A stretch of 64,000 bases of DNA from positions 92,384 to 156,383 of IMG/VR virus record IMGVR_UViG_3300020463_002440; one strand, 5' to 3'. The position numbers and the translations under genes are program-made. Origin of the DNA: a virus. Shown in pieces: positions 1 to 64,000 of the stretch (its first letter is position 1; each line of letters opens with the position of its first letter). The notes beneath the pieces are model-generated. The model saw only the letters and a list, made by a program, of their open reading frames with translations. It was not told the DNA's origin and ran no database searches.

Positions 1-2666
1 TGACCGCCTATTTCAAATACTAAATTAGCAGTCCCTGAGTTAATTCTTTGTTGACTGTCAACTATAAATGCAGATACACCAGCAGTAACAAAATTGAGTT
101 CGTCGTTATCTGCACCAGGACTTGATTCGGCTTCAATAAATGTATCTTGGTCAACGTCCTTAACACCACCTAGTGATGCCCATGCATTTCCACTATAACC
201 TTCAAACACTCCGTCCGTTGTATTAAAACGAACCATACCTGCAGCTAATGAAGAAGGTCTATTTGCTGTTGTACCTACAGGAACTGTGATTGCTCCTGTT
301 GTATCAATAACTAATACTTCGTTATCACTATCAATTTTTGTTACGAATAATGTATTCCACTGAGAACCTGAAGCACCAAGATTATATGTTGCATCATCTT
401 TAGGTAATAAGTTTGAACTAAAGTCAGCAACTACATTAATTGAATCTACTGCTTGGTCACCTAATTGTAAATTACCTGCGATTGTTAAATCACCTGTAAA
501 TTCACCAGAACCAACGACTCTAAATAATGATCCATCCCAAGTAAATCCTGCATCGTCTGTTAGTGCACCTGAAGGACCTGCGAATACAACTCTTCCATCA
601 GTAAGTGATCCTACTGATAATACATCGGTTGTTTGATTATATGTTAATCCTGAATCACCTTCAATTGCTCCATTTGCTCCAGCAACAAATACTTGGCCTT
701 GTGAAACTGTTTCAAATGTAGGTGCTGTTCGGAATTCAGAGGTTGCATTAACAACCATATGACTACCGTCAAACTGAATATTATTATTTGATGATAACGC
801 ACCAGTATCTGATACGAACATCATTGTGTTCGCTTGTAAGTTACCTACTGATAAACTGTCGCCTGATAAACCACCTGATGTACTAAAGTCACCATCAACT
901 GTAATACCACCAACGATTGTTAAATTAGTTCCATCCCAGGCAAGGTTTGCTTGACCTTCTAATGTTCCACCTGATGATGTATATACAACAGACCCAGTAG
1001 GAATTTTTGAAACAGCAGCATCTGTAAATGTTGCCTTTTCACTAGAATAGTCAATTGTAATTCCGTTATTGGCGCCGAATGTTAAATCACCATCTTGGTC
1101 AATTTCCATTCTCTTAACGCCTGCGGTGAAGAATTCTAAATCATCACCGTCAGCACCTGGCGAGAGTTCAGCTCGAATAAAGGTATCTTTATCTACGTCT
1201 TTAACACTACCCGCTAACTCAGACCAAGCTGTCCCGTCATATCCTTCAAATCGGCTATCTGAAGTATTGTAACGAATCATACCAACCGCGGAGGTTGGAC
1301 GATCAGCAGTTCCACCTACTGGTAAAGTAAAGGCACCGGTTTCATCGATAGTAACTACACCACTATCAGATTTGATTGTAGGTGTAAATACTCTGTGCCA
1401 ATTTTTAGTAGGTGCTCCTAGGCTATACAAACCAGGTGCATCAGGAATAAGATCGGAAGTAAAATCTGCGACAACATTAATTGTATCAACTTGGTTATCA
1501 CCTAATGTAAGGTTACCACCAATTGTCACATTACCTGTAATATCAGCATCACCATCTACTGTGAATGTGGTTCCACTGAATGTTAATTTACTACTGTCTA
1601 TTAATTCGCCATCAAGACCTGAGAATACAACTCGTCCTGATGTTAAGTCAGTAACATTAACACTTCCTAATTCTGTTTGCCCAGGTACTCTAAGTATATC
1701 TAAAAATACACCACCTGTGGCTGTAATTGAAACTCCATCGAAAGATAAGTTAGCAGTATCAATTAATTCGCCGTTTGCTCCGGCATACATAATTCGACCT
1801 TCGGTCAAATCAATAATATTAACACTACCTAACGATGCTTGTCCAGGAACAGACATGTTATCCAAGAATACACCGCCTGTTGCGATAATACTTGTATCAT
1901 CAAATCTTAAATTGGCAGAGTCAATTAATTCTCCACCTGCTCCTGCATATACGATACGACCTTGTGTAAGGTCTGAAACGTTTAAACTATCTGTATCTGT
2001 TTGACCATCAACTTGTAATCCATCTAAGAATACCGCTCCTGTAGCTGTAAGAGAAGTACCGTCAAAGAATAGATTAGCACTATCAACAAATTCTCCGTTG
2101 GCTGCTATGAAAGGTATTCTTGTTGCTGTTAAATCTGAAACACTTAAACTATCAACATCAGCTTGACCGCTAACGTCTAATGTATTTGATGAAAGCGGAC
2201 CACCAATATCTAAACTTGTTAATCCAACAAGAGTATTAGTTGATTCACCTAGTGTAAGAGAGGTATTACCAATTGTGATATCATTAGAAGATATGATTGT
2301 TGAATTGGCAGAAAAGTTTAATGCGTTGAAACTTACATTCTCAAAATCTGTAATATGTCCAAAAGTATCAATGGAGATATTCTTTGGATAAGATAAATTT
2401 TGGTTTGTAGTACTAACAGCATTTGATGTGTCAGCATGGCCTATAACAACATTTGCTGCTTGATCGTTAACAGTTTGGGAAACAACAATTCCGTTAGCAG
2501 ATTCTATTTGCTGAACGTAATTACCAATTGTGTCGATACCGAGAACAACAGAATCAGGAACGATCTGTGGCTTTCTCTCAGCTGGTGCAACAATAGGAGT
2601 TGACTGACCTTGTTTTGGGACGGCCTTTATCGCACGGCCACCACCGATCTTGACCTTTATACTCAC
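1..2666 (-). CDS. Large virion/tail fibre protein, C-terminus beyond window (partial)
   Basis: An open frame runs from a GTG start at 2666 to the window edge with no stop; at least 888 residues are visible. The start is supported by a GGAGG ribosome-binding site at 2671-2675 and a 4-base GTGA overlap with the stop of the preceding gene. The protein is built from degenerate beta-rich modules. One unit contains GELIDSANL and GVFLD and recurs three to four times in the first third. A longer unit containing RYNTSDSRFEGYDGTAW, KDVDKDTFI and PGADDDDLEF occurs twice (around nt 1070-1340 and 60-320). Proteins with these modules are common structural or fibre proteins of marine T4-like phages. Its place after the collagen-like fibre supports a host-contact role, but the exact virion location is unknown. 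Confidence 0.75.
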   Translation of the reverse strand, partial: MSIKVKIGGGRAIKAVPKQGQSTPIVAPAERKPQIVPDSVVLGIDTIGNYVQQIESANGIVVSQTVNDQAANVVIGHADTSNAVSTTNQNLSYPKNISIDTFGHITDFENVSFNALNFSANSTIISSNDITIGNTSLTLGESTNTLVGLTSLDIGGPLSSNTLDVSGQADVDSLSVSDLTATRIPFIAANGEFVDSANLFFDGTSLTATGAVFLDGLQVDGQTDTDSLNVSDLTQGRIVYAGAGGELIDSANLRFDDTSIIATGGVFLDNMSVPGQASLGSVNIIDLTEGRIMYAGANGELIDTANLSFDGVSITATGGVFLDILRVPGQTELGSVNVTDLTSGRVVFSGLDGELIDSSKLTFSGTTFTVDGDADITGNVTIGGNLTLGDNQVDTINVVADFTSDLIPDAPGLYSLGAPTKNWHRVFTPTIKSDSGVVTIDETGAFTLPVGGTADRPTSAVGMIRYNTSDSRFEGYDGTAWSELAGSVKDVDKDTFIRAELSPGADGDDLEFFTAGVKRMEIDQDGDLTFGANNGITIDYSSEKATFTDAAVSKIPTGSVVYTSSGGTLEGQANLAWDGTNLTIVGGITVDGDFSTSGGLSGDSLSVGNLQANTMMFVSDTGALSSNNNIQFDGSHMVVNATSEFRTAPTFETVSQGQVFVAGANGAIEGDSGLTYNQTTDVLSVGSLTDGRVVFAGPSGALTDDAGFTWDGSLFRVVGSGEFTGDLTIAGNLQLGDQAVDSINVVADFSSNLLPKDDATYNLGASGSQWNTLFVTKIDSDNEVLVIDTTGAITVPVGTTANRPSSLAAGMVRFNTTDGVFEGYSGNAWASLGGVKDVDQDTFIEAESSPGADNDELNFVTAGVSAFIVDSQQRINSGTANLVFEIGG

Positions 2667-3001
2667 GAAACCTCCGTAATAGTATCAACTACGATTGCTA
2701 AGCCTTCAACTATTTTGGTGAGTTCTCCTGTTTGTTTTTCCATCACTACGTCGTATTGGTATTTACCAGGAGCTAAAAGATCTGTCTGCTGGTCAGTTAA
2801 TACTAACGTAATATCGTTATTTGCGACTTCGATTGTAAAGTTAGTAGCTGCAGTACTTGAATATACTTTTCTTATGCTACTATAGAAATTATAAACAGAG
2901 ATAGTTGCGTCATCATATTCGACACCCTCATCATTAAACAGATTTAGCTCTGTTCTGAAGTCCAATCCTTTATCAATGTATATGTTAGCTCTTGATGCCA
3001 T
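2663..3001 (-). CDS. Small virion-associated protein, probable beta-sandwich
   Basis: A 112-residue protein preceded by its own late-promoter box, with its stop overlapping the GTG start of the next fibre gene. The N-terminus (ANIYIDKGLDF) and the alternating polar and hydrophobic pattern that follows suggest a single beta-sandwich domain. Short proteins of this kind sit among fibre genes in several T4-like marine phages, and some resemble phage baseplate upper-protein (BppU-like) domains. I do not recognise a defined family. The translational coupling suggests that it is made together with, and perhaps binds, the large fibre protein downstream. Confidence 0.6.
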   Translation of the reverse strand: MASRANIYIDKGLDFRTELNLFNDEGVEYDDATISVYNFYSSIRKVYSSTAATNFTIEVANNDITLVLTDQQTDLLAPGKYQYDVVMEKQTGELTKIVEGLAIVVDTITEVS

Positions 3002-3040
3002 GGCGATGAAACCTTTTTAAATTTTTATATATTATTACCT

Positions 3041-3048
3041 TATTTATA
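3041..3048 (-). promoter_or_regulatory. T4-type late promoter box TATAAATA
   Basis: A perfect TATAAATA on the minus strand, about 40 bp before the start at 3001 and just downstream of a terminator. T4-type late promoters use this box alone as their -10 element, read by the gp55 sigma factor. Confidence 0.65.
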
Positions 3049-3067
3049 AGATATGACGACTCAAATG

Positions 3068-3091
3068 AAAAAGGACATTGATTTAATGCCC
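3068..3091 (-). terminator. Rho-independent terminator after the collagen-like fibre gene
   Basis: On the minus strand the stem GGGCATT pairs with AATGTCC (one G-T pair) across a 5-base loop, followed directly by TTTTT. It lies between the stop at 3143 and the late promoter at 3041-3048, so it should end the collagen-like gene transcript before a new transcription unit begins. Confidence 0.7.
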
Positions 3092-3142
3092 TTTCATAGA
3101 TAGTTATATGAACAGAGCAATTATACTCGACTCATAATATAA

Positions 3143-6100
3143 TTACTTCTTCAATTCGTCAATTTCTTTCTGCTGCTCTTTAATTGCTTCAATCAGTATA
3201 CCGACCAAGTTTCCATAAGATACAGTCTTAGTGCCATCATCTCTTTCGCTGACAACTTCAGGCATTACTTGCTCTACTTCCTGAGCAATTACACCGGTTG
3301 AAGCCTCACCGTTATCAATCCAATTAAACATAACACCACGTAATTTCATTACTTTATCAAGTGCATTTTCAATTGTTTCTACATTATCTTTTAGTGACTC
3401 ATCAGATGTTGTGTTAAAGTCACTTGCCGTAATATCACCTGTAGTAGTAATATTATATGACTGACCATCTAAGTTACCACCTAGTTGTGGAGTTGTATCT
3501 TCAACTATATTATTGAGGTTACCACTACCACCTCCACCTGAAGGCCACGTTGTAATTGTTGAACCGCCTAATGTAACTGATCCATCAATTGTTAAATTTT
3601 CTAATGTTAATTCGTCGTCATTAGCAGTGTAGAAGAAGTTCTGATCTCCACCTGGGTTAGGTGTTGTTGTTCCATATAATGGTCTTGAACCTGATCCACC
3701 TTGAGTCATGGTAATGAACATTGCTGTTCCTTGTAGACTACTTGTATGAATCGACGCTGTATCAGGGCTTCCTGTTGCTCCTGTTGTTCCTTGAGCACCA
3801 GTTTGACCGTCGTTACCTTGGAAACCAATTAATCCTTGAATACCTTGTAAGCCAGATCCTGTAATACCAGAAACACCTTGTGGTCCGGCTGGGCCAAGAG
3901 TTCCTTGGAAACCAGCAGAACCTTGTGCTCCTGGGTTTCCTGCTTCACCTTGAGTACCTTGAGCTCCTGCACCAAATGCTCCTTGGAAACCTAATGTACC
4001 TTGAACACCTTGAATACCTTGTGGTCCAATTGGGCCAGAAGGACCCTGCGTACCTGTCGCATCCTCACCTGTAGGACCTTGAGCTCCTGGAGGTCCTTGA
4101 ATACCACTTGACCCCGATCCCTCAAATCCTTGAATACCAGTAATACCTTGAATACCTTGGTTACCTATAGGACCTTGAGTACCTGCACCACCTGAACCAC
4201 CTTCGTTACCTTGAACACCTTGTGGTCCGACTCCACCTTGAATACCTTGTAAGCCAGATCCGTTTTCACCTTGAATACCTAAGTCACCTTGAATACCTTG
4301 AATACCTTGAGTACCTAATCCACCTAATTCTCCAGGAGGACCCTGAACTCCTTGTATTCCACCTGGGCCTTGAATACCAGGAGCACCTGTACCGTCTTGA
4401 CCTTGTAGTCCTTGGTTACCTTGCATTCCTTGGAAGCCTTGAGCGGATGCTCCACCAATAACTCCTTGTAAACCGATAAGACCTTGAATACCCTGTGGAC
4501 CGTTGGAACCTTGAACACCTTGAGGGCCAAGATCACCAGCTCCAGTTTCACCTTGTATACCTTGAGGTCCGCTCGGTCCTTGAATACCGGCACCATCAAT
4601 ACCTTGAGGTCCTGATTCACCTTGTAAACCTTGAATACCTTGTAAGCCTTGAACACCACTTCCTGTAACACCTGAAGTACCCTGTGGTCCTTGAACACCT
4701 TGGATACCTGAACCTGTTGTTCCTTGAGTACCTACCGCGCCTGGTCCTTGAACTCCTTGTATACCTTGAGAACCTGCTGCTCCTACTCCGGTTGTTCCTT
4801 GAATACCTTGAATACCTTGAGAACCTGCTCCAGTTGTACCTTGAGTACCTTGAGAACCTGCACCACCTGGCTGTCCATCTCCACCGTCAGCTCCTTGTAA
4901 ACCTTGAGCACCCGGTCCACCTTCTGGACCTTGAATACCTTGTGTACCTTGGAATCCGTCTGAACCGGTTCCACCAATACCTTGTGATCCTGTGACACCT
5001 TGAATACCTTGAATACCTTGCGCGCCTGCTCCTGAATCACCTTGAATACCTAATCCACCTTGTATTCCTGCATTACCTTGAGCACCTTGAATACCTACAG
5101 AACCAGTTGTTCCTTGTAATCCTTGTAAACCTTGAGGGCCTTGTAATCCTTGTGGTCCGGTTGAACCTTGAGCTCCTGCTCCAGTTGTTCCTTGTAATCC
5201 TAATAGACCTTGAGTTCCTTGTAATCCTTGTAAGCCTTGCGTACCTTGATTACCTACTGCTCCGATATCACCTGTTCTTGCGAATGTAATTGTAACATCT
5301 TCTTGATCTGCAAATGTACCGTTACCACTAACAAAAGCACAGGTAAGAATAAAGTATCCTGTTGGTTCTGCTAACGAACTGATTGTAAATATTTGGAAAA
5401 CTTCAGGTTGTGATTTCTTTGTAACCTTAAAGTGACCTTTAATAGGACTTGAAGAATCGTCTACTGTTCTAAGAAAAGGTTCAATATTAATAAAGTTATC
5501 ATCTCTATCATCAATATACAATGCAGTAGCTGATGAATAAGTAGCATTATTGAATTTTAATTTACCAATACCTGGATCGTTATTAATAGTAGATACGTCA
5601 AAAGTATAGTCGAATGTAATACCACCGAATGAACCTTCAGCGCCTTGTAAACCTGAATTACCTTGTAAACCTTGAGGTCCTTGAATACCTGCGCCTGTTA
5701 AACCTTGTAGTCCTTGAGTTCCTTGAGAACCTGTTGATCCTTGAATACCAGCTGGGCCACGAGGAATAAATGTAATAAGTGCGGCAGGACCGTGAACTGC
5801 ATTTACTGCCGTTTGCCAATTTGTTACATTACCATCAACATAGTTAACATCAAAGTAACCATAGTTCTTAGAACCTGAATCCCAAGTCCAATCTGTAATT
5901 TCGTAAACTAACCAATGATGTCCAGCAGGACCATTTCCATCGTCGTAATTACCTTCTTGTACTTTAAGATATCCTTTAACTGTTCCTGGCTGATTATCAA
6001 TAAAATCTAGGAAGTCATCAATCTCTTGTGTAAATTGGTCAGCAGGAATATCATCAAGTGTAATTAATGTAGCAAGAGCCGGATTTGAATTGTTAAATTT

Positions 6101-8152
6101 AAAATTGTTTGTACCAGGATCGGATCCGCCAATTGTATTATTAACAAAATTCCATATCCAAGTTAAACCACCGTATTGACCTTGCTCGCCTTGTAATCCT
6201 TGAATGCCTTGTATGCCAGTTGTTCCTTGAACACCTTGAGTACCCTGACCACCTTCTCTTCCTTGTAGTCCCTGTAGACCTTGTAATCCTTGGATTCCTG
6301 TAATACCTTGTATACCTTGCGACCCTTGTATTGCCTCGCCTTGAATCCCTTGTAGACCCTGTAAACCTTGAATACCTGTCGTTCCTTGAACTCCTTGTAA
6401 ACCTTGAACACCTTGTGGACCAAAGTTACCTTGTAATCCTTGGACACCTTGTAGACCTTGAATACCACGATCACCATTTCTTGAGAATGTTAAACGAATG
6501 TCTATACCGTTTGCGAAAGTACCTGCACCACTTATTTTCTCAACAGCATACTCCCAATAACCAGTCTTATCTGTTATTGTATCAATCTTAAATAATGCTT
6601 GATCGTAAATATCTACTGCATTAATAATTCTTACATAACCTTTAGGAGAACCAACAATTGAGTTAAGTTCAGCAGATAAGCCATCCATAACATTGTTAGC
6701 ACTTTGATCTTCATCATCAATCCATAGCTTAAGGTTAGAAGCTGTTAAATCAGTATCACTGAAACGAATCTTTCCTGTACCAGGATCTGCATCAGTTGTG
6801 TTATTGTCGTAATCGTAATCGTATGTTATTCCACCGAAGTCTCCGGTAGAACCTTGTAATCCTTGTAAGCCTTGAAGTCCTTGTGTACCCTGAACTCCTT
6901 GAACACCTTGTAAGCCTTGAGTACCTTGTGTTCCTGTATCACCTTGTATGCCAGTTGTTCCTTGGACGCCTTGAGTACCTTGAGGTCCAAGTAGTCCTTG
7001 AGTACCTTGAACTCCCTGAACACCTTGCGATCCTGTTATACCTTGAACACCTTGAGCACCACTTCTTACAAATGAAAGTATGAATGCAGGATCTGCAGCA
7101 ACGTTTGTTAATACTGCTCCTGTACTTCCTATATGATTAACAAGTATTGTGAACCAACCAGAGTTATCTGTTATTTGTGTAATTTCATATGTAATGAATT
7201 GTGATGTATCACTGATTCTTGTTGCTTGTATATAACCTTTAACAGGACCTGATACTTGGTCAATAGAATTTAGTAATGCTGATACATCTTTAGATTGTTT
7301 TGCTGTTGAGTCAATGAATAGTGCTGAAGCAGAGTTAGCCGCGGCTGAATTAATTGCGAACTTACCAACTGTAGGATCTTGAGCAACTGTTGTGAGATCA
7401 AAGTCAAACTCAAATGATACTCCACCATAAGAACCTACAAAACCTTGAATTCCATAAAATCCTTGTATACCAGTGATTCCTTGAACACCCTGTGGTCCTG
7501 CACGTCCTTGTGTTCCTTGGAAACCAAGATCACCTTGAATACCGGTAATACCTTGAACACCTTGTGGACCACGTCTTCCTTGTATACCTTGAATACCGTA
7601 TATTCCTTGCACACCCTGAACGCCTTGAATACCACGGAATCCTTGAACTCCACGATATCCTTGTTCACCTTGAATACCTTCTTGACCTAATGTTCCTTGA
7701 TTACCTTGTAATCCTTGAATTCCTTGAAATCCTTGTACACCACGGAAAGATCCAATATTTACCCAATTGGCTCCATCCCAAATCCATAGTTCATCATCAG
7801 CTTCATCAATAACACCTTCACCAATATTAGGCGAGGTAAATGCTGCGTTTAAAGTTGCTTGTGGATCTCCACCTGCATCAACATCTGCAACTGAACCAAT
7901 AATTGTAAAGCCAGGTCCGTAATTACCTTGGACACCTTGATTACCTTGAATGCCTGAGAAACCTTGTGTTCCTTGAGGTCCTGTTCCAAGTGGCTCCCAG
8001 GAAGTACCGTCGGAATATCTTAACTCTCCGTTATCGGCATAAACCACTGCACCTTCAAAAGGAGCAGGATCGAGAGTGATAGGAAAAGTTTGCGGAACAC
8101 CGTGTCCGATTAATTGGTTCTTTCCTGTCAATGTTCCGAATTTACTGGCCAT
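3143..8152 (-). CDS. Collagen-like tail fibre with S74 intramolecular chaperone
   Basis: A 1,669-residue fibre. The N-terminus is a short virion-anchor-like segment (VVYADNGELRYSDGTSWEPL). Most of the rest is a collagen triplet repeat, G-X-Q, with Gln almost always in the third position (GIQGLQGVQG). The collagen is interrupted by four related globular domains of about 125 residues in the first two thirds. A last long collagen run of about 500 residues follows. Residues from about 1583 (SDESLKDNVE) form a peptidase S74 endosialidase-type chaperone with its Ser-Lys region, VIAQEVEQVMPEVV and a terminal coiled coil. S74 domains trimerise fibres and usually cut themselves off. Trimeric collagen and the S74 trimer agree with each other. 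Likely a long host-recognition fibre; the receptor is unknown. Confidence 0.9.
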   Translation of the reverse strand: MASKFGTLTGKNQLIGHGVPQTFPITLDPAPFEGAVVYADNGELRYSDGTSWEPLGTGPQGTQGFSGIQGNQGVQGNYGPGFTIIGSVADVDAGGDPQATLNAAFTSPNIGEGVIDEADDELWIWDGANWVNIGSFRGVQGFQGIQGLQGNQGTLGQEGIQGEQGYRGVQGFRGIQGVQGVQGIYGIQGIQGRRGPQGVQGITGIQGDLGFQGTQGRAGPQGVQGITGIQGFYGIQGFVGSYGGVSFEFDFDLTTVAQDPTVGKFAINSAAANSASALFIDSTAKQSKDVSALLNSIDQVSGPVKGYIQATRISDTSQFITYEITQITDNSGWFTILVNHIGSTGAVLTNVAADPAFILSFVRSGAQGVQGITGSQGVQGVQGTQGLLGPQGTQGVQGTTGIQGDTGTQGTQGLQGVQGVQGTQGLQGLQGLQGSTGDFGGITYDYDYDNNTTDADPGTGKIRFSDTDLTASNLKLWIDDEDQSANNVMDGLSAELNSIVGSPKGYVRIINAVDIYDQALFKIDTITDKTGYWEYAVEKISGAGTFANGIDIRLTFSRNGDRGIQGLQGVQGLQGNFGPQGVQGLQGVQGTTGIQGLQGLQGIQGEAIQGSQGIQGITGIQGLQGLQGLQGREGGQGTQGVQGTTGIQGIQGLQGEQGQYGGLTWIWNFVNNTIGGSDPGTNNFKFNNSNPALATLITLDDIPADQFTQEIDDFLDFIDNQPGTVKGYLKVQEGNYDDGNGPAGHHWLVYEITDWTWDSGSKNYGYFDVNYVDGNVTNWQTAVNAVHGPAALITFIPRGPAGIQGSTGSQGTQGLQGLTGAGIQGPQGLQGNSGLQGAEGSFGGITFDYTFDVSTINNDPGIGKLKFNNATYSSATALYIDDRDDNFINIEPFLRTVDDSSSPIKGHFKVTKKSQPEVFQIFTISSLAEPTGYFILTCAFVSGNGTFADQEDVTITFARTGDIGAVGNQGTQGLQGLQGTQGLLGLQGTTGAGAQGSTGPQGLQGPQGLQGLQGTTGSVGIQGAQGNAGIQGGLGIQGDSGAGAQGIQGIQGVTGSQGIGGTGSDGFQGTQGIQGPEGGPGAQGLQGADGGDGQPGGAGSQGTQGTTGAGSQGIQGIQGTTGVGAAGSQGIQGVQGPGAVGTQGTTGSGIQGVQGPQGTSGVTGSGVQGLQGIQGLQGESGPQGIDGAGIQGPSGPQGIQGETGAGDLGPQGVQGSNGPQGIQGLIGLQGVIGGASAQGFQGMQGNQGLQGQDGTGAPGIQGPGGIQGVQGPPGELGGLGTQGIQGIQGDLGIQGENGSGLQGIQGGVGPQGVQGNEGGSGGAGTQGPIGNQGIQGITGIQGFEGSGSSGIQGPPGAQGPTGEDATGTQGPSGPIGPQGIQGVQGTLGFQGAFGAGAQGTQGEAGNPGAQGSAGFQGTLGPAGPQGVSGITGSGLQGIQGLIGFQGNDGQTGAQGTTGATGSPDTASIHTSSLQGTAMFITMTQGGSGSRPLYGTTTPNPGGDQNFFYTANDDELTLENLTIDGSVTLGGSTITTWPSGGGGSGNLNNIVEDTTPQLGGNLDGQSYNITTTGDITASDFNTTSDESLKDNVETIENALDKVMKLRGVMFNWIDNGEASTGVIAQEVEQVMPEVVSERDDGTKTVSYGNLVGILIEAIKEQQKEIDELKK
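3770..5276 (-). repeat. Long uninterrupted G-X-Q collagen repeat tract
   Basis: About 500 residues of Gly-X-Y triplets encoded by near-repeating 9-base units (plus-strand look: CCTTGAATA/CCTTGTAAA). Overlapping reading frames in this tract are by-products of the repeat and are not genes. The tract is the longest in the fibre and is followed directly by the C-terminal chaperone region. Confidence 0.85.
5277..7437 (-). repeat. Four repeated globular domains alternating with collagen runs
   Basis: Domains lie at about 7066-7437, 6478-6840, 5760-6175 and 5277-5635. Each opens with a [FY]-G-G-[IVL]-[ST]-[FYW] motif, continues with D-P-G-x-G-K-[IL]-x-F and an L-[YWF]-I-D-D-like strand, then K-G-[YH] and a closing T-F-x-R-x-G before collagen resumes. 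They are clearly homologous but diverged. Collagen segments of roughly 55-130 residues separate them. Confidence 0.8.
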
Positions 8153-8191
8153 TTATTTTATTTCCTTAAAGTTCAAACCTTATTAATAATA

Positions 8192-8199
8192 TATTTATT
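8192..8199 (-). promoter_or_regulatory. Possible late promoter, AATAAATA variant
   Basis: AATAAATA on the minus strand 40 bp before the collagen-like fibre start at 8152. It differs at one base from the T4 late consensus. The same variant recurs before the starts at 28736 and 32910, which makes it more believable than a lone AT-rich match. Confidence 0.4.
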
Positions 8200-8203
8200 A
8201 TGT

Positions 8204-8629
8204 TTAAACAACATCGTCTTCTTCAGACTGACCTTGTGTAAACGATATTGTCGCATGAATAGCCAAATCGGCCGTTGCCTCGATTTTTAACTCATCTCCT
8301 GTTTTCAAAAACTGACCGTTCAATGGAATCGGTATCGTCTCATATGCTGGAATTGGCATGTTCTTAAGTATAAAGAATTCTGCGTTTTCTATATGCCTAT
8401 GAATTTGTAAATCAATATTAACAGTATTAGCTGTAACATTGCACAATACAAGAGGTGAGATAATTTCAGCAACACCTGGCTCAACGACGTTTGATCCACC
8501 AAAGACAAGCTCAGGTACATTATAGTTTGGACAATCCACAATCACACTCATATTGGTTGTAACAACCTTACTGACGGCAATTGGTTTAGCGTCAGGTGCT
8601 TGTGAGGTATCTATAGTAGTTATTGACAT
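8204..8629 (-). CDS. Small virion-associated protein of unknown function
   Basis: A 141-residue protein between two giant fibre genes, beginning 15 bases after the stop of the upstream gene (8645). Its pattern of short hydrophobic strands (VIVDCPNYNVPELVF, NIDLQIHR, IHATISFT) suggests one beta-sandwich domain, and the tail is acidic (SEEDDVV). No catalytic motif is visible. Position and expression with the fibres suggest a tail decoration or fibre-attachment role, which is inference from context only. Confidence 0.6.
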   Translation of the reverse strand: MSITTIDTSQAPDAKPIAVSKVVTTNMSVIVDCPNYNVPELVFGGSNVVEPGVAEIISPLVLCNVTANTVNIDLQIHRHIENAEFFILKNMPIPAYETIPIPLNGQFLKTGDELKIEATADLAIHATISFTQGQSEEDDVV

Positions 8630-8644
8630 TTTTAATTTCCTATT

Positions 8645-11600
8645 TTAAATTACTGCTCTACTGTTTGAAGCTCTTCTTGCGAGTTTTCTTACAGAAGATG
8701 TAAATGGTCGACCTTCGATTCTACCTGTTCGACCGTTAATTCTTAGTCCTCTTGCGAAGTACTGGTTATTCAATTCATCAGCACCTGACCATCGGATTCT
8801 ACCACCGTCCTCATTAAGAACCGAAGCAACTGCTGATATAGCAGCACCTAAGTTTCTAAAGTTCAGAGGTAATGCATTTCTGTTAACACCTGCTGATGCA
8901 CCGTTAAACTGGTGAGCAATAGATTCAACCAATGATCCAAATACTAATGTATCAGGTTTAAGTACATTACTCTTCAGACAATTATCAAATAATGCTTGTA
9001 TCATTGCTGTATGATCTGAATCAGGAGATAGATTATTTACAAGATAATCTCTCATTCGATCCCACGATCCAGTAAATGCATCTAACAAGTCTGTATTGTT
9101 AGCACCTTCTAATACCCAAGTTGAACCATTCCAATAATATATATTACCTGCATACAGATTTGTTGTGAAATCAGTAGCAACAATATATGCCCAGTTTGGT
9201 TTCTGTCCTGTAATAGAACTTAACGCAGCCACATCAACAACTGATCCTTTATATTTCAATCCTTGCATTGTTGGATTGAATACTGGGAACACATGAGTAC
9301 CATCGTAATCAAAGAATGTTGCTGTAAATGTTCTTATTGCGTTCTGATTACCATTTGTTTGATAGCTTGGTCCTACTGCTTGTGTATCTACATATTTGAA
9401 ATCATTCTGTAAAGCAGTTAGTAAGTTTCTTGCATCACGTCTTGTTAGATTAATATCAAGGAAGTTATATGTAGCATTTACATATCTTACAGTATCTTTC
9501 TGTAATCCTTTTCTTCTTTGAGCAAGTATATCTTGAGCATCTGTAAATACTGCATCGCTGTAACTGTAATCAGGTTCAGTTTTAACAGGTAAGTACTTAG
9601 TATCATTATTTATTTGAGTTAAGAAGAATATATCTGCAAGATCTTTAACCTTCTTGCTTTCAACTGCAGTTCCTAATTCACCAAGTATCTTCTGACCTTC
9701 GTATTCACCAATTACAATATCTTTACAAATCTTACCTAATTGACGATATGCTTTTGCAGTTGGTTCTCGTTGATCTTCAGGTAATCTGTAAACTTGATTC
9801 CAGAAGTAGAAATCAGCATTCCATCTTGACGCGGTATTACCACCGAAGTTCAAGTCAAAGCTGAATGCATCAAGTAAGAAACCTGTATCTCTTCTACATT
9901 TATCTTTGTTGTAATCAAGTACAGTGAATTGATTGTTTATAAATTCAGTTACATCGGAAGCAAGTTCTTCAGTATTATCAACAAGTTTCTGAGCAGCATT
10001 ACTAAGTTCAGTTGTTGGGAAACTTGAAGTTGATACTGGTCTTGGCAATTCGTCATTATCATTAGATCTTATTGATTGTTCGATAATACCAACTAAGTTA
10101 GTAACCTCAGTACCTTCAGTTGAAGTAGCTGCTACACCCAATGTATTTTGCGGAGTTAAAGTATATGTACTTGCATTAGTTACTGGAGTTTCTTGAACTA
10201 CTTGAGACATTGCATTACCAAGCAACTGTAATATATCAGCGTATTGTCTTTGCTGATCTACTTTAAGTACTGATACTTCTTTCTCAAAGTAAATGCCTGC
10301 TGATTGTAATGATGCGAAGTTTGTTTCATATTGAACATCGTGTGATATAGCATCAATAGTATATCCTATATCTCTTCTACATCTTGCTCGAGGGAAACTC
10401 AATCCGTTATGATTAACTGATATATAACTGATAACACCTTCTGCGGCAGTATGAGATAGTCTTTCAACAAGCTCTTTAGCAGTTACATAGTTATCTCCCA
10501 TCCAAGTTTGATCCACATCAATTCTTTCAGGAATTGTAGATCTTACTTCATAAGAATCATCAACCGCATTGGCAATAAGTTCAACTAGCTTTCTTGTAGC
10601 AATACAAGTATTTGGATTTGCACCGTGTATCGAGAAGTCTTGAGCTTCTGTTGTTTGATACGAAGGTACGCCGTTCCAATATTCGTATTTAGTTACAATA
10701 TCACCAGTATAATATTTTCCTGTTCTTGGGAATAGTTTTGTTTCAATATCCTTAGCACCAACAACATGTTCTATAACTTTTGCCATGTGTAAGAATGCAT
10801 CTCTTGTTCCCATGTATTGTTCGATCTGTAATCCAGTATTTACTGTATTTTCAAAATACATTCCTGCAGTTTGAACTGAAGCCGCATTACCTCCATATTG
10901 AATGTCATGAGAAACTGCATCAATAATATATCCAGCATCTCTTCGACATTTCTCTTCACTGAATGGAAGTATATCATAATTTTCTGCAAGATAAGCAAGC
11001 AAGTCTTTAGCAACCGTTTCTTTAACTCCAAGTACTTCATTAAACGCTGTTTGATTAACTGCAGCATAATTTGATACTTTAGGCAATTCATAAGCAGGAT
11101 TCAAGAGTAAGGTTGCACTTGTAAGAGCATTTGCACAAAGATCAAATAAACCTTCCATTTCGGCGCCGAGTGGAGCACCACCTGAACCTGAACTGAAGTC
11201 TTGACTTAACGCATTATTTGCTGATTTTAAACCAGCAATATCAGTATCTTGGACAATTAAATCAACACAATCTCCAATATGTTTAAATAGCATAGCTGAA
11301 GGCTCAACTTGATTTGTAGGTAAGCCAACATTAACTCCCTTTTCAAAATAAAGTCGAGTAAAGTTTTGAGTAGCAAAGTTACCTTGATGTTGTCCGTCAA
11401 ATGAAACTGCATCAATCAAGTATCCTGTATCTCTTTCGCATTTAGCAACATCGTGAACATGGCTTGGATAATTTGCCTCAACCCATGCTGTTGCTTCAGC
11501 TATTAAGAATGCTTTGTTATTTTGTAATTGAGATCTACCATTTATTCGAGCAACACCTTGAGCATTTGTAGTAAAGTTGATTGCATCAGCAGCACTTCTA

Positions 11601-14600
11601 CCATTTGTCATAACATCAATTATTTCGTCAAATGCTTCTTCAACTTTAACCTTTAGTGCTGAATCAGTAACTGCTTTAACTGCCAAGCCTCTTGCAAATT
11701 TAATACCTTCAACTGTTTCAGTTAATTGTTCGTTAATTACTCTGTTTGTACTTACAGTGTCAATTCTGTAAGCAGTACCATTAAATACTGCATTATAGTT
11801 AGAACCGGTGAGTACATCAACCGCAACTGCATCAAGAAGTAAACCTATGTCTCTCTTACATCTATCTCCATCAAATGTATAATAACGATCTTTCAGATAA
11901 CCTTGTACTTCTTCAATAATAAAGTCTCTGTTTTGTTGTAATTGCTTTCTTGCTAATGTTCTATTCGGATCAAACGAAGCCTTAGTTAATGTTGGGAATT
12001 CATCATCTTCGATATTTACATCATCAACTAATTGAGCAATTGATTCAATTAAATCATGCAATCTTGTAGCTGTTGCTGTATCAGCTGCAGTTCCATCTGT
12101 ATTTTGATAAGGACCTGTACTAATTGCACCAGTATCGGCTGAAACAAATGAATGTGCATATTGACCTGAACCACCAGTACCAACATTCATTGTTATAGAT
12201 GTACTAGTAATTGATGTAATCTTAACTGCTTTTCTATAATGAGGATGATGTGCTTGTGGCTCGGTATGATTTTGTGGACCGCTACCCATATCACAACTGA
12301 ATGTAAATCCATTTGGTTTTAGATAAACTTTGTTTCCTACATCAAGTGTATGACTTCCAATTGTTGCTGTAAATACTCCAGTTGCTGGATCGTAAGTGGC
12401 ATCAGTTGGATTGAATGTTGTAAAGTTTGTAGTATGAGCAACTTCTTTCGCAATCTTTTCAGCAACATCTGCTAAGTGAGAGAATGCCTTTTTCGTTGGT
12501 TCTCGTTGTTCATAAGGTAATACATTAATTGATTCTCTTAATCCTGAAACATTAGCAGTATCTTCATAATCGGATAATACTTTAAACTGTCCTTTTACTT
12601 CAATAGGTAATACATTAGTTGATCTTAATTGTTCGTAATCAGCCGATGCAGAATTGAATCTTCTGAAGTAGTAATCAAATACTTCTAATGTATTTTCATT
12701 TCCACCGTATTCAATATCTCTTGATACTGCATCAACAATTAAACCAACATCTCTTTCACAAACCTCGGCAGCATAAGGTAATCCTTTATGTTCTTTTCTT
12801 AGGTAATCAATTACTGACAATGAAATATTTTCGGATATTCCATCAATTGCAGCACAAGCAGTTACCATTGCAGTTTCAACATTAGGTTCGATGTAATCAG
12901 GCAAATGATCTATTGTATCATCAGAGAGTGCTTGAGTTACAATATTAACTCTATCTCTTGCTAAGTTAGCAACCTCAATACCTCTATCAGTTCCTGTAAC
13001 ATCTTGTGTTACTGCATTTCCTGTGGAAGGTGTGATTGTTATATCTCTAACAATACTCCAAGCAACTTCAGCTATATGTTCCCAAACTTTAACAAATGGT
13101 TCTTTTTGAGATATAGGTAATACTGATTCTCCGTTTTCAAAATACAATCTTGCAAAGTTAACAGAACATGTATTTCCGCCAAACCTAACATCTTGTGCTA
13201 GTGAATCAACCAAGTAACCTGTATCTCTTGCACAATCAGCAGTATCATAAGAGTGGCTAGTATTCTGAGAAAGCCAAGCATTAGTTTCAGCAATAATAAA
13301 TGCTCTATTAGCAATTAATTGATTAGAAGCTTGTTTATGATCTTCTGTTAAAGCAGCTTCATCACCGTATGTTGTCACACCAGTATTGGCTGCACCATTT
13401 GATATGATATTAATAATTCTATCAAAGTGTTGATTTGCTCTTGTAAGTGCGGTTCCTGTAACATTAGGATCACCGGCAACTTCAGATTTTAAGTAATTAA
13501 TTGCACCTACTGTTTGTGTTAACTGATCGTTAATAACTTTGTTAGCACCTACTGAACCAGTTCTATAACCTAGTCCCATGAATTGAGAATTCCAAGTAGA
13601 GCCTGTAGCAATATCTCTTCTTACTGAATCAAGAATGAATCCTGAATCTCTTGTACATTTTTCACCGTTGAATACAAAGTATTCAGAATCTAAATAATTA
13701 TTAACTTCTTTTTGTAAGAACTCTCTGTTAGCTTGTATTTGTTCTCTTGCATATTGACCTTGAGAATTATAAGTAACTTTAGCTACTGAATCTTTAATGG
13801 CCGATACAAATGTATGAGTTCCACCTGAACTTGCAAGAAGCTGAACAGTAACATCATTACCATTAACGGCTGTGACAGCTGTTGGAGTATTATAAACTGC
13901 ATCACCTTTTCTTGGATACGAATGTTCAGTTGCATTACCGTCTTGTGTACATGTATAAGTAAATGAATATGGAGCAAACTGAACATAGTCATTTGTTGTT
14001 AAATCATGACCAGGAATTGTCATTACAGTAATTCCTGAGGTAGGATCGTAAGTAGATGTTGTTGGTGTATAATGTTTAACAACTGAAGCAGGATCTGTAA
14101 ATAATAATGCATCTGCATCTATACAGTTAACCTCTGCACTAACAAACGTATGAGCTCCACCAGGACCTGCTCCTACATTCATTGTAATTGTATCAGAAGT
14201 TGCTGAATCAATTCTTATAGGCTTCTTATAAGTAATACTATGATGTTCTTGAGGAACTGCATGATTGTAAACATTTCCATCCATTGTACATGTAAATACA
14301 AACGACCTAGGCTTAATTGTTATATAATCGCCTGCTTCTAAATTATGTTGTCCAATTGTGGCAGTCATTACACCGGTTGCTTCATTGTAAGTAGCAGTTC
14401 TTGGTGTATACGTAGATATGTAATTACGTGTCTTAATATTATTTGCTGTTGCTGATATAAATGTATGAGGAGATGTATCAGACGAAGTACCTGCATTAAT
14501 TGTAATCGTTGTGTTTGATGTAGCAGCTACTACCATTGGCTTCTTATAAGCAGGATGTTCTCTTGTTCCTTGAATGGCACCTGTAATAGCAGATACAAAT

Positions 14601-17600
14601 GTATGAGTACCTGATGCGTAATTTCCTCTTACCTTACCAACATTACATCCAATTACATTACCTTCAACTGAAGTAAGGGTAACTTCTTTTCTAAAGTTAG
14701 GATGGTGTTCTTCAGGTTCAGGATGACTTGTTTGATTATTATCTAACAGGCAAGACCATGTAATACCTCTTGTGGCAAATTTAATCTTATCGCCTACTCT
14801 TAATTTGTTAGTTCCAATATCAGCAGTAAACTCTCCAGTAGCAGGATCATAAGTAGCTGTACTTGGAGTAAAGTTTGTTACTGTCTTTGTTGGATACGAA
14901 TGCTGAGATGCATTACCATCCAAATCACAAGTATATGTTAAGCTCTCAGGAGCAATTAATATTTCTTGTCCGATTTGTAAATCGTGAGAACCAATTGTAA
15001 GTACGTTTAGACCTGTAATAGGATCGTAAGCAGAATCTGAAGTTGAATAAGTTTTACCTGTACTATTTAAAATACTTGTAATTTTATCGAATGCTTCGTC
15101 TGATCTGAACCCAGAAGCTTTATCATCAATTGCCTTAACATGTGAGATTGCATTGTTTGAAGCAGATACAAATGTATGAGGATTAGATCCACCGTACCCA
15201 ACAAACATTGTGATAGTTGTTGGTGTTGTAGATTCAATTGGACAAGGATGATTAAAGAAAGGATGTCCTGGATTTGGAACTGCATCGTTTGTAGGTCCAC
15301 TTCCTGTATCACAACTGAATGTAATACCATCTTCAGCAAACCTTACATAATCTCCTGCTTGTAATTTGTGACGACCGATAGTAGCAGTAAATATTCCAGA
15401 CTCAGGATTATATGATGCATCAGTTGGAGTAAATGACAATCCTTGATTCTTTGCAGGAGTAATTGCGTTTGCGACTGCAGATACAAATGTATGTTCTTGC
15501 TGTCCTGTTGATCCACCATAACCAGGATTCAATGTAATAGTTGTATTTGATACTCCTATGATTGGACAAGGAACGCCGTTTGCATATGGGTGATGCGCTT
15601 CAGGAACCGCATGGTTTGTAGGACCTGAACCAGTATCACAACTGAATGTAATACCTTGCATCGCAAATACAACAGTATCTCCAACAGCCAATGTATGAGC
15701 ACCAATAGTTGCTACCATGATTCCGGTAGAAGGATCGTAAGTTACGTCAGTAGGCTGGAATCCGCTTTCTGTCTGAAGTGTATTAACTCTTCTCTTAAGT
15801 TCGTTTATTGCACCTGTTGTTTGTACTAACTGATCGTTAATTACATTATCAGCTAACTCCGTACCTGCACGATAAGCAAGACCTGTTTGATATGCATTAT
15901 AATTTGAACCTGTTAGAAGATCTCTTTCAACTGCAGGTAAAATGTATTCTCTAACATCTCTTCTACATTTGGCAGAATCATATCTGAAATATGTTTCATC
16001 AAGATATCCATCAACGTAATCCATTAAGAATGTTCTGTTTCTTTGTAATTGCTTTCTTGCGTTTCTCTTATTAGCAGGAATGCTTGCACTATCAGACCAT
16101 TTGATAGTATCGCCTAGTACTGTAACTGCGCCTTGTGCAGCTTCGATGAATTGATACTCAAACGCAAATGGTTGTGTACCAACGTCAACTGTAATTTTAT
16201 GAGGTACTGCACCTAATACTTCGACTGGAGTTTCATCAGCAGGATAACCTGCTTTTGGATAATAGGCTCTTGTTGTATGATTATCTCTGCTACAAGTCAT
16301 GGTGAAACCACCTCTCTTAAGCAATACATAATCACCTATACTTAATCCGTGACCTGACTGAATAGCATTTGGAGTAGCAGAAACAAATGTATGTACTTGT
16401 TGACCAGTATCTCCACCATAACCAACATTCATTCTTATTTTATTTCTACTTACACCGATAATTGGACATGGCTTTTCGTAATAAGGGTGGTGAGGTTCAG
16501 GAACCGCATGATTTGTAGGACCTGATCCAGTATCACAAGACCAAGTAACACTCTCAGGATTAAACCAAACAAAATCTCCTACTTCTAATTCGTGAGCACC
16601 TATATTGGCCTCCATAATTCCAGTGGCAGGATCATAAGTTCCATCAGTCATTTGGTGAGCTTTTGAATTACCCATTGTGATAACGAATAAACCAGTTACT
16701 GGATCATAAGTTGCACCAGTAGGTGTATATTGTTTTCCTTTATTCTCAAGGATTTGTAAAATGTTATCGTAAGCATCATCAAGTCGTTGTGAAGCAAGAT
16801 AAGAATCACCATCTATTAATTCATTAGTTTGATCCTTTAATCTATTATAAGCAGCAACTGTTTCGTTATTTTGATTTTGTATAACTGCTTTTGCAGATTG
16901 CATATAATATGCTCGACCTGCAGTAAGTGAATTATAGTTAGTTTCAAATAACATGTCATTCTTAACGGCAGGAATAATATAATCAGAAACATCTCGACGA
17001 CAAGATTTACTATCGTATGCAAAGAACTCATCGTTGTTTTCAATCCAATCAATTAGCTCTTCAGTAACAAACTCTCTATTGTCCTGTAGTAGTGTTCTAG
17101 CTGCTGTTCGAGGCACAGAAGTATCTTGCCATATAATCGGGTTGATGTTCTCTTCACCGTATTCTAAGACATTTAGAAGTTCAGCAAAGGATGTATCAAT
17201 TCTTGGATTAATTTCATTATTTGCTGAAACAAAGATTTCTTTTGACCTGTCTCTTAAGTATTCGTTTGCACCTTTTGTTTCTTCAAGCTGTTCACCAGGA
17301 ACAACATAACTGATTGGAGACCTATAAGTAATACCAGCAAGTCTTCCCCAATAGTTTGTATCAAGTGCAACGTCATAACCTGTACCGTCAATTATAATAC
17401 CTGAATCTCTTAAACATTTTTCTGAATCGTATTCTTTATAACCTAATCCACCGTTTGCTGAATTTGCTGTTAGGTAATCAACTACATCATCAATAACATC
17501 GTCAGCCGCATTATCAATTGTATCAGCGAAGACTGTATTACCAATAATAAGATTAGAGTTTATACCTCTTGGAGCAAAGAATTCAGTTGTACCTTTTGCT

Positions 17601-19912
17601 CTCATTGATATATCACCGAACTGTGTACCTGAGTTGTTCAGCGTCATTTGACCACCGTTCAGTGCATAGAATGCACAACGAACAAATATTGATAATGAAC
17701 CAATACCGTTAACACCAGCACCGTCTCTAGCAACATATCCTAAACCGTTTTGTGTACGAGGTGTGAAACCAAAACATAATACATATGTATATAATGAATC
17801 AGTATCAAGTACTCTTCTATCTGCAAGTACACAACCACCACCACGACCAACTTCTCTATTTGGGAAATCGTCCATGCCGATTGATTGTATAACACCTGTA
17901 CCACCTGACTCACAAGTTACTGTATCTCCTACAGCAAATCCTTCGCCATTCTTCAGATTACGAACTCTGATAATACGATTTACTTCGATATCTTTATCGT
18001 TACCTTTTGTTACATCGTCAGTATCTTCCCACGATAGGAATCCTACAGCACCTGATGAGAATACAACTTCATCATCTTTTTGCCATAACTGTCTTGCTCC
18101 ACCGTTACCTGGGTAATTACCTAATGATCCATTTCCGCTATCAAATGTATGGCCCGGTGCCAATGTAAATGTTTGACCAAGGTCAGCAAGAGTACCTTTT
18201 GAGTTATAAGGATTAAGAGGTGGTTCAACATCTTGTCTTAAGAAGTTTGATAACTGAGTACTATCTCTAAGATATGGAGATCTTAATAGTTTAGCACCTG
18301 GTCGATATGCAATCGCAAATCCACCTTCTGGGAAATCAAAGTTATCAACTTTAAAGTTTTGATAACCGAAACCTTGAACATAACAACCAGAACCAACTAG
18401 GATTCCGTTATTGTTCTCGAATCCAGGAAGTAATTCAATTACTGTAGCATACTGACCTGCGGTTGAAGTACAGGAACAATCATCAGGTAACTGCAGATTA
18501 CCTTTTGTATAATAAGTTCCTGGTCCAACCGAAATATGAACAGCATTATTAATTGCGTTACGATTTAATTCGCCACCTGCTTTTTCTAAACAAAGTTCAA
18601 ATGCTCTCTCAAGAGTTTTAACAGGAGCTAACATTGTGCCAGGATTTTTATCATCACCTGATCCTGCATCAGCATGTACTTTTAATGCTTGAGCTGTTTT
18701 CTTAGATACTTCTTCGAATAATTGACCGAAGTTAATTTGTTCTGTATCACCTGTCTTTTCGTTACGGATTGCGAAATATGAATCATCATCTATAGGAGCT
18801 TCAAACTCTTTAGTAAGATCCATATCAAAGTCGGCAAGTCTTGATCTATCAATTGTACCGCCACTAAATACTGATCCTGAAAGTGCACCATTATCAAACG
18901 TTGAATTATTTGCTCCAAGACCATCGGCAGATGAACTACGGATTGTCATATCGGTTGCTACGACATTCTGCATTGTACCTTGGAAGTCAGTATTAGAAAT
19001 TGTTCCATCGGTGAATACTGAATCATCAATAGTTGAATTTGTTAATGTTACATTGTTTCCTGTACCATCGTTAAACTGAGAATTTGTTATGATAGTGTTA
19101 TTTGAAGTACTATCATTAAGTTGTGAACTTGTAAGAACAACATTATTACCTGTGGAATCTGTTATAACTCCATCATCAAATATTGAACTTGTAAGTGTAA
19201 CATTATTACCTGTGCCATCATTAAACACTGATTGTGTAATTGTTACATTGTTTGCTGTTGAGTCATTAAGAACAGAATTAGCAAGTCTTATGTTATCACC
19301 ATCAACATCTGACATTGTGCCAGTTGTAAACGACGAACTTGTTATTGTAATATTATTTGCTACAGAATCAGTAATTGTAGAATCATCAATTGTAGAATTA
19401 GTTAATACTACATTATTACCTGTGCCATCATCAAACGACGAATTAGTAATCGCAACATTGTTTGCTGTGCTATCGTTAAGTTCAGAATTTGTTAGAACAA
19501 CATTATTACCTGTACCATCATTAAACACCGATTGTGTAATTGTTACATTGTTGGCAGTTGAGTCAAATATTCCACCGTTCGTAAACGTAGACGATGTCAT
19601 TGTAATATTGTTAGCGGTAGAATCTGTTATGACTGTATCGTCAACAGTTCCACGAACAAAATTAGTATCTTCTATATCCGAATTATCAATTTTAACGTTA
19701 TCAAGTCTAGAATCTGACATGACAACACCGGAGATTGTACCTCCTGTAATAGTTATTCTTGAAAAGACCTCATACTGAATTGCTTCAACTAATTCTTTTC
19801 GAGTAATATTACTTGTGCCGTCATCACCTTGAACAAGGTTAACGATGACAAATAGGTCTTCTGACCTGGTATTGGCACCGGTAATCGGAGGTAATTCTGA
19901 AATTTTTGCCAT
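8645..19912 (-). CDS. Giant repeat-built virion protein (3,755 residues)
   Basis: The longest gene in the window, with a late promoter just upstream. Residues about 1-50 look like a phage N-terminal module (KISELPPITGA). Residues about 55-350 are pentapeptide-like repeats (NNVTITQSVFNDGTG-type units) that should form a beta-helix. Next comes a pectate-lyase-like beta-helix region (VHADAGSGDDKNPGT, GPGTYYTKG). The remaining 2,500 or so residues alternate two repeat families. One is a Cys-containing helical unit, C-x-R-D-x-G-x-x-[IL]-D-A-[VI]-x-x-D-[IV] (about 11 copies). The other is a beta-rich unit, YDPxTGxxxATIG to HTFVSA (about 8 copies). The C-terminus (IRWSGADELNNQYFARG) is typical of related phage fibre proteins. 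Probably a tail fibre or whisker-like adhesin; no enzyme motif was identified. Confidence 0.8.
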   Translation of the reverse strand: MAKISELPPITGANTRSEDLFVIVNLVQGDDGTSNITRKELVEAIQYEVFSRITITGGTISGVVMSDSRLDNVKIDNSDIEDTNFVRGTVDDTVITDSTANNITMTSSTFTNGGIFDSTANNVTITQSVFNDGTGNNVVLTNSELNDSTANNVAITNSSFDDGTGNNVVLTNSTIDDSTITDSVANNITITSSSFTTGTMSDVDGDNIRLANSVLNDSTANNVTITQSVFNDGTGNNVTLTSSIFDDGVITDSTGNNVVLTSSQLNDSTSNNTIITNSQFNDGTGNNVTLTNSTIDDSVFTDGTISNTDFQGTMQNVVATDMTIRSSSADGLGANNSTFDNGALSGSVFSGGTIDRSRLADFDMDLTKEFEAPIDDDSYFAIRNEKTGDTEQINFGQLFEEVSKKTAQALKVHADAGSGDDKNPGTMLAPVKTLERAFELCLEKAGGELNRNAINNAVHISVGPGTYYTKGNLQLPDDCSCTSTAGQYATVIELLPGFENNNGILVGSGCYVQGFGYQNFKVDNFDFPEGGFAIAYRPGAKLLRSPYLRDSTQLSNFLRQDVEPPLNPYNSKGTLADLGQTFTLAPGHTFDSGNGSLGNYPGNGGARQLWQKDDEVVFSSGAVGFLSWEDTDDVTKGNDKDIEVNRIIRVRNLKNGEGFAVGDTVTCESGGTGVIQSIGMDDFPNREVGRGGGCVLADRRVLDTDSLYTYVLCFGFTPRTQNGLGYVARDGAGVNGIGSLSIFVRCAFYALNGGQMTLNNSGTQFGDISMRAKGTTEFFAPRGINSNLIIGNTVFADTIDNAADDVIDDVVDYLTANSANGGLGYKEYDSEKCLRDSGIIIDGTGYDVALDTNYWGRLAGITYRSPISYVVPGEQLEETKGANEYLRDRSKEIFVSANNEINPRIDTSFAELLNVLEYGEENINPIIWQDTSVPRTAARTLLQDNREFVTEELIDWIENNDEFFAYDSKSCRRDVSDYIIPAVKNDMLFETNYNSLTAGRAYYMQSAKAVIQNQNNETVAAYNRLKDQTNELIDGDSYLASQRLDDAYDNILQILENKGKQYTPTGATYDPVTGLFVITMGNSKAHQMTDGTYDPATGIMEANIGAHELEVGDFVWFNPESVTWSCDTGSGPTNHAVPEPHHPYYEKPCPIIGVSRNKIRMNVGYGGDTGQQVHTFVSATPNAIQSGHGLSIGDYVLLKRGGFTMTCSRDNHTTRAYYPKAGYPADETPVEVLGAVPHKITVDVGTQPFAFEYQFIEAAQGAVTVLGDTIKWSDSASIPANKRNARKQLQRNRTFLMDYVDGYLDETYFRYDSAKCRRDVREYILPAVERDLLTGSNYNAYQTGLAYRAGTELADNVINDQLVQTTGAINELKRRVNTLQTESGFQPTDVTYDPSTGIMVATIGAHTLAVGDTVVFAMQGITFSCDTGSGPTNHAVPEAHHPYANGVPCPIIGVSNTTITLNPGYGGSTGQQEHTFVSAVANAITPAKNQGLSFTPTDASYNPESGIFTATIGRHKLQAGDYVRFAEDGITFSCDTGSGPTNDAVPNPGHPFFNHPCPIESTTPTTITMFVGYGGSNPHTFVSASNNAISHVKAIDDKASGFRSDEAFDKITSILNSTGKTYSTSDSAYDPITGLNVLTIGSHDLQIGQEILIAPESLTYTCDLDGNASQHSYPTKTVTNFTPSTATYDPATGEFTADIGTNKLRVGDKIKFATRGITWSCLLDNNQTSHPEPEEHHPNFRKEVTLTSVEGNVIGCNVGKVRGNYASGTHTFVSAITGAIQGTREHPAYKKPMVVAATSNTTITINAGTSSDTSPHTFISATANNIKTRNYISTYTPRTATYNEATGVMTATIGQHNLEAGDYITIKPRSFVFTCTMDGNVYNHAVPQEHHSITYKKPIRIDSATSDTITMNVGAGPGGAHTFVSAEVNCIDADALLFTDPASVVKHYTPTTSTYDPTSGITVMTIPGHDLTTNDYVQFAPYSFTYTCTQDGNATEHSYPRKGDAVYNTPTAVTAVNGNDVTVQLLASSGGTHTFVSAIKDSVAKVTYNSQGQYAREQIQANREFLQKEVNNYLDSEYFVFNGEKCTRDSGFILDSVRRDIATGSTWNSQFMGLGYRTGSVGANKVINDQLTQTVGAINYLKSEVAGDPNVTGTALTRANQHFDRIINIISNGAANTGVTTYGDEAALTEDHKQASNQLIANRAFIIAETNAWLSQNTSHSYDTADCARDTGYLVDSLAQDVRFGGNTCSVNFARLYFENGESVLPISQKEPFVKVWEHIAEVAWSIVRDITITPSTGNAVTQDVTGTDRGIEVANLARDRVNIVTQALSDDTIDHLPDYIEPNVETAMVTACAAIDGISENISLSVIDYLRKEHKGLPYAAEVCERDVGLIVDAVSRDIEYGGNENTLEVFDYYFRRFNSASADYEQLRSTNVLPIEVKGQFKVLSDYEDTANVSGLRESINVLPYEQREPTKKAFSHLADVAEKIAKEVAHTTNFTTFNPTDATYDPATGVFTATIGSHTLDVGNKVYLKPNGFTFSCDMGSGPQNHTEPQAHHPHYRKAVKITSITSTSITMNVGTGGSGQYAHSFVSADTGAISTGPYQNTDGTAADTATATRLHDLIESIAQLVDDVNIEDDEFPTLTKASFDPNRTLARKQLQQNRDFIIEEVQGYLKDRYYTFDGDRCKRDIGLLLDAVAVDVLTGSNYNAVFNGTAYRIDTVSTNRVINEQLTETVEGIKFARGLAVKAVTDSALKVKVEEAFDEIIDVMTNGRSAADAINFTTNAQGVARINGRSQLQNNKAFLIAEATAWVEANYPSHVHDVAKCERDTGYLIDAVSFDGQHQGNFATQNFTRLYFEKGVNVGLPTNQVEPSAMLFKHIGDCVDLIVQDTDIAGLKSANNALSQDFSSGSGGAPLGAEMEGLFDLCANALTSATLLLNPAYELPKVSNYAAVNQTAFNEVLGVKETVAKDLLAYLAENYDILPFSEEKCRRDAGYIIDAVSHDIQYGGNAASVQTAGMYFENTVNTGLQIEQYMGTRDAFLHMAKVIEHVVGAKDIETKLFPRTGKYYTGDIVTKYEYWNGVPSYQTTEAQDFSIHGANPNTCIATRKLVELIANAVDDSYEVRSTIPERIDVDQTWMGDNYVTAKELVERLSHTAAEGVISYISVNHNGLSFPRARCRRDIGYTIDAISHDVQYETNFASLQSAGIYFEKEVSVLKVDQQRQYADILQLLGNAMSQVVQETPVTNASTYTLTPQNTLGVAATSTEGTEVTNLVGIIEQSIRSNDNDELPRPVSTSSFPTTELSNAAQKLVDNTEELASDVTEFINNQFTVLDYNKDKCRRDTGFLLDAFSFDLNFGGNTASRWNADFYFWNQVYRLPEDQREPTAKAYRQLGKICKDIVIGEYEGQKILGELGTAVESKKVKDLADIFFLTQINNDTKYLPVKTEPDYSYSDAVFTDAQDILAQRRKGLQKDTVRYVNATYNFLDINLTRRDARNLLTALQNDFKYVDTQAVGPSYQTNGNQNAIRTFTATFFDYDGTHVFPVFNPTMQGLKYKGSVVDVAALSSITGQKPNWAYIVATDFTTNLYAGNIYYWNGSTWVLEGANNTDLLDAFTGSWDRMRDYLVNNLSPDSDHTAMIQALFDNCLKSNVLKPDTLVFGSLVESIAHQFNGASAGVNRNALPLNFRNLGAAISAVASVLNEDGGRIRWSGADELNNQYFARGLRINGRTGRIEGRPFTSSVRKLARRASNSRAVI
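9880..17430 (-). repeat. Helical Cys-Arg-Asp repeat, about 11 copies
   Basis: Copies of [KRDV]-C-x-R-D-x-[GS] followed by D-[AS]-V-x-x-D-x-x-x-G-[GS]-N lie near 9900, 10380, 10940, 11440, 11860, 12755, 13230, 13650, 15960, 17000 and 17415. A degenerate RRDARNLLTALQND near 9440 may be a twelfth. Each copy has one conserved cysteine, and spacing is irregular because the second repeat family is inserted between copies. Confidence 0.75.
12120..16760 (-). repeat. Beta-rich YDPxTG to HTFVSA repeat, about 8 copies
   Basis: HTF[VI]SA end-motifs lie near 12147, 13805, 14147, 14457, 14600, 15168, 15482 and 16388. A full unit of roughly 95 residues starts YDPxTGxxxATIGxHxL, carries a conserved TFSCD or TYTCD cysteine, then an H-x-x-P-x-x-H-H-P histidine cluster, then ITMNVGxG and HTFVSA. 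Some copies are truncated (near 14940). The histidine cluster and the cysteine raise the question of metal binding. Confidence 0.75.
18860..19700 (-). repeat. Pentapeptide-like repeat region at the N-terminus of the giant protein
   Basis: Units such as DSTANNVTITQSVF, DGTGNNVVLTNSEL and DGTGNNVTLTSSIF recur about a dozen times at 60-90 base spacing, some nearly identical at the DNA level (for example around 19200 and 19500). This suggests recent tandem duplication. It is expected to fold as a narrow right-handed beta-helix. Confidence 0.7.
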
Positions 19913-19939
19913 TTAGCTATTTCCCTTTGGTATTACTTA

Positions 19940-19947
19940 TATTTATA
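19940..19947 (-). promoter_or_regulatory. T4-type late promoter box TATAAATA
   Basis: A perfect TATAAATA on the minus strand 28 bp before the start of the giant fibre gene (19912), in the only gap between it and the upstream S74 fibre gene. Confidence 0.65.
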
Positions 19948-19961
19948 AGACCAATCTCAAA

Positions 19962-21203
19962 TTAACCTTTGTTTTCGAGAAGGTTTTCTAAAACATTTAC
20001 CTTTTCACTCAAATCCTTGATTGCTTCTATAAGCACCGGGACGATTTGTTGATATCTTACTGCCTTGTAAGTATCATCTTCCATACTAATATCATAAACT
20101 ACTTCTGGTAAAATATTTTCAATTTCCTGAGCAATTACACCAGGAAGTGTATCCTCAGGTCTGTCTTTATAATTAAACGTATATGTCTTAATCTTTTCTA
20201 TTTCTTTAAGTCCCTTTTTAAGAGGAACTATATTTTCTTTTAATCTTTCGTCTGAGAAGGATCCGTTTGTTGTTACATCACCTGTAAATATTGCTGAACC
20301 TGTTTGCGCAATTTGTGCTACAACGGCGTTACCACTATTCTTAATTTCTAATTCACCTTTTAAATTTAAATCTCCATTTAAATTTTGGTACCCTGTTACT
20401 TCTATTCCGTTAGGGAACCATCTAAGAACATCATAAGTTGTGCTTGACCAATCAACTGCAAGACTACCTGCTGGTATTCCGCTTGGTCTTGAACCGTCTA
20501 TGTAAGCCTTTTCAGCTCCACTTACTGAGCCTGTAGTAATAAACTCGTTACCTTGATAAGAATTTAATTCACCTTCTCCATCAAATGATATGGTTCCGTC
20601 TGTAGCAACATTAATACCGTCTCCGCCTGTAAACGCTGCCCTTGCTCTTGCATTAGTATAAAATAAGTTTGTAGTTCCTTCAGTGATATCATCTGAACTT
20701 AAACCTGATCCACCTGAACCTAATGCCAAACTATTTGCTGTTAATGATTCGGTGACAACAACATTAGGTACTGTTAATGTACCTGCGGCTGTTAATTGAA
20801 ACTTTGCTTGACCTGTGCCTGTATCAATAATAAAGGTATGGCCACCGCTAGAATCATGTCCTATGTCCCAAGCTATTGAACCATCAGTATATCTTGTTTG
20901 ACCACCTGTTCCTGAATATAGGAATGTTGCCGCAACTGATGTACCACTTGTTACTTGAATAGGATCTGAAAAATTAATTGTTGATGCAGATCTTGCACCA
21001 ATTGTATCTGATGTAAGTTGACTTGTGGCTACTAAACTACTTCCAGTAAAATTGCCTGTAATAACAGCATTGCCGTCAGCAGCTGAATCAGTTGCTCCAG
21101 TCGTAACTACATTGTTTCTAAACGCTGCAGCAATTTGATTAGTCTTATCTAACCATTGCTGAAATGTGTCGGTAGTATTTACATCGGTTATATTCTTGGC
21201 CAT
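19962..21203 (-). CDS. Tail fibre with S74 intramolecular chaperone
   Basis: A 413-residue fibre. The N-terminus (DTFQQWLDKTNQIAAAFRNN) is a helical module seen at the start of many marine T4-like fibre proteins. The middle is beta-rich (SDDITEGTTNLFYTNARARAAFTGGDGI). From about residue 317 (SDERLKENI) a peptidase S74 chaperone domain runs through GVIAQEIENILPEVVYD to a coiled-coil end. The ATG shares one base (TAATG) with the stop of the upstream 61-residue gene, so the two are translationally coupled. It is the second S74 fibre in the window, about a quarter the length of the collagen-like one, so the virion probably carries more than one fibre type. Confidence 0.85.
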   Translation of the reverse strand: MAKNITDVNTTDTFQQWLDKTNQIAAAFRNNVVTTGATDSAADGNAVITGNFTGSSLVATSQLTSDTIGARSASTINFSDPIQVTSGTSVAATFLYSGTGGQTRYTDGSIAWDIGHDSSGGHTFIIDTGTGQAKFQLTAAGTLTVPNVVVTESLTANSLALGSGGSGLSSDDITEGTTNLFYTNARARAAFTGGDGINVATDGTISFDGEGELNSYQGNEFITTGSVSGAEKAYIDGSRPSGIPAGSLAVDWSSTTYDVLRWFPNGIEVTGYQNLNGDLNLKGELEIKNSGNAVVAQIAQTGSAIFTGDVTTNGSFSDERLKENIVPLKKGLKEIEKIKTYTFNYKDRPEDTLPGVIAQEIENILPEVVYDISMEDDTYKAVRYQQIVPVLIEAIKDLSEKVNVLENLLENKG

Positions 21204-21388
21204 TAGTTATTTTCCAATTTTTCTATTCGTTCATAGATTTCAATTATGCTGCGTTTTATATCTACTAAGTCATTACATATTCTATCAACTTTACGATAAT
21301 AATTGCGTTCTAATTTATATTTATCGAGAGCGACAGCATCAGTACTTAATACTGCTCGTGATTTTTGATCTCTTTTAATATTACTCAT
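21203..21388 (-). CDS. Small coiled-coil protein in the fibre operon
   Basis: A 61-residue basic protein, strongly helical (YRKVDRICNDLVDIKRSIIEIYERIEKLENN) with heptad-like hydrophobic spacing, probably a short coiled coil. It begins 10 bases after the stop of the DUF4815 protein gene and ends in a TAATG overlap with the S74 fibre start. The tight packing supports a real gene. A fibre-assembly or trimerisation partner would fit; no family was recognised. Confidence 0.6.
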   Translation of the reverse strand: MSNIKRDQKSRAVLSTDAVALDKYKLERNYYRKVDRICNDLVDIKRSIIEIYERIEKLENN

Positions 21389-21398
21389 AACAAATACC

Positions 21399-24300
21399 TT
21401 ATGTTAATGCGATTCCGCGATAGTCTTTTAGTGTAGGTGCGTTATGAATATTTGGAGATAACATATCAATACGAATAGCAAATCTCTTAAATCCTTCGAA
21501 CACTCCTGAATTACTTGTGTATGTTAATGCGCTGCTTACAAATCCACCTGTCTTATTTGCATTAGCAACTCTATATTTAAATTCTCTGTAATCATTAATA
21601 TTTGAAACAGTAGAGAATACACCTACACCTTCAAATAGTTCAAGCTCAATCCAAGGAATAGAATCGAAGTCATCATTATCATAACCGTTTTGTGGTTTAA
21701 TATAAACTTTAATATCTGTTCCTGTTGGACGATAACCTGTTAATGTTAAATTGAAATCTTCAGCATCTAAACTTTCAGCAAGTTCAATTGTTTTTGAAAC
21801 ATATCTTGCGGTCGTATCTGCACTATTTGTTATTTTATATTGATACGCAATTAACTTAGAAGATTCAATGTCAACAAATGGAGTTGAAGTTACATTACTT
21901 CCATTTTCTAATCCAACATTAATCTTAAATGATTTTGAACCTGATGGGTCATTAGATTTAGAATATACAACAACACCTTCTTCTGAGAAATGATTATTGT
22001 CATTAAATCTCATTGGTTGATTATATGTTATATTAACGTTATCAATTGGTACGAATGTTCCACTCAACGAAGTTTTACTTGTTGAATCATTTGCTTTCAT
22101 AATCATTGGTTGAACATAACTTAAATTAATATTATCAACTGATGCTATATTTGCACTTGAACCAGAATCAAATCCATTCACAAGTGTTGATGCTACGAAT
22201 TGTTTTGATGAACTTACTGATGAACCTTCCAAATGCATTGAGAATGGATCTCTTATATCATAATAAGTTAAAGTACCTGTTACAACTGGTTCATGAGTTG
22301 CTGATCCAGAATCAGCAAATCCCCAAGCAGATGTTAATGTCAATTGACCTCCACTATCAACAGAAGCAATTTTAAATATACCTTTGTTGGCTCCTACTTT
22401 AATAAGTATCTTATCGTCATCGTTGTATATTGCATCAAGTCCTGAACCCGTTACAATTTTGGATCCTTGAGTAACACCCATGCTTGTACTAGGAGATGAA
22501 ACTATTTGATAAATTGTTTCACCTGGAGTAAATCTTCCTGTAAGATTGTTGACTGAAAGGAATTCATTGTCGTTATTTGTTAACGAGACGGAACCAGTTG
22601 AAGAATTAAAGTTATGTCTTCTTAATGTAAATTTAATATCTTCATCTTGATATGATTTCCAAGCCGAGTTGTTAGTTGATGTAAATAGAATACCATCACC
22701 CCAATCCTGAGTAATAGCAGAACCTTGAGTTGAGCCTGGTGTTAAATCAACTCCACCAACTTTAGAAGTATATATTAAGTAATTAGGATCTGATGCATCA
22801 GGTTGAACTACAACCGCATATTCTTTTTCAACATCTAATCTAACAGGTGCTTCAAATTCAAATGTTGTTGCTGATGAAGCATCTTCAGATACACTTACTG
22901 CTGCAGGCAATTTATGTACTGCAGAGAAAGGAATAATTTGATTTGTTGGATAACCGTTTGTTACTTCTCTTATTTGTACTGTTACACCGTTTAGTGCGGA
23001 ACTAGTATTATCGTTTGTCTCTGTTGTTGAAGGCTTACGTTTAAAGTAAACATCAATTTCTGATAGATAAACTGAATTGCTTCCTGCACCCATACCTTTC
23101 TTAATAAAGAATGTTTGTGCAAGTGGATCTCTACCTCGAATACGACGAGCAACATTTCTAACTGTTGTCGTTGTGTTAACATCAAAGTTTGGAGATCTTG
23201 TTGATGTTGTTAATGCCGTCTTTTCAACACTGAAGTTATATGCCCTGTAAGTAACAAATCCTTTTGATGTTGAAGCAGAATCAATACTACTATAAGTATT
23301 TACATCTACAATTTCTAAAATTCTATCGCCGACAAAGAATGTTTCAGGCGGTAAACTAAATATTGCTCTTAATACACCATTTGAATCTGTTGATATGGCA
23401 GTACCTTTATCGCCGTATCTTTCGACATCATCAATTGTATCTGCTGTAATTGATCCTGGAGCAACGTGTGAATTTACATCAACACCATCAAAGAAGAAGT
23501 AATGTCTTTGATTAGGTCTTAGTCCTGACATATAAACTTTGATATCTCTACCTGCCATATAAGGTTCAAATCTAAAGTCAGAAACAAACTCACCAACATT
23601 TTCAACTGTTACTGTACTTCCATCAATTACAACTTCACTTGAGGTTGTTGTTGTCGTTGTTGTTTGATTTCCTGCACCACGCCTTCCTGCTCGACCACGA
23701 TCTCTTTCAAAGATTACCTCTGAGGATACGTCAGTCATAGGAACAAATTCTTGAATTGCATCAATGAACTCTTCAAACGGCTGAGATAGATCTATATCAA
23801 TTGAAGCAGGATTAACTGTTGTATCATAAGCAGCATCATAAGGTGGAGAAATAATTCCATCTCCGACATACTTATAAAAGTTACTTACACAGTTTCTATA
23901 ATTTGAAGCATAAGGTTGAGATATAATATCAACATTACTATTCCTTCCAATTGTTGCTGCCTTTCCTAAACTAGAACTTGGGAAAACAGAAGCACCAGTT
24001 GATGAATCATATTTTAAGTCAAGTGGGAAAGTCTTCAGCGAAGGTTGTAGAATTTTTTTGTTAAATGGAACTGAGGCATTAAATTGTGGATTATCAACCG
24101 CAGCCAATTTTAAATCGTTAAATGGATCTACTACGAATCCATTCTTAAATCTGTTTTGACCGTTTTCATCACGTATAATCAAATTAGCAGTATCGGACTC
24201 TAATTGATTTAATGAAATATAATAAGCCATGTTATCAATCTTCTTCTCTAAAGAATGAAGATCTTTCATTGTATAATTTCTAACACCTGTACTCTTTGGC

Positions 24301-26768
24301 TTAATTGCGTAATCTTTCTTACGAAGAACATCGGATTGTTTCTTAGATAGTGCAGGATAACCGGGAATTTCAACATTAGCAATTGCTACTTCATCTGTTG
24401 AAACCTTAGGCGGTATTGCGTACCTATCTTCGGCTCCTTTTCTTAATGTTATTTCACCGTAAGAATCACAAACAATAGTATCTATTCTTGAAAGATAGAA
24501 TTCTATGTCTGTTGTAATTGCTTGTGATGCAGCAGGTAATAATGGTACTCCGAGATTATTAAAGGCAATCGTATTAGAACCTACAGGAGTTGTAAGTGTT
24601 GGAGCAGAGGCTGCAGAAGCATTATTATAATCTGCACTTGTGTCTTTATTTACATGAGGTCTGAAATCAAAACATTCTCTCAAATTAAATTCACGACCTG
24701 ATGAAGAAACATAAGTTGGAATTTCATATCTCTCTAATGTATTTGGGTAACTATTAATTGTAAAGAAGTATTCGCCTGTACTGTTTGATGCTTCAAATAC
24801 ACTCATTTGTATTGTCAAGACACCATTTCCTGGTTTTGGTCTACCTTCAATGTATTCAATATATGAAAGATCGTAATAAGTATCTTTCTGATTTGTTTTT
24901 AATCTAAAGCTATTTGAATAATCTTCGTCATTTGAATCTACAATACTCAAGATCTTATATACATCAGGAAATCCTAAACTGTATTTAGAAGTTGCTGCTG
25001 TATAATTAACTTTAACATAAGGAGTCCTAATAACTTTATTATAAGGATCAGTTCCACCTGAGGAACCAATTAATCTTTTATTAAAATATACAGTAACAGT
25101 TAGAGATGATGTATCAGCAATATTAATATCTAATTGTGAATTATTTAAACTTGTGGCTTTACTTACGACAGGATGTTGTGTACTTGTTGAATCTACAATA
25201 AGAATATCATTGTTATCGCAATTGAAATCTTCACCAGGATTTGCTGTAAGTGTTATTGTTCCTGAAGTTGAAGTACCTGCTACTTGAGTTCTTACAGGAA
25301 TAAGAGAATCATTAGTATTAAATAAACTATTAAGTCCTGTATCAAAAATTAATGCTCTTTTACTTGCTTCTTGAATTCTAGGTGTTACTGAAACATATCC
25401 ATTACCGTCTGTAATTCTATCAAGTAATGATATATCTGCAGCACCATTCATTCTTACCGCTGATAGATATACTCTCTCATTAGTTAAGTTTGAACAAATA
25501 GCGGTACCTAAGATATTGCTACTTGCATCTTGTAAAGTAACATCAGTGTGATCAAGGTCCAACCTTCCACTGAAACCTGTAATAGGAAGGTAATTGCCGT
25601 AGTCCATTGAAACACTTTGATTTTCAGTTTCTTCAGTACCTGAGATTTGGTCAATGACGAATGAACGTTCGCCTGAGTTTTCAACTCGATATCCTTTAAC
25701 ATAAGCAACTCCTGTTCCTACTAAAACATTTACATCGGATCCACGATCATCAGTACTTAAAGGGAAACTTTGTAAAATATAATTACCTGATTCTTCGTAT
25801 GTTCTTCGAGCCATTTCTTCACCAAGAACATTGAATTGAGAAACGTCTCTTACTGTAATTGCATTACCATTTTGATAACGAATTAAAGTAAAGAAGTCTG
25901 AGTTAGCGGTTGCTGTCGAAGTATCTTGTACTGTGAGAACAGGTTCTAGTTTTAATCTATCTGCACCAGGAGCATTTTCGTTTTTAGAACCATTTGCATT
26001 ATCAAATAGTGTATCGTCTTGTAATGAATTGATTAAGTTTTCATTAACAAGGTATCCTACAGACTTATCATTAGGAACATCAGAATATTTTTCAACAACT
26101 AAACGCTGTTGTTTTGTAAATATGAAATGACCTTTTTGGAATACGATACCAGGAGCGGCTTCAATACCGAATGCTTTACCTACATGCGGTGTTGATATAC
26201 CAGCTGATACTGAGATACCGGTTAGTACTTGTTTAGGATTCAATGCATCAGTTGTTGTACCGACCTTAAATCTATATTTGTTAATAACTAAAGCTTCACC
26301 AGCCTGAAACTGAGTTGCTGATGCGCCTGTATTTAAATAGTTAATATAGAAAGTGTTTAAATCTGGTGGTCTTGTTTGAAATCCGACCGAGGCTTGAACA
26401 ATCGTTGCTCTTAATCCTGAACTTTGTCCAACAAGTTCGTAAACCACATCAAGTTCAACTTCTTGATTTAGAACTGTTTCTGTTGTTGTTCTGCTAATAT
26501 ATGATTCAACATTAAGACCTATTTTGTCATTGATCTTAACATATTGTAAATCATCGAGTTCTGTAAAGTTACAACCTTTGACGATTGAACCTTCTTTGAA
26601 AATATTATCACCAAACGACTCAACCTGATTTTGAAGCATCGTTTGCAGTTGAGTAAGTTCTCTTGCCTGAACAGCGTACCCAGGCTTAAACATAACTCGA
26701 TAGAATTGCTTCTCAACATCGTAGTCATCGAAGTATGGTGCTTGGTTTAAATTTTTATTAATAGGCAT
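21399..26768 (-). CDS. DUF4815-type large virion protein, baseplate or fibre connector
   Basis: A 1,789-residue protein. The N-terminus (MPINKNLNQAPYFDDYD, then FKPGYAVQARELTQLQT) is the signature of the DUF4815 structural proteins of marine T4-like phages. A central region is rich in Thr and Ser (TTTTTTSSEVV near residue 1060). The C-terminal third is beta-rich and includes PLAQTFFIKKGMG and a YDIRDPFSMHLEG-type segment. The gene lies directly downstream of the gp8-like wedge gene, so it probably forms part of the baseplate periphery that carries fibres, analogous to T4 gp9/gp10. That role is inferred. Confidence 0.75.
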   Translation of the reverse strand: MPINKNLNQAPYFDDYDVEKQFYRVMFKPGYAVQARELTQLQTMLQNQVESFGDNIFKEGSIVKGCNFTELDDLQYVKINDKIGLNVESYISRTTTETVLNQEVELDVVYELVGQSSGLRATIVQASVGFQTRPPDLNTFYINYLNTGASATQFQAGEALVINKYRFKVGTTTDALNPKQVLTGISVSAGISTPHVGKAFGIEAAPGIVFQKGHFIFTKQQRLVVEKYSDVPNDKSVGYLVNENLINSLQDDTLFDNANGSKNENAPGADRLKLEPVLTVQDTSTATANSDFFTLIRYQNGNAITVRDVSQFNVLGEEMARRTYEESGNYILQSFPLSTDDRGSDVNVLVGTGVAYVKGYRVENSGERSFVIDQISGTEETENQSVSMDYGNYLPITGFSGRLDLDHTDVTLQDASSNILGTAICSNLTNERVYLSAVRMNGAADISLLDRITDGNGYVSVTPRIQEASKRALIFDTGLNSLFNTNDSLIPVRTQVAGTSTSGTITLTANPGEDFNCDNNDILIVDSTSTQHPVVSKATSLNNSQLDINIADTSSLTVTVYFNKRLIGSSGGTDPYNKVIRTPYVKVNYTAATSKYSLGFPDVYKILSIVDSNDEDYSNSFRLKTNQKDTYYDLSYIEYIEGRPKPGNGVLTIQMSVFEASNSTGEYFFTINSYPNTLERYEIPTYVSSSGREFNLRECFDFRPHVNKDTSADYNNASAASAPTLTTPVGSNTIAFNNLGVPLLPAASQAITTDIEFYLSRIDTIVCDSYGEITLRKGAEDRYAIPPKVSTDEVAIANVEIPGYPALSKKQSDVLRKKDYAIKPKSTGVRNYTMKDLHSLEKKIDNMAYYISLNQLESDTANLIIRDENGQNRFKNGFVVDPFNDLKLAAVDNPQFNASVPFNKKILQPSLKTFPLDLKYDSSTGASVFPSSSLGKAATIGRNSNVDIISQPYASNYRNCVSNFYKYVGDGIISPPYDAAYDTTVNPASIDIDLSQPFEEFIDAIQEFVPMTDVSSEVIFERDRGRAGRRGAGNQTTTTTTTSSEVVIDGSTVTVENVGEFVSDFRFEPYMAGRDIKVYMSGLRPNQRHYFFFDGVDVNSHVAPGSITADTIDDVERYGDKGTAISTDSNGVLRAIFSLPPETFFVGDRILEIVDVNTYSSIDSASTSKGFVTYRAYNFSVEKTALTTSTRSPNFDVNTTTTVRNVARRIRGRDPLAQTFFIKKGMGAGSNSVYLSEIDVYFKRKPSTTETNDNTSSALNGVTVQIREVTNGYPTNQIIPFSAVHKLPAAVSVSEDASSATTFEFEAPVRLDVEKEYAVVVQPDASDPNYLIYTSKVGGVDLTPGSTQGSAITQDWGDGILFTSTNNSAWKSYQDEDIKFTLRRHNFNSSTGSVSLTNNDNEFLSVNNLTGRFTPGETIYQIVSSPSTSMGVTQGSKIVTGSGLDAIYNDDDKILIKVGANKGIFKIASVDSGGQLTLTSAWGFADSGSATHEPVVTGTLTYYDIRDPFSMHLEGSSVSSSKQFVASTLVNGFDSGSSANIASVDNINLSYVQPMIMKANDSTSKTSLSGTFVPIDNVNITYNQPMRFNDNNHFSEEGVVVYSKSNDPSGSKSFKINVGLENGSNVTSTPFVDIESSKLIAYQYKITNSADTTARYVSKTIELAESLDAEDFNLTLTGYRPTGTDIKVYIKPQNGYDNDDFDSIPWIELELFEGVGVFSTVSNINDYREFKYRVANANKTGGFVSSALTYTSNSGVFEGFKRFAIRIDMLSPNIHNAPTLKDYRGIALT

Positions 26769-26783
26769 CTTTACTTACGTTCC

Positions 26784-28736
26784 TTAAAATTCCAATACAA
26801 ACTTAAATTCCTCTCGGGAGAGGTCGGTTCTTGCGAGTGGGAAGAAGTTTTCCATGAAGTATACTTCGCCCGATCTTTGTATATAGTCTGAGTAAATTAT
26901 ATTATCTGCTACTGGATTATTTATTGTGATTGTCTGTCCTCCTTCTGATCTTATTGTCAAATTAGGATTAAAAGATGTATCTCCATTTCCAGCCAAACCA
27001 TTATTTACATTAGGTCCCATATATTCTGCTAAGTAAACTGTATTTGCGCTTGTATCAATTTCATGTACTTTTGCTGTAAATACTATCTCGTTACTTCCGT
27101 CAATTTGAGTGATTGTACTGTTTGCTGTTAGTTTACCGTAATCGTTTGTTACGATTGCGATTCTGTTATCAAAAACATCAGGTGTAGGTGCAGTGTTTGC
27201 TTGACCACTTCTCCATACTCCATTTCTAGGTGCAGTGTCTACATCTAGAAAATCCGGGCCTCTTATAATGCCAACCGCACCATAAGTATTTACATCACCA
27301 ATTTTTGTATTGTCTTCTGCTGTAATATATCCATACATTGAAAAATGCTTACAACCAAATTCATCAAATATATTATATCCATGTCCGCCTGCTGGTTCAA
27401 TAATAGGTCTTAAGACTGCTCTTACATCAGAGGTTGCATCATCCTCAGGATTAAATCCTACATTTGGATCAACAAGTGTGGATGTTGCATTTCGATATCC
27501 TGTACCACGATTTAGAATTGTAACTTTATTTACTTTTCCATTTGCTATATCAGGAATTGCGATTGCGCCTGTTCCATCTCCAACAATATCTATTCTTGGA
27601 AACAATTTAATATTTGAAGATGCTGAAACCCCAGAAACTTGTAAATCTTTATCTGCTTCAAATGTTCCTCCGCTTGTATAAGCTCCAAATGCAGATCCGT
27701 TAACCGCAGATGATGCAGCCGCATCAGTATATAACTCAAACGTATCAGCGTCTATTCTTTTTGCATAATAGAGTGGAGTACCATCGTTATTGACATCGTT
27801 AATATCTGTCATTCCTAATACATCTTTAAATGTTATTGGCTGATTTACTGCTGAGCTTAATCCATGAGCTGTTGAAGTTATCACAATTGGACTTGCCTGA
27901 GTTGCTCCTTCTACATTACCTTTTGTTGGATTTGATATTTCAGGACTTAAAATAAAATCAGCGTTTGTTGATGTTGGATTATAAGTATAACTTCTTATTT
28001 TGAATAAATTTGAAACATTATTAACATTGTTTGTTACATAAAGATATTGTCCTACATAAGAATCTGGAATTTGAAGCCAATCTGTTTCCTTTGGTGCGAT
28101 TGTCATTGTTGAAGTATTGAAATCAATATTTCTTGTAAAGCCTGTCTTTTCAAAATATCCGTTATTATCCAATGCATTTTCTACTTGAATATCAGACATA
28201 CCGCCACCTACAACTGGAGATGGGGAAGTATAAGCTCTATCAATAGGAATATAACCTAAAGCATTATATGCTTCAAATTCTAATGTTGATAGACGATACA
28301 TATATTTCCATACATAACCATCTGCAGTTTCATAAATCTGATTTAAATTTGCAGCATCATATGTAGGAGGGGATTCAACTGTCCCAGCTCTATTGTTATC
28401 TAGACATTTGTAAATTCTGTAATCACCGGTGTCATTATCATTAGGACCAACTACTGCATAGTATTTAAGTCCGTTTAGATCAATTGTATCATCATATTGA
28501 GAATATACTTGTCCTCTTTGCCAAGGATAGTATCTTATCATAAAATTAATATCGTCGTTATTAATTCTTTTTCCAAATAGTATATTCTCTAAGAATTCGT
28601 TTTGAGACACCGCAGAATCCACAGGATTAAAATTCCCAATTGTAGAGACAATCATATAATAATTCTGATTTGCCTCAGTATCAGTAACAAAGAGTTTATT
28701 TAGATCACTCTTGAAGTTATTTGTTAGAATTTCCAT
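26784..28736 (-). CDS. 8: gp8-like baseplate wedge protein with an inserted FCCH-like domain
   Basis: A 650-residue protein. Conserved features of gp8-type wedge proteins of marine T4-like phages include the region YYMIVSTIGNFNPVD and DGYVWKYMYRLSTLEFEAYN (residues 139-158). Residues about 280-360 (ITSTAHGLSSAVNQPITF to YYAKRIDADTFELYTD and AYTSGGTFE) look like the small beta-barrel module named after the ubiquitin-activating E1 FCCH domain, which turns up in many phage structural proteins. T4 gp8 is 334 residues, so this version is roughly doubled by insertions. It belongs to the wedge set with gp6, gp25 and gp53. The gp8 call rests on motif resemblance and position. Confidence 0.65.
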   Translation of the reverse strand: MEILTNNFKSDLNKLFVTDTEANQNYYMIVSTIGNFNPVDSAVSQNEFLENILFGKRINNDDINFMIRYYPWQRGQVYSQYDDTIDLNGLKYYAVVGPNDNDTGDYRIYKCLDNNRAGTVESPPTYDAANLNQIYETADGYVWKYMYRLSTLEFEAYNALGYIPIDRAYTSPSPVVGGGMSDIQVENALDNNGYFEKTGFTRNIDFNTSTMTIAPKETDWLQIPDSYVGQYLYVTNNVNNVSNLFKIRSYTYNPTSTNADFILSPEISNPTKGNVEGATQASPIVITSTAHGLSSAVNQPITFKDVLGMTDINDVNNDGTPLYYAKRIDADTFELYTDAAASSAVNGSAFGAYTSGGTFEADKDLQVSGVSASSNIKLFPRIDIVGDGTGAIAIPDIANGKVNKVTILNRGTGYRNATSTLVDPNVGFNPEDDATSDVRAVLRPIIEPAGGHGYNIFDEFGCKHFSMYGYITAEDNTKIGDVNTYGAVGIIRGPDFLDVDTAPRNGVWRSGQANTAPTPDVFDNRIAIVTNDYGKLTANSTITQIDGSNEIVFTAKVHEIDTSANTVYLAEYMGPNVNNGLAGNGDTSFNPNLTIRSEGGQTITINNPVADNIIYSDYIQRSGEVYFMENFFPLARTDLSREEFKFVLEF

Positions 28737-28768
28737 GTTTCTGCTTTCGCTCTTCTATATTATTAGTT

Positions 28769-28776
28769 TATTTATT
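28769..28776 (-). promoter_or_regulatory. Possible late promoter, AATAAATA variant
   Basis: AATAAATA on the minus strand 33 bp before the gp8-like start at 28736, the same one-base variant seen before the starts at 8152 and 32910. Confidence 0.4.
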
Positions 28777-28785
28777 ACAAGTTAT

Positions 28786-31026
28786 CTAGGATGAGTACGA
28801 TACCTTTGGTCGAGGCCATGCTCTACCTGATAATGGTCTTCTTCCTTCGCTTGTTTGTTCTGAACCACCTGCGATATATTTACCGCTTCCCATACGTATT
28901 CCCCACGGAATATGTACTCTTAATGGAGGTGTTCCATATAGTTCTGTTAAATCTGCTCCACCGTTTTGATAATCATTATCGGAAATACGATTAACATTAG
29001 ATGATGAATATAATTTTGATGATGCAACATCGCTTGGAGGATAAACGTATGGAGGAGTAGCACGGCTTCCTGCTACATTAGAAAAATCAATACCGTCCAT
29101 TCCTTCACCAATTAAATTTGCCTTTGCGTGCTTTTTCATCAATGCTTTTAAATCTGCTATGCTTGGATATACTCCTCGTTGAGTAAAATACCAATCTAAG
29201 AATACAGTTGCACAACCTGCAGCGACAGGAGCTGCACAACTCGTTCCACTAAAGTATCCCCAATTTCCATCAGAATAAACACCTGCTGGATTGCTTGTCC
29301 AAGTATATGCTCCATAAGCAGCAAAATCAATCTGAGGTCCACGACTACTATAATCATCCATTAATCTATTTGTATCATCTTGTTGGCAAGCGGCAATTGT
29401 TAACTGATTATCTCCACCAGATATTTCCGTTCTTAAAGGATACAGAGTAACTTGAGATGTTTGAGTTGAAGTAGTAAAAACATTTCTGTCGTTAGTGATT
29501 GTATTTGTAACATAATCAGCACCAGCGTCAATTCTTACTGATGTATCAAATCTAGGATCTGATGGACTTGCACCAATATGTGCGTTATTACCTGCACTTG
29601 CAAAATGATATATTCCATTATAACTATTATACTGACCCATAACCGTATCAAAGAAAGAACCTCTTGTTTGGTCAGGTATCGAAATCATCCACTTATCAGT
29701 ACTATCTGCAGGATCATTAATGACCCTTGGAATAATTAAGTTATTAGCAAATGCTCTAAAGTCTCCTAGCCATCGAGTTGTATCTTTTGTGCAAGAAATA
29801 GTACCAGTCATACTTGAATGAAAATCACAAACATAATCATATATGACTGTTGAGTCAGGTAAAGTAAATGTAACAGTGCTTGTTCCTTGGCCTGTTACTC
29901 CTGCGACATTAGAACCGCTTTGTCTGATATATAACGGATGTCCACCTGAAGCTTGATTATTAATAATAACAGTATCACCTGGATGCGCAGTGATTCCTCT
30001 ATTATTAACACCAGCACTTGCATTTGTTCCTTCGTATATTCTATCTTCACCTGAAACAATATATGCAGACGAACCTGTGGCAGTCATTGTAATGTTCCAA
30101 GTTGCTGGTTGAGCATCACCACGATTTATTGTTGTTGAATTACCTTCTGCATCATAAGCTATGATTTGATTTACATCATCAATTTTATAAAACTTTTCGT
30201 GGTCAACGCCAACATAACCCCAAGCACCTGTTACGACCGTTGCATTACGAACTCCTGTGGATGGATTTACCGCTTTACTATTATGCCATTGAAGTACTGC
30301 ATAGTAAGCGTTAGTTGTACCATCAGCCAAATATATAACTCTTAGTGTTGACTTTTTACCCCAACCACAAAACTTACCACCTGCTGCACTTAATACTCCA
30401 ATTGCATGAGATGAGAACCAGTTTGTGTTATTATTTGTTACTTGATTATTTCTTGCGGATGTAACTGCACCATTTTGAGTTGACCAATCCATAGGAACGA
30501 ATTTAGAATTATTAGAATCCCATTCTTCAAAATCAACATGATCTTCATGACCTGCATTTCCTGAGGCAGGACTACCTGCTTCAATCGCAACAATATCTAC
30601 AAACTCTCCAAGGAAATTACTTTTAACTGTATCATCAAATTGATAATCGCCAAAATAACCTATTGGAGGAGATGCGTTTTGTGCAGGATCAAATTCACTT
30701 GTATAAAACATATTCATACCAGTATAATCTGCACCGTTAGAACCGCTTGTTGGATTATATCTTGTTCTATATGTTACTGAAGGACTTTCATATCTTGGTG
30801 TTGAAGTTGGATATGACATTTCCACAGTTGGTCTTTCTGGTAAACATTCTTTAACAAAAGAAACTCCTTGAAGTATTTCTCTTTCAGGATCTGTTAAATT
30901 CATACATATCATACCATCCCAAAGATCGAAGTTATTGAGAACTTCCATTCCTGCTGCTTCGTTTGAAAGAAAGGCAGCTTCATCTGTACCTGGTTCTAGA
31001 ATTACGTTATGAATTCGTTTACTCAT
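28786..31026 (-). CDS. Virion subtilase (S8) with an inserted cupredoxin-like domain
   Basis: A 746-residue protein. Subtilase parts are the His-containing SSHAIGVLSAAGG (His207), the oxyanion Asn in HFASAGNN (about 480) and the nucleophile motif FSGTSCAAPVAAG (Ser596). The segment where the catalytic Asp belongs reads VDIVAIEAG (142-150), with Glu149 in that place. Between the His and Ser parts, residues about 305-412 form a plastocyanin-like domain. His363 (GHPLYIRQ), Cys400, His403 and Met406 (YVCDFHSSMTG) match the four type 1 copper ligands. There is no signal peptide. The gene sits between fibre and wedge genes, so it is probably a virion component. It could process virion proteins or degrade host surface protein; activity is doubtful if Glu149 truly replaces Asp. 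Confidence 0.75.
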   Translation of the reverse strand: MSKRIHNVILEPGTDEAAFLSNEAAGMEVLNNFDLWDGMICMNLTDPEREILQGVSFVKECLPERPTVEMSYPTSTPRYESPSVTYRTRYNPTSGSNGADYTGMNMFYTSEFDPAQNASPPIGYFGDYQFDDTVKSNFLGEFVDIVAIEAGSPASGNAGHEDHVDFEEWDSNNSKFVPMDWSTQNGAVTSARNNQVTNNNTNWFSSHAIGVLSAAGGKFCGWGKKSTLRVIYLADGTTNAYYAVLQWHNSKAVNPSTGVRNATVVTGAWGYVGVDHEKFYKIDDVNQIIAYDAEGNSTTINRGDAQPATWNITMTATGSSAYIVSGEDRIYEGTNASAGVNNRGITAHPGDTVIINNQASGGHPLYIRQSGSNVAGVTGQGTSTVTFTLPDSTVIYDYVCDFHSSMTGTISCTKDTTRWLGDFRAFANNLIIPRVINDPADSTDKWMISIPDQTRGSFFDTVMGQYNSYNGIYHFASAGNNAHIGASPSDPRFDTSVRIDAGADYVTNTITNDRNVFTTSTQTSQVTLYPLRTEISGGDNQLTIAACQQDDTNRLMDDYSSRGPQIDFAAYGAYTWTSNPAGVYSDGNWGYFSGTSCAAPVAAGCATVFLDWYFTQRGVYPSIADLKALMKKHAKANLIGEGMDGIDFSNVAGSRATPPYVYPPSDVASSKLYSSSNVNRISDNDYQNGGADLTELYGTPPLRVHIPWGIRMGSGKYIAGGSEQTSEGRRPLSGRAWPRPKVSYSS

Positions 31027-31029
31027 TTA

Positions 31030-32910
31030 TTAGCTCTCGAGTTTTAATGCGTCGATGGTACAAGTAACTGTACTGGTAGATCCAGAATTATTTTGTATTG
31101 CTACTGGAACTTCGGTTTCACTGTCGTCTAACCATCCGAAGATGGCAGGAGTAATTTTAAACTCCTGAGTACCTGCAGTTGTTGAAATAAATTCTGCAAG
31201 AACACCTGATCCATCTGCAGGATCTGTTCCTTGAGTCCTTCCTGCATCAGCAGTTCTTGAAGATGTATCAGAATATATTCTTACCCAACATTGCTTATCA
31301 ACTGTAACTTTTTGTAACGCAAACGATTTGCCTAATGTTGCATATGCAACTGAACCTGAAGCACCATCTGCAATTGACCCAGTTGTTTCTGCTTCTTGAA
31401 CTCTTGCAGCTCCACCGCCACCTGAAGAAGGATCTGAAATTACAATATCACCAATCATATTTGAATGGGCTTGACACTTATACTTATAAGTACCGCTTAT
31501 ATTTCCTGGTACTTTCCAATATAATGTTCCTTCGTATTTAGCTTGTGCGTTTGTACCTGTTGTTTTAGTACCGTCGTTTGCATAATGAACAAGACCTGTA
31601 TTATATTGAGTTGAACCATTACCTTCTAAAATTAAGAATGGGTGTGATGATGTTGCACCGTTTAATTCAAATCCAACTGTTTGACCAGCTTGTACATATA
31701 CTGTTGGGTTATCACCAGGAAGTTGATCCATTGTATATTTTGAACTGTCAGGAGCTACAACATAATAAGTCGTTACTGCAGTTGCAGCCATGTCGTGAAT
31801 ATCAAGATCGGCTGTATCGACTTCAGTTAATGCGGCAAGAGTAGAAGAACCACCTCCACCAGTTGCATCTGCAACCCAAGCAAAATCAGAACCTGTCCAA
31901 CTTAATATCTGATCTGCACTTGCACTGCCTGTATTTAAATGAGTATCAACATCAGAGTTTGAATATTGCGTAATGTCGTTTGATAGTTGACCTGAAGAAG
32001 CAGATAATCCTGTTCCTGCGAGCATAGCAACAAAGTCTGTTACTGTTTCTTTCTTTGTATCACCTGAATCATCTGCATCAATAAATGCAATACTATCTGC
32101 AGTGACGTTGAGAATAGCCGAGTCAACACTATTTAAATTAACACTGTTTGAACCACCGCCGCCGCCTGATGCAGCGATTGTTATTGTATCACTTACAGAG
32201 TTAGCAGATAAAGTAACATTAGCACCTGCGACAAAATTTAATGTATCAGTACCTGATGCTTGAATGTTAACACCACCGACTGCGATAGTTGTAAACGAAT
32301 CTCCACCGCCTCCGCCACTTGCGGCAGCCCAAGTATAATCTGAACCATCCCATTGTAAGAATTCGTTAGTACTTGCACCTGAAACATTTAAATGAGTATC
32401 AACATCAGAGTTTGAATAAGAGCTGTTAGAACCTCCGCCTCCGCCGCCGCCAGATACTTGAACCCAGCTGTAACTTCCGTTTGCACTTGTTCCAAGAACA
32501 TAACCATCTACTTCACTATTTAATATATTGGCCGAATATACAAATGAATTAAGTGGATCTGCATAACTTGGTATTGTACCTTCTGATGTATCAGCAAGTA
32601 ATCTTCTCCAACCTGCATGTGCGTAATACAAGGACCCAGTATTGTGGGCATGTCCTATTGATCCATGATAAGTACTTGCGTCTACCGCAAAGAGATCTGT
32701 ATCTGTATCATATAAGAATGAAATCTTATTTGCTTTTGATGGGTAATCAATATTACCGTTTACGTCAAATATTCCAATTGGATTAGTTGAACTACCTAAA
32801 GCAAGGTAGAGCTCATTAAAGTTATCGTTTGATTTATCAAATGCATTACGTAACGGATCACCTGTCCCGTCATTTGCGGATGCACCTATATTAATTGTTT
32901 GCTTGGCCAT
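31030..32910 (-). CDS. Tail fibre protein with a cupredoxin-like domain
   Basis: A 626-residue fibre. The N-terminus TINIGASANDGTGDPLRNAFDKSNDNF is a common anchor module of marine T4-like fibres. The middle has Gly-rich linkers (six or more Gly in a row, four times) separating repeated VDTHLNxxxAS and LQWDGSDYTW units. Residues about 380-492 form a plastocyanin-like domain with His423 (SSHPFLIL), Cys479, His482 and Met485 (YKYKCQAHSNMIG), again a full set of type 1 copper ligands. The C-terminus is a separate beta-domain (CWVRIYSDTSSR). It ends 3 bases before the subtilase gene, so the two cupredoxin-bearing proteins are adjacent and probably co-expressed. Confidence 0.75.
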   Translation of the reverse strand: MAKQTINIGASANDGTGDPLRNAFDKSNDNFNELYLALGSSTNPIGIFDVNGNIDYPSKANKISFLYDTDTDLFAVDASTYHGSIGHAHNTGSLYYAHAGWRRLLADTSEGTIPSYADPLNSFVYSANILNSEVDGYVLGTSANGSYSWVQVSGGGGGGGSNSSYSNSDVDTHLNVSGASTNEFLQWDGSDYTWAAASGGGGGDSFTTIAVGGVNIQASGTDTLNFVAGANVTLSANSVSDTITIAASGGGGGSNSVNLNSVDSAILNVTADSIAFIDADDSGDTKKETVTDFVAMLAGTGLSASSGQLSNDITQYSNSDVDTHLNTGSASADQILSWTGSDFAWVADATGGGGSSTLAALTEVDTADLDIHDMAATAVTTYYVVAPDSSKYTMDQLPGDNPTVYVQAGQTVGFELNGATSSHPFLILEGNGSTQYNTGLVHYANDGTKTTGTNAQAKYEGTLYWKVPGNISGTYKYKCQAHSNMIGDIVISDPSSGGGGAARVQEAETTGSIADGASGSVAYATLGKSFALQKVTVDKQCWVRIYSDTSSRTADAGRTQGTDPADGSGVLAEFISTTAGTQEFKITPAIFGWLDDSETEVPVAIQNNSGSTSTVTCTIDALKLES

Positions 32911-32939
32911 AGCGTTTTCCTAAAATATGTATTTTTTTA

Positions 32940-32947
32940 TATTTATT
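32940..32947 (-). promoter_or_regulatory. Possible late promoter, AATAAATA variant
   Basis: AATAAATA on the minus strand 30 bp before the fibre start at 32910, the third instance of the same variant at this distance from a gene start. Confidence 0.4.
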
Positions 32948-32948
32948 A

Positions 32949-35900
32949 CTAATATGTTATACTATAATTATTTTCCAGGTATTTATTGATGAGGTTTCGA
33001 TGGTCAGCAGAAGTTGTATGTCCTACTGCATCGTTCAAAAATATAACATCTCCGTAGTCAACGAGGAACGAGCTCGTTCCATATGATGTACCGTTTGATT
33101 GGCTACCTGAAAATCCTTGTGCTTGAGCAAACGCAAATGCACTATTTGGAGCGCTCAAGTGAGTCATACCTGTAAAGTTAGCACCACCGTTATATGGAAT
33201 TACTGTATCGTTTGTTCCATTGAATTGTACTATTTTTCTTTGAGGTATTGGGTTTTTAATTGTATCATATCCATCGTTAGCATATGCATTACCTGTAAGT
33301 TCTTCATCTGCTGGATAATAGAAATAACCACCTCTGTATTGGTCGTCATTAGTTTGTGATCCTCCACATACAATAACATCAACTGCCGGGTCAGTTATTT
33401 CTACAGCAGCTCTTAGTGCAAGTGCTCCACCGTTTGAGAATCCTAAAATTCTAAACTTGGTTGTATCAACATTATTATAAAGTTTCAGTTTAGTAATTAA
33501 ATCATTTAACATTTCAATATCAGGACCGTTACTCGGCTCGTTTGAAATATTCCATGTATCATTATAACCGTCTACTGCAACTAATACGTGTCCTGGTAAT
33601 ACGGAAGTATATCCACTAATCATACCTGCACCATTACCACCTGCTCCGTGTAATAGAATAGCAACTGGATAAGGAGCTGATCCTGATGAAGGCATTTGTA
33701 CTGTTACTTCATAATCAAAGAAGCCTTGGCTCCAATTTTTTGTTATGTTTAAATTTGAATTTGCACTTAAGGTCAGACCGCCCGTTCCACCAGGTTCGTG
33801 GTCAGCCGAAACAAATGTACTATCTGAAGTAAAGTTTGTAACTGATGCTCGTAATGTTGCTATATCAGCAAGGTCTAATGGCGAACCAACACCCTGATCA
33901 TTAAACATTCTTAAGAATCTTGGTTTAATTGTTGGACTTACTTCAGCTTTAAATATAAAGTCACCAAACAGTTTTGAACCTGCCATGTGAACATTTTCTT
34001 TTAATAAATCTTCGTATTCTTGTAATGGTAAAGTTGATTTAATTTGATATGAATACTCTTGGAAGAAGTTACTATCTTGAATTCTTACTCCAGAATCATA
34101 ATAATCTAATGTATTGTTTGCGCTGTCAATTGGTTTATAACCACTTAAATGCGAATTTTCACCAGCCCAGTAACCTGCTGTTATACCTTGAGTACTTGCT
34201 TGAATTACTCCTTGTACTATAATTTCGTTATTTGCTCCTCTTAACTCGCCTATACCAGTTTCAAATGTTCCTTCGCCTGGTTCTACTTCAATTCCAGATT
34301 TTGTATAATCAACATATCCGAATCCTGACTGTAATATAGCAACTTCTTCAACAACACCTGTGGCAAAGGAAGTATCAGTAGAAATAATAGCGTTCTCTCC
34401 AAATGCATCTGATTCACTATAATCTCTTTCAACTGCTGAAACATTAAACACTTCAGTTGCTGTACCTTCAATAAAAATATTCTGTCCACTAAATCCGTAA
34501 TAATCAAATGGAGTGATTATAATATTTCCTGCGTCTGTATTTACATTTTTAACAAGACCTTTAATGCCTGAAGATTGTTCTTGTACTCGGTCTCCTATTG
34601 AAAAACTACCTGCATCACCTGAATCTGTAAACACTATAACTTGATTCTTACGATCATATATTGTAAATGAATTATCTTCAGCAATTGCATATACATCATT
34701 TATATATTGACTTCCTGGATTAATATTATCAAATCCATCAATAGAACCAATAGTTAAACTTTGAATATCAAAAGCTTGATTGAGAGGAGTGTTAATATTA
34801 ACAGGACTTGCTGTTCCTGACATTGGAGTACCTGCTCCGTAATCAGCCGCATTAAGGAAGACTCCTGTATATGGAGTTATGACATCGGCAATAACTAAAG
34901 CAGTAGATGTATCTGAAAGTGAAGATACTTTAACATCATCGACATCAGCCGTGTCTGGAAAAAGTTCTCCTGGTGAGGTATCGTTTCTTGCCGTTACTTG
35001 ATTACCTCCAGTATTAACTACAACTGAAAATTCGTTTCCACCTCTTTGTGTTGTTATAACACTTGAGACTGTAAATGCGTCTGCGTCTGAAGTTGCGTCT
35101 GACCCATCCATCTTGAAACCAACGGAACTAAAGTTTTGTCCCATGACACGTCCTGAGTTACCTAATTGGTCTGCAACTGTTTCTCCTGGAACAAAACTTA
35201 AAAGCGCATTATCAAAAATAAGAGATTGATTTGAAACTAATAGTCGAGTATTTTCTAGAGTATATCCATATCCTCCATCAGCTACTTTATATCTTATTCT
35301 TCCTGTTAAATCATTTGTTACTTTTGTTACAATTGCTTTACCGGCATAACCGTCTTTTTGTGCAATATCATACACATCTCCAATCTTTGCTCCTGTCGCA
35401 TATTCAACTGGATAACTTGAACCACCTGCTTGTGTTAACTCTCCTGTTGTGTCGACAACAAATCCTGATAGTGATCCATTTACTGTACCAAATCCAATTG
35501 AGTCTCCGCTTATCTTTGTTATAACGCTTTCGTATTTTTCAAAGTTGCCTTTAATATTATCAAGATAAATGACTGGAGTTTTAATACCATTTAAGATAAA
35601 GAAGTTAACTGAACGAACCGCTGCGATTGCACCTGACTTACTACCTTTTACATTACGAGACAATAAATCGTAATAAGTATATTCAGTTCCATCGTCTGCT
35701 TGAAACCTTCCGTTATTTGAAAACATCTGTAGGTATACACCTTGTTTCCATTCTGAATCAGAAATCTTTGCCATCTTTGTAGATGGATAAACTATTTCAA
35801 TATCGAACTCTTGATAAAATATAGCAAAAAATAATTCTATACCACGTGCAGTACCTTTTGAACGATATAGGTCAAGAATATTTTTAATAATAAACTTAAT

Positions 35901-36155
35901 AATATCGGATTTAAGTGGAAGATCAGCAAGAAACTTTTTCTTGAAGAATATTATCATACTCTCTAATGTAGTATCAATATCCTTATTCTCAAAGTATCTT
36001 CTTTGTTGATAGATATGCTGATCTGATTGAGTTTCAGAAAATTTGTAATACTCTTCGACTAATTTAACAAGCTCAGGACCGTCCTCACGATATATCGCAG
36101 GAAATTGTTGCCTTATAAAAAGCGAGATGTTTTTTTCAATTTCACCCTGAGGCAT
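32949..36155 (-). CDS. Baseplate-type structural protein fused to an alpha/beta hydrolase
   Basis: A 1,068-residue protein directly downstream of gp6. The first 800 or so residues resemble a structural protein found beside gp6 in marine T4-like phages (FIRQQFPAIYREDGPELVKL, RGIELFFAIFYQEFDIEIVYPS), a probable baseplate wedge component in the position of T4 gp7. Residues about 800-1060 are an extra alpha/beta hydrolase. It has the oxyanion segment LLHGAGGNG (834-842), the nucleophile elbow GFSNGG (Ser907), acid FNGTNDTVIPYNG (Asp983) and VGHTTSADH (His1046). This order and the motifs resemble the LpqC/PHB-depolymerase and feruloyl-esterase type of secreted esterases. A complete triad suggests a working enzyme displayed on the tail, perhaps removing acyl groups from host surface glycans. 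The substrate is unknown. Confidence 0.8.
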   Translation of the reverse strand: MPQGEIEKNISLFIRQQFPAIYREDGPELVKLVEEYYKFSETQSDQHIYQQRRYFENKDIDTTLESMIIFFKKKFLADLPLKSDIIKFIIKNILDLYRSKGTARGIELFFAIFYQEFDIEIVYPSTKMAKISDSEWKQGVYLQMFSNNGRFQADDGTEYTYYDLLSRNVKGSKSGAIAAVRSVNFFILNGIKTPVIYLDNIKGNFEKYESVITKISGDSIGFGTVNGSLSGFVVDTTGELTQAGGSSYPVEYATGAKIGDVYDIAQKDGYAGKAIVTKVTNDLTGRIRYKVADGGYGYTLENTRLLVSNQSLIFDNALLSFVPGETVADQLGNSGRVMGQNFSSVGFKMDGSDATSDADAFTVSSVITTQRGGNEFSVVVNTGGNQVTARNDTSPGELFPDTADVDDVKVSSLSDTSTALVIADVITPYTGVFLNAADYGAGTPMSGTASPVNINTPLNQAFDIQSLTIGSIDGFDNINPGSQYINDVYAIAEDNSFTIYDRKNQVIVFTDSGDAGSFSIGDRVQEQSSGIKGLVKNVNTDAGNIIITPFDYYGFSGQNIFIEGTATEVFNVSAVERDYSESDAFGENAIISTDTSFATGVVEEVAILQSGFGYVDYTKSGIEVEPGEGTFETGIGELRGANNEIIVQGVIQASTQGITAGYWAGENSHLSGYKPIDSANNTLDYYDSGVRIQDSNFFQEYSYQIKSTLPLQEYEDLLKENVHMAGSKLFGDFIFKAEVSPTIKPRFLRMFNDQGVGSPLDLADIATLRASVTNFTSDSTFVSADHEPGGTGGLTLSANSNLNITKNWSQGFFDYEVTVQMPSSGSAPYPVAILLHGAGGNGAGMISGYTSVLPGHVLVAVDGYNDTWNISNEPSNGPDIEMLNDLITKLKLYNNVDTTKFRILGFSNGGALALRAAVEITDPAVDVIVCGGSQTNDDQYRGGYFYYPADEELTGNAYANDGYDTIKNPIPQRKIVQFNGTNDTVIPYNGGANFTGMTHLSAPNSAFAFAQAQGFSGSQSNGTSYGTSSFLVDYGDVIFLNDAVGHTTSADHRNLINKYLENNYSITY

Positions 36156-36170
36156 TATTCTTCTCTCTTA

Positions 36171-38081
36171 TTAATATGATGACGATGAACCAGATGAAGC
36201 AGTCGATGTTGTGTTAGGCGGATTCGTCGCTGATTGCGTTGCTATTGGCCTTGTGAATTCCTGGAGATCCATAACAGTTTTAACATCGGTATCTCTTAAT
36301 ATAAACACACGTCCTTTTGGAGCCTTAACATCATTTTCTTTTGTCTTTGCTGTAAACTTAATTGCTGAACCAGTATAACTTTCTACTTTAAATTTAATAA
36401 GCTTAACTTCCCCAGTTATATAATTTACTGTACCTGCTGTAGGGTTAATGATTTGTGGATTTGTTATTTCATCTGTGATTAACATTATATTACCTTGTCC
36501 ATCGTCTTGTAAAAATACACAAGTACCATCAACATCAAATGGTGTTGACTTAATCGCAGGTTTATAATCTACAAATCCATTTGCTGCCTTGTAAGGATAA
36601 GGTTTAGTAAGTTCAGATTCAAATTTAAATGAAGGATTTGTAACAAAGTTAACAACTGGAGAATATTCAATAATAGGTAGAATAGAAATTTCATTACTTT
36701 CAATACCTGCATCTAGGTTATCAATAATACCTGAAAGTTTTGATACTCTTAATGTCTTATTAAAATCTTCAAGGTTATCATCAGAATATTTAGCAATTGC
36801 ATTTCTTACTAATAGTTCAAGTTCAGCTGCAGTCTTTTCTGTATTCTTTTTACTATACTTAACATTTACATTCATATCTCCGTAAACAAACTCAGTCTGA
36901 ACAAAGATAGGTTCAATACCTAAAGGTGATCTTTCATTTAAATATGATACATACGAATTAGATAACGTTGATGAAACAATTTCAGTATCATCATTTAAGA
37001 AAACTGATATAGCAACTCTTCCATATTGAGGTGGATCTAACTGTTCACCGCCGTATGCTGATACTGCTTTAATTTCTGGAAATGCTTGTTGTAATAAAAC
37101 TTCGTAGTCAGATGTTGTGACCGCACGTTCTTGAATTTGTAATGACTTAGGAGCAAAGTATCGAATAGACTCCATTGATTCACGTTCGGCTCCACCTGAA
37201 GCTGATGTTGTTGTATCACAATCAATTGTTGCGCCTTCAATAAATGTTGCAGAGAATTTTGCATTTGCTCCTGCACCGTTTGGTTCTATACCTGAACAGA
37301 TTCTATATCTTACTCTTACATCTTCAAATTCTTCGGGTTGTAAACCAAACTGATTCTTACCAAAATAAATTGCATACTTATCATCAAGATATGGTTCTAA
37401 ATAAAATACTTTATCTGTAGGCCTTACACCAAAAATAGTATTGGCTCTTGTAAATACATTTTGGTCATCAGTTTGTTCAGCATCAACAAACACAACAATA
37501 GAATCAGTATCTACTTCGTTGTTTGTTAAATTAACTCTTAATACTCCATCAGCATCTACAATAAATCCTTCTCTTTGGAAACTTTGTAGTATTTCTCCTT
37601 CAAATATTTCAACGCCTTCGGCAACATAATCATTACTTGGGTTACCACTTACATTGGAAACACGTCTTGCTACATACGCTTGATCTGTAATAAAGTTATA
37701 ACTTTCTCCTTCATGAGAAACAGCAAAAGGTGCATATTTTGGAATAGTAATTGTTGATGATGTTTCTGTTGTACTTGTAATTGTAACTTTAACAACAGCC
37801 TTTGCTGATTTACGTGAACGAGGAATATAGTTTAATTCTTTTGCATGTGAAACGATTGAGTTCTTGAGGACGGCAGAGTCAAGAAACATTTCGTTAAGTG
37901 CCATGTTAGTGTAGAAATTATTTTGATAACTATTAAACGCAAGAACATCCAACAGGACATTCATATTTGAGCCTTCAAAGTTATAGTCTTTAAATTGTGT
38001 TTGTGTTTGTAAAAATGTTTTGAGTTGACTCTTTGTTGAGTCAAAGTCAAGATTTGTAATTGGTGTTTTTGGATTTGCCAT
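36171..38081 (-). CDS. 6: Baseplate wedge protein gp6
   Basis: A 636-residue protein with the gp6/J-like layout. The helical N-terminus LKTFLQTQTQFKDYNFEGSN leads to NMNVLLDVLAFNSYQNNFY, followed by LNEMFLDSAVLKNSIVSHAKELNYIPRSRKSAKA. The central RAVTTSDYEVLLQQAFPEIKAVSAYGGE motif is typical of contractile-tail wedge proteins. In T4, gp6 dimers form the iris-like ring of the inner baseplate, together with gp25 and gp53. It begins two bases after the stop of gp25, as expected for co-expressed wedge parts. A Ser-rich C-terminal tail (TASSGSSSSY) is present. Confidence 0.93.
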   Translation of the reverse strand: MANPKTPITNLDFDSTKSQLKTFLQTQTQFKDYNFEGSNMNVLLDVLAFNSYQNNFYTNMALNEMFLDSAVLKNSIVSHAKELNYIPRSRKSAKAVVKVTITSTTETSSTITIPKYAPFAVSHEGESYNFITDQAYVARRVSNVSGNPSNDYVAEGVEIFEGEILQSFQREGFIVDADGVLRVNLTNNEVDTDSIVVFVDAEQTDDQNVFTRANTIFGVRPTDKVFYLEPYLDDKYAIYFGKNQFGLQPEEFEDVRVRYRICSGIEPNGAGANAKFSATFIEGATIDCDTTTSASGGAERESMESIRYFAPKSLQIQERAVTTSDYEVLLQQAFPEIKAVSAYGGEQLDPPQYGRVAISVFLNDDTEIVSSTLSNSYVSYLNERSPLGIEPIFVQTEFVYGDMNVNVKYSKKNTEKTAAELELLVRNAIAKYSDDNLEDFNKTLRVSKLSGIIDNLDAGIESNEISILPIIEYSPVVNFVTNPSFKFESELTKPYPYKAANGFVDYKPAIKSTPFDVDGTCVFLQDDGQGNIMLITDEITNPQIINPTAGTVNYITGEVKLIKFKVESYTGSAIKFTAKTKENDVKAPKGRVFILRDTDVKTVMDLQEFTRPIATQSATNPPNTTSTASSGSSSSY

Positions 38082-38083
38082 CT

Positions 38084-38503
38084 CTATCTATTCCTTTGTA
38101 ATATAATGTCTAACTGTATTGGTTGCTCAGCATTACGAACGTAAAAAAGAATTTTTACTGCAACATTGTCACTATCTAAATTACCTGCCACTTCAACATC
38201 TAATAATTCAGCTCTTGGCTCAAACGTTTCGACTGTACTTACAATTCTTTCTTTTATTAGTTTCAGAGTACCTGGTGTCATATTTTCAAAAAGCATTGCT
38301 CTTATATTGCCACCAATATCTGGTTGCATTAATCTTTCACCACGATCTGTTAATATTAAATTTTTAATTGAATCTTTAACTGCTGCTTCATCTTTAAGCA
38401 ATGCAATATCTTTTGACACTGGGCTTGTTCTAAGATCCTTATGAAAATCAGAATTTAAACTGATCTTCTTTTTTGTCGGTGATACATATTCTGCAATTGC
38501 CAT
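38084..38503 (-). CDS. 25: Baseplate wedge protein gp25
   Basis: A 139-residue member of the GPW/gp25 family. It carries the conserved stretch KDSIKNLILTDRGERLMQPDIG followed by LFENMTPGTLKLIKERIVSTVETFEPR. gp25 joins the inner baseplate to the first sheath ring and helps trigger contraction. The length is normal. Its start shares one base with the stop of the upstream M15-peptidase hub gene, and it runs straight into gp6, forming a coupled baseplate operon. Confidence 0.95.
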   Translation of the reverse strand: MAIAEYVSPTKKKISLNSDFHKDLRTSPVSKDIALLKDEAAVKDSIKNLILTDRGERLMQPDIGGNIRAMLFENMTPGTLKLIKERIVSTVETFEPRAELLDVEVAGNLDSDNVAVKILFYVRNAEQPIQLDIILQRNR

Positions 38504-40050
38504 TAAACTATTTCTCTTATATCTAAATGAATGAATTTATCATATTCTTTAATAAACTTAAACCCAGCTTTTCGAGCCTCTTCAGTAAACTTTTCAATAT
38601 CAGATATACCATCTTTTGATATATCAACAACAAGGCCGCTTAAATGACTATTTTGTTCATCGAACTTCATTTTGCTGTTATAGGCCTTACTTACCCAGCC
38701 GTTGGTAATTATCAGCTTAGTACCTATAGCAGCCTGTAACCGCATTAAATAAACCTTAACGTCAAGGTCTACTCTTGTATAACCATATATTCCAACACCT
38801 TCTTTTTCATCAAAGGATTCACCTTCGACTCCGAAGATATTTGAACTGCCACTAAATACATGTCCACATCTTGGTAAATTCTTATATTCTTCTGCGGTTG
38901 GTTGTTTTACATTTACAGGTTGCTTCCCTGTATTTGTTATAACATTGCCATCAGGCTCAGTCCATCTACCTTGTAATCTATTTATCACTGATTGCCTGGT
39001 TGATGGAGAATACCTTATAGCTCCAGCTCTTACAGCTGTAGACTTATTAATGTTAGAAATTGTTTGTAGTCGATTTACAATCTTTGAGTACCTATTTGAA
39101 TAATCATCAAGTGGTTTATTAATATCATTCATTAGTGCTTCGATGTTAGCAGCAAACGAACAAATTCTTGCGATTAAAAATTGAATCTCTTCTAAACCTG
39201 GACTTTCAAACAGACTTACAGCATACTTAATTAAATTTGTTACTTTATCTTTTAAACTCTTTTTATTTGCATCAGTAAAGAACGCACACATTTGTTCTCT
39301 TGTTGTCATAATACCTTTTGTTACTGACTTATCTAAAAATGTTTCAAATCCACTTGTAATTTGAGACGGATCAAAATTGTCTATCTTATCCTGTACTTCT
39401 TTAAAGATTTTATCTATTACATCAGTAATCTTTTCTATAACTTCATCAATTAACTTTTTAATTAATCCTTGTGCTGTTAAATCCTGTATGCCTTGATATG
39501 TTCTTATTTTATTTACAAGACTTGTTATATCGGCAATTAGATTTTCTACAGAATCAACCAAATCAAAAAATGCATCAATAGAGGCAAACACAGATTGGAA
39601 TCCATTACAAAATCCTCCAAGTATACTTGTACTAAAATCATTTTTATAATAGGAATCTAAATTACGAGCAAGTCTTTGATAATCATTGGCTCCAAGAAAT
39701 CCTGCCGGAGTATAATTGTATGCTTTAAGAAAGTCTGCCATTTCAAGATTTGAAATATTTCCTTTCTCCCATCTCGACTGTAAGTCTGGATAATTTTCTG
39801 TAGATCCAATTAATTGTCTTAATAGACCATTTAAATAATCGGTTGCTTTATATACATCATCACCGTATTTGTTTACGGCAACCATAAGAGGATTTGTTTC
39901 TGCGTCTTTTAAAATATTATTTGTAAGTTCTTGAGCCGCTGAATCAATTTGTGCAAGAGTAAATCTACCTGCACCGTCAGTTAAGGCGGCAGAAGATAAC
40001 GCTAATTGATTTTGCGTTAATTGATCGTTTGTGTCAATACAATCAGTCAT
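38503..40050 (-). CDS. Tail hub protein with C-terminal M15 peptidase domain
   Basis: A 515-residue protein. The N-terminal 380 or so residues are mostly helical and unrecognised. The C-terminal 90 residues are an M15 (D-Ala-D-Ala carboxypeptidase/VanY-like) zinc peptidase. Zinc ligands are His469 (NSHLSG), Asp476 (GLVVDIS) and His508 (FIHLDIR), followed by the usual EARKAGFKFI helix. It should cleave peptide cross-links of peptidoglycan during tail penetration. It is coupled by single-base overlaps to the gp5-like spike upstream and gp25 downstream, placing it in the central baseplate. Because the neighbouring gp5-like protein has no lysozyme domain, this protein probably supplies the wall-degrading activity. 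Confidence 0.8.
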   Translation of the reverse strand: MTDCIDTNDQLTQNQLALSSAALTDGAGRFTLAQIDSAAQELTNNILKDAETNPLMVAVNKYGDDVYKATDYLNGLLRQLIGSTENYPDLQSRWEKGNISNLEMADFLKAYNYTPAGFLGANDYQRLARNLDSYYKNDFSTSILGGFCNGFQSVFASIDAFFDLVDSVENLIADITSLVNKIRTYQGIQDLTAQGLIKKLIDEVIEKITDVIDKIFKEVQDKIDNFDPSQITSGFETFLDKSVTKGIMTTREQMCAFFTDANKKSLKDKVTNLIKYAVSLFESPGLEEIQFLIARICSFAANIEALMNDINKPLDDYSNRYSKIVNRLQTISNINKSTAVRAGAIRYSPSTRQSVINRLQGRWTEPDGNVITNTGKQPVNVKQPTAEEYKNLPRCGHVFSGSSNIFGVEGESFDEKEGVGIYGYTRVDLDVKVYLMRLQAAIGTKLIITNGWVSKAYNSKMKFDEQNSHLSGLVVDISKDGISDIEKFTEEARKAGFKFIKEYDKFIHLDIREIV

Positions 40051-41648
40051 TAATTTCCGTCCTTGGCTGTGTCATCTGTTGGTGCAAGATATCCTAATGC
40101 ATATCCTAATGAAAAGTAACCTCTTTCCATAATCGATGTATTCTTTGATGGTGGCTCTGGCATTTTTGCTCTACCTGAACCATCGTTAGGTAATGCAAAT
40201 CCTAATATAGGAACACTCGTCGCAGGAGCAGTAATCAAAGGCAATGTTGGTATGGAAATTGTAGGAGGTGGAACAACAGCAGCTGTACTTCCAATAGGTC
40301 CTGTATATGCAGCGGCAAGTAAGACTGCAGCTGATGCAGTTCCAAACACTCCTGTTGTTGCACTCATACCTGTTGCGTTTAATGTTGTAAAGTTTCCAGT
40401 TGTTCCAGTTACAATTGCACCATTTAATGTACCTGCGTTCCAAATACCACTAAAGCTACCTGTTGCTGATAATATATGCATAGCAGGTGCTGTAATACTA
40501 AATCCTACTCCTGCTGGGTTTGCCGCACCATTAAGTGGATTAGGTGGTACTAATCCAGTTGATGTAAATATATGATTACTTGCTTGACAATGGAAATCCA
40601 ATAAAGTAGTAATCTTCATACTCTTTGTTGCATATAATTGAAAATCTAATAAAGAAGTAATATTTACATTTTGAGCTTTTGCTTGTATTTGAGCTCCACC
40701 TTCGATTCTTACTTCCTTCTCTGCGTGTAAAGAAGCAGTACCAACATTTGCATCAACAACTACATCAGCTCCACGGATTTGTACTTGATCTCCACCATTT
40801 ATATTAAATTGACCACCTACACCGTATTCGGCATTACCGTGAACTATTTGTTTATAGTCTCCTTCAATTTCTTCTGTCTTATTACCTTTAACATAAACAT
40901 GAGCGTTTCCGTTAATCGTAACAACAGAGTGACCTGATGATTCGTGTTTTGTTCCAATGTTGACTTCATAGCGGTCTCCTTGTGCTCTTTCAGCGACTGT
41001 GCCTTTACTATCAATTTCAATATAGGAACCTGCTCTATGGTGAATCGTAATTCTTTCTGCACCTGGAGAATCGTCCAACTCAATACTATGATTGGCAGTT
41101 TTAATAACTCTATTATATGGATATTTGGCTGCATAAGATGGTCCTGGCTCTGACCAAGTATCTTCTTCACCACCAATCTTTTGATCGTGAACTTTATTTG
41201 CTGCCATTGAAAGCAAGTATGTTTCTAATAAATCTTCAGCTCTTGATAATCTATCAGGACCACCACTTGCATTAAAATCTCTGGGAGAATAACCTTGTGC
41301 TAACAAATCTCCATTCTCTTCAGCAATAACTCCGTATCCATCAACGATAGGATTTAATTCTTTATTATACATTCCTGGTATTAAACCAAGTATTAATGGA
41401 TGCTGTGCCATTCTTCCATCTAAGAACATTCCATAAACAAAAGAATTAAGAGGAGGTGGTGGATTGTTTGGATCATAACTACCTGACGCACAAATAGCCC
41501 AAGGCAAATCTTGTGTTGCGATATCGGAATGTGTTCCGTGTACGCCAAACGCTCTTACTTGTATTTTTCCTTCGTGTGTTTTATCTACATTGTTTTCAAC
41601 AACACCAATAAAAAATTGAGGAGATGAAATTCCACTATCGCCTATCAT
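40050..41648 (-). CDS. 5: gp5-like baseplate spike protein (VgrG-like), no lysozyme domain
   Basis: A 532-residue protein. The N-terminal 110 or so residues fit the gp5/VgrG OB-fold (FIGVVENNVDKTHEGKIQVR, DLPWAICASG, HPLILGLIPG). Residues about 185-340 form the triple-stranded beta-helix spike with short alternating repeats (HSIELDDSPGAERITIHH, GNAHVYVKGNKTEEIEGDYK). The tail is Ala/Thr/Gly-rich with a proline-rich section (VVPPPTISIPTLPL). T4 gp5 has a lysozyme domain between these parts; here none is visible, and the next gene carries an M15 peptidase instead. The protein should form the membrane-piercing needle of the hub. Confidence 0.8.
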   Translation of the reverse strand: MIGDSGISSPQFFIGVVENNVDKTHEGKIQVRAFGVHGTHSDIATQDLPWAICASGSYDPNNPPPPLNSFVYGMFLDGRMAQHPLILGLIPGMYNKELNPIVDGYGVIAEENGDLLAQGYSPRDFNASGGPDRLSRAEDLLETYLLSMAANKVHDQKIGGEEDTWSEPGPSYAAKYPYNRVIKTANHSIELDDSPGAERITIHHRAGSYIEIDSKGTVAERAQGDRYEVNIGTKHESSGHSVVTINGNAHVYVKGNKTEEIEGDYKQIVHGNAEYGVGGQFNINGGDQVQIRGADVVVDANVGTASLHAEKEVRIEGGAQIQAKAQNVNITSLLDFQLYATKSMKITTLLDFHCQASNHIFTSTGLVPPNPLNGAANPAGVGFSITAPAMHILSATGSFSGIWNAGTLNGAIVTGTTGNFTTLNATGMSATTGVFGTASAAVLLAAAYTGPIGSTAAVVPPPTISIPTLPLITAPATSVPILGFALPNDGSGRAKMPEPPSKNTSIMERGYFSLGYALGYLAPTDDTAKDGN

Positions 41649-42979
41649 ACTATACCTCTATCCCAATCATATTTAACTAATTCCATTTTACATATAAGTT
41701 CATTCATATCGAGTTCGTGTGTTGTCGACATAATTAACCATTTACCTTGTAATCTTTTATTTTGTTCAGGACTTAATGCAACACTTGGTTCTAAAGTTGA
41801 GAGATCAATTACTTCACCTGGTTTAATATCTATCCTTCCTTTCATCCCAGCTGATACCTTAGTATTTTGTAAATGATAATTATATGCCATTCTATTCGAT
41901 ATAATTTCTCTCATATTTTGTTGTGGCCGATTTATTGCTTCAGGTACATCACCCATTCCGTCAGGAGCCCAATCACGAAGAATAACTCTTTGTGTTTGAT
42001 TGCGCTTAAATGTTTTTTCTATAAATTCGTTTGTATGTTTAGCACCTTTAGGGGATCCACCACTCATGCCTTTGTATTTCTTTTGCGCTTTTTTGTAATC
42101 GTAATTATATGTCTTTTTCCAATGTTGTATTAAATCAATTTCCATAACACTATTATAATAACCACCACCTGACATATCGTCAGAAGTATTAACGTGAGCT
42201 GAATGATTAAAATATTCTAATGTTTCAACAATACGTTCAGCTTGTCGAGGATCTCTTGAAATTGTATCACCAGGAGTATAATATAAATTCTTTACTGCTT
42301 GATTTTCTTTTGCATATTGTAATAACCATTCATCAGTTACAAAATTATAACCTTCTATTGTTTCAAAGAATCTGTATGTTGAAGATATATTTTTACTATT
42401 ATATGCCTTGGCTGCTAAAAATTGCATTGCTTGCGCAGGAGCATAATCAGGAATCGTAACTCTCATAGTATTTGTCGAATCCTGCATTTTAACTTTTCTT
42501 CCATCTTTAAACTTATAAATGACACCATCTTCAAACGAGCCTTCAGCTGTTAATTGTCCATAGTTCTTTTTAAATAATTGCGTAGCACAATAAGAAGCGG
42601 TATGATTTCTAAATGAAGTAATAATCTTTTCCTGAGCAGCTTTAAAAGTTGAAGTAGAAACACAAGAACATGTATATAATAATTTTTCTCCTTGTATAGC
42701 AACATCACTTACTGAGTATAAAGAAAGATCTAAAATAATAACAGTTTGTAAATCATGACTTCTCATTTGTAGTTTAAGAGTTTCTTCACCACGAATTGGA
42801 AAGTTATGTATTAAAGCAATTGTATCTAATATAGTTACATCAACCATATACCCAGACAGATTTAAATCTTGATCTATTTTAACATGACTAATCATTGTAG
42901 TAATGTCAACCTTCCTTTTATCAAAAGAAGTTAGAGTTGCACCTTCGATTGTGCAATATCCGGGGTTAAAGGTTTCCAT
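41645..42979 (-). CDS. 27: gp27-like baseplate hub protein
   Basis: A 444-residue protein immediately upstream of the gp5-like spike and overlapping it by 4 bases. It has the features expected of a hub ring protein: an N-terminal beta-domain (ISHVKIDQDLNLSGYMVDVTILD), then STSTFKAAQEKIITSFRNHTASYC, and a late beta-domain (VSAGMKGRIDIKPGEVIDLSTLE, KWLIMSTTHELDM). The last parts are typical of gp27 and tail protein D-type proteins. gp27 trimers link the spike to the tail tube. The call relies on this pattern, the length and the context more than on long identity to T4 gp27. Confidence 0.65.
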   Translation of the reverse strand: METFNPGYCTIEGATLTSFDKRKVDITTMISHVKIDQDLNLSGYMVDVTILDTIALIHNFPIRGEETLKLQMRSHDLQTVIILDLSLYSVSDVAIQGEKLLYTCSCVSTSTFKAAQEKIITSFRNHTASYCATQLFKKNYGQLTAEGSFEDGVIYKFKDGRKVKMQDSTNTMRVTIPDYAPAQAMQFLAAKAYNSKNISSTYRFFETIEGYNFVTDEWLLQYAKENQAVKNLYYTPGDTISRDPRQAERIVETLEYFNHSAHVNTSDDMSGGGYYNSVMEIDLIQHWKKTYNYDYKKAQKKYKGMSGGSPKGAKHTNEFIEKTFKRNQTQRVILRDWAPDGMGDVPEAINRPQQNMREIISNRMAYNYHLQNTKVSAGMKGRIDIKPGEVIDLSTLEPSVALSPEQNKRLQGKWLIMSTTHELDMNELICKMELVKYDWDRGIV

Positions 42980-43236
42980 TAATCTGTACTAACTGATTGT
43001 TTAAATTCATTTGTTAACTGATTGAGAAACGCATTATCAAAGAGAAAGATTTCTTTCTTATTGTTATTAATCAATTGTTCATGTTCGTAAATACGATAAG
43101 GTGTCCAATCATCTGGAATGATTCTCTTAATAATAATTTTTTGTCCTCGTTCAGTACGCATAATGACACGGTCCTCGCGTCGAAGATATATTGTTCTGAA
43201 TGATTCTGGTGCTAATATGATATTGTCAACTGCCAT
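42979..43236 (-). CDS. Small conserved baseplate-operon protein
   Basis: An 85-residue protein with a basic first half (RREDRVIMRTERGQKIIIKRIIPDDW). It is packed between gp53 and the gp27-like gene: its stop shares one base with the hub gene start, and it starts 10 bases after the gp53 stop. No domain was recognised. Gene packing suggests a baseplate component or assembly factor expressed at the same level as its neighbours. Confidence 0.6.
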   Translation of the reverse strand: MAVDNIILAPESFRTIYLRREDRVIMRTERGQKIIIKRIIPDDWTPYRIYEHEQLINNNKKEIFLFDNAFLNQLTNEFKQSVSTD

Positions 43237-43245
43237 TTGCTATTC

Positions 43246-43626
43246 CTAAACTGTTTTAATATAATATAAAATATTTTCGTCTATGTTTGGGTTCTTTGTC
43301 CAATCAATTACGTCTTCGCCAATTTCTCCAGACTGATCTGTGTATTTTGCTACAAGATAATCGTTAAACGTTTGTCCGTCCATAGGCCACTCGTAATATG
43401 GATCTATGATATTATTTGCCATGTAAACTAACCAAACATAATCAACCGAACCATAATACTTATGTGCAATATCTTCAGCTCTTTCGTTTTCTTTAACTGT
43501 ATAAGGATAATATACGTAAGGGTTAGTTGATACTGCTCTTACAAAGGATGCACGTCTAGAAATGTCTCTGACCTTTCTTCCTTGATATTCTATAACAGGA
43601 AAGTTTTCAAAATATTTAGTTGCCAT
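43246..43626 (-). CDS. 53: Baseplate wedge protein gp53
   Basis: A 126-residue protein with the gp53 family pattern. FENFPVIEYQGRKVRDISRR is followed by YPYTVKENERAEDIAHKYYGSVDYVWLVYMAN, a LysM-like stretch, and NIIDPYYEWPMDGQTFNDYL. In T4, gp53 clamps neighbouring wedges together around gp6 and gp25. The start shares one base with the stop of the gp48-like gene upstream. Length and motif order are normal for the family. Confidence 0.93.
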   Translation of the reverse strand: MATKYFENFPVIEYQGRKVRDISRRASFVRAVSTNPYVYYPYTVKENERAEDIAHKYYGSVDYVWLVYMANNIIDPYYEWPMDGQTFNDYLVAKYTDQSGEIGEDVIDWTKNPNIDENILYYIKTV

Positions 43627-44630
43627 TATTCTTCTGCTCCTCCATCACCCAGATCATCATCAGGATAATCTGCAGCGGTTTGTATTTCTATTTCTTGAAG
43701 TGCTAAAGTAAGTTTAACTGAAGCAGGTACACCACCTTGTGCAATCGTAGGTAATCCTTCTCCTGCATAATCTATGTTTACACTTGATACCATACACGGT
43801 TTAAATTTAAGAAAATGACTTTCATCAACACCAAGTAAATTAATAAAACAAACTGCAGGATATCTTAAGAATGCTCTAGTTGCTGCTGCGCCGCCAATAT
43901 CTGCTAGTGTCGAATCAGCTGGTCCCATGCTTTGAGTTTCAGGTAAAGTATTTCTTTTAATTGCATTCGCAATCTTTCTTATAGTTTGTGCTTCAGCTGC
44001 AGACTCTGGTCTCATTTGAAAATCAAACTGAAAGCTTCTTAAATCAACACCTGAGAAAAATAGTGTTGCTTGTGGATTAGATACAGATCCAGTCATTGCT
44101 CCAAGCGATGCGGTTGAAATTCCTAAAGCCTCAATTGTACCTTTTCCCATCTCTGCAAGAGCACGACCTATTACATCTGCGTTTATACCTACTGCATCGC
44201 TAAATGACTTACGTTGAGCTTGTGCTGCAGCCGAATTACCAAATAAGCTCGCGGCAGATGCACCTAATCCTTGTAATGCGGATGCTATTTTATTTGAAGC
44301 GGCTCTTGGATTATCTACTATACCACTTAATGTCTTTGATATTAGAACTTCCGCAACCGATCTTTCGTTTGCTGAAATACCGATTGACGTTGCATCTGCT
44401 AATTGTGCAGGCATTGGTAGTTCAATTACAGTTTCTTTTTCAGTTGTTGCTTTTTTTCTGTTTACAAAAGCGTTTTCAAATCTGCTACCAGCAGGATCTG
44501 CAATAAATTCGTTATAATTATACTGTTTAAATATAAGCTGAATGCTGTGAGGTAGCGGCCTTGAAGGATAAGTGAGCCGTGTAAAAGATTCCTTATCTGC
44601 GGCTTCCATATGCATCATTGGTCTTGTCAT
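43626..44630 (-). CDS. 48: gp48-like baseplate tail-tube cap protein
   Basis: A 334-residue protein, first gene of the minus-strand baseplate operon. The N-terminus (LTYPSRPLPHSIQLIFKQYNY) and the C-terminal FQFDFQMRPESAAEAQTIRKIANAIK are typical of the gp48/gp54-type tube-cap proteins in marine T4-like phages. The later part LKFKPCMVSSVNIDYAGEGLPTIAQGGVPASVKLTLALQEIEI looks like a tail-tube-like beta-barrel. The middle is rich in Ala and Ser. In T4, gp48 caps the hub and starts tube polymerisation with gp54. The gp54-like gene lies on the other strand at 45791. Confidence 0.7.
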   Translation of the reverse strand: MTRPMMHMEAADKESFTRLTYPSRPLPHSIQLIFKQYNYNEFIADPAGSRFENAFVNRKKATTEKETVIELPMPAQLADATSIGISANERSVAEVLISKTLSGIVDNPRAASNKIASALQGLGASAASLFGNSAAAQAQRKSFSDAVGINADVIGRALAEMGKGTIEALGISTASLGAMTGSVSNPQATLFFSGVDLRSFQFDFQMRPESAAEAQTIRKIANAIKRNTLPETQSMGPADSTLADIGGAAATRAFLRYPAVCFINLLGVDESHFLKFKPCMVSSVNIDYAGEGLPTIAQGGVPASVKLTLALQEIEIQTAADYPDDDLGDGGAEE

Positions 44631-44662
44631 TGTTATTCCTTTGAGTAACTCCGGTTAATTCT

Positions 44663-44670
44663 AATAAATA
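44663..44670 (+). promoter_or_regulatory. Possible late promoter (AATAAATA) for the plus-strand operon
   Basis: TAATAAATA on the plus strand 47 bp before the gp4 start at 44717. It differs by one base from the T4 late consensus. It lies between the minus-strand late promoter at 44689-44696 and the gp48-like start, so the two transcripts would overlap head-on for a short stretch. Confidence 0.4.
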
Positions 44671-44688
44671 TGTTAACGGATTTGTAGT

Positions 44689-44696
44689 TATTTATA
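44689..44696 (-). promoter_or_regulatory. T4-type late promoter for the baseplate operon
   Basis: A perfect TATAAATA on the minus strand 59 bp before the gp48-like start at 44630, within the 86-bp gap between the divergent gp48-like and gp4 genes. It should drive the gp48/53/27/5/25/6 baseplate operon. Confidence 0.6.
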
Positions 44697-44716
44697 CAGA
44701 AAGCGAGAAATACATC

Positions 44717-45178
44717 ATGGCATATAAAGGTCGATTTCGTCCTAAGAACCCCAGTAAGTATAAAGGGGACCCAACTAAGATTATTTATAGGTCTTTATGG
44801 GAGTTTAAAGTTTTTAGATGGGTTGATACACACCCTGATGTTATTTGGTGGCAATCAGAAGAAGTGATTGTTCCTTATAGATCTCCGCTTGATAGTAGAA
44901 TACACAGATATTTTCCGGATGTTATTGTACATAAAAAGGATAATCTAGGAAATGTTCAAACTATTATGATTGAAATTAAACCAAGTTCACAATGTGTACC
45001 GCCAAATCCAGCAAATAAAAACAAAACAAAGACAGGTAGAGTATCAAGAAGATATTTAAATGAAGTAAAACGATACGGTATTAACGAAGCGAAATGGAAA
45101 GCTGCAAGATCCTTTTGCGCTGACCGCGGATGGTTATTTACAATTATGACAGAAAAACATATACCAGGGGCAAGGTAA
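44717..45178 (+). CDS. 4: Head completion protein gp4
   Basis: A 153-residue protein with the gp4 signature: RFRPKNPSKYKGDPTKIIYRS, LWEFKVFRWVDTHPDVIWWQSEE, then HRYFPDVIV and MIEIKPSSQ. The pattern (E in LWEFK, D in FPD, E-x-K in IEIKP) matches the TnsA-like PD-(D/E)xK nuclease fold assigned to this family. In T4, gp4 (formerly 50/65) is needed to finish the filled head before tail joining. It is the first gene of the short plus-strand late operon. Confidence 0.92.
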   Translation: MAYKGRFRPKNPSKYKGDPTKIIYRSLWEFKVFRWVDTHPDVIWWQSEEVIVPYRSPLDSRIHRYFPDVIVHKKDNLGNVQTIMIEIKPSSQCVPPNPANKNKTKTGRVSRRYLNEVKRYGINEAKWKAARSFCADRGWLFTIMTEKHIPGAR

Positions 45179-45787
45179 GTGGCACAAATCTTTTCAGATA
45201 TATTAGCAAAAGGTGTAAGGCGTGGAGAAATGCCTGCTCGTACTCAGACTGCGAGAGATTGGTATCGTAATGCTGCCAAAGGTATGACAATGGTTACGGC
45301 CGAACAAATCATAAGTGATACAAAGAAAAAGAATACAAGAGCATCAGTATCTAACGAAGGTCAGATTGGGCAAATGATGTTATTTCAATACGAAGCAAAA
45401 TATAAAGACACATTACCTTATTATGATCGCTTCCCTCTTATATTCCCAATAAATATAGTTAAAGGAGGATTCATGGGTATAAACATGCATTACTTACCTC
45501 CAAAACTAAGGGCACAATTAATGGATGCATTATATACAGTTTCTTCAAATAAAAGATATGATGAAAAGACTATACTAAATTTATCTTACGATATATTAAA
45601 TGGAGCATCAAAGTTTAGATTGTTTAAACCAACAATAAAGAAATACTTAACAAGACAGGTAAGATCTAGATTTATAAAGATAGAAGCAAGTGAATGGGAT
45701 ATTGCTTTGTTCTTACCACTTCAGAATTTTGTTGGAGCTTCAAGTCAAAAAGTATATGCAGATTCAAGAAAGATTATAAGAGGATAA
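45179..45787 (+). CDS. Possible gp2-like DNA end protector
   Basis: A 202-residue protein starting with GTG directly after the gp4 stop, with GGGGCAAGG just upstream as a ribosome-binding site. The conserved core TLPYYDRFPLIFPI, GGFMGINMHYLPPKLRAQLMDALY and later FIKIEASEWDIALFLPLQNF looks like a protein kept next to gp4 in T4-like marine phages. T4 places gene 2 (DNA end protector, head completion) next to gene 4, so gp2 is the best guess. I am unsure of the family link, so no symbol is given. Confidence 0.55.
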   Translation: MAQIFSDILAKGVRRGEMPARTQTARDWYRNAAKGMTMVTAEQIISDTKKKNTRASVSNEGQIGQMMLFQYEAKYKDTLPYYDRFPLIFPINIVKGGFMGINMHYLPPKLRAQLMDALYTVSSNKRYDEKTILNLSYDILNGASKFRLFKPTIKKYLTRQVRSRFIKIEASEWDIALFLPLQNFVGASSQKVYADSRKIIRG

Positions 45788-45790
45788 TAG

Positions 45791-46564
45791 ATGTCATTTA
45801 ATGTTTCAAAATTTAAGTCATCATTTGAAAGAATGGGTGGTCCTGCTCGAGCAAATTTATTTGAAGTAACAAGATCAACAAATTCTGAGATTCCTGTTAA
45901 TCCATTCTTTGGTATCAACGAATTTAAATATTTTTGTACTGGAATAACATTTCCTGGAATAGCAGTAAATACAGCAAGTGTAGATTATATAGGACAGTTA
46001 ACAAAATTATATCCAACAGGTGTGACTAACCCAGGACCAGTTACTGCAAAATTCTTAGTAGATTCAGATCATAATGTTTTAACTTTCTTTCACAATTGGA
46101 TGAGAGCAGTTGTTAACTTTAGTAAAACAGACGGAGCTGCAGCAGAGTTTAAAGAAAAGCTTCCACATGAAGTTGGATTCAAAGATGATTATTGTTGTGA
46201 TTTAATTATTAAACATTTTACAACAGATAGTTTTCCAAATTCATTTTATGAGGCAACATTATTAAGAGCGTATCCAATTGAAGTATCAGGTTTAGAATTA
46301 GGATGGGCACAGAATGATTCGTTCTTAGAAATAGATGTAAAGTTTGCACTTGATGATTTTAAATTCTCAGGTGATAAAACAGGAAATACCGCAGACCGCT
46401 CAAAGAGAGGTGGTGGCCTGTTAGATATACTTGGAGATGTAGCAGGATTTGCTGATACAGTAAGAGGTACAATTAAATCAGGAAGACCTAGAACAATTCA
46501 AGATGCAGTAAACAGATTAAACAGATTAAGTAATTCCTTTGGAAACTTGAGTGACAATATTTAA
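45791..46564 (+). CDS. 54: gp54-like baseplate tail-tube initiator
   Basis: A 257-residue protein with a tail-tube-like fold pattern. It starts FNVSKFKSSFERMGGPARANLFEVT, continues with YFCTGITFPGIAVNTASVDYIGQLTKLYPTG and FLVDSDHNVLTFFHNWMR, and closes the barrel with LLRAYPIEVSGLELGWAQND. This is the gp19/gp54 family look; the extra C-terminal 50 residues suit gp54, which sits on the gp48 cap and starts the tube. The ribosome-binding site is AGAGGA before the ATG. It could instead be the tail tube protein gp19, but its position next to the chaperone and tape-measure genes and its extra tail favour gp54. Confidence 0.65.
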   Translation: MSFNVSKFKSSFERMGGPARANLFEVTRSTNSEIPVNPFFGINEFKYFCTGITFPGIAVNTASVDYIGQLTKLYPTGVTNPGPVTAKFLVDSDHNVLTFFHNWMRAVVNFSKTDGAAAEFKEKLPHEVGFKDDYCCDLIIKHFTTDSFPNSFYEATLLRAYPIEVSGLELGWAQNDSFLEIDVKFALDDFKFSGDKTGNTADRSKRGGGLLDILGDVAGFADTVRGTIKSGRPRTIQDAVNRLNRLSNSFGNLSDNI

Positions 46565-46579
46565 AATTAGGAGTATATA

Positions 46580-47281
46580 ATGGCACTACCAAAAATTGAC
46601 TTACCTTTAGAGGAAATTATAATTCCATCGACTGGTAAGAAAGTAAAGTTAAGACCCTTTACGGTAAAAGAAGAAAAGATATTATTAGTTGCGGCGGAAT
46701 CAGGAGATGCAGTAAATGAACTGCTATCAGTTAAGCAAGTAATTAATAATTGTTTAGTAGATTCTACAGTTGATGAAATGTCAATGGTAGATTTAGAATA
46801 TGTGTTTTTAAATCTACGAACACGTTCAGTAGATAATATAGCAACTTTTAGTATCACTGATCCTGATACTGATGAAAAGGTTAATTTAGAAATTGACTTT
46901 AAAGATGTTAAATTAATAGAAGACGAGGAGCATGATAATAAAGTAAAAATTAATGAAGAGTATACATTATTTTTAAAGCATCCAACGATTGCACAATTTG
47001 AATATGTGTTATCATTAGATGCAAAAGATCCTTTAATGAATTATTTTATTATGACATCATGTTTAGATAAATTGGCTTCGGAAGATGAAGTACATAATTT
47101 TGCAGATTATAGTAATGAAGAAATAGATGATTTTATGAACAGCTTAGATGGTAATTCAATTAAGCAAGTTTCTAAATTCTTTGAAACACTTCCTAAGTTG
47201 AGACATGAAGTAAAATATACAAATATGAATGGAGATGAAAAGACATTTGTGATTGAGGGCATGCGAAGTTTTTTTATCTAG
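46580..47281 (+). CDS. 26: gp26-type tail assembly chaperone, zero-frame product
   Basis: A 233-residue protein matching the T4 gp26/gp51 (T4_baseplate) family: LPLEEIIIPSTGKKVKLRPFTVKEEKILL near the start and acidic middle segments. The ribosome-binding site is AGGAG. The family normally continues past this point with a second helical part, but here the frame ends just after a T7 run (47269-47275) with codons AGT TTT TTT ATC TAG. The missing C-terminal part is found in the -1 frame immediately downstream (47275-47454). This gene lies right before the tape-measure-like gene, where lambda-type phages make their G and GT chaperones by frameshifting. Confidence 0.8.
   Translation: MALPKIDLPLEEIIIPSTGKKVKLRPFTVKEEKILLVAAESGDAVNELLSVKQVINNCLVDSTVDEMSMVDLEYVFLNLRTRSVDNIATFSITDPDTDEKVNLEIDFKDVKLIEDEEHDNKVKINEEYTLFLKHPTIAQFEYVLSLDAKDPLMNYFIMTSCLDKLASEDEVHNFADYSNEEIDDFMNSLDGNSIKQVSKFFETLPKLRHEVKYTNMNGDEKTFVIEGMRSFFI
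47269..47275 (+). promoter_or_regulatory. Probable -1 ribosomal frameshift site (T TTT TTT)
   Basis: A seven-T heptamer in the zero-frame register T_TTT_TTT, where both tRNAs can re-pair perfectly after slipping back one base, six bases before the TAG stop. After slipping, translation continues as FF-YLGLSHMTLSHYYNM for 59 more residues. The resulting 291-residue protein would match the full length expected of the gp26-type family. Confidence 0.6.
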
Positions 47282-47454
47282 GGCTAAGTCATATGACACT
47301 TAGCCATTATTACAATATGATCTTTTCGCTTTGTCAACATCATAAGTATTCTATATCTGATGTTGAAGGATTAATACCGTATGAAAGAGATTTATTCTTT
47401 CAGATGTTAATTGAGTATCTTGAAAGACAAAAAGAAGAACGAGCAAATAGGTAA
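47275..47454 (+). CDS. C-terminal part of the tail assembly chaperone, -1 frame
   Basis: A -1 frame open from the T7 run to TAA at 47452-47454 encodes 59 residues, starting YLGLSHMTLSHYYNM and including HHKYSISDVEGLIPYERDLFF. This resembles the C-terminal part of gp26-type chaperones (YY, HHKYS and the P-[WY]-E-R-[DE] motif). An internal ATG at 47293-47295, with AGGG nine bases upstream, could start a free 53-residue product. I judge fusion by frameshifting more likely because family resemblance extends upstream of that ATG (LGLSH). A sequencing error in the T run is the main alternative. Confidence 0.65.
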   Translation, partial: YLGLSHMTLSHYYNMIFSLCQHHKYSISDVEGLIPYERDLFFQMLIEYLERQKEERANR

Positions 47455-47461
47455 ATATTAA

Positions 47462-49282
47462 ATGGCAGACTTAAGCGCAGAAACACAAGCTATTATCAGC
47501 GAACTTGATAAACAAGGAAAGCTGTTACGCAATGACGGACGAACAAATTCAATTAAGATGGTTAGACAAGATCTAGCAAAGTTTGAACCAATCTTTATTA
47601 GTATTAATAAAGGTATCGGAAGCATGGCTGAAAAAATCAATTCTATGGTTTCTTTATCTGCTACCGAATCAGAGGGTGCAAGTAGAATTGCGACCGACGA
47701 TCTTGATGATGAGTATGTTGGATTACAAAAAGAAGCTGCTGAGCTTACAATTAAAAACGCTAATCAAAGAGAAAAGCTTGAAGCTGAACAAATGGCAAGA
47801 GATGAAGTTGCTCGTAAACAAAAAGAAAAGGATGATAGAAAAGCTGAAACAGAAAAAAACAAAATAATGTCTCAAGGTCTTATATCAATGGCAAGAGATA
47901 ATAAGATGGGAATGTTTAAAGGTGTTTTAAAATACGGTTTACTTGGATTTGCTGGATTTAATATAATAAAAGGTGCAGTAGATCAAATGTTCGATGGTGC
48001 TGCCTCTGAGTTTTTAAATAATGTTGATTGGACTTCGTTATCCGAAGGGTTTAATCGTATGACAAGTTGGATTACTTCTGATATTTGGAAAACATTAGCA
48101 ACTGGTCTTGCGGCATGGGGTGCATTAGAATTTGGTTTACCGTTTATGGTTAACACTGCTGGTGAACTTATTAAACTATCTGCGTTTAAGAGTGCACTAT
48201 CAGGAATAACATCTGATAATATTAAAAATACTGGAGGCTTTCCTGGTTTAAGAGTAGGTATAGCAGGTGCGTTAGGAGCTGCATTGGCGATGGGTATGCC
48301 AGCAATTAAAACTTTTATAAGAGAAAGTATGATGGGAATGACACCAGCTGAATTAGAAAAGGCTCAAGCTGATCCTGGTATATTAGATGCCGCAGGTTAT
48401 GCAGCAATTGGTGGAACTCTAGGATTTATGTTTGGCCCGACCGGTGCTTTGGCAGGGGCAGTACTTGGATTCGCTGTTGGTCTTGGTTCAATGTTAATTG
48501 ATAATTTAAAAGATGATGTTAAAAAGGCTGGAGCAAACGAAGAAGTAGAGGATCTAGCAATAACACTCAGAAATCTTCAGGATAAACAAAAAGAACTGGA
48601 AACATATAGAAAGAACATGAAAGCTGACGGAATGTCAGACGATGAAATAGATAAAGCAATTGCTAAGTTTGGCAAAGAGTATTTAAATTTAGATACGGCC
48701 ATTATTACGGCAGAAGAAGATTTAGCTGCAGCAGTTGAGAGATATAACACATCAAATGCTTTAGCTGCTGAAGAAGTAAAAAATAAGGAAATTTCTGATA
48801 CTAAATTGGTACCAAGAGTCTCCACTTTTGGTATGGCCATGCCGTATGAAGAGCAAAAAACGCTTGAAGAGTTTAATAATGATATAAAGGCAAGAGATCA
48901 GCAGGTTGAACAAATATTAGGCAAGAGCGATGATAATTTACAATTGGCTGCTTCACTTATAGATTTAGAGACGGTAAACGCAAGAATCGCAAAACGTGAA
49001 AAAAAGAATAATGAAACCTACAATAATATGTTCAGTCCTTTTAATTGGGATACATACCAATTTAATTTATCCGATGAAACTATTACAGCTTTACTAAATC
49101 TGACTGAGTCTTCTGAACAGCTTGGATCACTACAAAGAACGGAGTACTTTACTTTACAATCAAATAATAAAGGAGGGGATGTAAATGTTTATTCAACCTC
49201 TGGTGATACTCATCATAATAGAACAGTTAATGGTTTTATTGGGCAAGGTAATGGAATGTTATCGCCTGTAGGAACAAATTAA
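47462..49282 (+). CDS. Tape-measure-like tail protein (gp29-like role)
   Basis: A 606-residue protein following the tail chaperone, the classic place for a tape measure. Residues about 85-145 are charged and coiled-coil-like (KEAAELTIKNANQREKLEAEQMARDEVARKQ). Three hydrophobic stretches follow, around 158-170, 263-282 and 316-345 (GGTLGFMFGPTGALAGAVLGFAVGLGSM spans the last). The C-terminal half is again helical and charged. Tape measures combine long helices with hydrophobic segments. T4 gp29 has 590 residues, so the length fits a similar tail. The gene ends at a bidirectional terminator. Confidence 0.65.
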   Translation: MADLSAETQAIISELDKQGKLLRNDGRTNSIKMVRQDLAKFEPIFISINKGIGSMAEKINSMVSLSATESEGASRIATDDLDDEYVGLQKEAAELTIKNANQREKLEAEQMARDEVARKQKEKDDRKAETEKNKIMSQGLISMARDNKMGMFKGVLKYGLLGFAGFNIIKGAVDQMFDGAASEFLNNVDWTSLSEGFNRMTSWITSDIWKTLATGLAAWGALEFGLPFMVNTAGELIKLSAFKSALSGITSDNIKNTGGFPGLRVGIAGALGAALAMGMPAIKTFIRESMMGMTPAELEKAQADPGILDAAGYAAIGGTLGFMFGPTGALAGAVLGFAVGLGSMLIDNLKDDVKKAGANEEVEDLAITLRNLQDKQKELETYRKNMKADGMSDDEIDKAIAKFGKEYLNLDTAIITAEEDLAAAVERYNTSNALAAEEVKNKEISDTKLVPRVSTFGMAMPYEEQKTLEEFNNDIKARDQQVEQILGKSDDNLQLAASLIDLETVNARIAKREKKNNETYNNMFSPFNWDTYQFNLSDETITALLNLTESSEQLGSLQRTEYFTLQSNNKGGDVNVYSTSGDTHHNRTVNGFIGQGNGMLSPVGTN

Positions 49283-49303
49283 AAAGGAACCTCGAAAGGT
49301 CCC
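49281..49303 (-). terminator. Bidirectional terminator between convergent operons
   Basis: On the minus strand GGGACCT pairs with AGGTTCC (one G-T pair) around a TTCG tetraloop and is followed by TTTTT, a strong intrinsic terminator for the peroxiredoxin side. On the plus strand the same stem is followed by TCGTTTAATTT, weaker but likely to help end the tape-measure transcript. Confidence 0.75.
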
Positions 49304-49312
49304 TCGTTTAAT

Positions 49313-49825
49313 TTATTTACCTTTTAAATAGGCAAGTACATTTTCAGGAGCGGTTTCTCCATACGGATCTGATTGACAATCGTCCATCATTCCTGGTTCA
49401 GTAAATAATCTTTCAACTTTACCATTGTCTACGACCATAGCATATCTCCAAGATCTTCTTCCGAAACCAAGATTGTCTTTTACGACTAACATATCCATAC
49501 CAGCAGTGAATTCACAAGATCCATCAGGAATGAATTTTACATTCTTAACTCTTAGATCTTCAGCCCATGCATTCATAACGAAAGTATCATTACAAGATAC
49601 ACAATAAACTTCATCAATTCCATGCTCAACAATCTGATCATATAGAACATCAAATCCTGGGACTTGATTATTTGAACAGGTTGGTGTAAAAGCGCCAGGT
49701 AGTGAAAATACTACTACTCTTTTTCCATCAAAATAATCTGCTGTAGTTGGATGGGTCCAATCGAACTCACCGGTTTCTACATTTCTACTTCTTACTTTGA
49801 AAGTTATATTAGGTACAGTTTTCAT
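49313..49825 (-). CDS. Peroxiredoxin (Prx5-type)
   Basis: A 170-residue thioredoxin-fold peroxidase. The peroxidatic cysteine is Cys50 in LPGAFTPTCS, and the conserved Arg is in SWRYAM (127). Other cysteines are Cys75, Cys78, Cys104 and Cys150; one may act as resolving Cys. The layout (DYFDGKRVVVFSLPGAFTPTC, NDTFVMNAWAED, FTEPGMMDD) fits the Prx5 or hybrid-Prx group that uses glutaredoxin or thioredoxin for reduction. It would remove hydrogen peroxide or alkyl peroxides in the infected cell. It is a host-derived auxiliary gene placed at the end of the operon with Hsp20, suggesting a stress-protection role during infection. Confidence 0.9.
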   Translation of the reverse strand: MKTVPNITFKVRSRNVETGEFDWTHPTTADYFDGKRVVVFSLPGAFTPTCSNNQVPGFDVLYDQIVEHGIDEVYCVSCNDTFVMNAWAEDLRVKNVKFIPDGSCEFTAGMDMLVVKDNLGFGRRSWRYAMVVDNGKVERLFTEPGMMDDCQSDPYGETAPENVLAYLKGK

Positions 49826-49880
49826 TATATAGTTTCCTTATCAGTTGGGAGGCCATTGCGACCTCCCGGATTAAAACAAA

Positions 49881-50333
49881 TTAACCTTTTAGAAATTCTT
49901 TCTTAGTGTCAATTTTAATTTTACGTGCCTTTTTTGCCTCAGGAATTATTCGTTCCAATGCGACAGTTAAAAGACCGTTTTTGAAGTTGGCTCCGATTAC
50001 TTCAATATCGTCTGCAAGAGTAAAACTTCTTGTAAACTTTTTGAAAGAAATACCGCGATGAACATAGTCACCTCCGCCATTGAAGTATTCTCCTGCTTCA
50101 TCCCAAACGGAACGAACAGTTAATACATCTTCTTTTACTTCTATTTCAACATCTTTAATATCAAGACCTGCTAACGCAAGATCAATAAAGAACTTTTCGC
50201 CTTTGTCGGTTCTGATATTGTAAGGCGGAAAGCCTTGTGGTTGATGTTGGTGAGGGAATTCCACCAATCTGTCAAAGACTCTATCAAAGCCTACGGCAAA
50301 AGGGTGAAGTTGGTTTATATTTAATCCAGTCAT
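49881..50333 (-). CDS. Small heat-shock protein, Hsp20/IbpA family
   Basis: A 150-residue alpha-crystallin-type chaperone. The N-terminus (FAVGFDRVFDRLVEF) and PPYNIRTDKGEKFFIDLALAGLDIKDVEIEV are typical of the IbpA group. The core ends in RSFTLADDIEVIGANFKNGLLTVALER, with the G-L-L-T-V motif. The C-terminal I-x-I anchor is RKIKID. sHsps are among the commonest accessory genes of marine T4-like phages, where they are thought to assist protein folding late in infection. A TATAAATA late promoter box lies 86 bp upstream. Confidence 0.93.
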   Translation of the reverse strand: MTGLNINQLHPFAVGFDRVFDRLVEFPHQHQPQGFPPYNIRTDKGEKFFIDLALAGLDIKDVEIEVKEDVLTVRSVWDEAGEYFNGGGDYVHRGISFKKFTRSFTLADDIEVIGANFKNGLLTVALERIIPEAKKARKIKIDTKKEFLKG

Positions 50334-50418
50334 GTTTATCTCCTATTAAGCAAGATTAATTAAATTTGATGGTATTACCCATCGGTTATTGTAAGACCCT
50401 TACGGCGCCCTACAAATT

Positions 50419-50426
50419 TATTTATA
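50419..50426 (-). promoter_or_regulatory. T4-type late promoter for hsp20 and peroxiredoxin
   Basis: A perfect TATAAATA on the minus strand, 86 bp before the Hsp20 start and overlapping the end of the dUTPase gene (stop near 50422). It would make the chaperone and peroxiredoxin genes late-expressed, unlike the early-type promoters to their right. Confidence 0.5.
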
Positions 50427-50928
50427 CACCAGTTGACCCAACACCACCTTTTCGGTCAGTTTTTTGAGTCGGTTGCGTATTTGTTTCTTTTATTTTTATT
50501 TGGTTTACTTCAGCTAATCTACATTGTGCCAATCTTTCACCATCATGTACATTGACTAAACTATCTGATATATTATGTACAATAATATGCGTTTCGTCAA
50601 CATAATCAGAATCAATTATACCAACACTATTTACTAATGTCAATCCTCTTTTCGTTGCTACACTTGAACGAATAAACATTTCCATTACATGATTGTCTGG
50701 AATGTCGAAGATTAATCCGGTTGGTATAAGTACTCTTGTTTCAGGCGGAACCTGAATTGTTGGTTTACCATTTTTTAATTTAATTAAAATTGGTATTTCT
50801 TTATTCCAAGCATCGTATCCTTTAATGCGCTCGCCTACTGTTAAACAAACTTTTATATCAAAGCATGCTGAACCTTTGGTTGCGTATTCAGGAAGTGTTG
50901 CGTTATCTCGTACTTTATATACATTCAT
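50422..50928 (-). CDS. dut: dUTP diphosphatase (dUTPase)
   Basis: A 168-residue trimeric dUTPase. Motif 1 is ATKGSACFDI, motif 2 RSSVATKRGL, motif 3 VGIIDSDYVDE, motif 4 GERLAQ and the C-terminal P-loop-like motif 5 RKGGVGSTG. It hydrolyses dUTP to dUMP, keeping uracil out of DNA and supplying dUMP. A roughly 20-residue insertion (YDAWNKEIPILIKLKNGK) follows motif 1. The gene has its own perfect sigma70 promoter. dUTPase together with dCMP deaminase and a TS-family enzyme in the same window shows active control of pyrimidine deoxynucleotides. Confidence 0.93.
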   Translation of the reverse strand: MNVYKVRDNATLPEYATKGSACFDIKVCLTVGERIKGYDAWNKEIPILIKLKNGKPTIQVPPETRVLIPTGLIFDIPDNHVMEMFIRSSVATKRGLTLVNSVGIIDSDYVDETHIIVHNISDSLVNVHDGERLAQCRLAEVNQIKIKETNTQPTQKTDRKGGVGSTGV

Positions 50929-50954
50929 AATATACTCTCTTTCTATTTTATTGT

Positions 50955-50983
50955 ATTATACAACAGTTCTTTAGAAATGTCAA
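50955..50983 (-). promoter_or_regulatory. Early-type sigma70 promoter before dut
   Basis: TTGACA, 17 bases, TATAAT on the minus strand, both boxes perfect, preceded by CTA (CTATTGACA). It sits in the gap between the regA stop (50988) and the dut start (50928), with the -35 box next to the stop codon. Confidence 0.8.
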
Positions 50984-50987
50984 TAGT

Positions 50988-51392
50988 TTATTTTTTTCCG
51001 ATATTATATTTAACAGTCAGTTCCCAATCGTTCTTTTCTTTAAATGAAATGATTTTTATTTGGTTTAGAGAAGCAACTGGATCTTTAGTTTTTGAAGGAT
51101 CCACTATTTTAACAAGTTCCCATTCTTCTAATAAATTCACAATCGTATTACGACGTGATATATCTTCTTCTGTTAACGTGTTATGCTTTCCATCCAATAT
51201 AAACAATTCTTTAAAATGAAGAATGGAATACCTACCTTTCTTATGTAGGATATGACATGATTGATATAACTTCTTTTCCTTTCTTGAGGAAATTCCGATT
51301 CGTGTTAGAGTTTCTTTGATTTTGAGAAAACTATCCGGAGTAGGTAATGCTACTTCAGCACCGACTCCTTTGAAAATATCTGTGTTGTCCAT
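50988..51392 (-). CDS. regA: RegA translational repressor
   Basis: A 134-residue RegA homologue. Most of the family pattern is visible: FLKIKETLTRIGIS, KKLYQSCHILHKKGRYSILHFKELF, LDGK, RRNTIVNLLEEWELVKIVDP and the terminal IISFKEKNDWELTVKYNIGKK. In T4 it binds mRNA start regions of many early genes and blocks their translation, including clamp and loader mRNAs and its own. It is in the same place as in T4, downstream of gp62. A TATAAATA box 60 bp upstream could give extra transcription. Confidence 0.95.
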   Translation of the reverse strand: MDNTDIFKGVGAEVALPTPDSFLKIKETLTRIGISSRKEKKLYQSCHILHKKGRYSILHFKELFILDGKHNTLTEEDISRRNTIVNLLEEWELVKIVDPSKTKDPVASLNQIKIISFKEKNDWELTVKYNIGKK

Positions 51393-51451
51393 GATTTATA
51401 TTCACCTTGTAAATTATTATTAGTGGCAATGGTATATAACCATATAACATT

Positions 51452-51459
51452 TATTTATA
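51452..51459 (-). promoter_or_regulatory. Late-promoter-like TATAAATA before regA
   Basis: A perfect TATAAATA on the minus strand in the 78-bp gap between gp62 and regA, 60 bp before the RegA start. The gap is very AT-rich, so a chance match is possible. Confidence 0.4.
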
Positions 51460-51470
51460 ATATACATATC

Positions 51471-51866
51471 TCAACCACCTTCTGTGAGGCGGTCATGGAC
51501 AGTTTCAAGTTGTTCTTTGTTCAATACTTTAAGATATTGTTTCGCAACTGTTCTATTACATTGATATACTTCTTGGATTGCATCAAGATCTTTATCTTTA
51601 TCAGCCTTCGGCCATTTTGAAAATCTTTTACGCTTTCTTAGGACAGAACGATAATAATCAAACTGAGCTCCACCAAATAAATCATGTCTCATATTCATTT
51701 CGTTTGCATGTAATATTGTATCTTCAAAATTAGTAAAGCCACGGTTCACGATAAACGCGTTATACATCTTTTCTGTATGTTCAGGTATATCACTATTGCG
51801 AATAAGATCCTCCTTTGAAAAGGACGCAGCATTCATAAAATCAAATGGTGTTAGGTCTTTCATCAA
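51471..51866 (-). CDS. 62: Clamp loader small subunit gp62
   Basis: A 131-residue gp62 homologue: TPFDFMNAASFSKEDLIRNSD, EKMYNAFIVNRGFTNFEDTILHANEMNM and FDYYRSVLRKRKRFSKWPKADK are the conserved family stretches. T4 gp62 (187 residues) joins four gp44 subunits to load the gp45 clamp; this version is shorter, as in marine relatives. It overlaps the end of the preceding zinc-ribbon-like gene by 26 bases in another frame. Two Met codons in a row (MMKDL) leave the exact start uncertain by one codon. Confidence 0.9.
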   Translation of the reverse strand: MMKDLTPFDFMNAASFSKEDLIRNSDIPEHTEKMYNAFIVNRGFTNFEDTILHANEMNMRHDLFGGAQFDYYRSVLRKRKRFSKWPKADKDKDLDAIQEVYQCNRTVAKQYLKVLNKEQLETVHDRLTEGG

Positions 51867-52023
51867 GAACCTCCTGTAATTGCTTTGCTAATTCATCGAA
51901 CTCTTTACCGCACGAGTCACAAAGAATTACTTTATGTTTACCTTCGGCAGTATTCATTTCAACTGTAAATGCTTTTTTCTTTGTTGTTGTAGCATTACAA
52001 TAAAAACATCTTGTCTTTATCAT
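51841..52023 (-). CDS. Small zinc-ribbon-like protein between gp44 and gp62
   Basis: A 60-residue protein with two CxxC pairs, Cys6/Cys9 (RCFYCN) and Cys35/Cys38 (LCDSCGK), expected to bind one zinc ion, followed by a helix. Its start shares one base with the gp44 stop, and its end overlaps the gp62 start by 26 bases, so it is locked into the clamp loader operon. Function is unknown; nucleic-acid binding or contact with the replisome would fit. Confidence 0.7.
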   Translation of the reverse strand: MIKTRCFYCNATTTKKKAFTVEMNTAEGKHKVILCDSCGKEFDELAKQLQEVLDERPNTI

Positions 52024-52976
52024 TATGCATACTCACACTCAATCATTACTTCAGTTAAGAAAGCAACCATATTAATTTCTTGGTCAGCAACTAATCCTGA
52101 CTTATACATATAATCTGCAAGAGTTACAATAAAGCCAGCTTGACTATTAAGTGTAACCTTTTCAGATGCTGCATCGTATAGCCTACGAAACATTTCATTC
52201 ATATCTTGATCTGAATTCTTGGCAACCCATTTACGCATATCGGTAAATTGTTTTGTCTTTAGCATTTTAAATAATTCATCAATAGATTCTTCTTTTAAAT
52301 TAACAAAGATACCTTCATCAATTTTACCGCTTGCGGCATATGATTGTAATTCAGTTAATACTCTACGAAAATCAGGAAAGTGTTTTTCAATTACTTTAGC
52401 AACTACTTGCTTGTTATATTCAACACTTTCTTGCTCAAGTATTCCCATAACACGTTTGAAGAACTCCATTGCCATTTGTGGACGATCATCAGTATCAATT
52501 GTAAAGTCAACTTCGGAAAGTCGAGATCTCAATGGACTAATAATACGATTCTTGAAATTACAAGTAAAGATAAATCCACAGTTAGAAGAATATTCTTCAA
52601 TGAAGTTACGAAGAGCAGGCTGAACATTTGCTGCATTCAAATAATCTGCTTCGTCAAAAATTACATACTTACGACCTGTACCTGTTAGAGAAACAGCAGA
52701 AGCGAAAGTAGAGATGTCGTATCTGAGGGTATCAATATTAACATTAAGAGAACCATTCTTTACGATATAATCGCAACCGAGTTCTTCAAGCATTGCCTTT
52801 GCGATTGTAGTTTTACCTACACCAGGACCACCTGTTAATAATAGATTTGGAACACTTCCGTCGGATACGAACTTACGGAAGGTTTGTTTTGTCTGTTCAG
52901 GAAGAATAGTATCAGCAACAATTTGCGGACGATATTTTTCAACCCATAAGACTTCGTTTGATTTTGCATCAATCAT
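52023..52976 (-). CDS. 44: Clamp loader ATPase subunit gp44
   Basis: A 317-residue AAA+ protein. The N-terminal LWVEKYRPQ is typical of clamp loaders. Walker A is TGGPGVGKTT (48-57), Walker B is YVIFDEAD (104-111), sensor 1 is GFIFTCNFKNR, and the arginine-finger region is SPLRSRLSEV. With gp62 it loads the gp45 clamp onto primed DNA. It is separated from the clamp gene by a 97-residue-type gene and a strong hairpin, which could set the clamp-to-loader ratio. Confidence 0.96.
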   Translation of the reverse strand: MIDAKSNEVLWVEKYRPQIVADTILPEQTKQTFRKFVSDGSVPNLLLTGGPGVGKTTIAKAMLEELGCDYIVKNGSLNVNIDTLRYDISTFASAVSLTGTGRKYVIFDEADYLNAANVQPALRNFIEEYSSNCGFIFTCNFKNRIISPLRSRLSEVDFTIDTDDRPQMAMEFFKRVMGILEQESVEYNKQVVAKVIEKHFPDFRRVLTELQSYAASGKIDEGIFVNLKEESIDELFKMLKTKQFTDMRKWVAKNSDQDMNEMFRRLYDAASEKVTLNSQAGFIVTLADYMYKSGLVADQEINMVAFLTEVMIECEYA

Positions 52977-52989
52977 AGATCACCATAAA

Positions 52990-53053
52990 CATAATAAAAA
53001 TAATAAAAGTCGAGAATCGAACGTAGGGGGCCTTTCGGCTCCCCACTTCTCGA
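52990..53053 (-). terminator. Long structured hairpin with U-rich tail between clamp and clamp loader genes
   Basis: On the minus strand an outer 7-bp stem (TCGAGAA with TTCTCGA, 53047-53053 and 53010-53016) encloses a GC-rich inner stem capped by a GAAA tetraloop (GGGGAGCC GAAA GGCCCCC, one A-C mismatch). A CTTTTATTATTTTTATT run follows. It may be a partial terminator or attenuator that lets some transcription through to gp44, or an mRNA-stabilising structure. No promoter lies between it and gp44. Confidence 0.6.
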
Positions 53054-53072
53054 GAATAGGTAAAGCTACTGA

Positions 53073-53357
53073 TTAACTATCAACAACTTTGTCAGCTAAA
53101 GGAGCATCTCCACCAGCCATAACATCAACACCAGTTTCAGCAACACTATTGTCTTGCTGTTGTGGAGCATTCTGTCTTAGGAATGTTTCTACTTTATTTC
53201 GTAACATTCCGACGCCGGCAAGTTCTTGCCCTTGGAACCCACCACGTTGCGCACAGATATCAATTATCTGTAGTAACGTAGAAAGGTCACCAAGGTTGAT
53301 CTCAACCTTTTGCTCTTGGCCTTGTTGGCCAAAATTACCTTGTACTGCTTCATTCAT
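53073..53357 (-). CDS. Conserved small protein between gp45 and gp44
   Basis: A protein of 94 residues, taking the ATG at 53357 as start because AAAGGTGA lies eight bases upstream of it; a GTG at 53366 would sit inside that site and give 97 residues. The core VEINLGDLSTLLQIIDICAQRGGFQGQELAGVGMLRNKVETFL is a pattern I associate with a small protein found at this locus in marine T4-like phages. The tail is low-complexity and acidic. Its role is unknown. It starts next to the gp45 stop, so it is co-translated with the clamp. Confidence 0.7.
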   Translation of the reverse strand: MNEAVQGNFGQQGQEQKVEINLGDLSTLLQIIDICAQRGGFQGQELAGVGMLRNKVETFLRQNAPQQQDNSVAETGVDVMAGGDAPLADKVVDS

Positions 53358-53362
53358 ATGAA

Positions 53363-54025
53363 TCACCTTTTATTATAAGTCGACTTTGAATCAATTGCCA
53401 CATAATATGTGACGCCTTCTCCTTTAAATTCTGAGATACCTTTTGAACAAAGAGTAACCTCATAATCTAAAGGCATTAATTTCAAGTTATCGGTCTTAAT
53501 GATAATCTTGAATTCATCGTCAGTGTCGCCGATTTCAACGCCAAAGTCATCTGCGTTATCGTTAGCACTGTCGATTGCTTTCAGATAGCATTTGCCGCTT
53601 TCGCCTACAAACGCAACTTCTGAAAATTGTAATACCCCTGCTGCCTTCAATACAGAAGACAAATCTCCATTAGATACACTTACTACAACATCTGCTTCAG
53701 GAATTGTTATATCCTTCTCAGGTGGTGTATGTATCATGGATAGATCAGCATAAACGTATTTAGTCCTACGCTTACCTTCTGAGATAATAAAATATTTATC
53801 AAAGAATTCAACGTCGGGATCATTATATAGAGATAAAATTGATAAAAATCTTGATAGGTCATAAACACATGCATCTGATGGAATTACATCAGGTATGTTT
53901 GCTATCGCAATCAATGTTTTCTCTGGAGTTATTGTCTTAAGAACACTACCTTCTTTCATCAAGATTGACTTGTTGATAGCGGTAAAGCTTTTAAGAACTG
54001 TCAAGGTTTCGTTAGAAAATTTCAT
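53363..54025 (-). CDS. 45: Sliding clamp gp45
   Basis: A 220-residue gp45-type clamp: FSNETLTVLKSFTAINKSILMKEGSVLKTITPEKTLIAIANIPD at the start, YDLSRFLSILSLY, and a last strand GVTYYVAIDSKS. It forms the trimeric ring that tethers the phage DNA polymerase and, in T4, also activates late transcription with gp55 and gp33. A GGAG ribosome-binding site and a perfect sigma70 promoter lie directly upstream. It is also the likely partner of the LExFF-tailed modification enzymes at 55.6-58.1 kb. Confidence 0.95.
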   Translation of the reverse strand: MKFSNETLTVLKSFTAINKSILMKEGSVLKTITPEKTLIAIANIPDVIPSDACVYDLSRFLSILSLYNDPDVEFFDKYFIISEGKRRTKYVYADLSMIHTPPEKDITIPEADVVVSVSNGDLSSVLKAAGVLQFSEVAFVGESGKCYLKAIDSANDNADDFGVEIGDTDDEFKIIIKTDNLKLMPLDYEVTLCSKGISEFKGEGVTYYVAIDSKSTYNKR

Positions 54026-54060
54026 AATATATAGATTCTCCGTTTATTATATTGTGGTAT

Positions 54061-54089
54061 ATTATATACCAATTACTTGGACTTGTCAA
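54061..54089 (-). promoter_or_regulatory. Early-type sigma70 promoter before gp45
   Basis: Perfect TTGACA and TATAAT boxes with a 17-base spacer on the minus strand, with the CTA extension upstream. The -35 box lies inside the last codons of the upstream glycosyltransferase-like gene, where it encodes its PIDK C-terminal residues. Confidence 0.8.
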
Positions 54090-54942
54090 TAGGGTTATAA
54101 GCTTTCTTTTTAGATTTATCATCCGCAGTAGCCGTTACTCCTAATTGACCTAGACTTCCCATATCGCCTTTAAAGATATAAGAACCGACATGGTTAATTT
54201 TCATCCAAGGACACATCGTTACTGATAGGCCTGCTTTACGAGCCATCTTACAGAAGAAGTAATCTTCGGATAGATACCTTTTTGATTCTTCGTCTATGAC
54301 GCAATCAAAGAAGGCATGTATTTCTCGAGAGCCATCAAAATTGTCGTTACGAATATGGTCAGGTACATATGACAATTCAGGATAAGCTTCTTTATACTTT
54401 TCTAAAGCCTCTCTTGTAATTAACATAAAACCAGTTCCACCTTCGGCAACTTCAACAGGCTCCGAGAGTTTAAATTGTTTTAGTCCTTTAACAGGATTAA
54501 AGACAAAATCTGATGTAAACTTTTCAAGGTCAAAAGGATTGTCTGTACCAATACCTTGTTGTGCAGCTACTGCAACCTTTTCCCAAGCAATTGTTTTCTT
54601 TGGATATGGACCACAAACGATATCATATTTGTCTGGGTCTGAAATTTGTAATGCAAGTAATGCCAACGCATCTCTTGGATCAAATCCAATATCCGAATCA
54701 ATAAACAATAAATGAGAACAGTCCGAACGAAGAAATTCATCTACGATATAATTCCTTGCTCTTTGAACTAGACTCTCATTAAATAAAAAATAGTATTTCA
54801 TTGGAATCTTATGGGCTGAACATAACATACTTAAATCATTTGTTGATTTTGTATATATGCCTGCACACTGACCACCATACATAGGTGTACCAATGAATAG
54901 TCGTTGTTTTGCTAAATCTTCTGTTTTTACTTCAAGCTTCAT
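54073..54942 (-). CDS. GT-A-type glycosyltransferase-like protein
   Basis: A 289-residue protein. It begins a nucleotide-sugar-binding-type fold (RLFIGTPMYGG, later NESLVQRARNYIVDEF) and has a DxD metal-binding motif in LLFIDSDIGFD (Asp82, Asp84). EGGTGFMLITREAL (about 166-180) and SEDYFFCKMARKAGL fit the later acceptor and ED-type motifs of family 2 glycosyltransferases. The start overlaps the exonuclease stop by 4 bases. The substrate could be DNA, a virion protein or a host glycan; its co-expression with a DexA-like nuclease does not decide. Its last residues are encoded by the gp45 promoter. Confidence 0.7.
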   Translation of the reverse strand: MKLEVKTEDLAKQRLFIGTPMYGGQCAGIYTKSTNDLSMLCSAHKIPMKYYFLFNESLVQRARNYIVDEFLRSDCSHLLFIDSDIGFDPRDALALLALQISDPDKYDIVCGPYPKKTIAWEKVAVAAQQGIGTDNPFDLEKFTSDFVFNPVKGLKQFKLSEPVEVAEGGTGFMLITREALEKYKEAYPELSYVPDHIRNDNFDGSREIHAFFDCVIDEESKRYLSEDYFFCKMARKAGLSVTMCPWMKINHVGSYIFKGDMGSLGQLGVTATADDKSKKKAYNPIDKSK

Positions 54943-55577
54943 ACTCTTATTTGCCCCATATCATTTTCAGCTCTTACAATACTTTGTAATCTCATTACAT
55001 CTGCAAGTATATCCCATGAACTGTCGTGTGCTTTAAATACTGAATCCCATTTCTCGTCGTTTTCACAAGGAGCGAATCCATTCTTCTTTAATTCAAAATT
55101 GAACTTTGCATCAATATATGTTCTTGTATCTCTTACAGACCAATACTTAAGATGCTGTTCCATGTGTTGTAATTTGTTTTGTGATTGAAATAGTCGAGAC
55201 AATATCATAGGATCAAAAGTATTTGACCTAGACCACCAGTATTTGATAGTAGGTGCCTCAATTAAAAAATCAGTAAATTGTTTTACAAAATCTTCAACTG
55301 TCAAATCAGAACTTTTCGGAGCAATGTTTCTTTTTACTTCTTTAGGTTGCTCGTTCCAAAATGCCAATGTGTTGGAATCTATTTCCCAACCATATTTTTG
55401 TACTTGTTCTTTGATGTTTAGTTTGAACTTACGACACTTGCTTATATCAGCTAATGTGTAAGGATCGTTAGATACCATCTTGTCCCAATTGAATACCATT
55501 GCTGATATATCAATGACAGCACATTTATTTACGTCCTGTCCCATTGTTTCGAAGTCGATGATTAGATCATTTCTCAT
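54939..55577 (-). CDS. dexA: DexA-like 3'-5' exonuclease (DEDDh)
   Basis: A 212-residue exonuclease. Exo I is LIIDFETMG (Asp8, Glu10), Exo II FDPMIL (Asp122), and Exo III KAHDSSWDI (His184, Asp189). W-S-V-R-D-T-R-T-Y and RIFQ-like helices resemble T4 DexA, an early 3'-5' exonuclease. It may degrade host DNA or recycle nucleotides. It has its own perfect sigma70 promoter and overlaps the glycosyltransferase-like gene by an ATGA, so the two are translationally coupled. Confidence 0.85.
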   Translation of the reverse strand: MRNDLIIDFETMGQDVNKCAVIDISAMVFNWDKMVSNDPYTLADISKCRKFKLNIKEQVQKYGWEIDSNTLAFWNEQPKEVKRNIAPKSSDLTVEDFVKQFTDFLIEAPTIKYWWSRSNTFDPMILSRLFQSQNKLQHMEQHLKYWSVRDTRTYIDAKFNFELKKNGFAPCENDEKWDSVFKAHDSSWDILADVMRLQSIVRAENDMGQIRV

Positions 55578-55600
55578 ATATTTTTCCTATTCAATGTACC

Positions 55601-55629
55601 ATTATACAACAATACGGACTGAATGTCAA
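55601..55629 (-). promoter_or_regulatory. Early-type sigma70 promoter before the dexA-like gene
   Basis: Perfect TTGACA-N17-TATAAT on the minus strand with the CTA extension, in the 56-bp gap between the methyltransferase stop (55634) and the exonuclease start (55577). Confidence 0.8.
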
Positions 55630-55633
55630 TAGT

Positions 55634-56857
55634 TTATGCAAAGAATTCTTCAAGGTTTGGAGTTGTGTCTGTTCCGTTTGGATCATGCTCCATAAGTTGT
55701 TTTAAATTATTCTGTCTTAAATAAGTTGTTTCAGACAAATCAAGTTCTCCGTTGAGAAACTTACCAATTTCCAAATGCATATCTCTTGAAGTTGGTACAG
55801 GGCAATTCTGAGCAATATGATTCATCTTCTTTAATCCATCAAGTAACTCAAAGTCTTCTGGGAATCCCATCATATGTAATGCTTCACGAATTGTTAATGA
55901 TCTTTCTTCTTTTGGATGAATTGTATCAACCATATTACGACCAATCACTGCATTCATATATTCACCAAAGACGTGAACTGAACCATCCCATACTCCTTTA
56001 CCGTCTGCATACTTTTTAATTGCATGGTCGGAATACTTAATACCTTTTTCATGTCCTGTTTTATGAAACCATTCGTTAGCTTCTTTCATCCAACCTTTTT
56101 TGTTTACATAATTTAAAGTTGTCTTAACTCCTTCTTCAACCATTAACTCACGAATATCGCGATTTGTTTTTGTTTTAATAAAATTATAGTAAGGTTCTTC
56201 AGGTACATTCTTATTAATAATAATGTCTTGATGTAAAGCATCTGCAGGTATTTCTTGAAGATATTCGGCAAAGTCTTTTCTATCACGATTATAATAATTC
56301 ATAACAGGTGATGATTCTGATTTCCAACCAATCGCAAAACATCTGTCACGACCTTGTGGAACTCCATGAAATCTTGTTGATGTTTTAAATAGGGTTAATG
56401 AATATCCTCGTTCTTTACAAATTTCATAAAGGTTGTTTGCGACAGGTCGACCTTTGTTTGTAAATAGTGCAGGAGCGTTTTCAACAATAACTACCTTTGC
56501 TCCAAGAATATCAATACCATCTCTAAAGACCATATACATAAAATCGTTCTTTGCACATTTAGCGCCTTTTGATTCTTCACTTAATCCAGTATTTAACTGA
56601 GATAGAGCAGCACAAGGTGGAGTACCTGTTACCACATCAACCTTTTTAATTTTAGGATTATCTGAATCTAATAGGACATAAGGAATATCACGTCCTTTTG
56701 TATTTTGTTGATAATTGACATAATGCCCATCATTAGCTTCAAATCCACCATAAGAGTAGATTGCTTCAGGTGGTTTACCAAATGCCTTCTCTGCTCCTAA
56801 ACCTTGTCCACCGATAAGTGGAATCAGTGGTGCCCATGTTATTTCTTTTTTACTCAT
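55634..56857 (-). CDS. C5-cytosine DNA methyltransferase with LEEFF C-terminal tail
   Basis: A 407-residue protein. Motif IV is GTPPCAALS (catalytic Cys82), motif VI VVIVENAPALF (ENA, 126-128), motif VIII GVPQGRDRCFAIG (168-172), and motif IX/X RSLTIREALHMMGFP with AQNCPVPTSRDM. Motif I is less typical (PLIGGQGLGAEKAFG). Between VIII and IX sits the target-recognition part. The last residues, PNLEEFFA, resemble a clamp-binding peptide, and the preceding gene product ends TLEDFFG. The start overlaps the GT-B-like gene by 4 bases. It would methylate cytosines at position 5. How it fits with a dCMP-hydroxymethylase-type enzyme in the same phage is unclear. Confidence 0.85.
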   Translation of the reverse strand: MSKKEITWAPLIPLIGGQGLGAEKAFGKPPEAIYSYGGFEANDGHYVNYQQNTKGRDIPYVLLDSDNPKIKKVDVVTGTPPCAALSQLNTGLSEESKGAKCAKNDFMYMVFRDGIDILGAKVVIVENAPALFTNKGRPVANNLYEICKERGYSLTLFKTSTRFHGVPQGRDRCFAIGWKSESSPVMNYYNRDRKDFAEYLQEIPADALHQDIIINKNVPEEPYYNFIKTKTNRDIRELMVEEGVKTTLNYVNKKGWMKEANEWFHKTGHEKGIKYSDHAIKKYADGKGVWDGSVHVFGEYMNAVIGRNMVDTIHPKEERSLTIREALHMMGFPEDFELLDGLKKMNHIAQNCPVPTSRDMHLEIGKFLNGELDLSETTYLRQNNLKQLMEHDPNGTDTTPNLEEFFA

Positions 56858-58113
56858 CCGAAAAAGTCCTCAAGTGTAGCAGCCGTTTTCTTTTCGTATT
56901 GAGATACATCAGGAGCGACATAATCTTCATCAATGGCTGTCATAATTTTATTATTCAAAAAAGTACCATCATAATATTCAGGCTTACATATTAATTTACG
57001 CAATCCTTTTATTACTTGTTGATACTCTCCTTCGTTATCTAATAACCTTTGCATTCTTTCTTTAAATTCTGCAGGTGTCTTAGGTCTTAAAAAATCTGGT
57101 ATAGGTAAATGATTTTGCTCATCATAAGATGGATGCAAGAATGGTATCACACCAGCATGTACCATTTCAATATACTTTGAAGTTACCCAACCTTTTGCGA
57201 TTGGAATAATAAAAGTAAATTTAACATTGTTCATTTTTTCCATTACATCATCAAGATGAATAGATCCTTTAAATCGTGAATCGGTTGTAGTATTATCATG
57301 ATCCCATTTGCCGTAAATCTCAACATCATCGAAATCATCGAGTACCCATTCTTTTAATAAGTTATATCTTGAAGGCTTTGCTTCATTTAATATAACCATG
57401 AATGGTACACTACGCATTATATTAAATGCTTCTTTATACGGATAGTTTACGCAAAAGCAAGTTTCCATACCTTCATAGGTTGATTTTACTTTTCTTTCGT
57501 ATCTGTGTTGATCTTCATAATCTTTAATACTACTTACTTCGTATTCGTAATCGTATTGACCTAATGATTTATTTGGTAAATGAAATATGTCTCTTGATTG
57601 ATTCATTACATATCTTGGATCATTTACAATTTCAACATAAGGTGGCTGAACTTCGTTTAACCAAATTGAAATGGGTGATGTATAATTCTTAGTCATATCA
57701 ATCACAGAAGCTGGTTTACCATCAGTGATACCTTCTTTCAAATGTTTTACTTGAGTAATCTTTCCAGGAATTGTAACTGTTCCTACTTGACCTACCATCA
57801 TTATTGTATAGTCTAACTGAAATCCTTTTTGATTAAAGTAATCTATCACATGACGATAAAAGTTGTCATCATCATTGTTTTTAATGCCTTTCCAAATATC
57901 AATTACATTGTCATACGGAAACAAATCCAATACTTCAGATTCATTTAGAGTACTGAAGTCAGAGCGACCTATAATATAAAAGGTCTTATCAGGGTTATTA
58001 TTTGCTAAAGATATTAGAACTGTAGATGGTTCGTTGTCTCCACCAATAGGAGAGAATCGAGTGCGTTTGAATTTGACCGACTTACCGATCTTTGCGAATC
58101 CAATGTTTTTCAT
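56854..58113 (-). CDS. GT-B-like glycosyltransferase, possible DNA glycosyltransferase, LEDFF tail
   Basis: A 419-residue protein without a firmly recognised family. The C-terminal third fits the donor domain of GT-B enzymes: DDVEIYGKWD, VKFTFIIPIAKGWVTSKYIEMVHAGVIPFLHP (E-x-x-x-A-G-x-I-P) and a helical PAEFKERMQRLLDNEGEYQQ end. T4 alpha-glucosyltransferase has the same size and a similar G-x-I-P segment. The final ATLEDFFG resembles a clamp-binding peptide; in T4, alpha-glucosyltransferase is reported to act with gp45. It is translationally coupled to the C5 methyltransferase. Transfer of sugar to hydroxymethyl-cytosine is the favoured guess. It may instead act on glycans. Confidence 0.55.
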   Translation of the reverse strand: MKNIGFAKIGKSVKFKRTRFSPIGGDNEPSTVLISLANNNPDKTFYIIGRSDFSTLNESEVLDLFPYDNVIDIWKGIKNNDDDNFYRHVIDYFNQKGFQLDYTIMMVGQVGTVTIPGKITQVKHLKEGITDGKPASVIDMTKNYTSPISIWLNEVQPPYVEIVNDPRYVMNQSRDIFHLPNKSLGQYDYEYEVSSIKDYEDQHRYERKVKSTYEGMETCFCVNYPYKEAFNIMRSVPFMVILNEAKPSRYNLLKEWVLDDFDDVEIYGKWDHDNTTTDSRFKGSIHLDDVMEKMNNVKFTFIIPIAKGWVTSKYIEMVHAGVIPFLHPSYDEQNHLPIPDFLRPKTPAEFKERMQRLLDNEGEYQQVIKGLRKLICKPEYYDGTFLNNKIMTAIDEDYVAPDVSQYEKKTAATLEDFFG

Positions 58114-58136
58114 AATATAAAATATCCGTGTTATTT

Positions 58137-58571
58137 TTATTTATCAGAACTGACTACACGCTGTCTAAGCTCTGTTGAACTAAAGGAATGTCTTCTTCTG
58201 TTATAATGAACAGGACAAAGACCTTTACCTGTATGTTCTTGATCTTTATATTCTTCTCCAACAATACGAATGTCAGGATTAATTGTTAATATCATATCAA
58301 CGATTTCTTGTTCAGTTGTAAAAGGTATAACCTCATCTACATATTTACAAGATGATACCTGTATGTATCTTTCAAAAGGTGTTTGTATCGGCTTGTTCTT
58401 TGCATCAGGACGATCTACGGTTGGGTCTATTAATAAACCACAAATCAAATAATCACAAAGAGTCTTTGCTTCTTGTAACATAACGATATGCCCTGCGTGA
58501 AATAAATCAAACGTAGAACATGTAAATCCGACTTTATAATCGGATGGTAGTTTCTTTCTATCTAAAAACAT
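58137..58571 (-). CDS. Cytidylyltransferase (TagD/RfaE-like)
   Basis: A 144-residue nucleotidyltransferase. The HxGH motif is FDLFHAGHIVML (His25, His28), and the second signature is FSSTELRQR (about 128-136), followed by a short helix. KYVDEVIPF in the middle is typical of glycerol-3-phosphate or related cytidylyltransferases. It activates a small phosphorylated molecule as a CDP derivative. It lies between the HAD/kinase fusion and the GT-B-like gene, which together suggest kinase, activation and transfer steps of one pathway. The substrate cannot be told from sequence. Confidence 0.85.
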   Translation of the reverse strand: MFLDRKKLPSDYKVGFTCSTFDLFHAGHIVMLQEAKTLCDYLICGLLIDPTVDRPDAKNKPIQTPFERYIQVSSCKYVDEVIPFTTEQEIVDMILTINPDIRIVGEEYKDQEHTGKGLCPVHYNRRRHSFSSTELRQRVVSSDK

Positions 58572-58581
58572 ATTTTCTCCA

Positions 58582-59613
58582 TTACATAATCTCTGCCATT
58601 ACATCGTTTACACACTGTATAATAAAATCTTTATCAGGATGATACTTATATACTCTTACAATTTCAGAAGCGACGGTTGTCCATACTTCTTTGTCATTTA
58701 AGTTGTTATATAAACATAATACCTTTAGAGATTCATTTTGTAATTCTACAGGATAACGATTAATGATTAAACTTGCTACGAATTTGGATATATCTAATTG
58801 TGTATTTCCAAACGCTGATGGGATAGGGTCAATTAAGTGCATGTTACAGTCATTAAATAACATATTCTTAACACCAAAATCTCCATGTGAAAAGGACGGT
58901 GATTGATGTGGTAATTCTACAAGACGATCAACGATATCTTCAAAAGCAGAAACACCTGTTGGTTTAACGTGTTTTACAATTCTTCCAATATAATCATCCC
59001 ATACTAAATCCACAGGAGGATTCGCAATATGCTTCATTGATTCTAATGCTTGTTGAATTAAACCAAAAGCCATATAACGATTTTGTAATAAGTAATCTTC
59101 TTGATGCTCGATGTACTCCATTGTAATTGTATCACCAACAACACGATCTATTCTTGGAGTATTAAGTAAACCTTTTGTATATTCAAACCAAGCCGCAGCT
59201 TCATGAGCATTACTTGCTGTCTTATGAACAAGTTTACCGTCAGTGTAAATATCAGAACCAGATAGACCGCCCTCTAACTCTCTTATATTGGCCTCTAAAA
59301 ATAACTCAGGTGTAATACCTTTGTCATCAATGTAATAGGCACCAAGAGGCTTATCGAAACTCAGAACTCCATATTGAACACCATTCTGTTTAAGCCAGTC
59401 TTCAATTTGTGGACGATACTTTTTATCAGCATCTTCTCGAGTTTTACAAGAAATGGATCCGCGAGCAGTAAAAATATCTACTTGCCATCCTGCGTCAAAT
59501 AATGAATTACACTTTTCTATTAACGCCGTGTTAGGCTTTGCATTTGCCCAATCACGATTTGACGTGTATGCAAGTGTATCATCAAAATCTAAAATGATTC
59601 TTTTATTATACAT
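58582..59613 (-). CDS. HAD-like phosphatase fused to an APH/choline-kinase-like phosphotransferase
   Basis: A 343-residue two-domain protein. Residues 1-110 are HAD-like: DFDDTLAY (Asp9, Asp11), TARG (Thr49), a Lys near 88 and YYIDDKG (Asp96-97). Residues about 115-343 fit a small-molecule kinase of the aminoglycoside/choline kinase type: LVHKTAS (Lys131) with a following Glu, the loop FSHGDFGVKNML (His243, Asp245, Asn250) and MHLIDPIPS (Asp262, DP where many have DFG- or DWE-like). It is downstream of a small membrane protein gene and upstream of the cytidylyltransferase. It may prepare the phospho-compound that becomes CDP-activated. Confidence 0.75.
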   Translation of the reverse strand: MYNKRIILDFDDTLAYTSNRDWANAKPNTALIEKCNSLFDAGWQVDIFTARGSISCKTREDADKKYRPQIEDWLKQNGVQYGVLSFDKPLGAYYIDDKGITPELFLEANIRELEGGLSGSDIYTDGKLVHKTASNAHEAAAWFEYTKGLLNTPRIDRVVGDTITMEYIEHQEDYLLQNRYMAFGLIQQALESMKHIANPPVDLVWDDYIGRIVKHVKPTGVSAFEDIVDRLVELPHQSPSFSHGDFGVKNMLFNDCNMHLIDPIPSAFGNTQLDISKFVASLIINRYPVELQNESLKVLCLYNNLNDKEVWTTVASEIVRVYKYHPDKDFIIQCVNDVMAEIM

Positions 59614-59626
59614 TGTTTCTTAAATT

Positions 59627-59833
59627 TTACTTTTTAAATAGAATTGATCTTGTTAAGCTACCAAAGGCCCAACAAAAATATGCAAACAGTGGAGCGGCAA
59701 TCATTAATTTAATAGTATCATCCATTAAACCAACAAGCTTCATAAATCCAATGAGAATTGCCATTGTGCATGCGATAGCTCCTACTGCTAGGATTCCGAA
59801 TAAAACGTCTTTTGCGATTTCTTTCAAGTTCAT
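59627..59833 (-). CDS. Small membrane protein with two predicted transmembrane helices
   Basis: A 68-residue protein starting MNLKEIAKD, with two hydrophobic segments (VLFGILAVGAIACTMAILIGFM and IKLMIAAPLFAYFCWAFG) and a basic C-terminus (RSILFKK). A clear AGAAGGA ribosome-binding site and a perfect sigma70 promoter lie upstream, making it the first gene of a five-gene operon. An antisense reading frame of similar length is a shadow. Its function is unknown. Confidence 0.7.
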   Translation of the reverse strand: MNLKEIAKDVLFGILAVGAIACTMAILIGFMKLVGLMDDTIKLMIAAPLFAYFCWAFGSLTRSILFKK

Positions 59834-59860
59834 AATATAGTCCTTCTAATTTTAAATACT

Positions 59861-59889
59861 ATTATAACACAGTTAGGAGTCTTTGTCAA
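59861..59889 (-). promoter_or_regulatory. Early-type sigma70 promoter of the HAD-kinase/CTase/GT/methyltransferase operon
   Basis: Perfect TTGACA-N17-TATAAT with the CTA extension on the minus strand. The -35 box overlaps the last codons of the sulfotransferase-like gene (encoding AIDK). Five genes (59833 to 55634) follow without another promoter of this type. Confidence 0.8.
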
Positions 59890-60667
59890 TAGCAAATCCT
59901 GATTCTACGTCATAATGTGGTATATCTATTTCTTCCACCCAGTTAACTTGTTTATTATATGGTCTCCATTTATCTCTAACGAAATAATCTTCCATACATA
60001 TTAGTTCTCCTGGATATAATTTATATAGCCATTTCATTCGTTCGTAATTGTCTCTTATTTGATTAATACAATTTGGAACAGTGACTACACCCATTCCTCC
60101 ATTTAAGAATGGATCATTAGGATCTACTTCAACAATATGTTTTTCATCCTTTCCTAATAAACCTAGGTGTTGTTCTCTAATTCTTTCGTATGTAAAGTTA
60201 TTACTTTGATATTTAAATCCTGTTTTACCAAAGTCTCCCCATCTTCGAACGGCAATCCAACTTTTACAAGTTGCTTCAAAATCTCTACGATACAAATAAT
60301 AGATCTTATCTACTGATTCTAAGATCTGTTTTATAATATAATCGTCTCTTACTTGCCAAGGCATAATCTTAAAACAGAGTTGTGTTGAAGGATTTCTTAA
60401 CTCAGTCATTAGATTAGCATCACTCTGTATAAGATCAAGTATCTCATACTGCATTATCTGATATGACTGTTGTAGTTCTATACGAGACGGTATAGATCCA
60501 ACTCTTTGTGCCTTTTCATGACTAAACGCTTCACCACCATAAGGTAAGTCGTATTCCTCAGCCTTCATTAATGTAAAAGTAGTAGAAGCAGTTCTATAAT
60601 TACATACAATTGCTATTTTATTAGTGTTCACGTTCTTTAAGAAACTCCGTATGTACTCCGGCCTCAA
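59873..60667 (-). CDS. Sulfotransferase-like protein
   Basis: A 264-residue protein. Near the N-terminus KIAIVCNYRTASTTFTLM (17-34) resembles the PAPS 5'-phosphate-binding loop (R-T-x-S-T). KIYYLYRRDFEATCKSWI (121-138) resembles the 3'-phosphate loop (R-x-D...S-W). PGELICMEDYF is a later family-like motif. A GTG at 60631 would start the protein just before the loop and reduce overlap with the dCMP deaminase gene from 47 to 11 bases, so the true start is uncertain. It would move sulfate from PAPS onto a sugar, lipid, protein or modified base. The family link is by motif only. Confidence 0.6.
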   Translation of the reverse strand: MRPEYIRSFLKNVNTNKIAIVCNYRTASTTFTLMKAEEYDLPYGGEAFSHEKAQRVGSIPSRIELQQSYQIMQYEILDLIQSDANLMTELRNPSTQLCFKIMPWQVRDDYIIKQILESVDKIYYLYRRDFEATCKSWIAVRRWGDFGKTGFKYQSNNFTYERIREQHLGLLGKDEKHIVEVDPNDPFLNGGMGVVTVPNCINQIRDNYERMKWLYKLYPGELICMEDYFVRDKWRPYNKQVNWVEEIDIPHYDVESGFAIDKDS

Positions 60668-61073
60668 TAAACATTTTATTAGATTTATGAAATGACTCTA
60701 ACCACTTTTGCGGTATATCATCAGCAGCCATAACAATTTTATTTATGCCCACTTGAATAATTCCTCTTGCACAATTGTGGCAAACTGGTAAACCCCAAAC
60801 ATACATCGTTGCTCCTTTTAATGATATTCCATTATATGTAGCATTATATATGCAATTCATTTCGGCATGAACAACCAAGTCGTATTTAACACTCTTATTT
60901 TCATAACGATAAGCAGCATCTTCAATACCTTTAGGAAATCCATTATAACCAGTTGCGAGTATACGACGTTCAGAATTAACTGCCACCGCTCCTATTTGCG
61001 TTGAAGGATCTTTACTCCAAGTTGAGATTTCTCGAGCAAGTCTAATAAATCTTTTATCCCACTTTTCTATCAT
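60621..61073 (-). CDS. dCMP deaminase
   Basis: A 150-residue enzyme when started at the ATG at 61073, chosen because GAGGAA lies seven bases upstream and family homology (WDKRFIRLAREISTWSKDPSTQIGAV) begins there; a longer open frame extends upstream without support. The zinc site is HAE (His69, Glu71) and PVCHNC (Cys99, Cys102). It converts dCMP to dUMP, feeding thymidylate synthesis. The start overlaps the hydroxymethylase-type gene by 20 bases, and both belong to the operon that begins at 62325. Confidence 0.93.
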   Translation of the reverse strand: MIEKWDKRFIRLAREISTWSKDPSTQIGAVAVNSERRILATGYNGFPKGIEDAAYRYENKSVKYDLVVHAEMNCIYNATYNGISLKGATMYVWGLPVCHNCARGIIQVGINKIVMAADDIPQKWLESFHKSNKMFIEAGVHTEFLKEREH

Positions 61074-61728
61074 TAATAAGTTCCTCAATAAAGTTGAAGT
61101 GCCTTTCGTAAACATGAAAGTTTGATGCTGTCCAAATGAGATCACCTGTACTTACATCAAGATCGGCAGCCAACTTTTCTTGAACATATTTAGCCCAAGC
61201 ATAATCGTTATTATAACCAAAGACTGCGTCGTTAGAACGCATTAAGTAATGTGAATGTAGTAAACCATCGCGAATATAAAAAGTATTTGCATAGGTACAC
61301 ATAAAGTCATTCATACCATCTCTTGTCATATCAACATGCATTGTTGGTCTATTATAAATCATAGTTGCTCTTCGAGAGTTTGGATTGTTTCTCAACTCTT
61401 TTTCAACATGAGCGTACTGACTACCATTGTCTTCAGAAAAAATACACCAACCATAATTAGAATTGATTTCACCTTCGGTTGAAGCAATGTCTTTCCAAAT
61501 TTGTGGAGTTTCTCCAGGAATATCATTTACATTCAATGATTCAGATTCATACCATTGTAATTCACGTTTAATATATTCATATGCAGGTTTACGGACAATA
61601 TGATCTTCTTCAGCAAGAAATGTTGCACCAATGATTTCAATTGTTTTTGCACCTGTCCTATCAATAACAAAATCTTCATCAAGATATTTGTCAATAATAA
61701 GTTGTCTGATATTTCCTACTGTTAACAT
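61054..61728 (-). CDS. Thymidylate synthase family enzyme, dCMP hydroxymethylase type
   Basis: A 224-residue TS-fold enzyme. RELQWY and SNYGW (90-94), NNPNSRRATM (Arg119-120), the catalytic Cys144 in DFMCTYANTF, and the pyrimidine loop RSNDAVFGYNNDYAW are visible. TS has Asn in the loop (FN) to read dUMP; here Asp175 stands 31 residues after the catalytic Cys, as Asp179 follows Cys148 in T4 gp42. The NDYAW signature is that of dCMP hydroxymethylases, so 5-hydroxymethyl-dCMP is the expected product. It is shorter than most TS enzymes. The ATG shares a base with the upstream stop. A TS making dTMP remains possible if Asp175 is misaligned. Confidence 0.75.
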   Translation of the reverse strand: MLTVGNIRQLIIDKYLDEDFVIDRTGAKTIEIIGATFLAEEDHIVRKPAYEYIKRELQWYESESLNVNDIPGETPQIWKDIASTEGEINSNYGWCIFSEDNGSQYAHVEKELRNNPNSRRATMIYNRPTMHVDMTRDGMNDFMCTYANTFYIRDGLLHSHYLMRSNDAVFGYNNDYAWAKYVQEKLAADLDVSTGDLIWTASNFHVYERHFNFIEELINDRKVG

Positions 61729-61982
61729 TATATTGTTTCCATTAAAGCTTCTATGTCTGATACTTCAGCAACTAGGTCTGAAACATTTTGATTATGAAAG
61801 GCTCTTGCGGTCTTTCTTAGTATTGATTTTGGAATCTGTACTTCTTCGGCCAAAGAATTAATTGCTTCTTTTTGAAAATCACGTTCTGATTCCATTCTTG
61901 TAAATGAATTACTCATTTCTTCCATGCATCCGCGGATACGCTTTTTGTCTTCGTCACTTGAAGGTAATATTACATTACTCAT
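61728..61982 (-). CDS. DsbA-like late-transcription-associated DNA-binding protein
   Basis: An 84-residue protein. The pattern KKRIRGCMEEMSNSFTRMESERDFQKEAI then KSILRKTARAFHNQNVSDLVAEVSDIEALME resembles T4 DsbA, a small double-stranded DNA-binding protein that enhances late transcription. It is not the disulfide enzyme of the same name. It shares one base (TAATG) with the hydroxymethylase-type gene downstream and overlaps the gene upstream. The call rests on family memory of the helical pattern, so it is moderately secure. Confidence 0.6.
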   Translation of the reverse strand: MSNVILPSSDEDKKRIRGCMEEMSNSFTRMESERDFQKEAINSLAEEVQIPKSILRKTARAFHNQNVSDLVAEVSDIEALMETI

Positions 61983-62325
61983 TATCTATTCTCCTGTTAA
62001 AAATATCATTTTTGGTATTCTGACCTTCTATACCTTGGCGGCAGTATGCCACAAAGAATGATGTATAGTTGATTAGATCTTTGGCTGAATCCTCAAGAGA
62101 TTCAAAATTTGGTTCGTAATCATCACCTTGCATTGCTTCCATTACAGATTTCATACGTAGCATTTTTGCATGCATGATATCGTGAATAGTAATTACACCA
62201 TTAGGATAATAGTCTGCTTGGTGAACAGTGCTGTTTGGATTTTGATAATCTCGAGATTTTTTCAATTGAAGGTCAACGCATTCTTGTAATACATTAACAC
62301 TTTCTTTAGTTGGCTTTTCTGCCAT
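61975..62325 (-). CDS. Possible Nmad1/DUF1599-like nucleotide-modification-associated protein
   Basis: A 116-residue helical protein. LKKSRDYQNPNS, then IHDIMHAKMLRMKSVMEA and SLEDSAKDLINYTSFFVAYCRQ fit the K-x-x-D-Y, K-x-x-R and D-x-x-N-Y pattern of DUF1599 proteins, also called nucleotide modification associated domain 1. This family is predicted, not proven, to act in phage base modification. The ribosome-binding site is GAGGTA. It is the first gene of the operon with the DsbA-like, hydroxymethylase-type, dCMP deaminase and sulfotransferase-like genes. Confidence 0.5.
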   Translation of the reverse strand: MAEKPTKESVNVLQECVDLQLKKSRDYQNPNSTVHQADYYPNGVITIHDIMHAKMLRMKSVMEAMQGDDYEPNFESLEDSAKDLINYTSFFVAYCRQGIEGQNTKNDIFNRRIDNE

Positions 62326-62350
62326 AAGGATACCTCATAATAAAAATTAT

Positions 62351-62379
62351 ATTATAACAAAATTGACACTGATTGTCAA
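62351..62379 (-). promoter_or_regulatory. Early-type sigma70 promoter of the hydroxymethylase/deaminase operon
   Basis: Perfect TTGACA-N17-TATAAT with the CTA extension on the minus strand. It overlaps the stop codon (TAT-TGA) of the PD-(D/E)xK gene and lies about 25 bp before the start at 62325. Confidence 0.8.
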
Positions 62380-62855
62380 TAGTCAATTTCATATTTTAAA
62401 AATAACTCCGTAGCTTCAACACATTTGCTATCAGTTGAGTTGTAACTTGCTGACCAACGAATATTGTCAGGACAATTACCTTTTGAATTTGGAGTGTCTA
62501 AAAACGCAAACATATCATCATGAGGAATCATAGATATACGATACTTATTTTCCTCTAACGAAGAGGCATCTACCAATGCAAACCAATCACAGCCACTTCT
62601 CTTACACATTAAACTCCAAGCACCTAGTTTGCCTTCGGTTGGTTTGTTTGCTGTTTTTACTTCGATTCGACCAGGATATCTTGTTTTACCAAGAACGTCA
62701 AATTTACCGTTTACTGATTCACCTTCAGTGAGACTGACGATTTGTGATTCTCCTATAGATCCTACAAGTGATTTATACAAATCGTCAGTTCCACATAATT
62801 TGCCATCTCTATGAAGACTCATTGCTTCGTTGAGCAATTTGGTCAAATTATTCAT
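62376..62855 (-). CDS. PD-(D/E)xK nuclease-like protein
   Basis: A 159-residue protein. A Gly-x-x-x-Glu segment (GSIGESQIVSL) precedes GKFDVLGKTRYPGRIEVKTAN, giving Asp53, Glu65 and Lys67 of a PD-(D/E)xK nuclease site. WSLMCKRSGCDWFALVDAS fits the next strand and helix. The layout resembles small restriction-endonuclease-like or Holliday-junction-type enzymes. It might degrade unmodified host DNA or repair phage DNA. It is a single-gene unit with its own promoter. Confidence 0.6.
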   Translation of the reverse strand: MNNLTKLLNEAMSLHRDGKLCGTDDLYKSLVGSIGESQIVSLTEGESVNGKFDVLGKTRYPGRIEVKTANKPTEGKLGAWSLMCKRSGCDWFALVDASSLEENKYRISMIPHDDMFAFLDTPNSKGNCPDNIRWSASYNSTDSKCVEATELFLKYEIDY

Positions 62856-62888
62856 AATGTAATGTCCATTAATTTAATTTATAGATCT

Positions 62889-62917
62889 ATTATAATCTAT
62901 ATCATAAAGAATGTCAA
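62889..62917 (-). promoter_or_regulatory. Early-type sigma70 promoter of the PD-(D/E)xK nuclease-like gene
   Basis: Perfect TTGACA-N17-TATAAT with the CTA extension on the minus strand, 34 bp before the start at 62855. The -35 box lies just after the stop of the 28-codon reading frame upstream, as seen at the other five promoters. Confidence 0.8.
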
Positions 62918-62920
62918 TAG

Positions 62921-63007
62921 TTATTTAAGAACTTTGTTCCAAATATATTGCACTCTACAAGATTTCATCATCTTATGAAATTGCTTGAAACTTGAAAAAT
63001 ATTTCAT
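62921..63007 (-). CDS. Candidate micropeptide gene, 28 residues
   Basis: A short frame from ATG at 63007 encodes a basic peptide (MKYFSSFKQFHKMMKSC, ending YIWNKVLK), with AGGA seven bases upstream. Its stop abuts the CTATTGACA of the next promoter, the same arrangement as at true gene ends here. No family was recognised. An inverted repeat (ATTTCAT/ATGAAAT, 62962-62981) lies inside it. It may be a real small early protein or chance. Confidence 0.4.
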   Translation of the reverse strand: MKYFSSFKQFHKMMKSCRVQYIWNKVLK

Positions 63008-63154
63008 ATTGTTTTCCTGCTGTATTTTGCGAGCAAAGAATCAACACTACTATAGTAATGTCTTCTTTGTTTTTGAATGTAACACTTGTGAAACTGTAAT
63101 GTTACAGTCGTGTTACAAAATTATTTATACAGAGAATTCTATAAAGAGATGAAT
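63008..63154. other. Non-coding gap with nested inverted repeats and a late box
   Basis: No convincing reading frame is seen. The stretch holds a TATAAATA box (minus strand, 63122-63129) and an 8-bp perfect inverted repeat (TGTAACAC at 63078-63085 with GTGTTACA at 63110-63117). Inside that is a 6-bp perfect palindromic hairpin (CTGTAA-TG-TTACAG, 63094-63107). It could be an operator pair, a structured leader RNA or an unusual terminator; no U-run follows on the minus strand. Confidence 0.5.
63122..63129 (-). promoter_or_regulatory. Late-promoter-like TATAAATA
   Basis: A perfect TATAAATA on the minus strand, 115 bp before the 28-codon frame. A start about 10 bases downstream would place the nested inverted repeat at the 5' end of the transcript. 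Confidence 0.4.
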
Positions 63155-63382
63155 TTATACTACTTTTGGTGGAATTACAGCAGCAAATTGTTTGACAGAA
63201 TGTAATTTACCTTCTGCTTCCTCTAATTTCGCTACTTCTGTATCAATAGTCTCAAGCATGCCTGGATGATCAGCTACACCGACTCCATTTTCTAAAAATA
63301 AAGTAATGTTTGCTCTTGCCTCAGCAGACTGTGCTTCGTACTTTGAGATTAATGCGTTTACTAATACGTCTTTAAGTGCCAT
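63155..63382 (-). CDS. Conserved small phage protein of unknown function
   Basis: A 75-residue protein, MALKDVLVNALISKYEAQSAEARANITLFLENGVGVADHPGMLE, then a coiled-coil-like helix (ETIDTEVAKLEEAEGKLHSV). Similar short helical proteins starting with MALKDVLV occur in marine T4-like phages, as I recall. It overlaps the end of the MazG-like gene by 11 bases. Function is unknown. Confidence 0.65.
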   Translation of the reverse strand: MALKDVLVNALISKYEAQSAEARANITLFLENGVGVADHPGMLETIDTEVAKLEEAEGKLHSVKQFAAVIPPKVV

Positions 63383-63797
63383 AGTATTCTCCTTTTAATG
63401 TTGGCAGGATACCATGATTACCTTCATGAGATGGAGCTGTCCATCCTTCAGGTTTCATTAAGTCAGGTAGTCCTAGTGGATTTGGCCGTGCTTCCTTTAT
63501 ACCAGGTTCTTTGGCCATGTTTGCTTTGAGAACTGAATCCCAAGCTTTATAGGGATCGACTCCGAAGGCATCGAGAGTACCGATTGCCACTACACAAAGG
63601 TCAACTAAACCATCAACGATTTCCTCGGAGTCGATAACTTTTTGAGCAGTTCTTGTTTCTTCAAGTTCTTCTTGTAGGAAGTCTACTCGAAAACGCAAGA
63701 ACGCTTTCAATTGATTTATATCTGCATTTTCAATCCAATCATGTGTTTTATATTTGGATTGCATTTCGTTAATATCTTTTACCCAGTCTTTGCTCAT
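63372..63797 (-). CDS. MazG-like all-alpha NTP pyrophosphohydrolase
   Basis: A 141-residue protein. FLQEELEETRTA (43-47, E-E-L-E-E) and SEEIVDGLVDLCVVAIG (E-x-x-x-D, Glu58/Glu59 and Asp62/Asp66) are the two metal-binding helices of all-alpha NTP pyrophosphatases. Such enzymes in phages hydrolyse NTPs or dNTPs, or lower alarmone levels in the host. The C-terminal 40 residues (KEARPNPLGLPDLMKPEGWTAPSHEG) are an extended tail typical of the phage-type sequences. It overlaps the upstream membrane protein gene by 4 bases. Confidence 0.75.
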   Translation of the reverse strand: MSKDWVKDINEMQSKYKTHDWIENADINQLKAFLRFRVDFLQEELEETRTAQKVIDSEEIVDGLVDLCVVAIGTLDAFGVDPYKAWDSVLKANMAKEPGIKEARPNPLGLPDLMKPEGWTAPSHEGNHGILPTLKGEYYGT

Positions 63798-64000
63798 CTT
63801 ACATTTCCTCTTAAAGCAAAATAAAGACCACCTACATATAAACTAACATGTAAATAATCATTATATATAACATCCCATAAACTTTGTGGACTTAACATCC
63901 ATATTACACCAGTAGCTATACAAGTCATTGTAATACCACTGAATCTTGTAATTATATCACCAGCTTCTTCTGTAAACAATCTGAAGTTTGGATAACTTCT
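63794..64000 (-). CDS. Small membrane protein, 5' end outside the window (partial)
   Basis: The frame stays open to the window edge (upstream residues read SYPNFR before LFTEEAGD), so the true start is probably outside; a TTG at 63979 is the only nearby alternative. Two hydrophobic segments are visible (ITMTCIATGVIWML and LHVSLYVGGLYFAL), with a short basic C-terminus. Function is unknown. Its stop overlaps the start of the MazG-like gene. Confidence 0.55.
   Translation of the reverse strand, partial: RSYPNFRLFTEEAGDIITRFSGITMTCIATGVIWMLSPQSLWDVIYNDYLHVSLYVGGLYFALRGNVR

Follow-up and report, generated by a model that had tools for sequence, protein, structure and literature searches.

A T4-like tail assembly chaperone locus with a probable programmed -1 ribosomal frameshift and a putative downstream RNA stimulator

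How does the gp26-type gene of this virus relate to the gp51-type coding region that continues in the -1 frame past its stop codon, and is the latter translated as a protein of its own or as the end of a longer chaperone? The window, that is, the whole 64,000-nucleotide stretch of DNA that was analysed, carries this gp26/gp51 locus as a single copy within the 156-kb virus record, and the genes lying 5' of the locus match head closure, DNA end protector and tail tube families. The features on which the analysis turns are the following.

46580-47281, plus strand: gp26-type gene, short chaperone form TAC-N (233 aa, zero frame), assigned from PF12322, phrog_150 and IMG/VR relatives
47269-47275, plus strand: slippery heptamer T_TTT_TTT in the zero-frame phase N NNT TTT TTT, conserved, the sole in-frame T_TTT_TTY of the window
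47279-47281, plus strand: zero-frame stop TAG, one sense codon (ATC) past the heptamer
47275-47454, plus strand: -1 frame extension, gp51-type domain (59 aa), the C-terminal part of TAC-NC, assigned from phrog_634, the match of the fusion and codon conservation
47282-47305, plus strand: putative stimulatory hairpin with an 8-bp stem (47282-47289 with 47298-47305), an 8-nt loop and a 6-nt spacer
47293-47295, plus strand: ATG lying within the loop of the hairpin and read in the -1 frame, non-conserved and unlikely to be a normal start
47462-49282, plus strand: 606-aa ORF, candidate tape measure gene by position and size

The short product matched PF12322 (T4_baseplate) with E=3.4e-47, in keeping with homology to the T4 gp26 family, and phrog_150 (baseplate hub) with E=2e-51 and 176.1 bits for gp26 alone. 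Its ORF closes with GGC ATG CGA AGT TTT TTT ATC TAG, and the stop at 47279-47281 is where a preliminary description of this DNA had placed it. That description was also right about the T7 heptamer, an X_XXY_YYZ motif in the register for -1 slippage, but it put the TAG six bases further on, whereas the distance is three bases. The -1 frame is open from 47275 to the TAA at 47452-47454 and encodes, as had been proposed, 59 residues, beginning YLGLSHMTLSHYYNM. This extension matched phrog_634 ('baseplate hub assembly catalyst', the gp51-type domain) with E=5.9e-17; the C-terminal part expected of the family is thus real, and can be refined to the domain annotated as gp51. The calling of the next gene as tape-measure-like agrees with its position and size (counterparts in close relatives have 548-667 aa) but found no backing in similarity, as profile comparison of the T4 gp29 tape measure with the 606-aa ORF gave no signal.

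We consider it very probable that this is a tail assembly chaperone locus in which a -1 ribosomal frameshift is programmed, and comparative data strongly support the earlier proposal that such a frameshift joins the gp26-type chaperone to the C-terminal extension. The reading draws on the heptamer, its phase and its conservation, the predicted downstream structure, selection on -1 frame codons that precede any start codon fit for use, and the predicted fusion's homology to full-length T4 gp51. In the mechanism envisaged, the majority of ribosomes would read gp26 to the TAG and yield the short form. A minority would pause at the hairpin, the two Phe-tRNAs would slip one base back on T_TTT_TTT, and the slipped ribosomes would bypass the stop to produce a gp26-gp51 fusion of ~291 residues in a fixed minor ratio. 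We infer both the occurrence and the efficiency of this slippage from the sequence, and the two forms would presumably act like lambda gpG/gpGT, which coat the tape measure and bring in tail tube subunits.

The heptamer at the end of gp26 is not a product of chance. Within 40 non-overlapping ORFs of the window (19,310 codons), which contain 36 Phe-Phe pairs, in-frame T_TTT_TTY occurs once, at this site, and TTTTTTT is strongly avoided window-wide, with 8 observed against 57 expected from dinucleotide shuffles. Relatives were drawn from 80 IMG/VR loci of 56-67% identity and from isolate genomes, giving 63 distinct junctions. Heptamer, phase and stop position are common to all 80 IMG/VR loci, bar the few near-identical loci L023, L026 and L028, which have G_TTT_TTT in place of T_TTT_TTT, and a gap of one sense codon separates heptamer from stop in 80/80. 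At the 63 junctions the heptamer was TTTTTTT in 46, TTTTTTC in 14, GTTTTTT in one and CATTTTC in one, the last in Pseudomonas phage Cygsa01, with one T-even phage lacking a site. The check for T runs kept at the junction across relatives, which had been suggested, therefore came out in favour of the frameshift, with TTTTTTT or TTTTTTC in slippery phase at 60 of the 63 junctions. The isolates include Kyanoviridae and Straboviridae phages as well as other phages of Vibrio, Aeromonas, Pseudomonas, Delftia and Nitratidesulfovibrio; T_TTT_TTC is present in five further isolates, S-PM2, ACG-2014f, nt-1, Milchi and B23, and in Milchi no codon stands between heptamer and stop. Judged by these alignments, the slippery signal is conserved across most of the T4-like phages examined here.

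A second element, absent from the preliminary description, is the putative hairpin, which starts 6 nt 3' of the heptamer (a spacing of about 5-9 nt was looked for) with the stem arms GGCTAAGT and ACTTAGCC and has a folding energy of -11.6 kcal/mol. Folding of 60 nt from 47282 gave z = -4.96 in the window. The mean z over 52 relatives was -3.54 at +3..+63 (60 nt past the stop), whereas the averages for eight other offsets ran from -0.31 to +0.48. In the window's clade the stem is kept through C-G/G-C and U-A/G-C/A-U compensatory exchanges, and in the other 42 relatives the same 5' arm pairs with one lying ~40 nt beyond it, so that an inner helix is enclosed. For this long-range architecture, evaluated on 41 of the 42 relatives (38 distinct), 80% of cells pair in register; sliding the arms lowers this to 33-47%, and none of 500 shuffles reached the covariation score. 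Shuffling does not take out relatedness, and the codon constraint is shared, so that more weight falls on the position-specific z-scores. Folding gave no strong local hairpin in the distant phages syn9, SRB7757, Aeromonas G2 and LPCS28, and the only Rfam match for the region was a chance one, below threshold.

The fusion, assembled in silico, was then set against the two T4 proteins. It scored 197.6 bits against phrog_150, over 5-276/282, and its match to phrog_634 covers 12-113, as that of T-even gp51 does; T-even gp51 reaches the end of phrog_150 and also covers phrog_634, and the window fusion nearly does so. A profile of the fusions matched T4 gp51 over 21-287 (E 2.8e-13 at Z=10000). In the fusion alignment T4 gp26 ends at the slip-site Phe-Phe and T4 gp51 runs on through it, and the two products of the proposed frameshift would therefore correspond to two genes in T4, gene 26 (208 aa) and its divergent neighbour, gene 51 (249 aa). 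PF12322 is matched by gp26 as well as gp51 of a Klebsiella T-even phage. A single-sequence comparison of T-even gp51 with A3 by hhalign gave a weak match, and the relation was settled with the Pfam and PHROGs profiles, by which gp51 of T4 and of the Klebsiella T-even phage is the separately encoded, full-length counterpart of the gp26+gp51 fusion in the window. The name 'gp51' as annotated in cyanophages thus covers the C-terminal extension only, while T4 gp51 is the whole long form.

AlphaFold2 modelled the short form confidently, with a mean pLDDT of 87.6, and the extension as helical (81.9). A Foldseek search of the PDB with the gp26 model gave no significant match and mostly noise, among which the HK97 tail assembly chaperone 2OB9 appeared as a weak, not significant hit (probability 0.57, E 0.95). 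The predicted viral structures matched by the model were gp26-type proteins and a gp51, and a sequence search for solved structures returned none that was meaningful.

The -1 ORF has 55-65 aa in every frameshift case of the 63-junction set. When the first -1 codon after the slip is counted as index 0, the window's ATG at 47293 has index 6. In 52/52 close relatives indices 3, 5 and 8 encode Leu, His and Leu, respectively, with varying synonymous codons, and indices 3 and 5 lie 5' of that ATG. Codon conservation and alignment thus show that the -1 frame is selected as coding sequence from the slip site on, the codons before the window's ATG being under protein-level selection. These codons bear directly on the possibility that the locus makes two proteins, gp51 being a free peptide of ~53 aa that arises by coupled re-initiation at ATG 47293 past the gp26 stop. 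The ATG does lie 12 nt past the start region of the stop codon, AGGG at 47280-47283 could serve as a weak ribosome-binding site, and GenBank annotates gp51 as its own gene. An ATG overlapping the stop (TAATG/TGATG, index 2) occurs in 17/52 close relatives, so that some re-initiation is possible there, and Cygsa01, without the heptamer, has TAATG. The window's ATG, however, is found at this codon in 8/52 close relatives and sits within the loop of a stable hairpin, and the invariant Leu and His codons are upstream of it. No ATG occurs up to +30 at 32/63 junctions, and none of ATG, GTG or TTG at 20/63; in at least these phages translation must therefore enter the -1 frame from gp26. A separate gp51 would also leave the heptamer, its phase and the RNA structure unexplained, and T4 gp51 is the full-length counterpart of the fusion. 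A free C-terminal peptide started at an internal ATG, as raised in the preliminary description, is thus disfavoured. As the main route to gp51 it was rejected, its start not being conserved, and we regard a two-protein locus as quite unlikely.

Annotation of the extension varies among the relatives. It is unannotated in the records of Aeromonas phage G2 (L084:3206-3372) and Cronobacter phage LPCS28 (L086:3179-3341), and in syn9 (L082) the annotated extension begins at a late ATG, there being none before it. In Pseudomonas phage Cygsa01 (L087:3205-3225), CATTTTC is combined with the TAATG overlap, possibly a change from frameshifting to coupled re-initiation.

A homopolymer of seven T can in principle cause some slippage of RNA polymerase, and one added base gives the -1 frame. 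Addition of one U to some transcripts would yield the same fusion without any slippage of the ribosome. Yet at 14/63 junctions a C comes after just six T, what is conserved is the codon phase T_TTT_TTY, which fits tandem tRNA slippage, and a conserved structure lies downstream at the 6-nt spacing typical of ribosomal signals, so that polymerase slippage appears very improbable. Although homopolymers are error-prone, a sequencing error or pseudogene split has a negligible chance of being the explanation and was refuted by recurrence of the same arrangement in independent contigs, at 80/80 IMG/VR loci, and also in the genomes of isolates from several laboratories.

The programmed ribosomal frameshift preferred here invites comparison with lambda G/GT, whose slippery heptamer is GGGAAAG. 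The lambda frameshift was reportedly described by Levin in 1993 and by Xu, Hendrix and Duda in 2004. The likeness to lambda that had been suggested lies in the logic, as a short and a long chaperone would come from one locus adjoining a presumed tape measure gene, by a -1 slip near the end of the short ORF; the window locus differs in its heptamer and in its strong downstream hairpin. The principle of short and long chaperones made by frameshift is already known from other tailed phages. T4 gp26 (TAC-N) and gp51 (TAC-NC) belong to the same family and represent the short and the long form, respectively, but in T4 they come from two divergent genes and in the window from one locus, by the proposed frameshift. 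In phage 0305phi8-36, gp143/gp144 (PMC2147016) form a two-gene chaperone, a paralogous pair of short and long form that, as with T4 gp26/gp51, involves no frameshift.

The preliminary description had taken frameshifting to be non-standard for the T4 gp26 type; according to papers citing Vladimirov 2022 (PMC10885494, PMC12846349), it has in fact been reported. Vladimirov, Gautam & Davidson 2022 are cited in PMC12846349 for poly-T slippery signals in T4-like TAC-N genes, and in the PRFect paper (PMC10885494) for a short gene and a longer fusion gene in some T4-like phages. The T4-like tail-assembly-chaperone assignment is thus already published (Vladimirov 2022), the poly-T sites being taken here from second-hand citation. 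For phage Adele, PMC12846349 likewise proposes a -1 signal of poly-T where TAC-N ends, with an uninterrupted -1 frame, in the Pakpunavirus/Vandenendeviridae TAC; this is a different phage family, the proposed signal is GTTTTT, and the part of that paper dealing with the TAC describes no stimulatory structure. A description of the downstream RNA structure was not found in the open-access literature searched, and what may be new here is a putative stimulatory RNA structure at a well-supported T4-like chaperone frameshift. The hairpin is a concrete candidate for an RNA stimulator and open to a reporter test, and the locus supports frameshifting as the way in which marine T4-like phages obtain the long form of the chaperone.

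We give about even chances to a wider reading in which frameshifting with a dedicated RNA stimulator is the ancestral source of the tail chaperone pair in the T4 superfamily. The stimulator would then exist in two alternative conserved architectures, the short hairpin and a ~58-nt two-helix structure. As for frameshifting itself, the T-even phages would have given it up for a duplication into the divergent genes 26 and 51, and at least one lineage, that of Pseudomonas phage Cygsa01, may have exchanged it for stop-start coupling.

Just past the tail genes, on the minus strand at 49313-50928 of the window, lie ORFs that by eye resemble a peroxiredoxin, a small heat-shock protein and a dUTPase.
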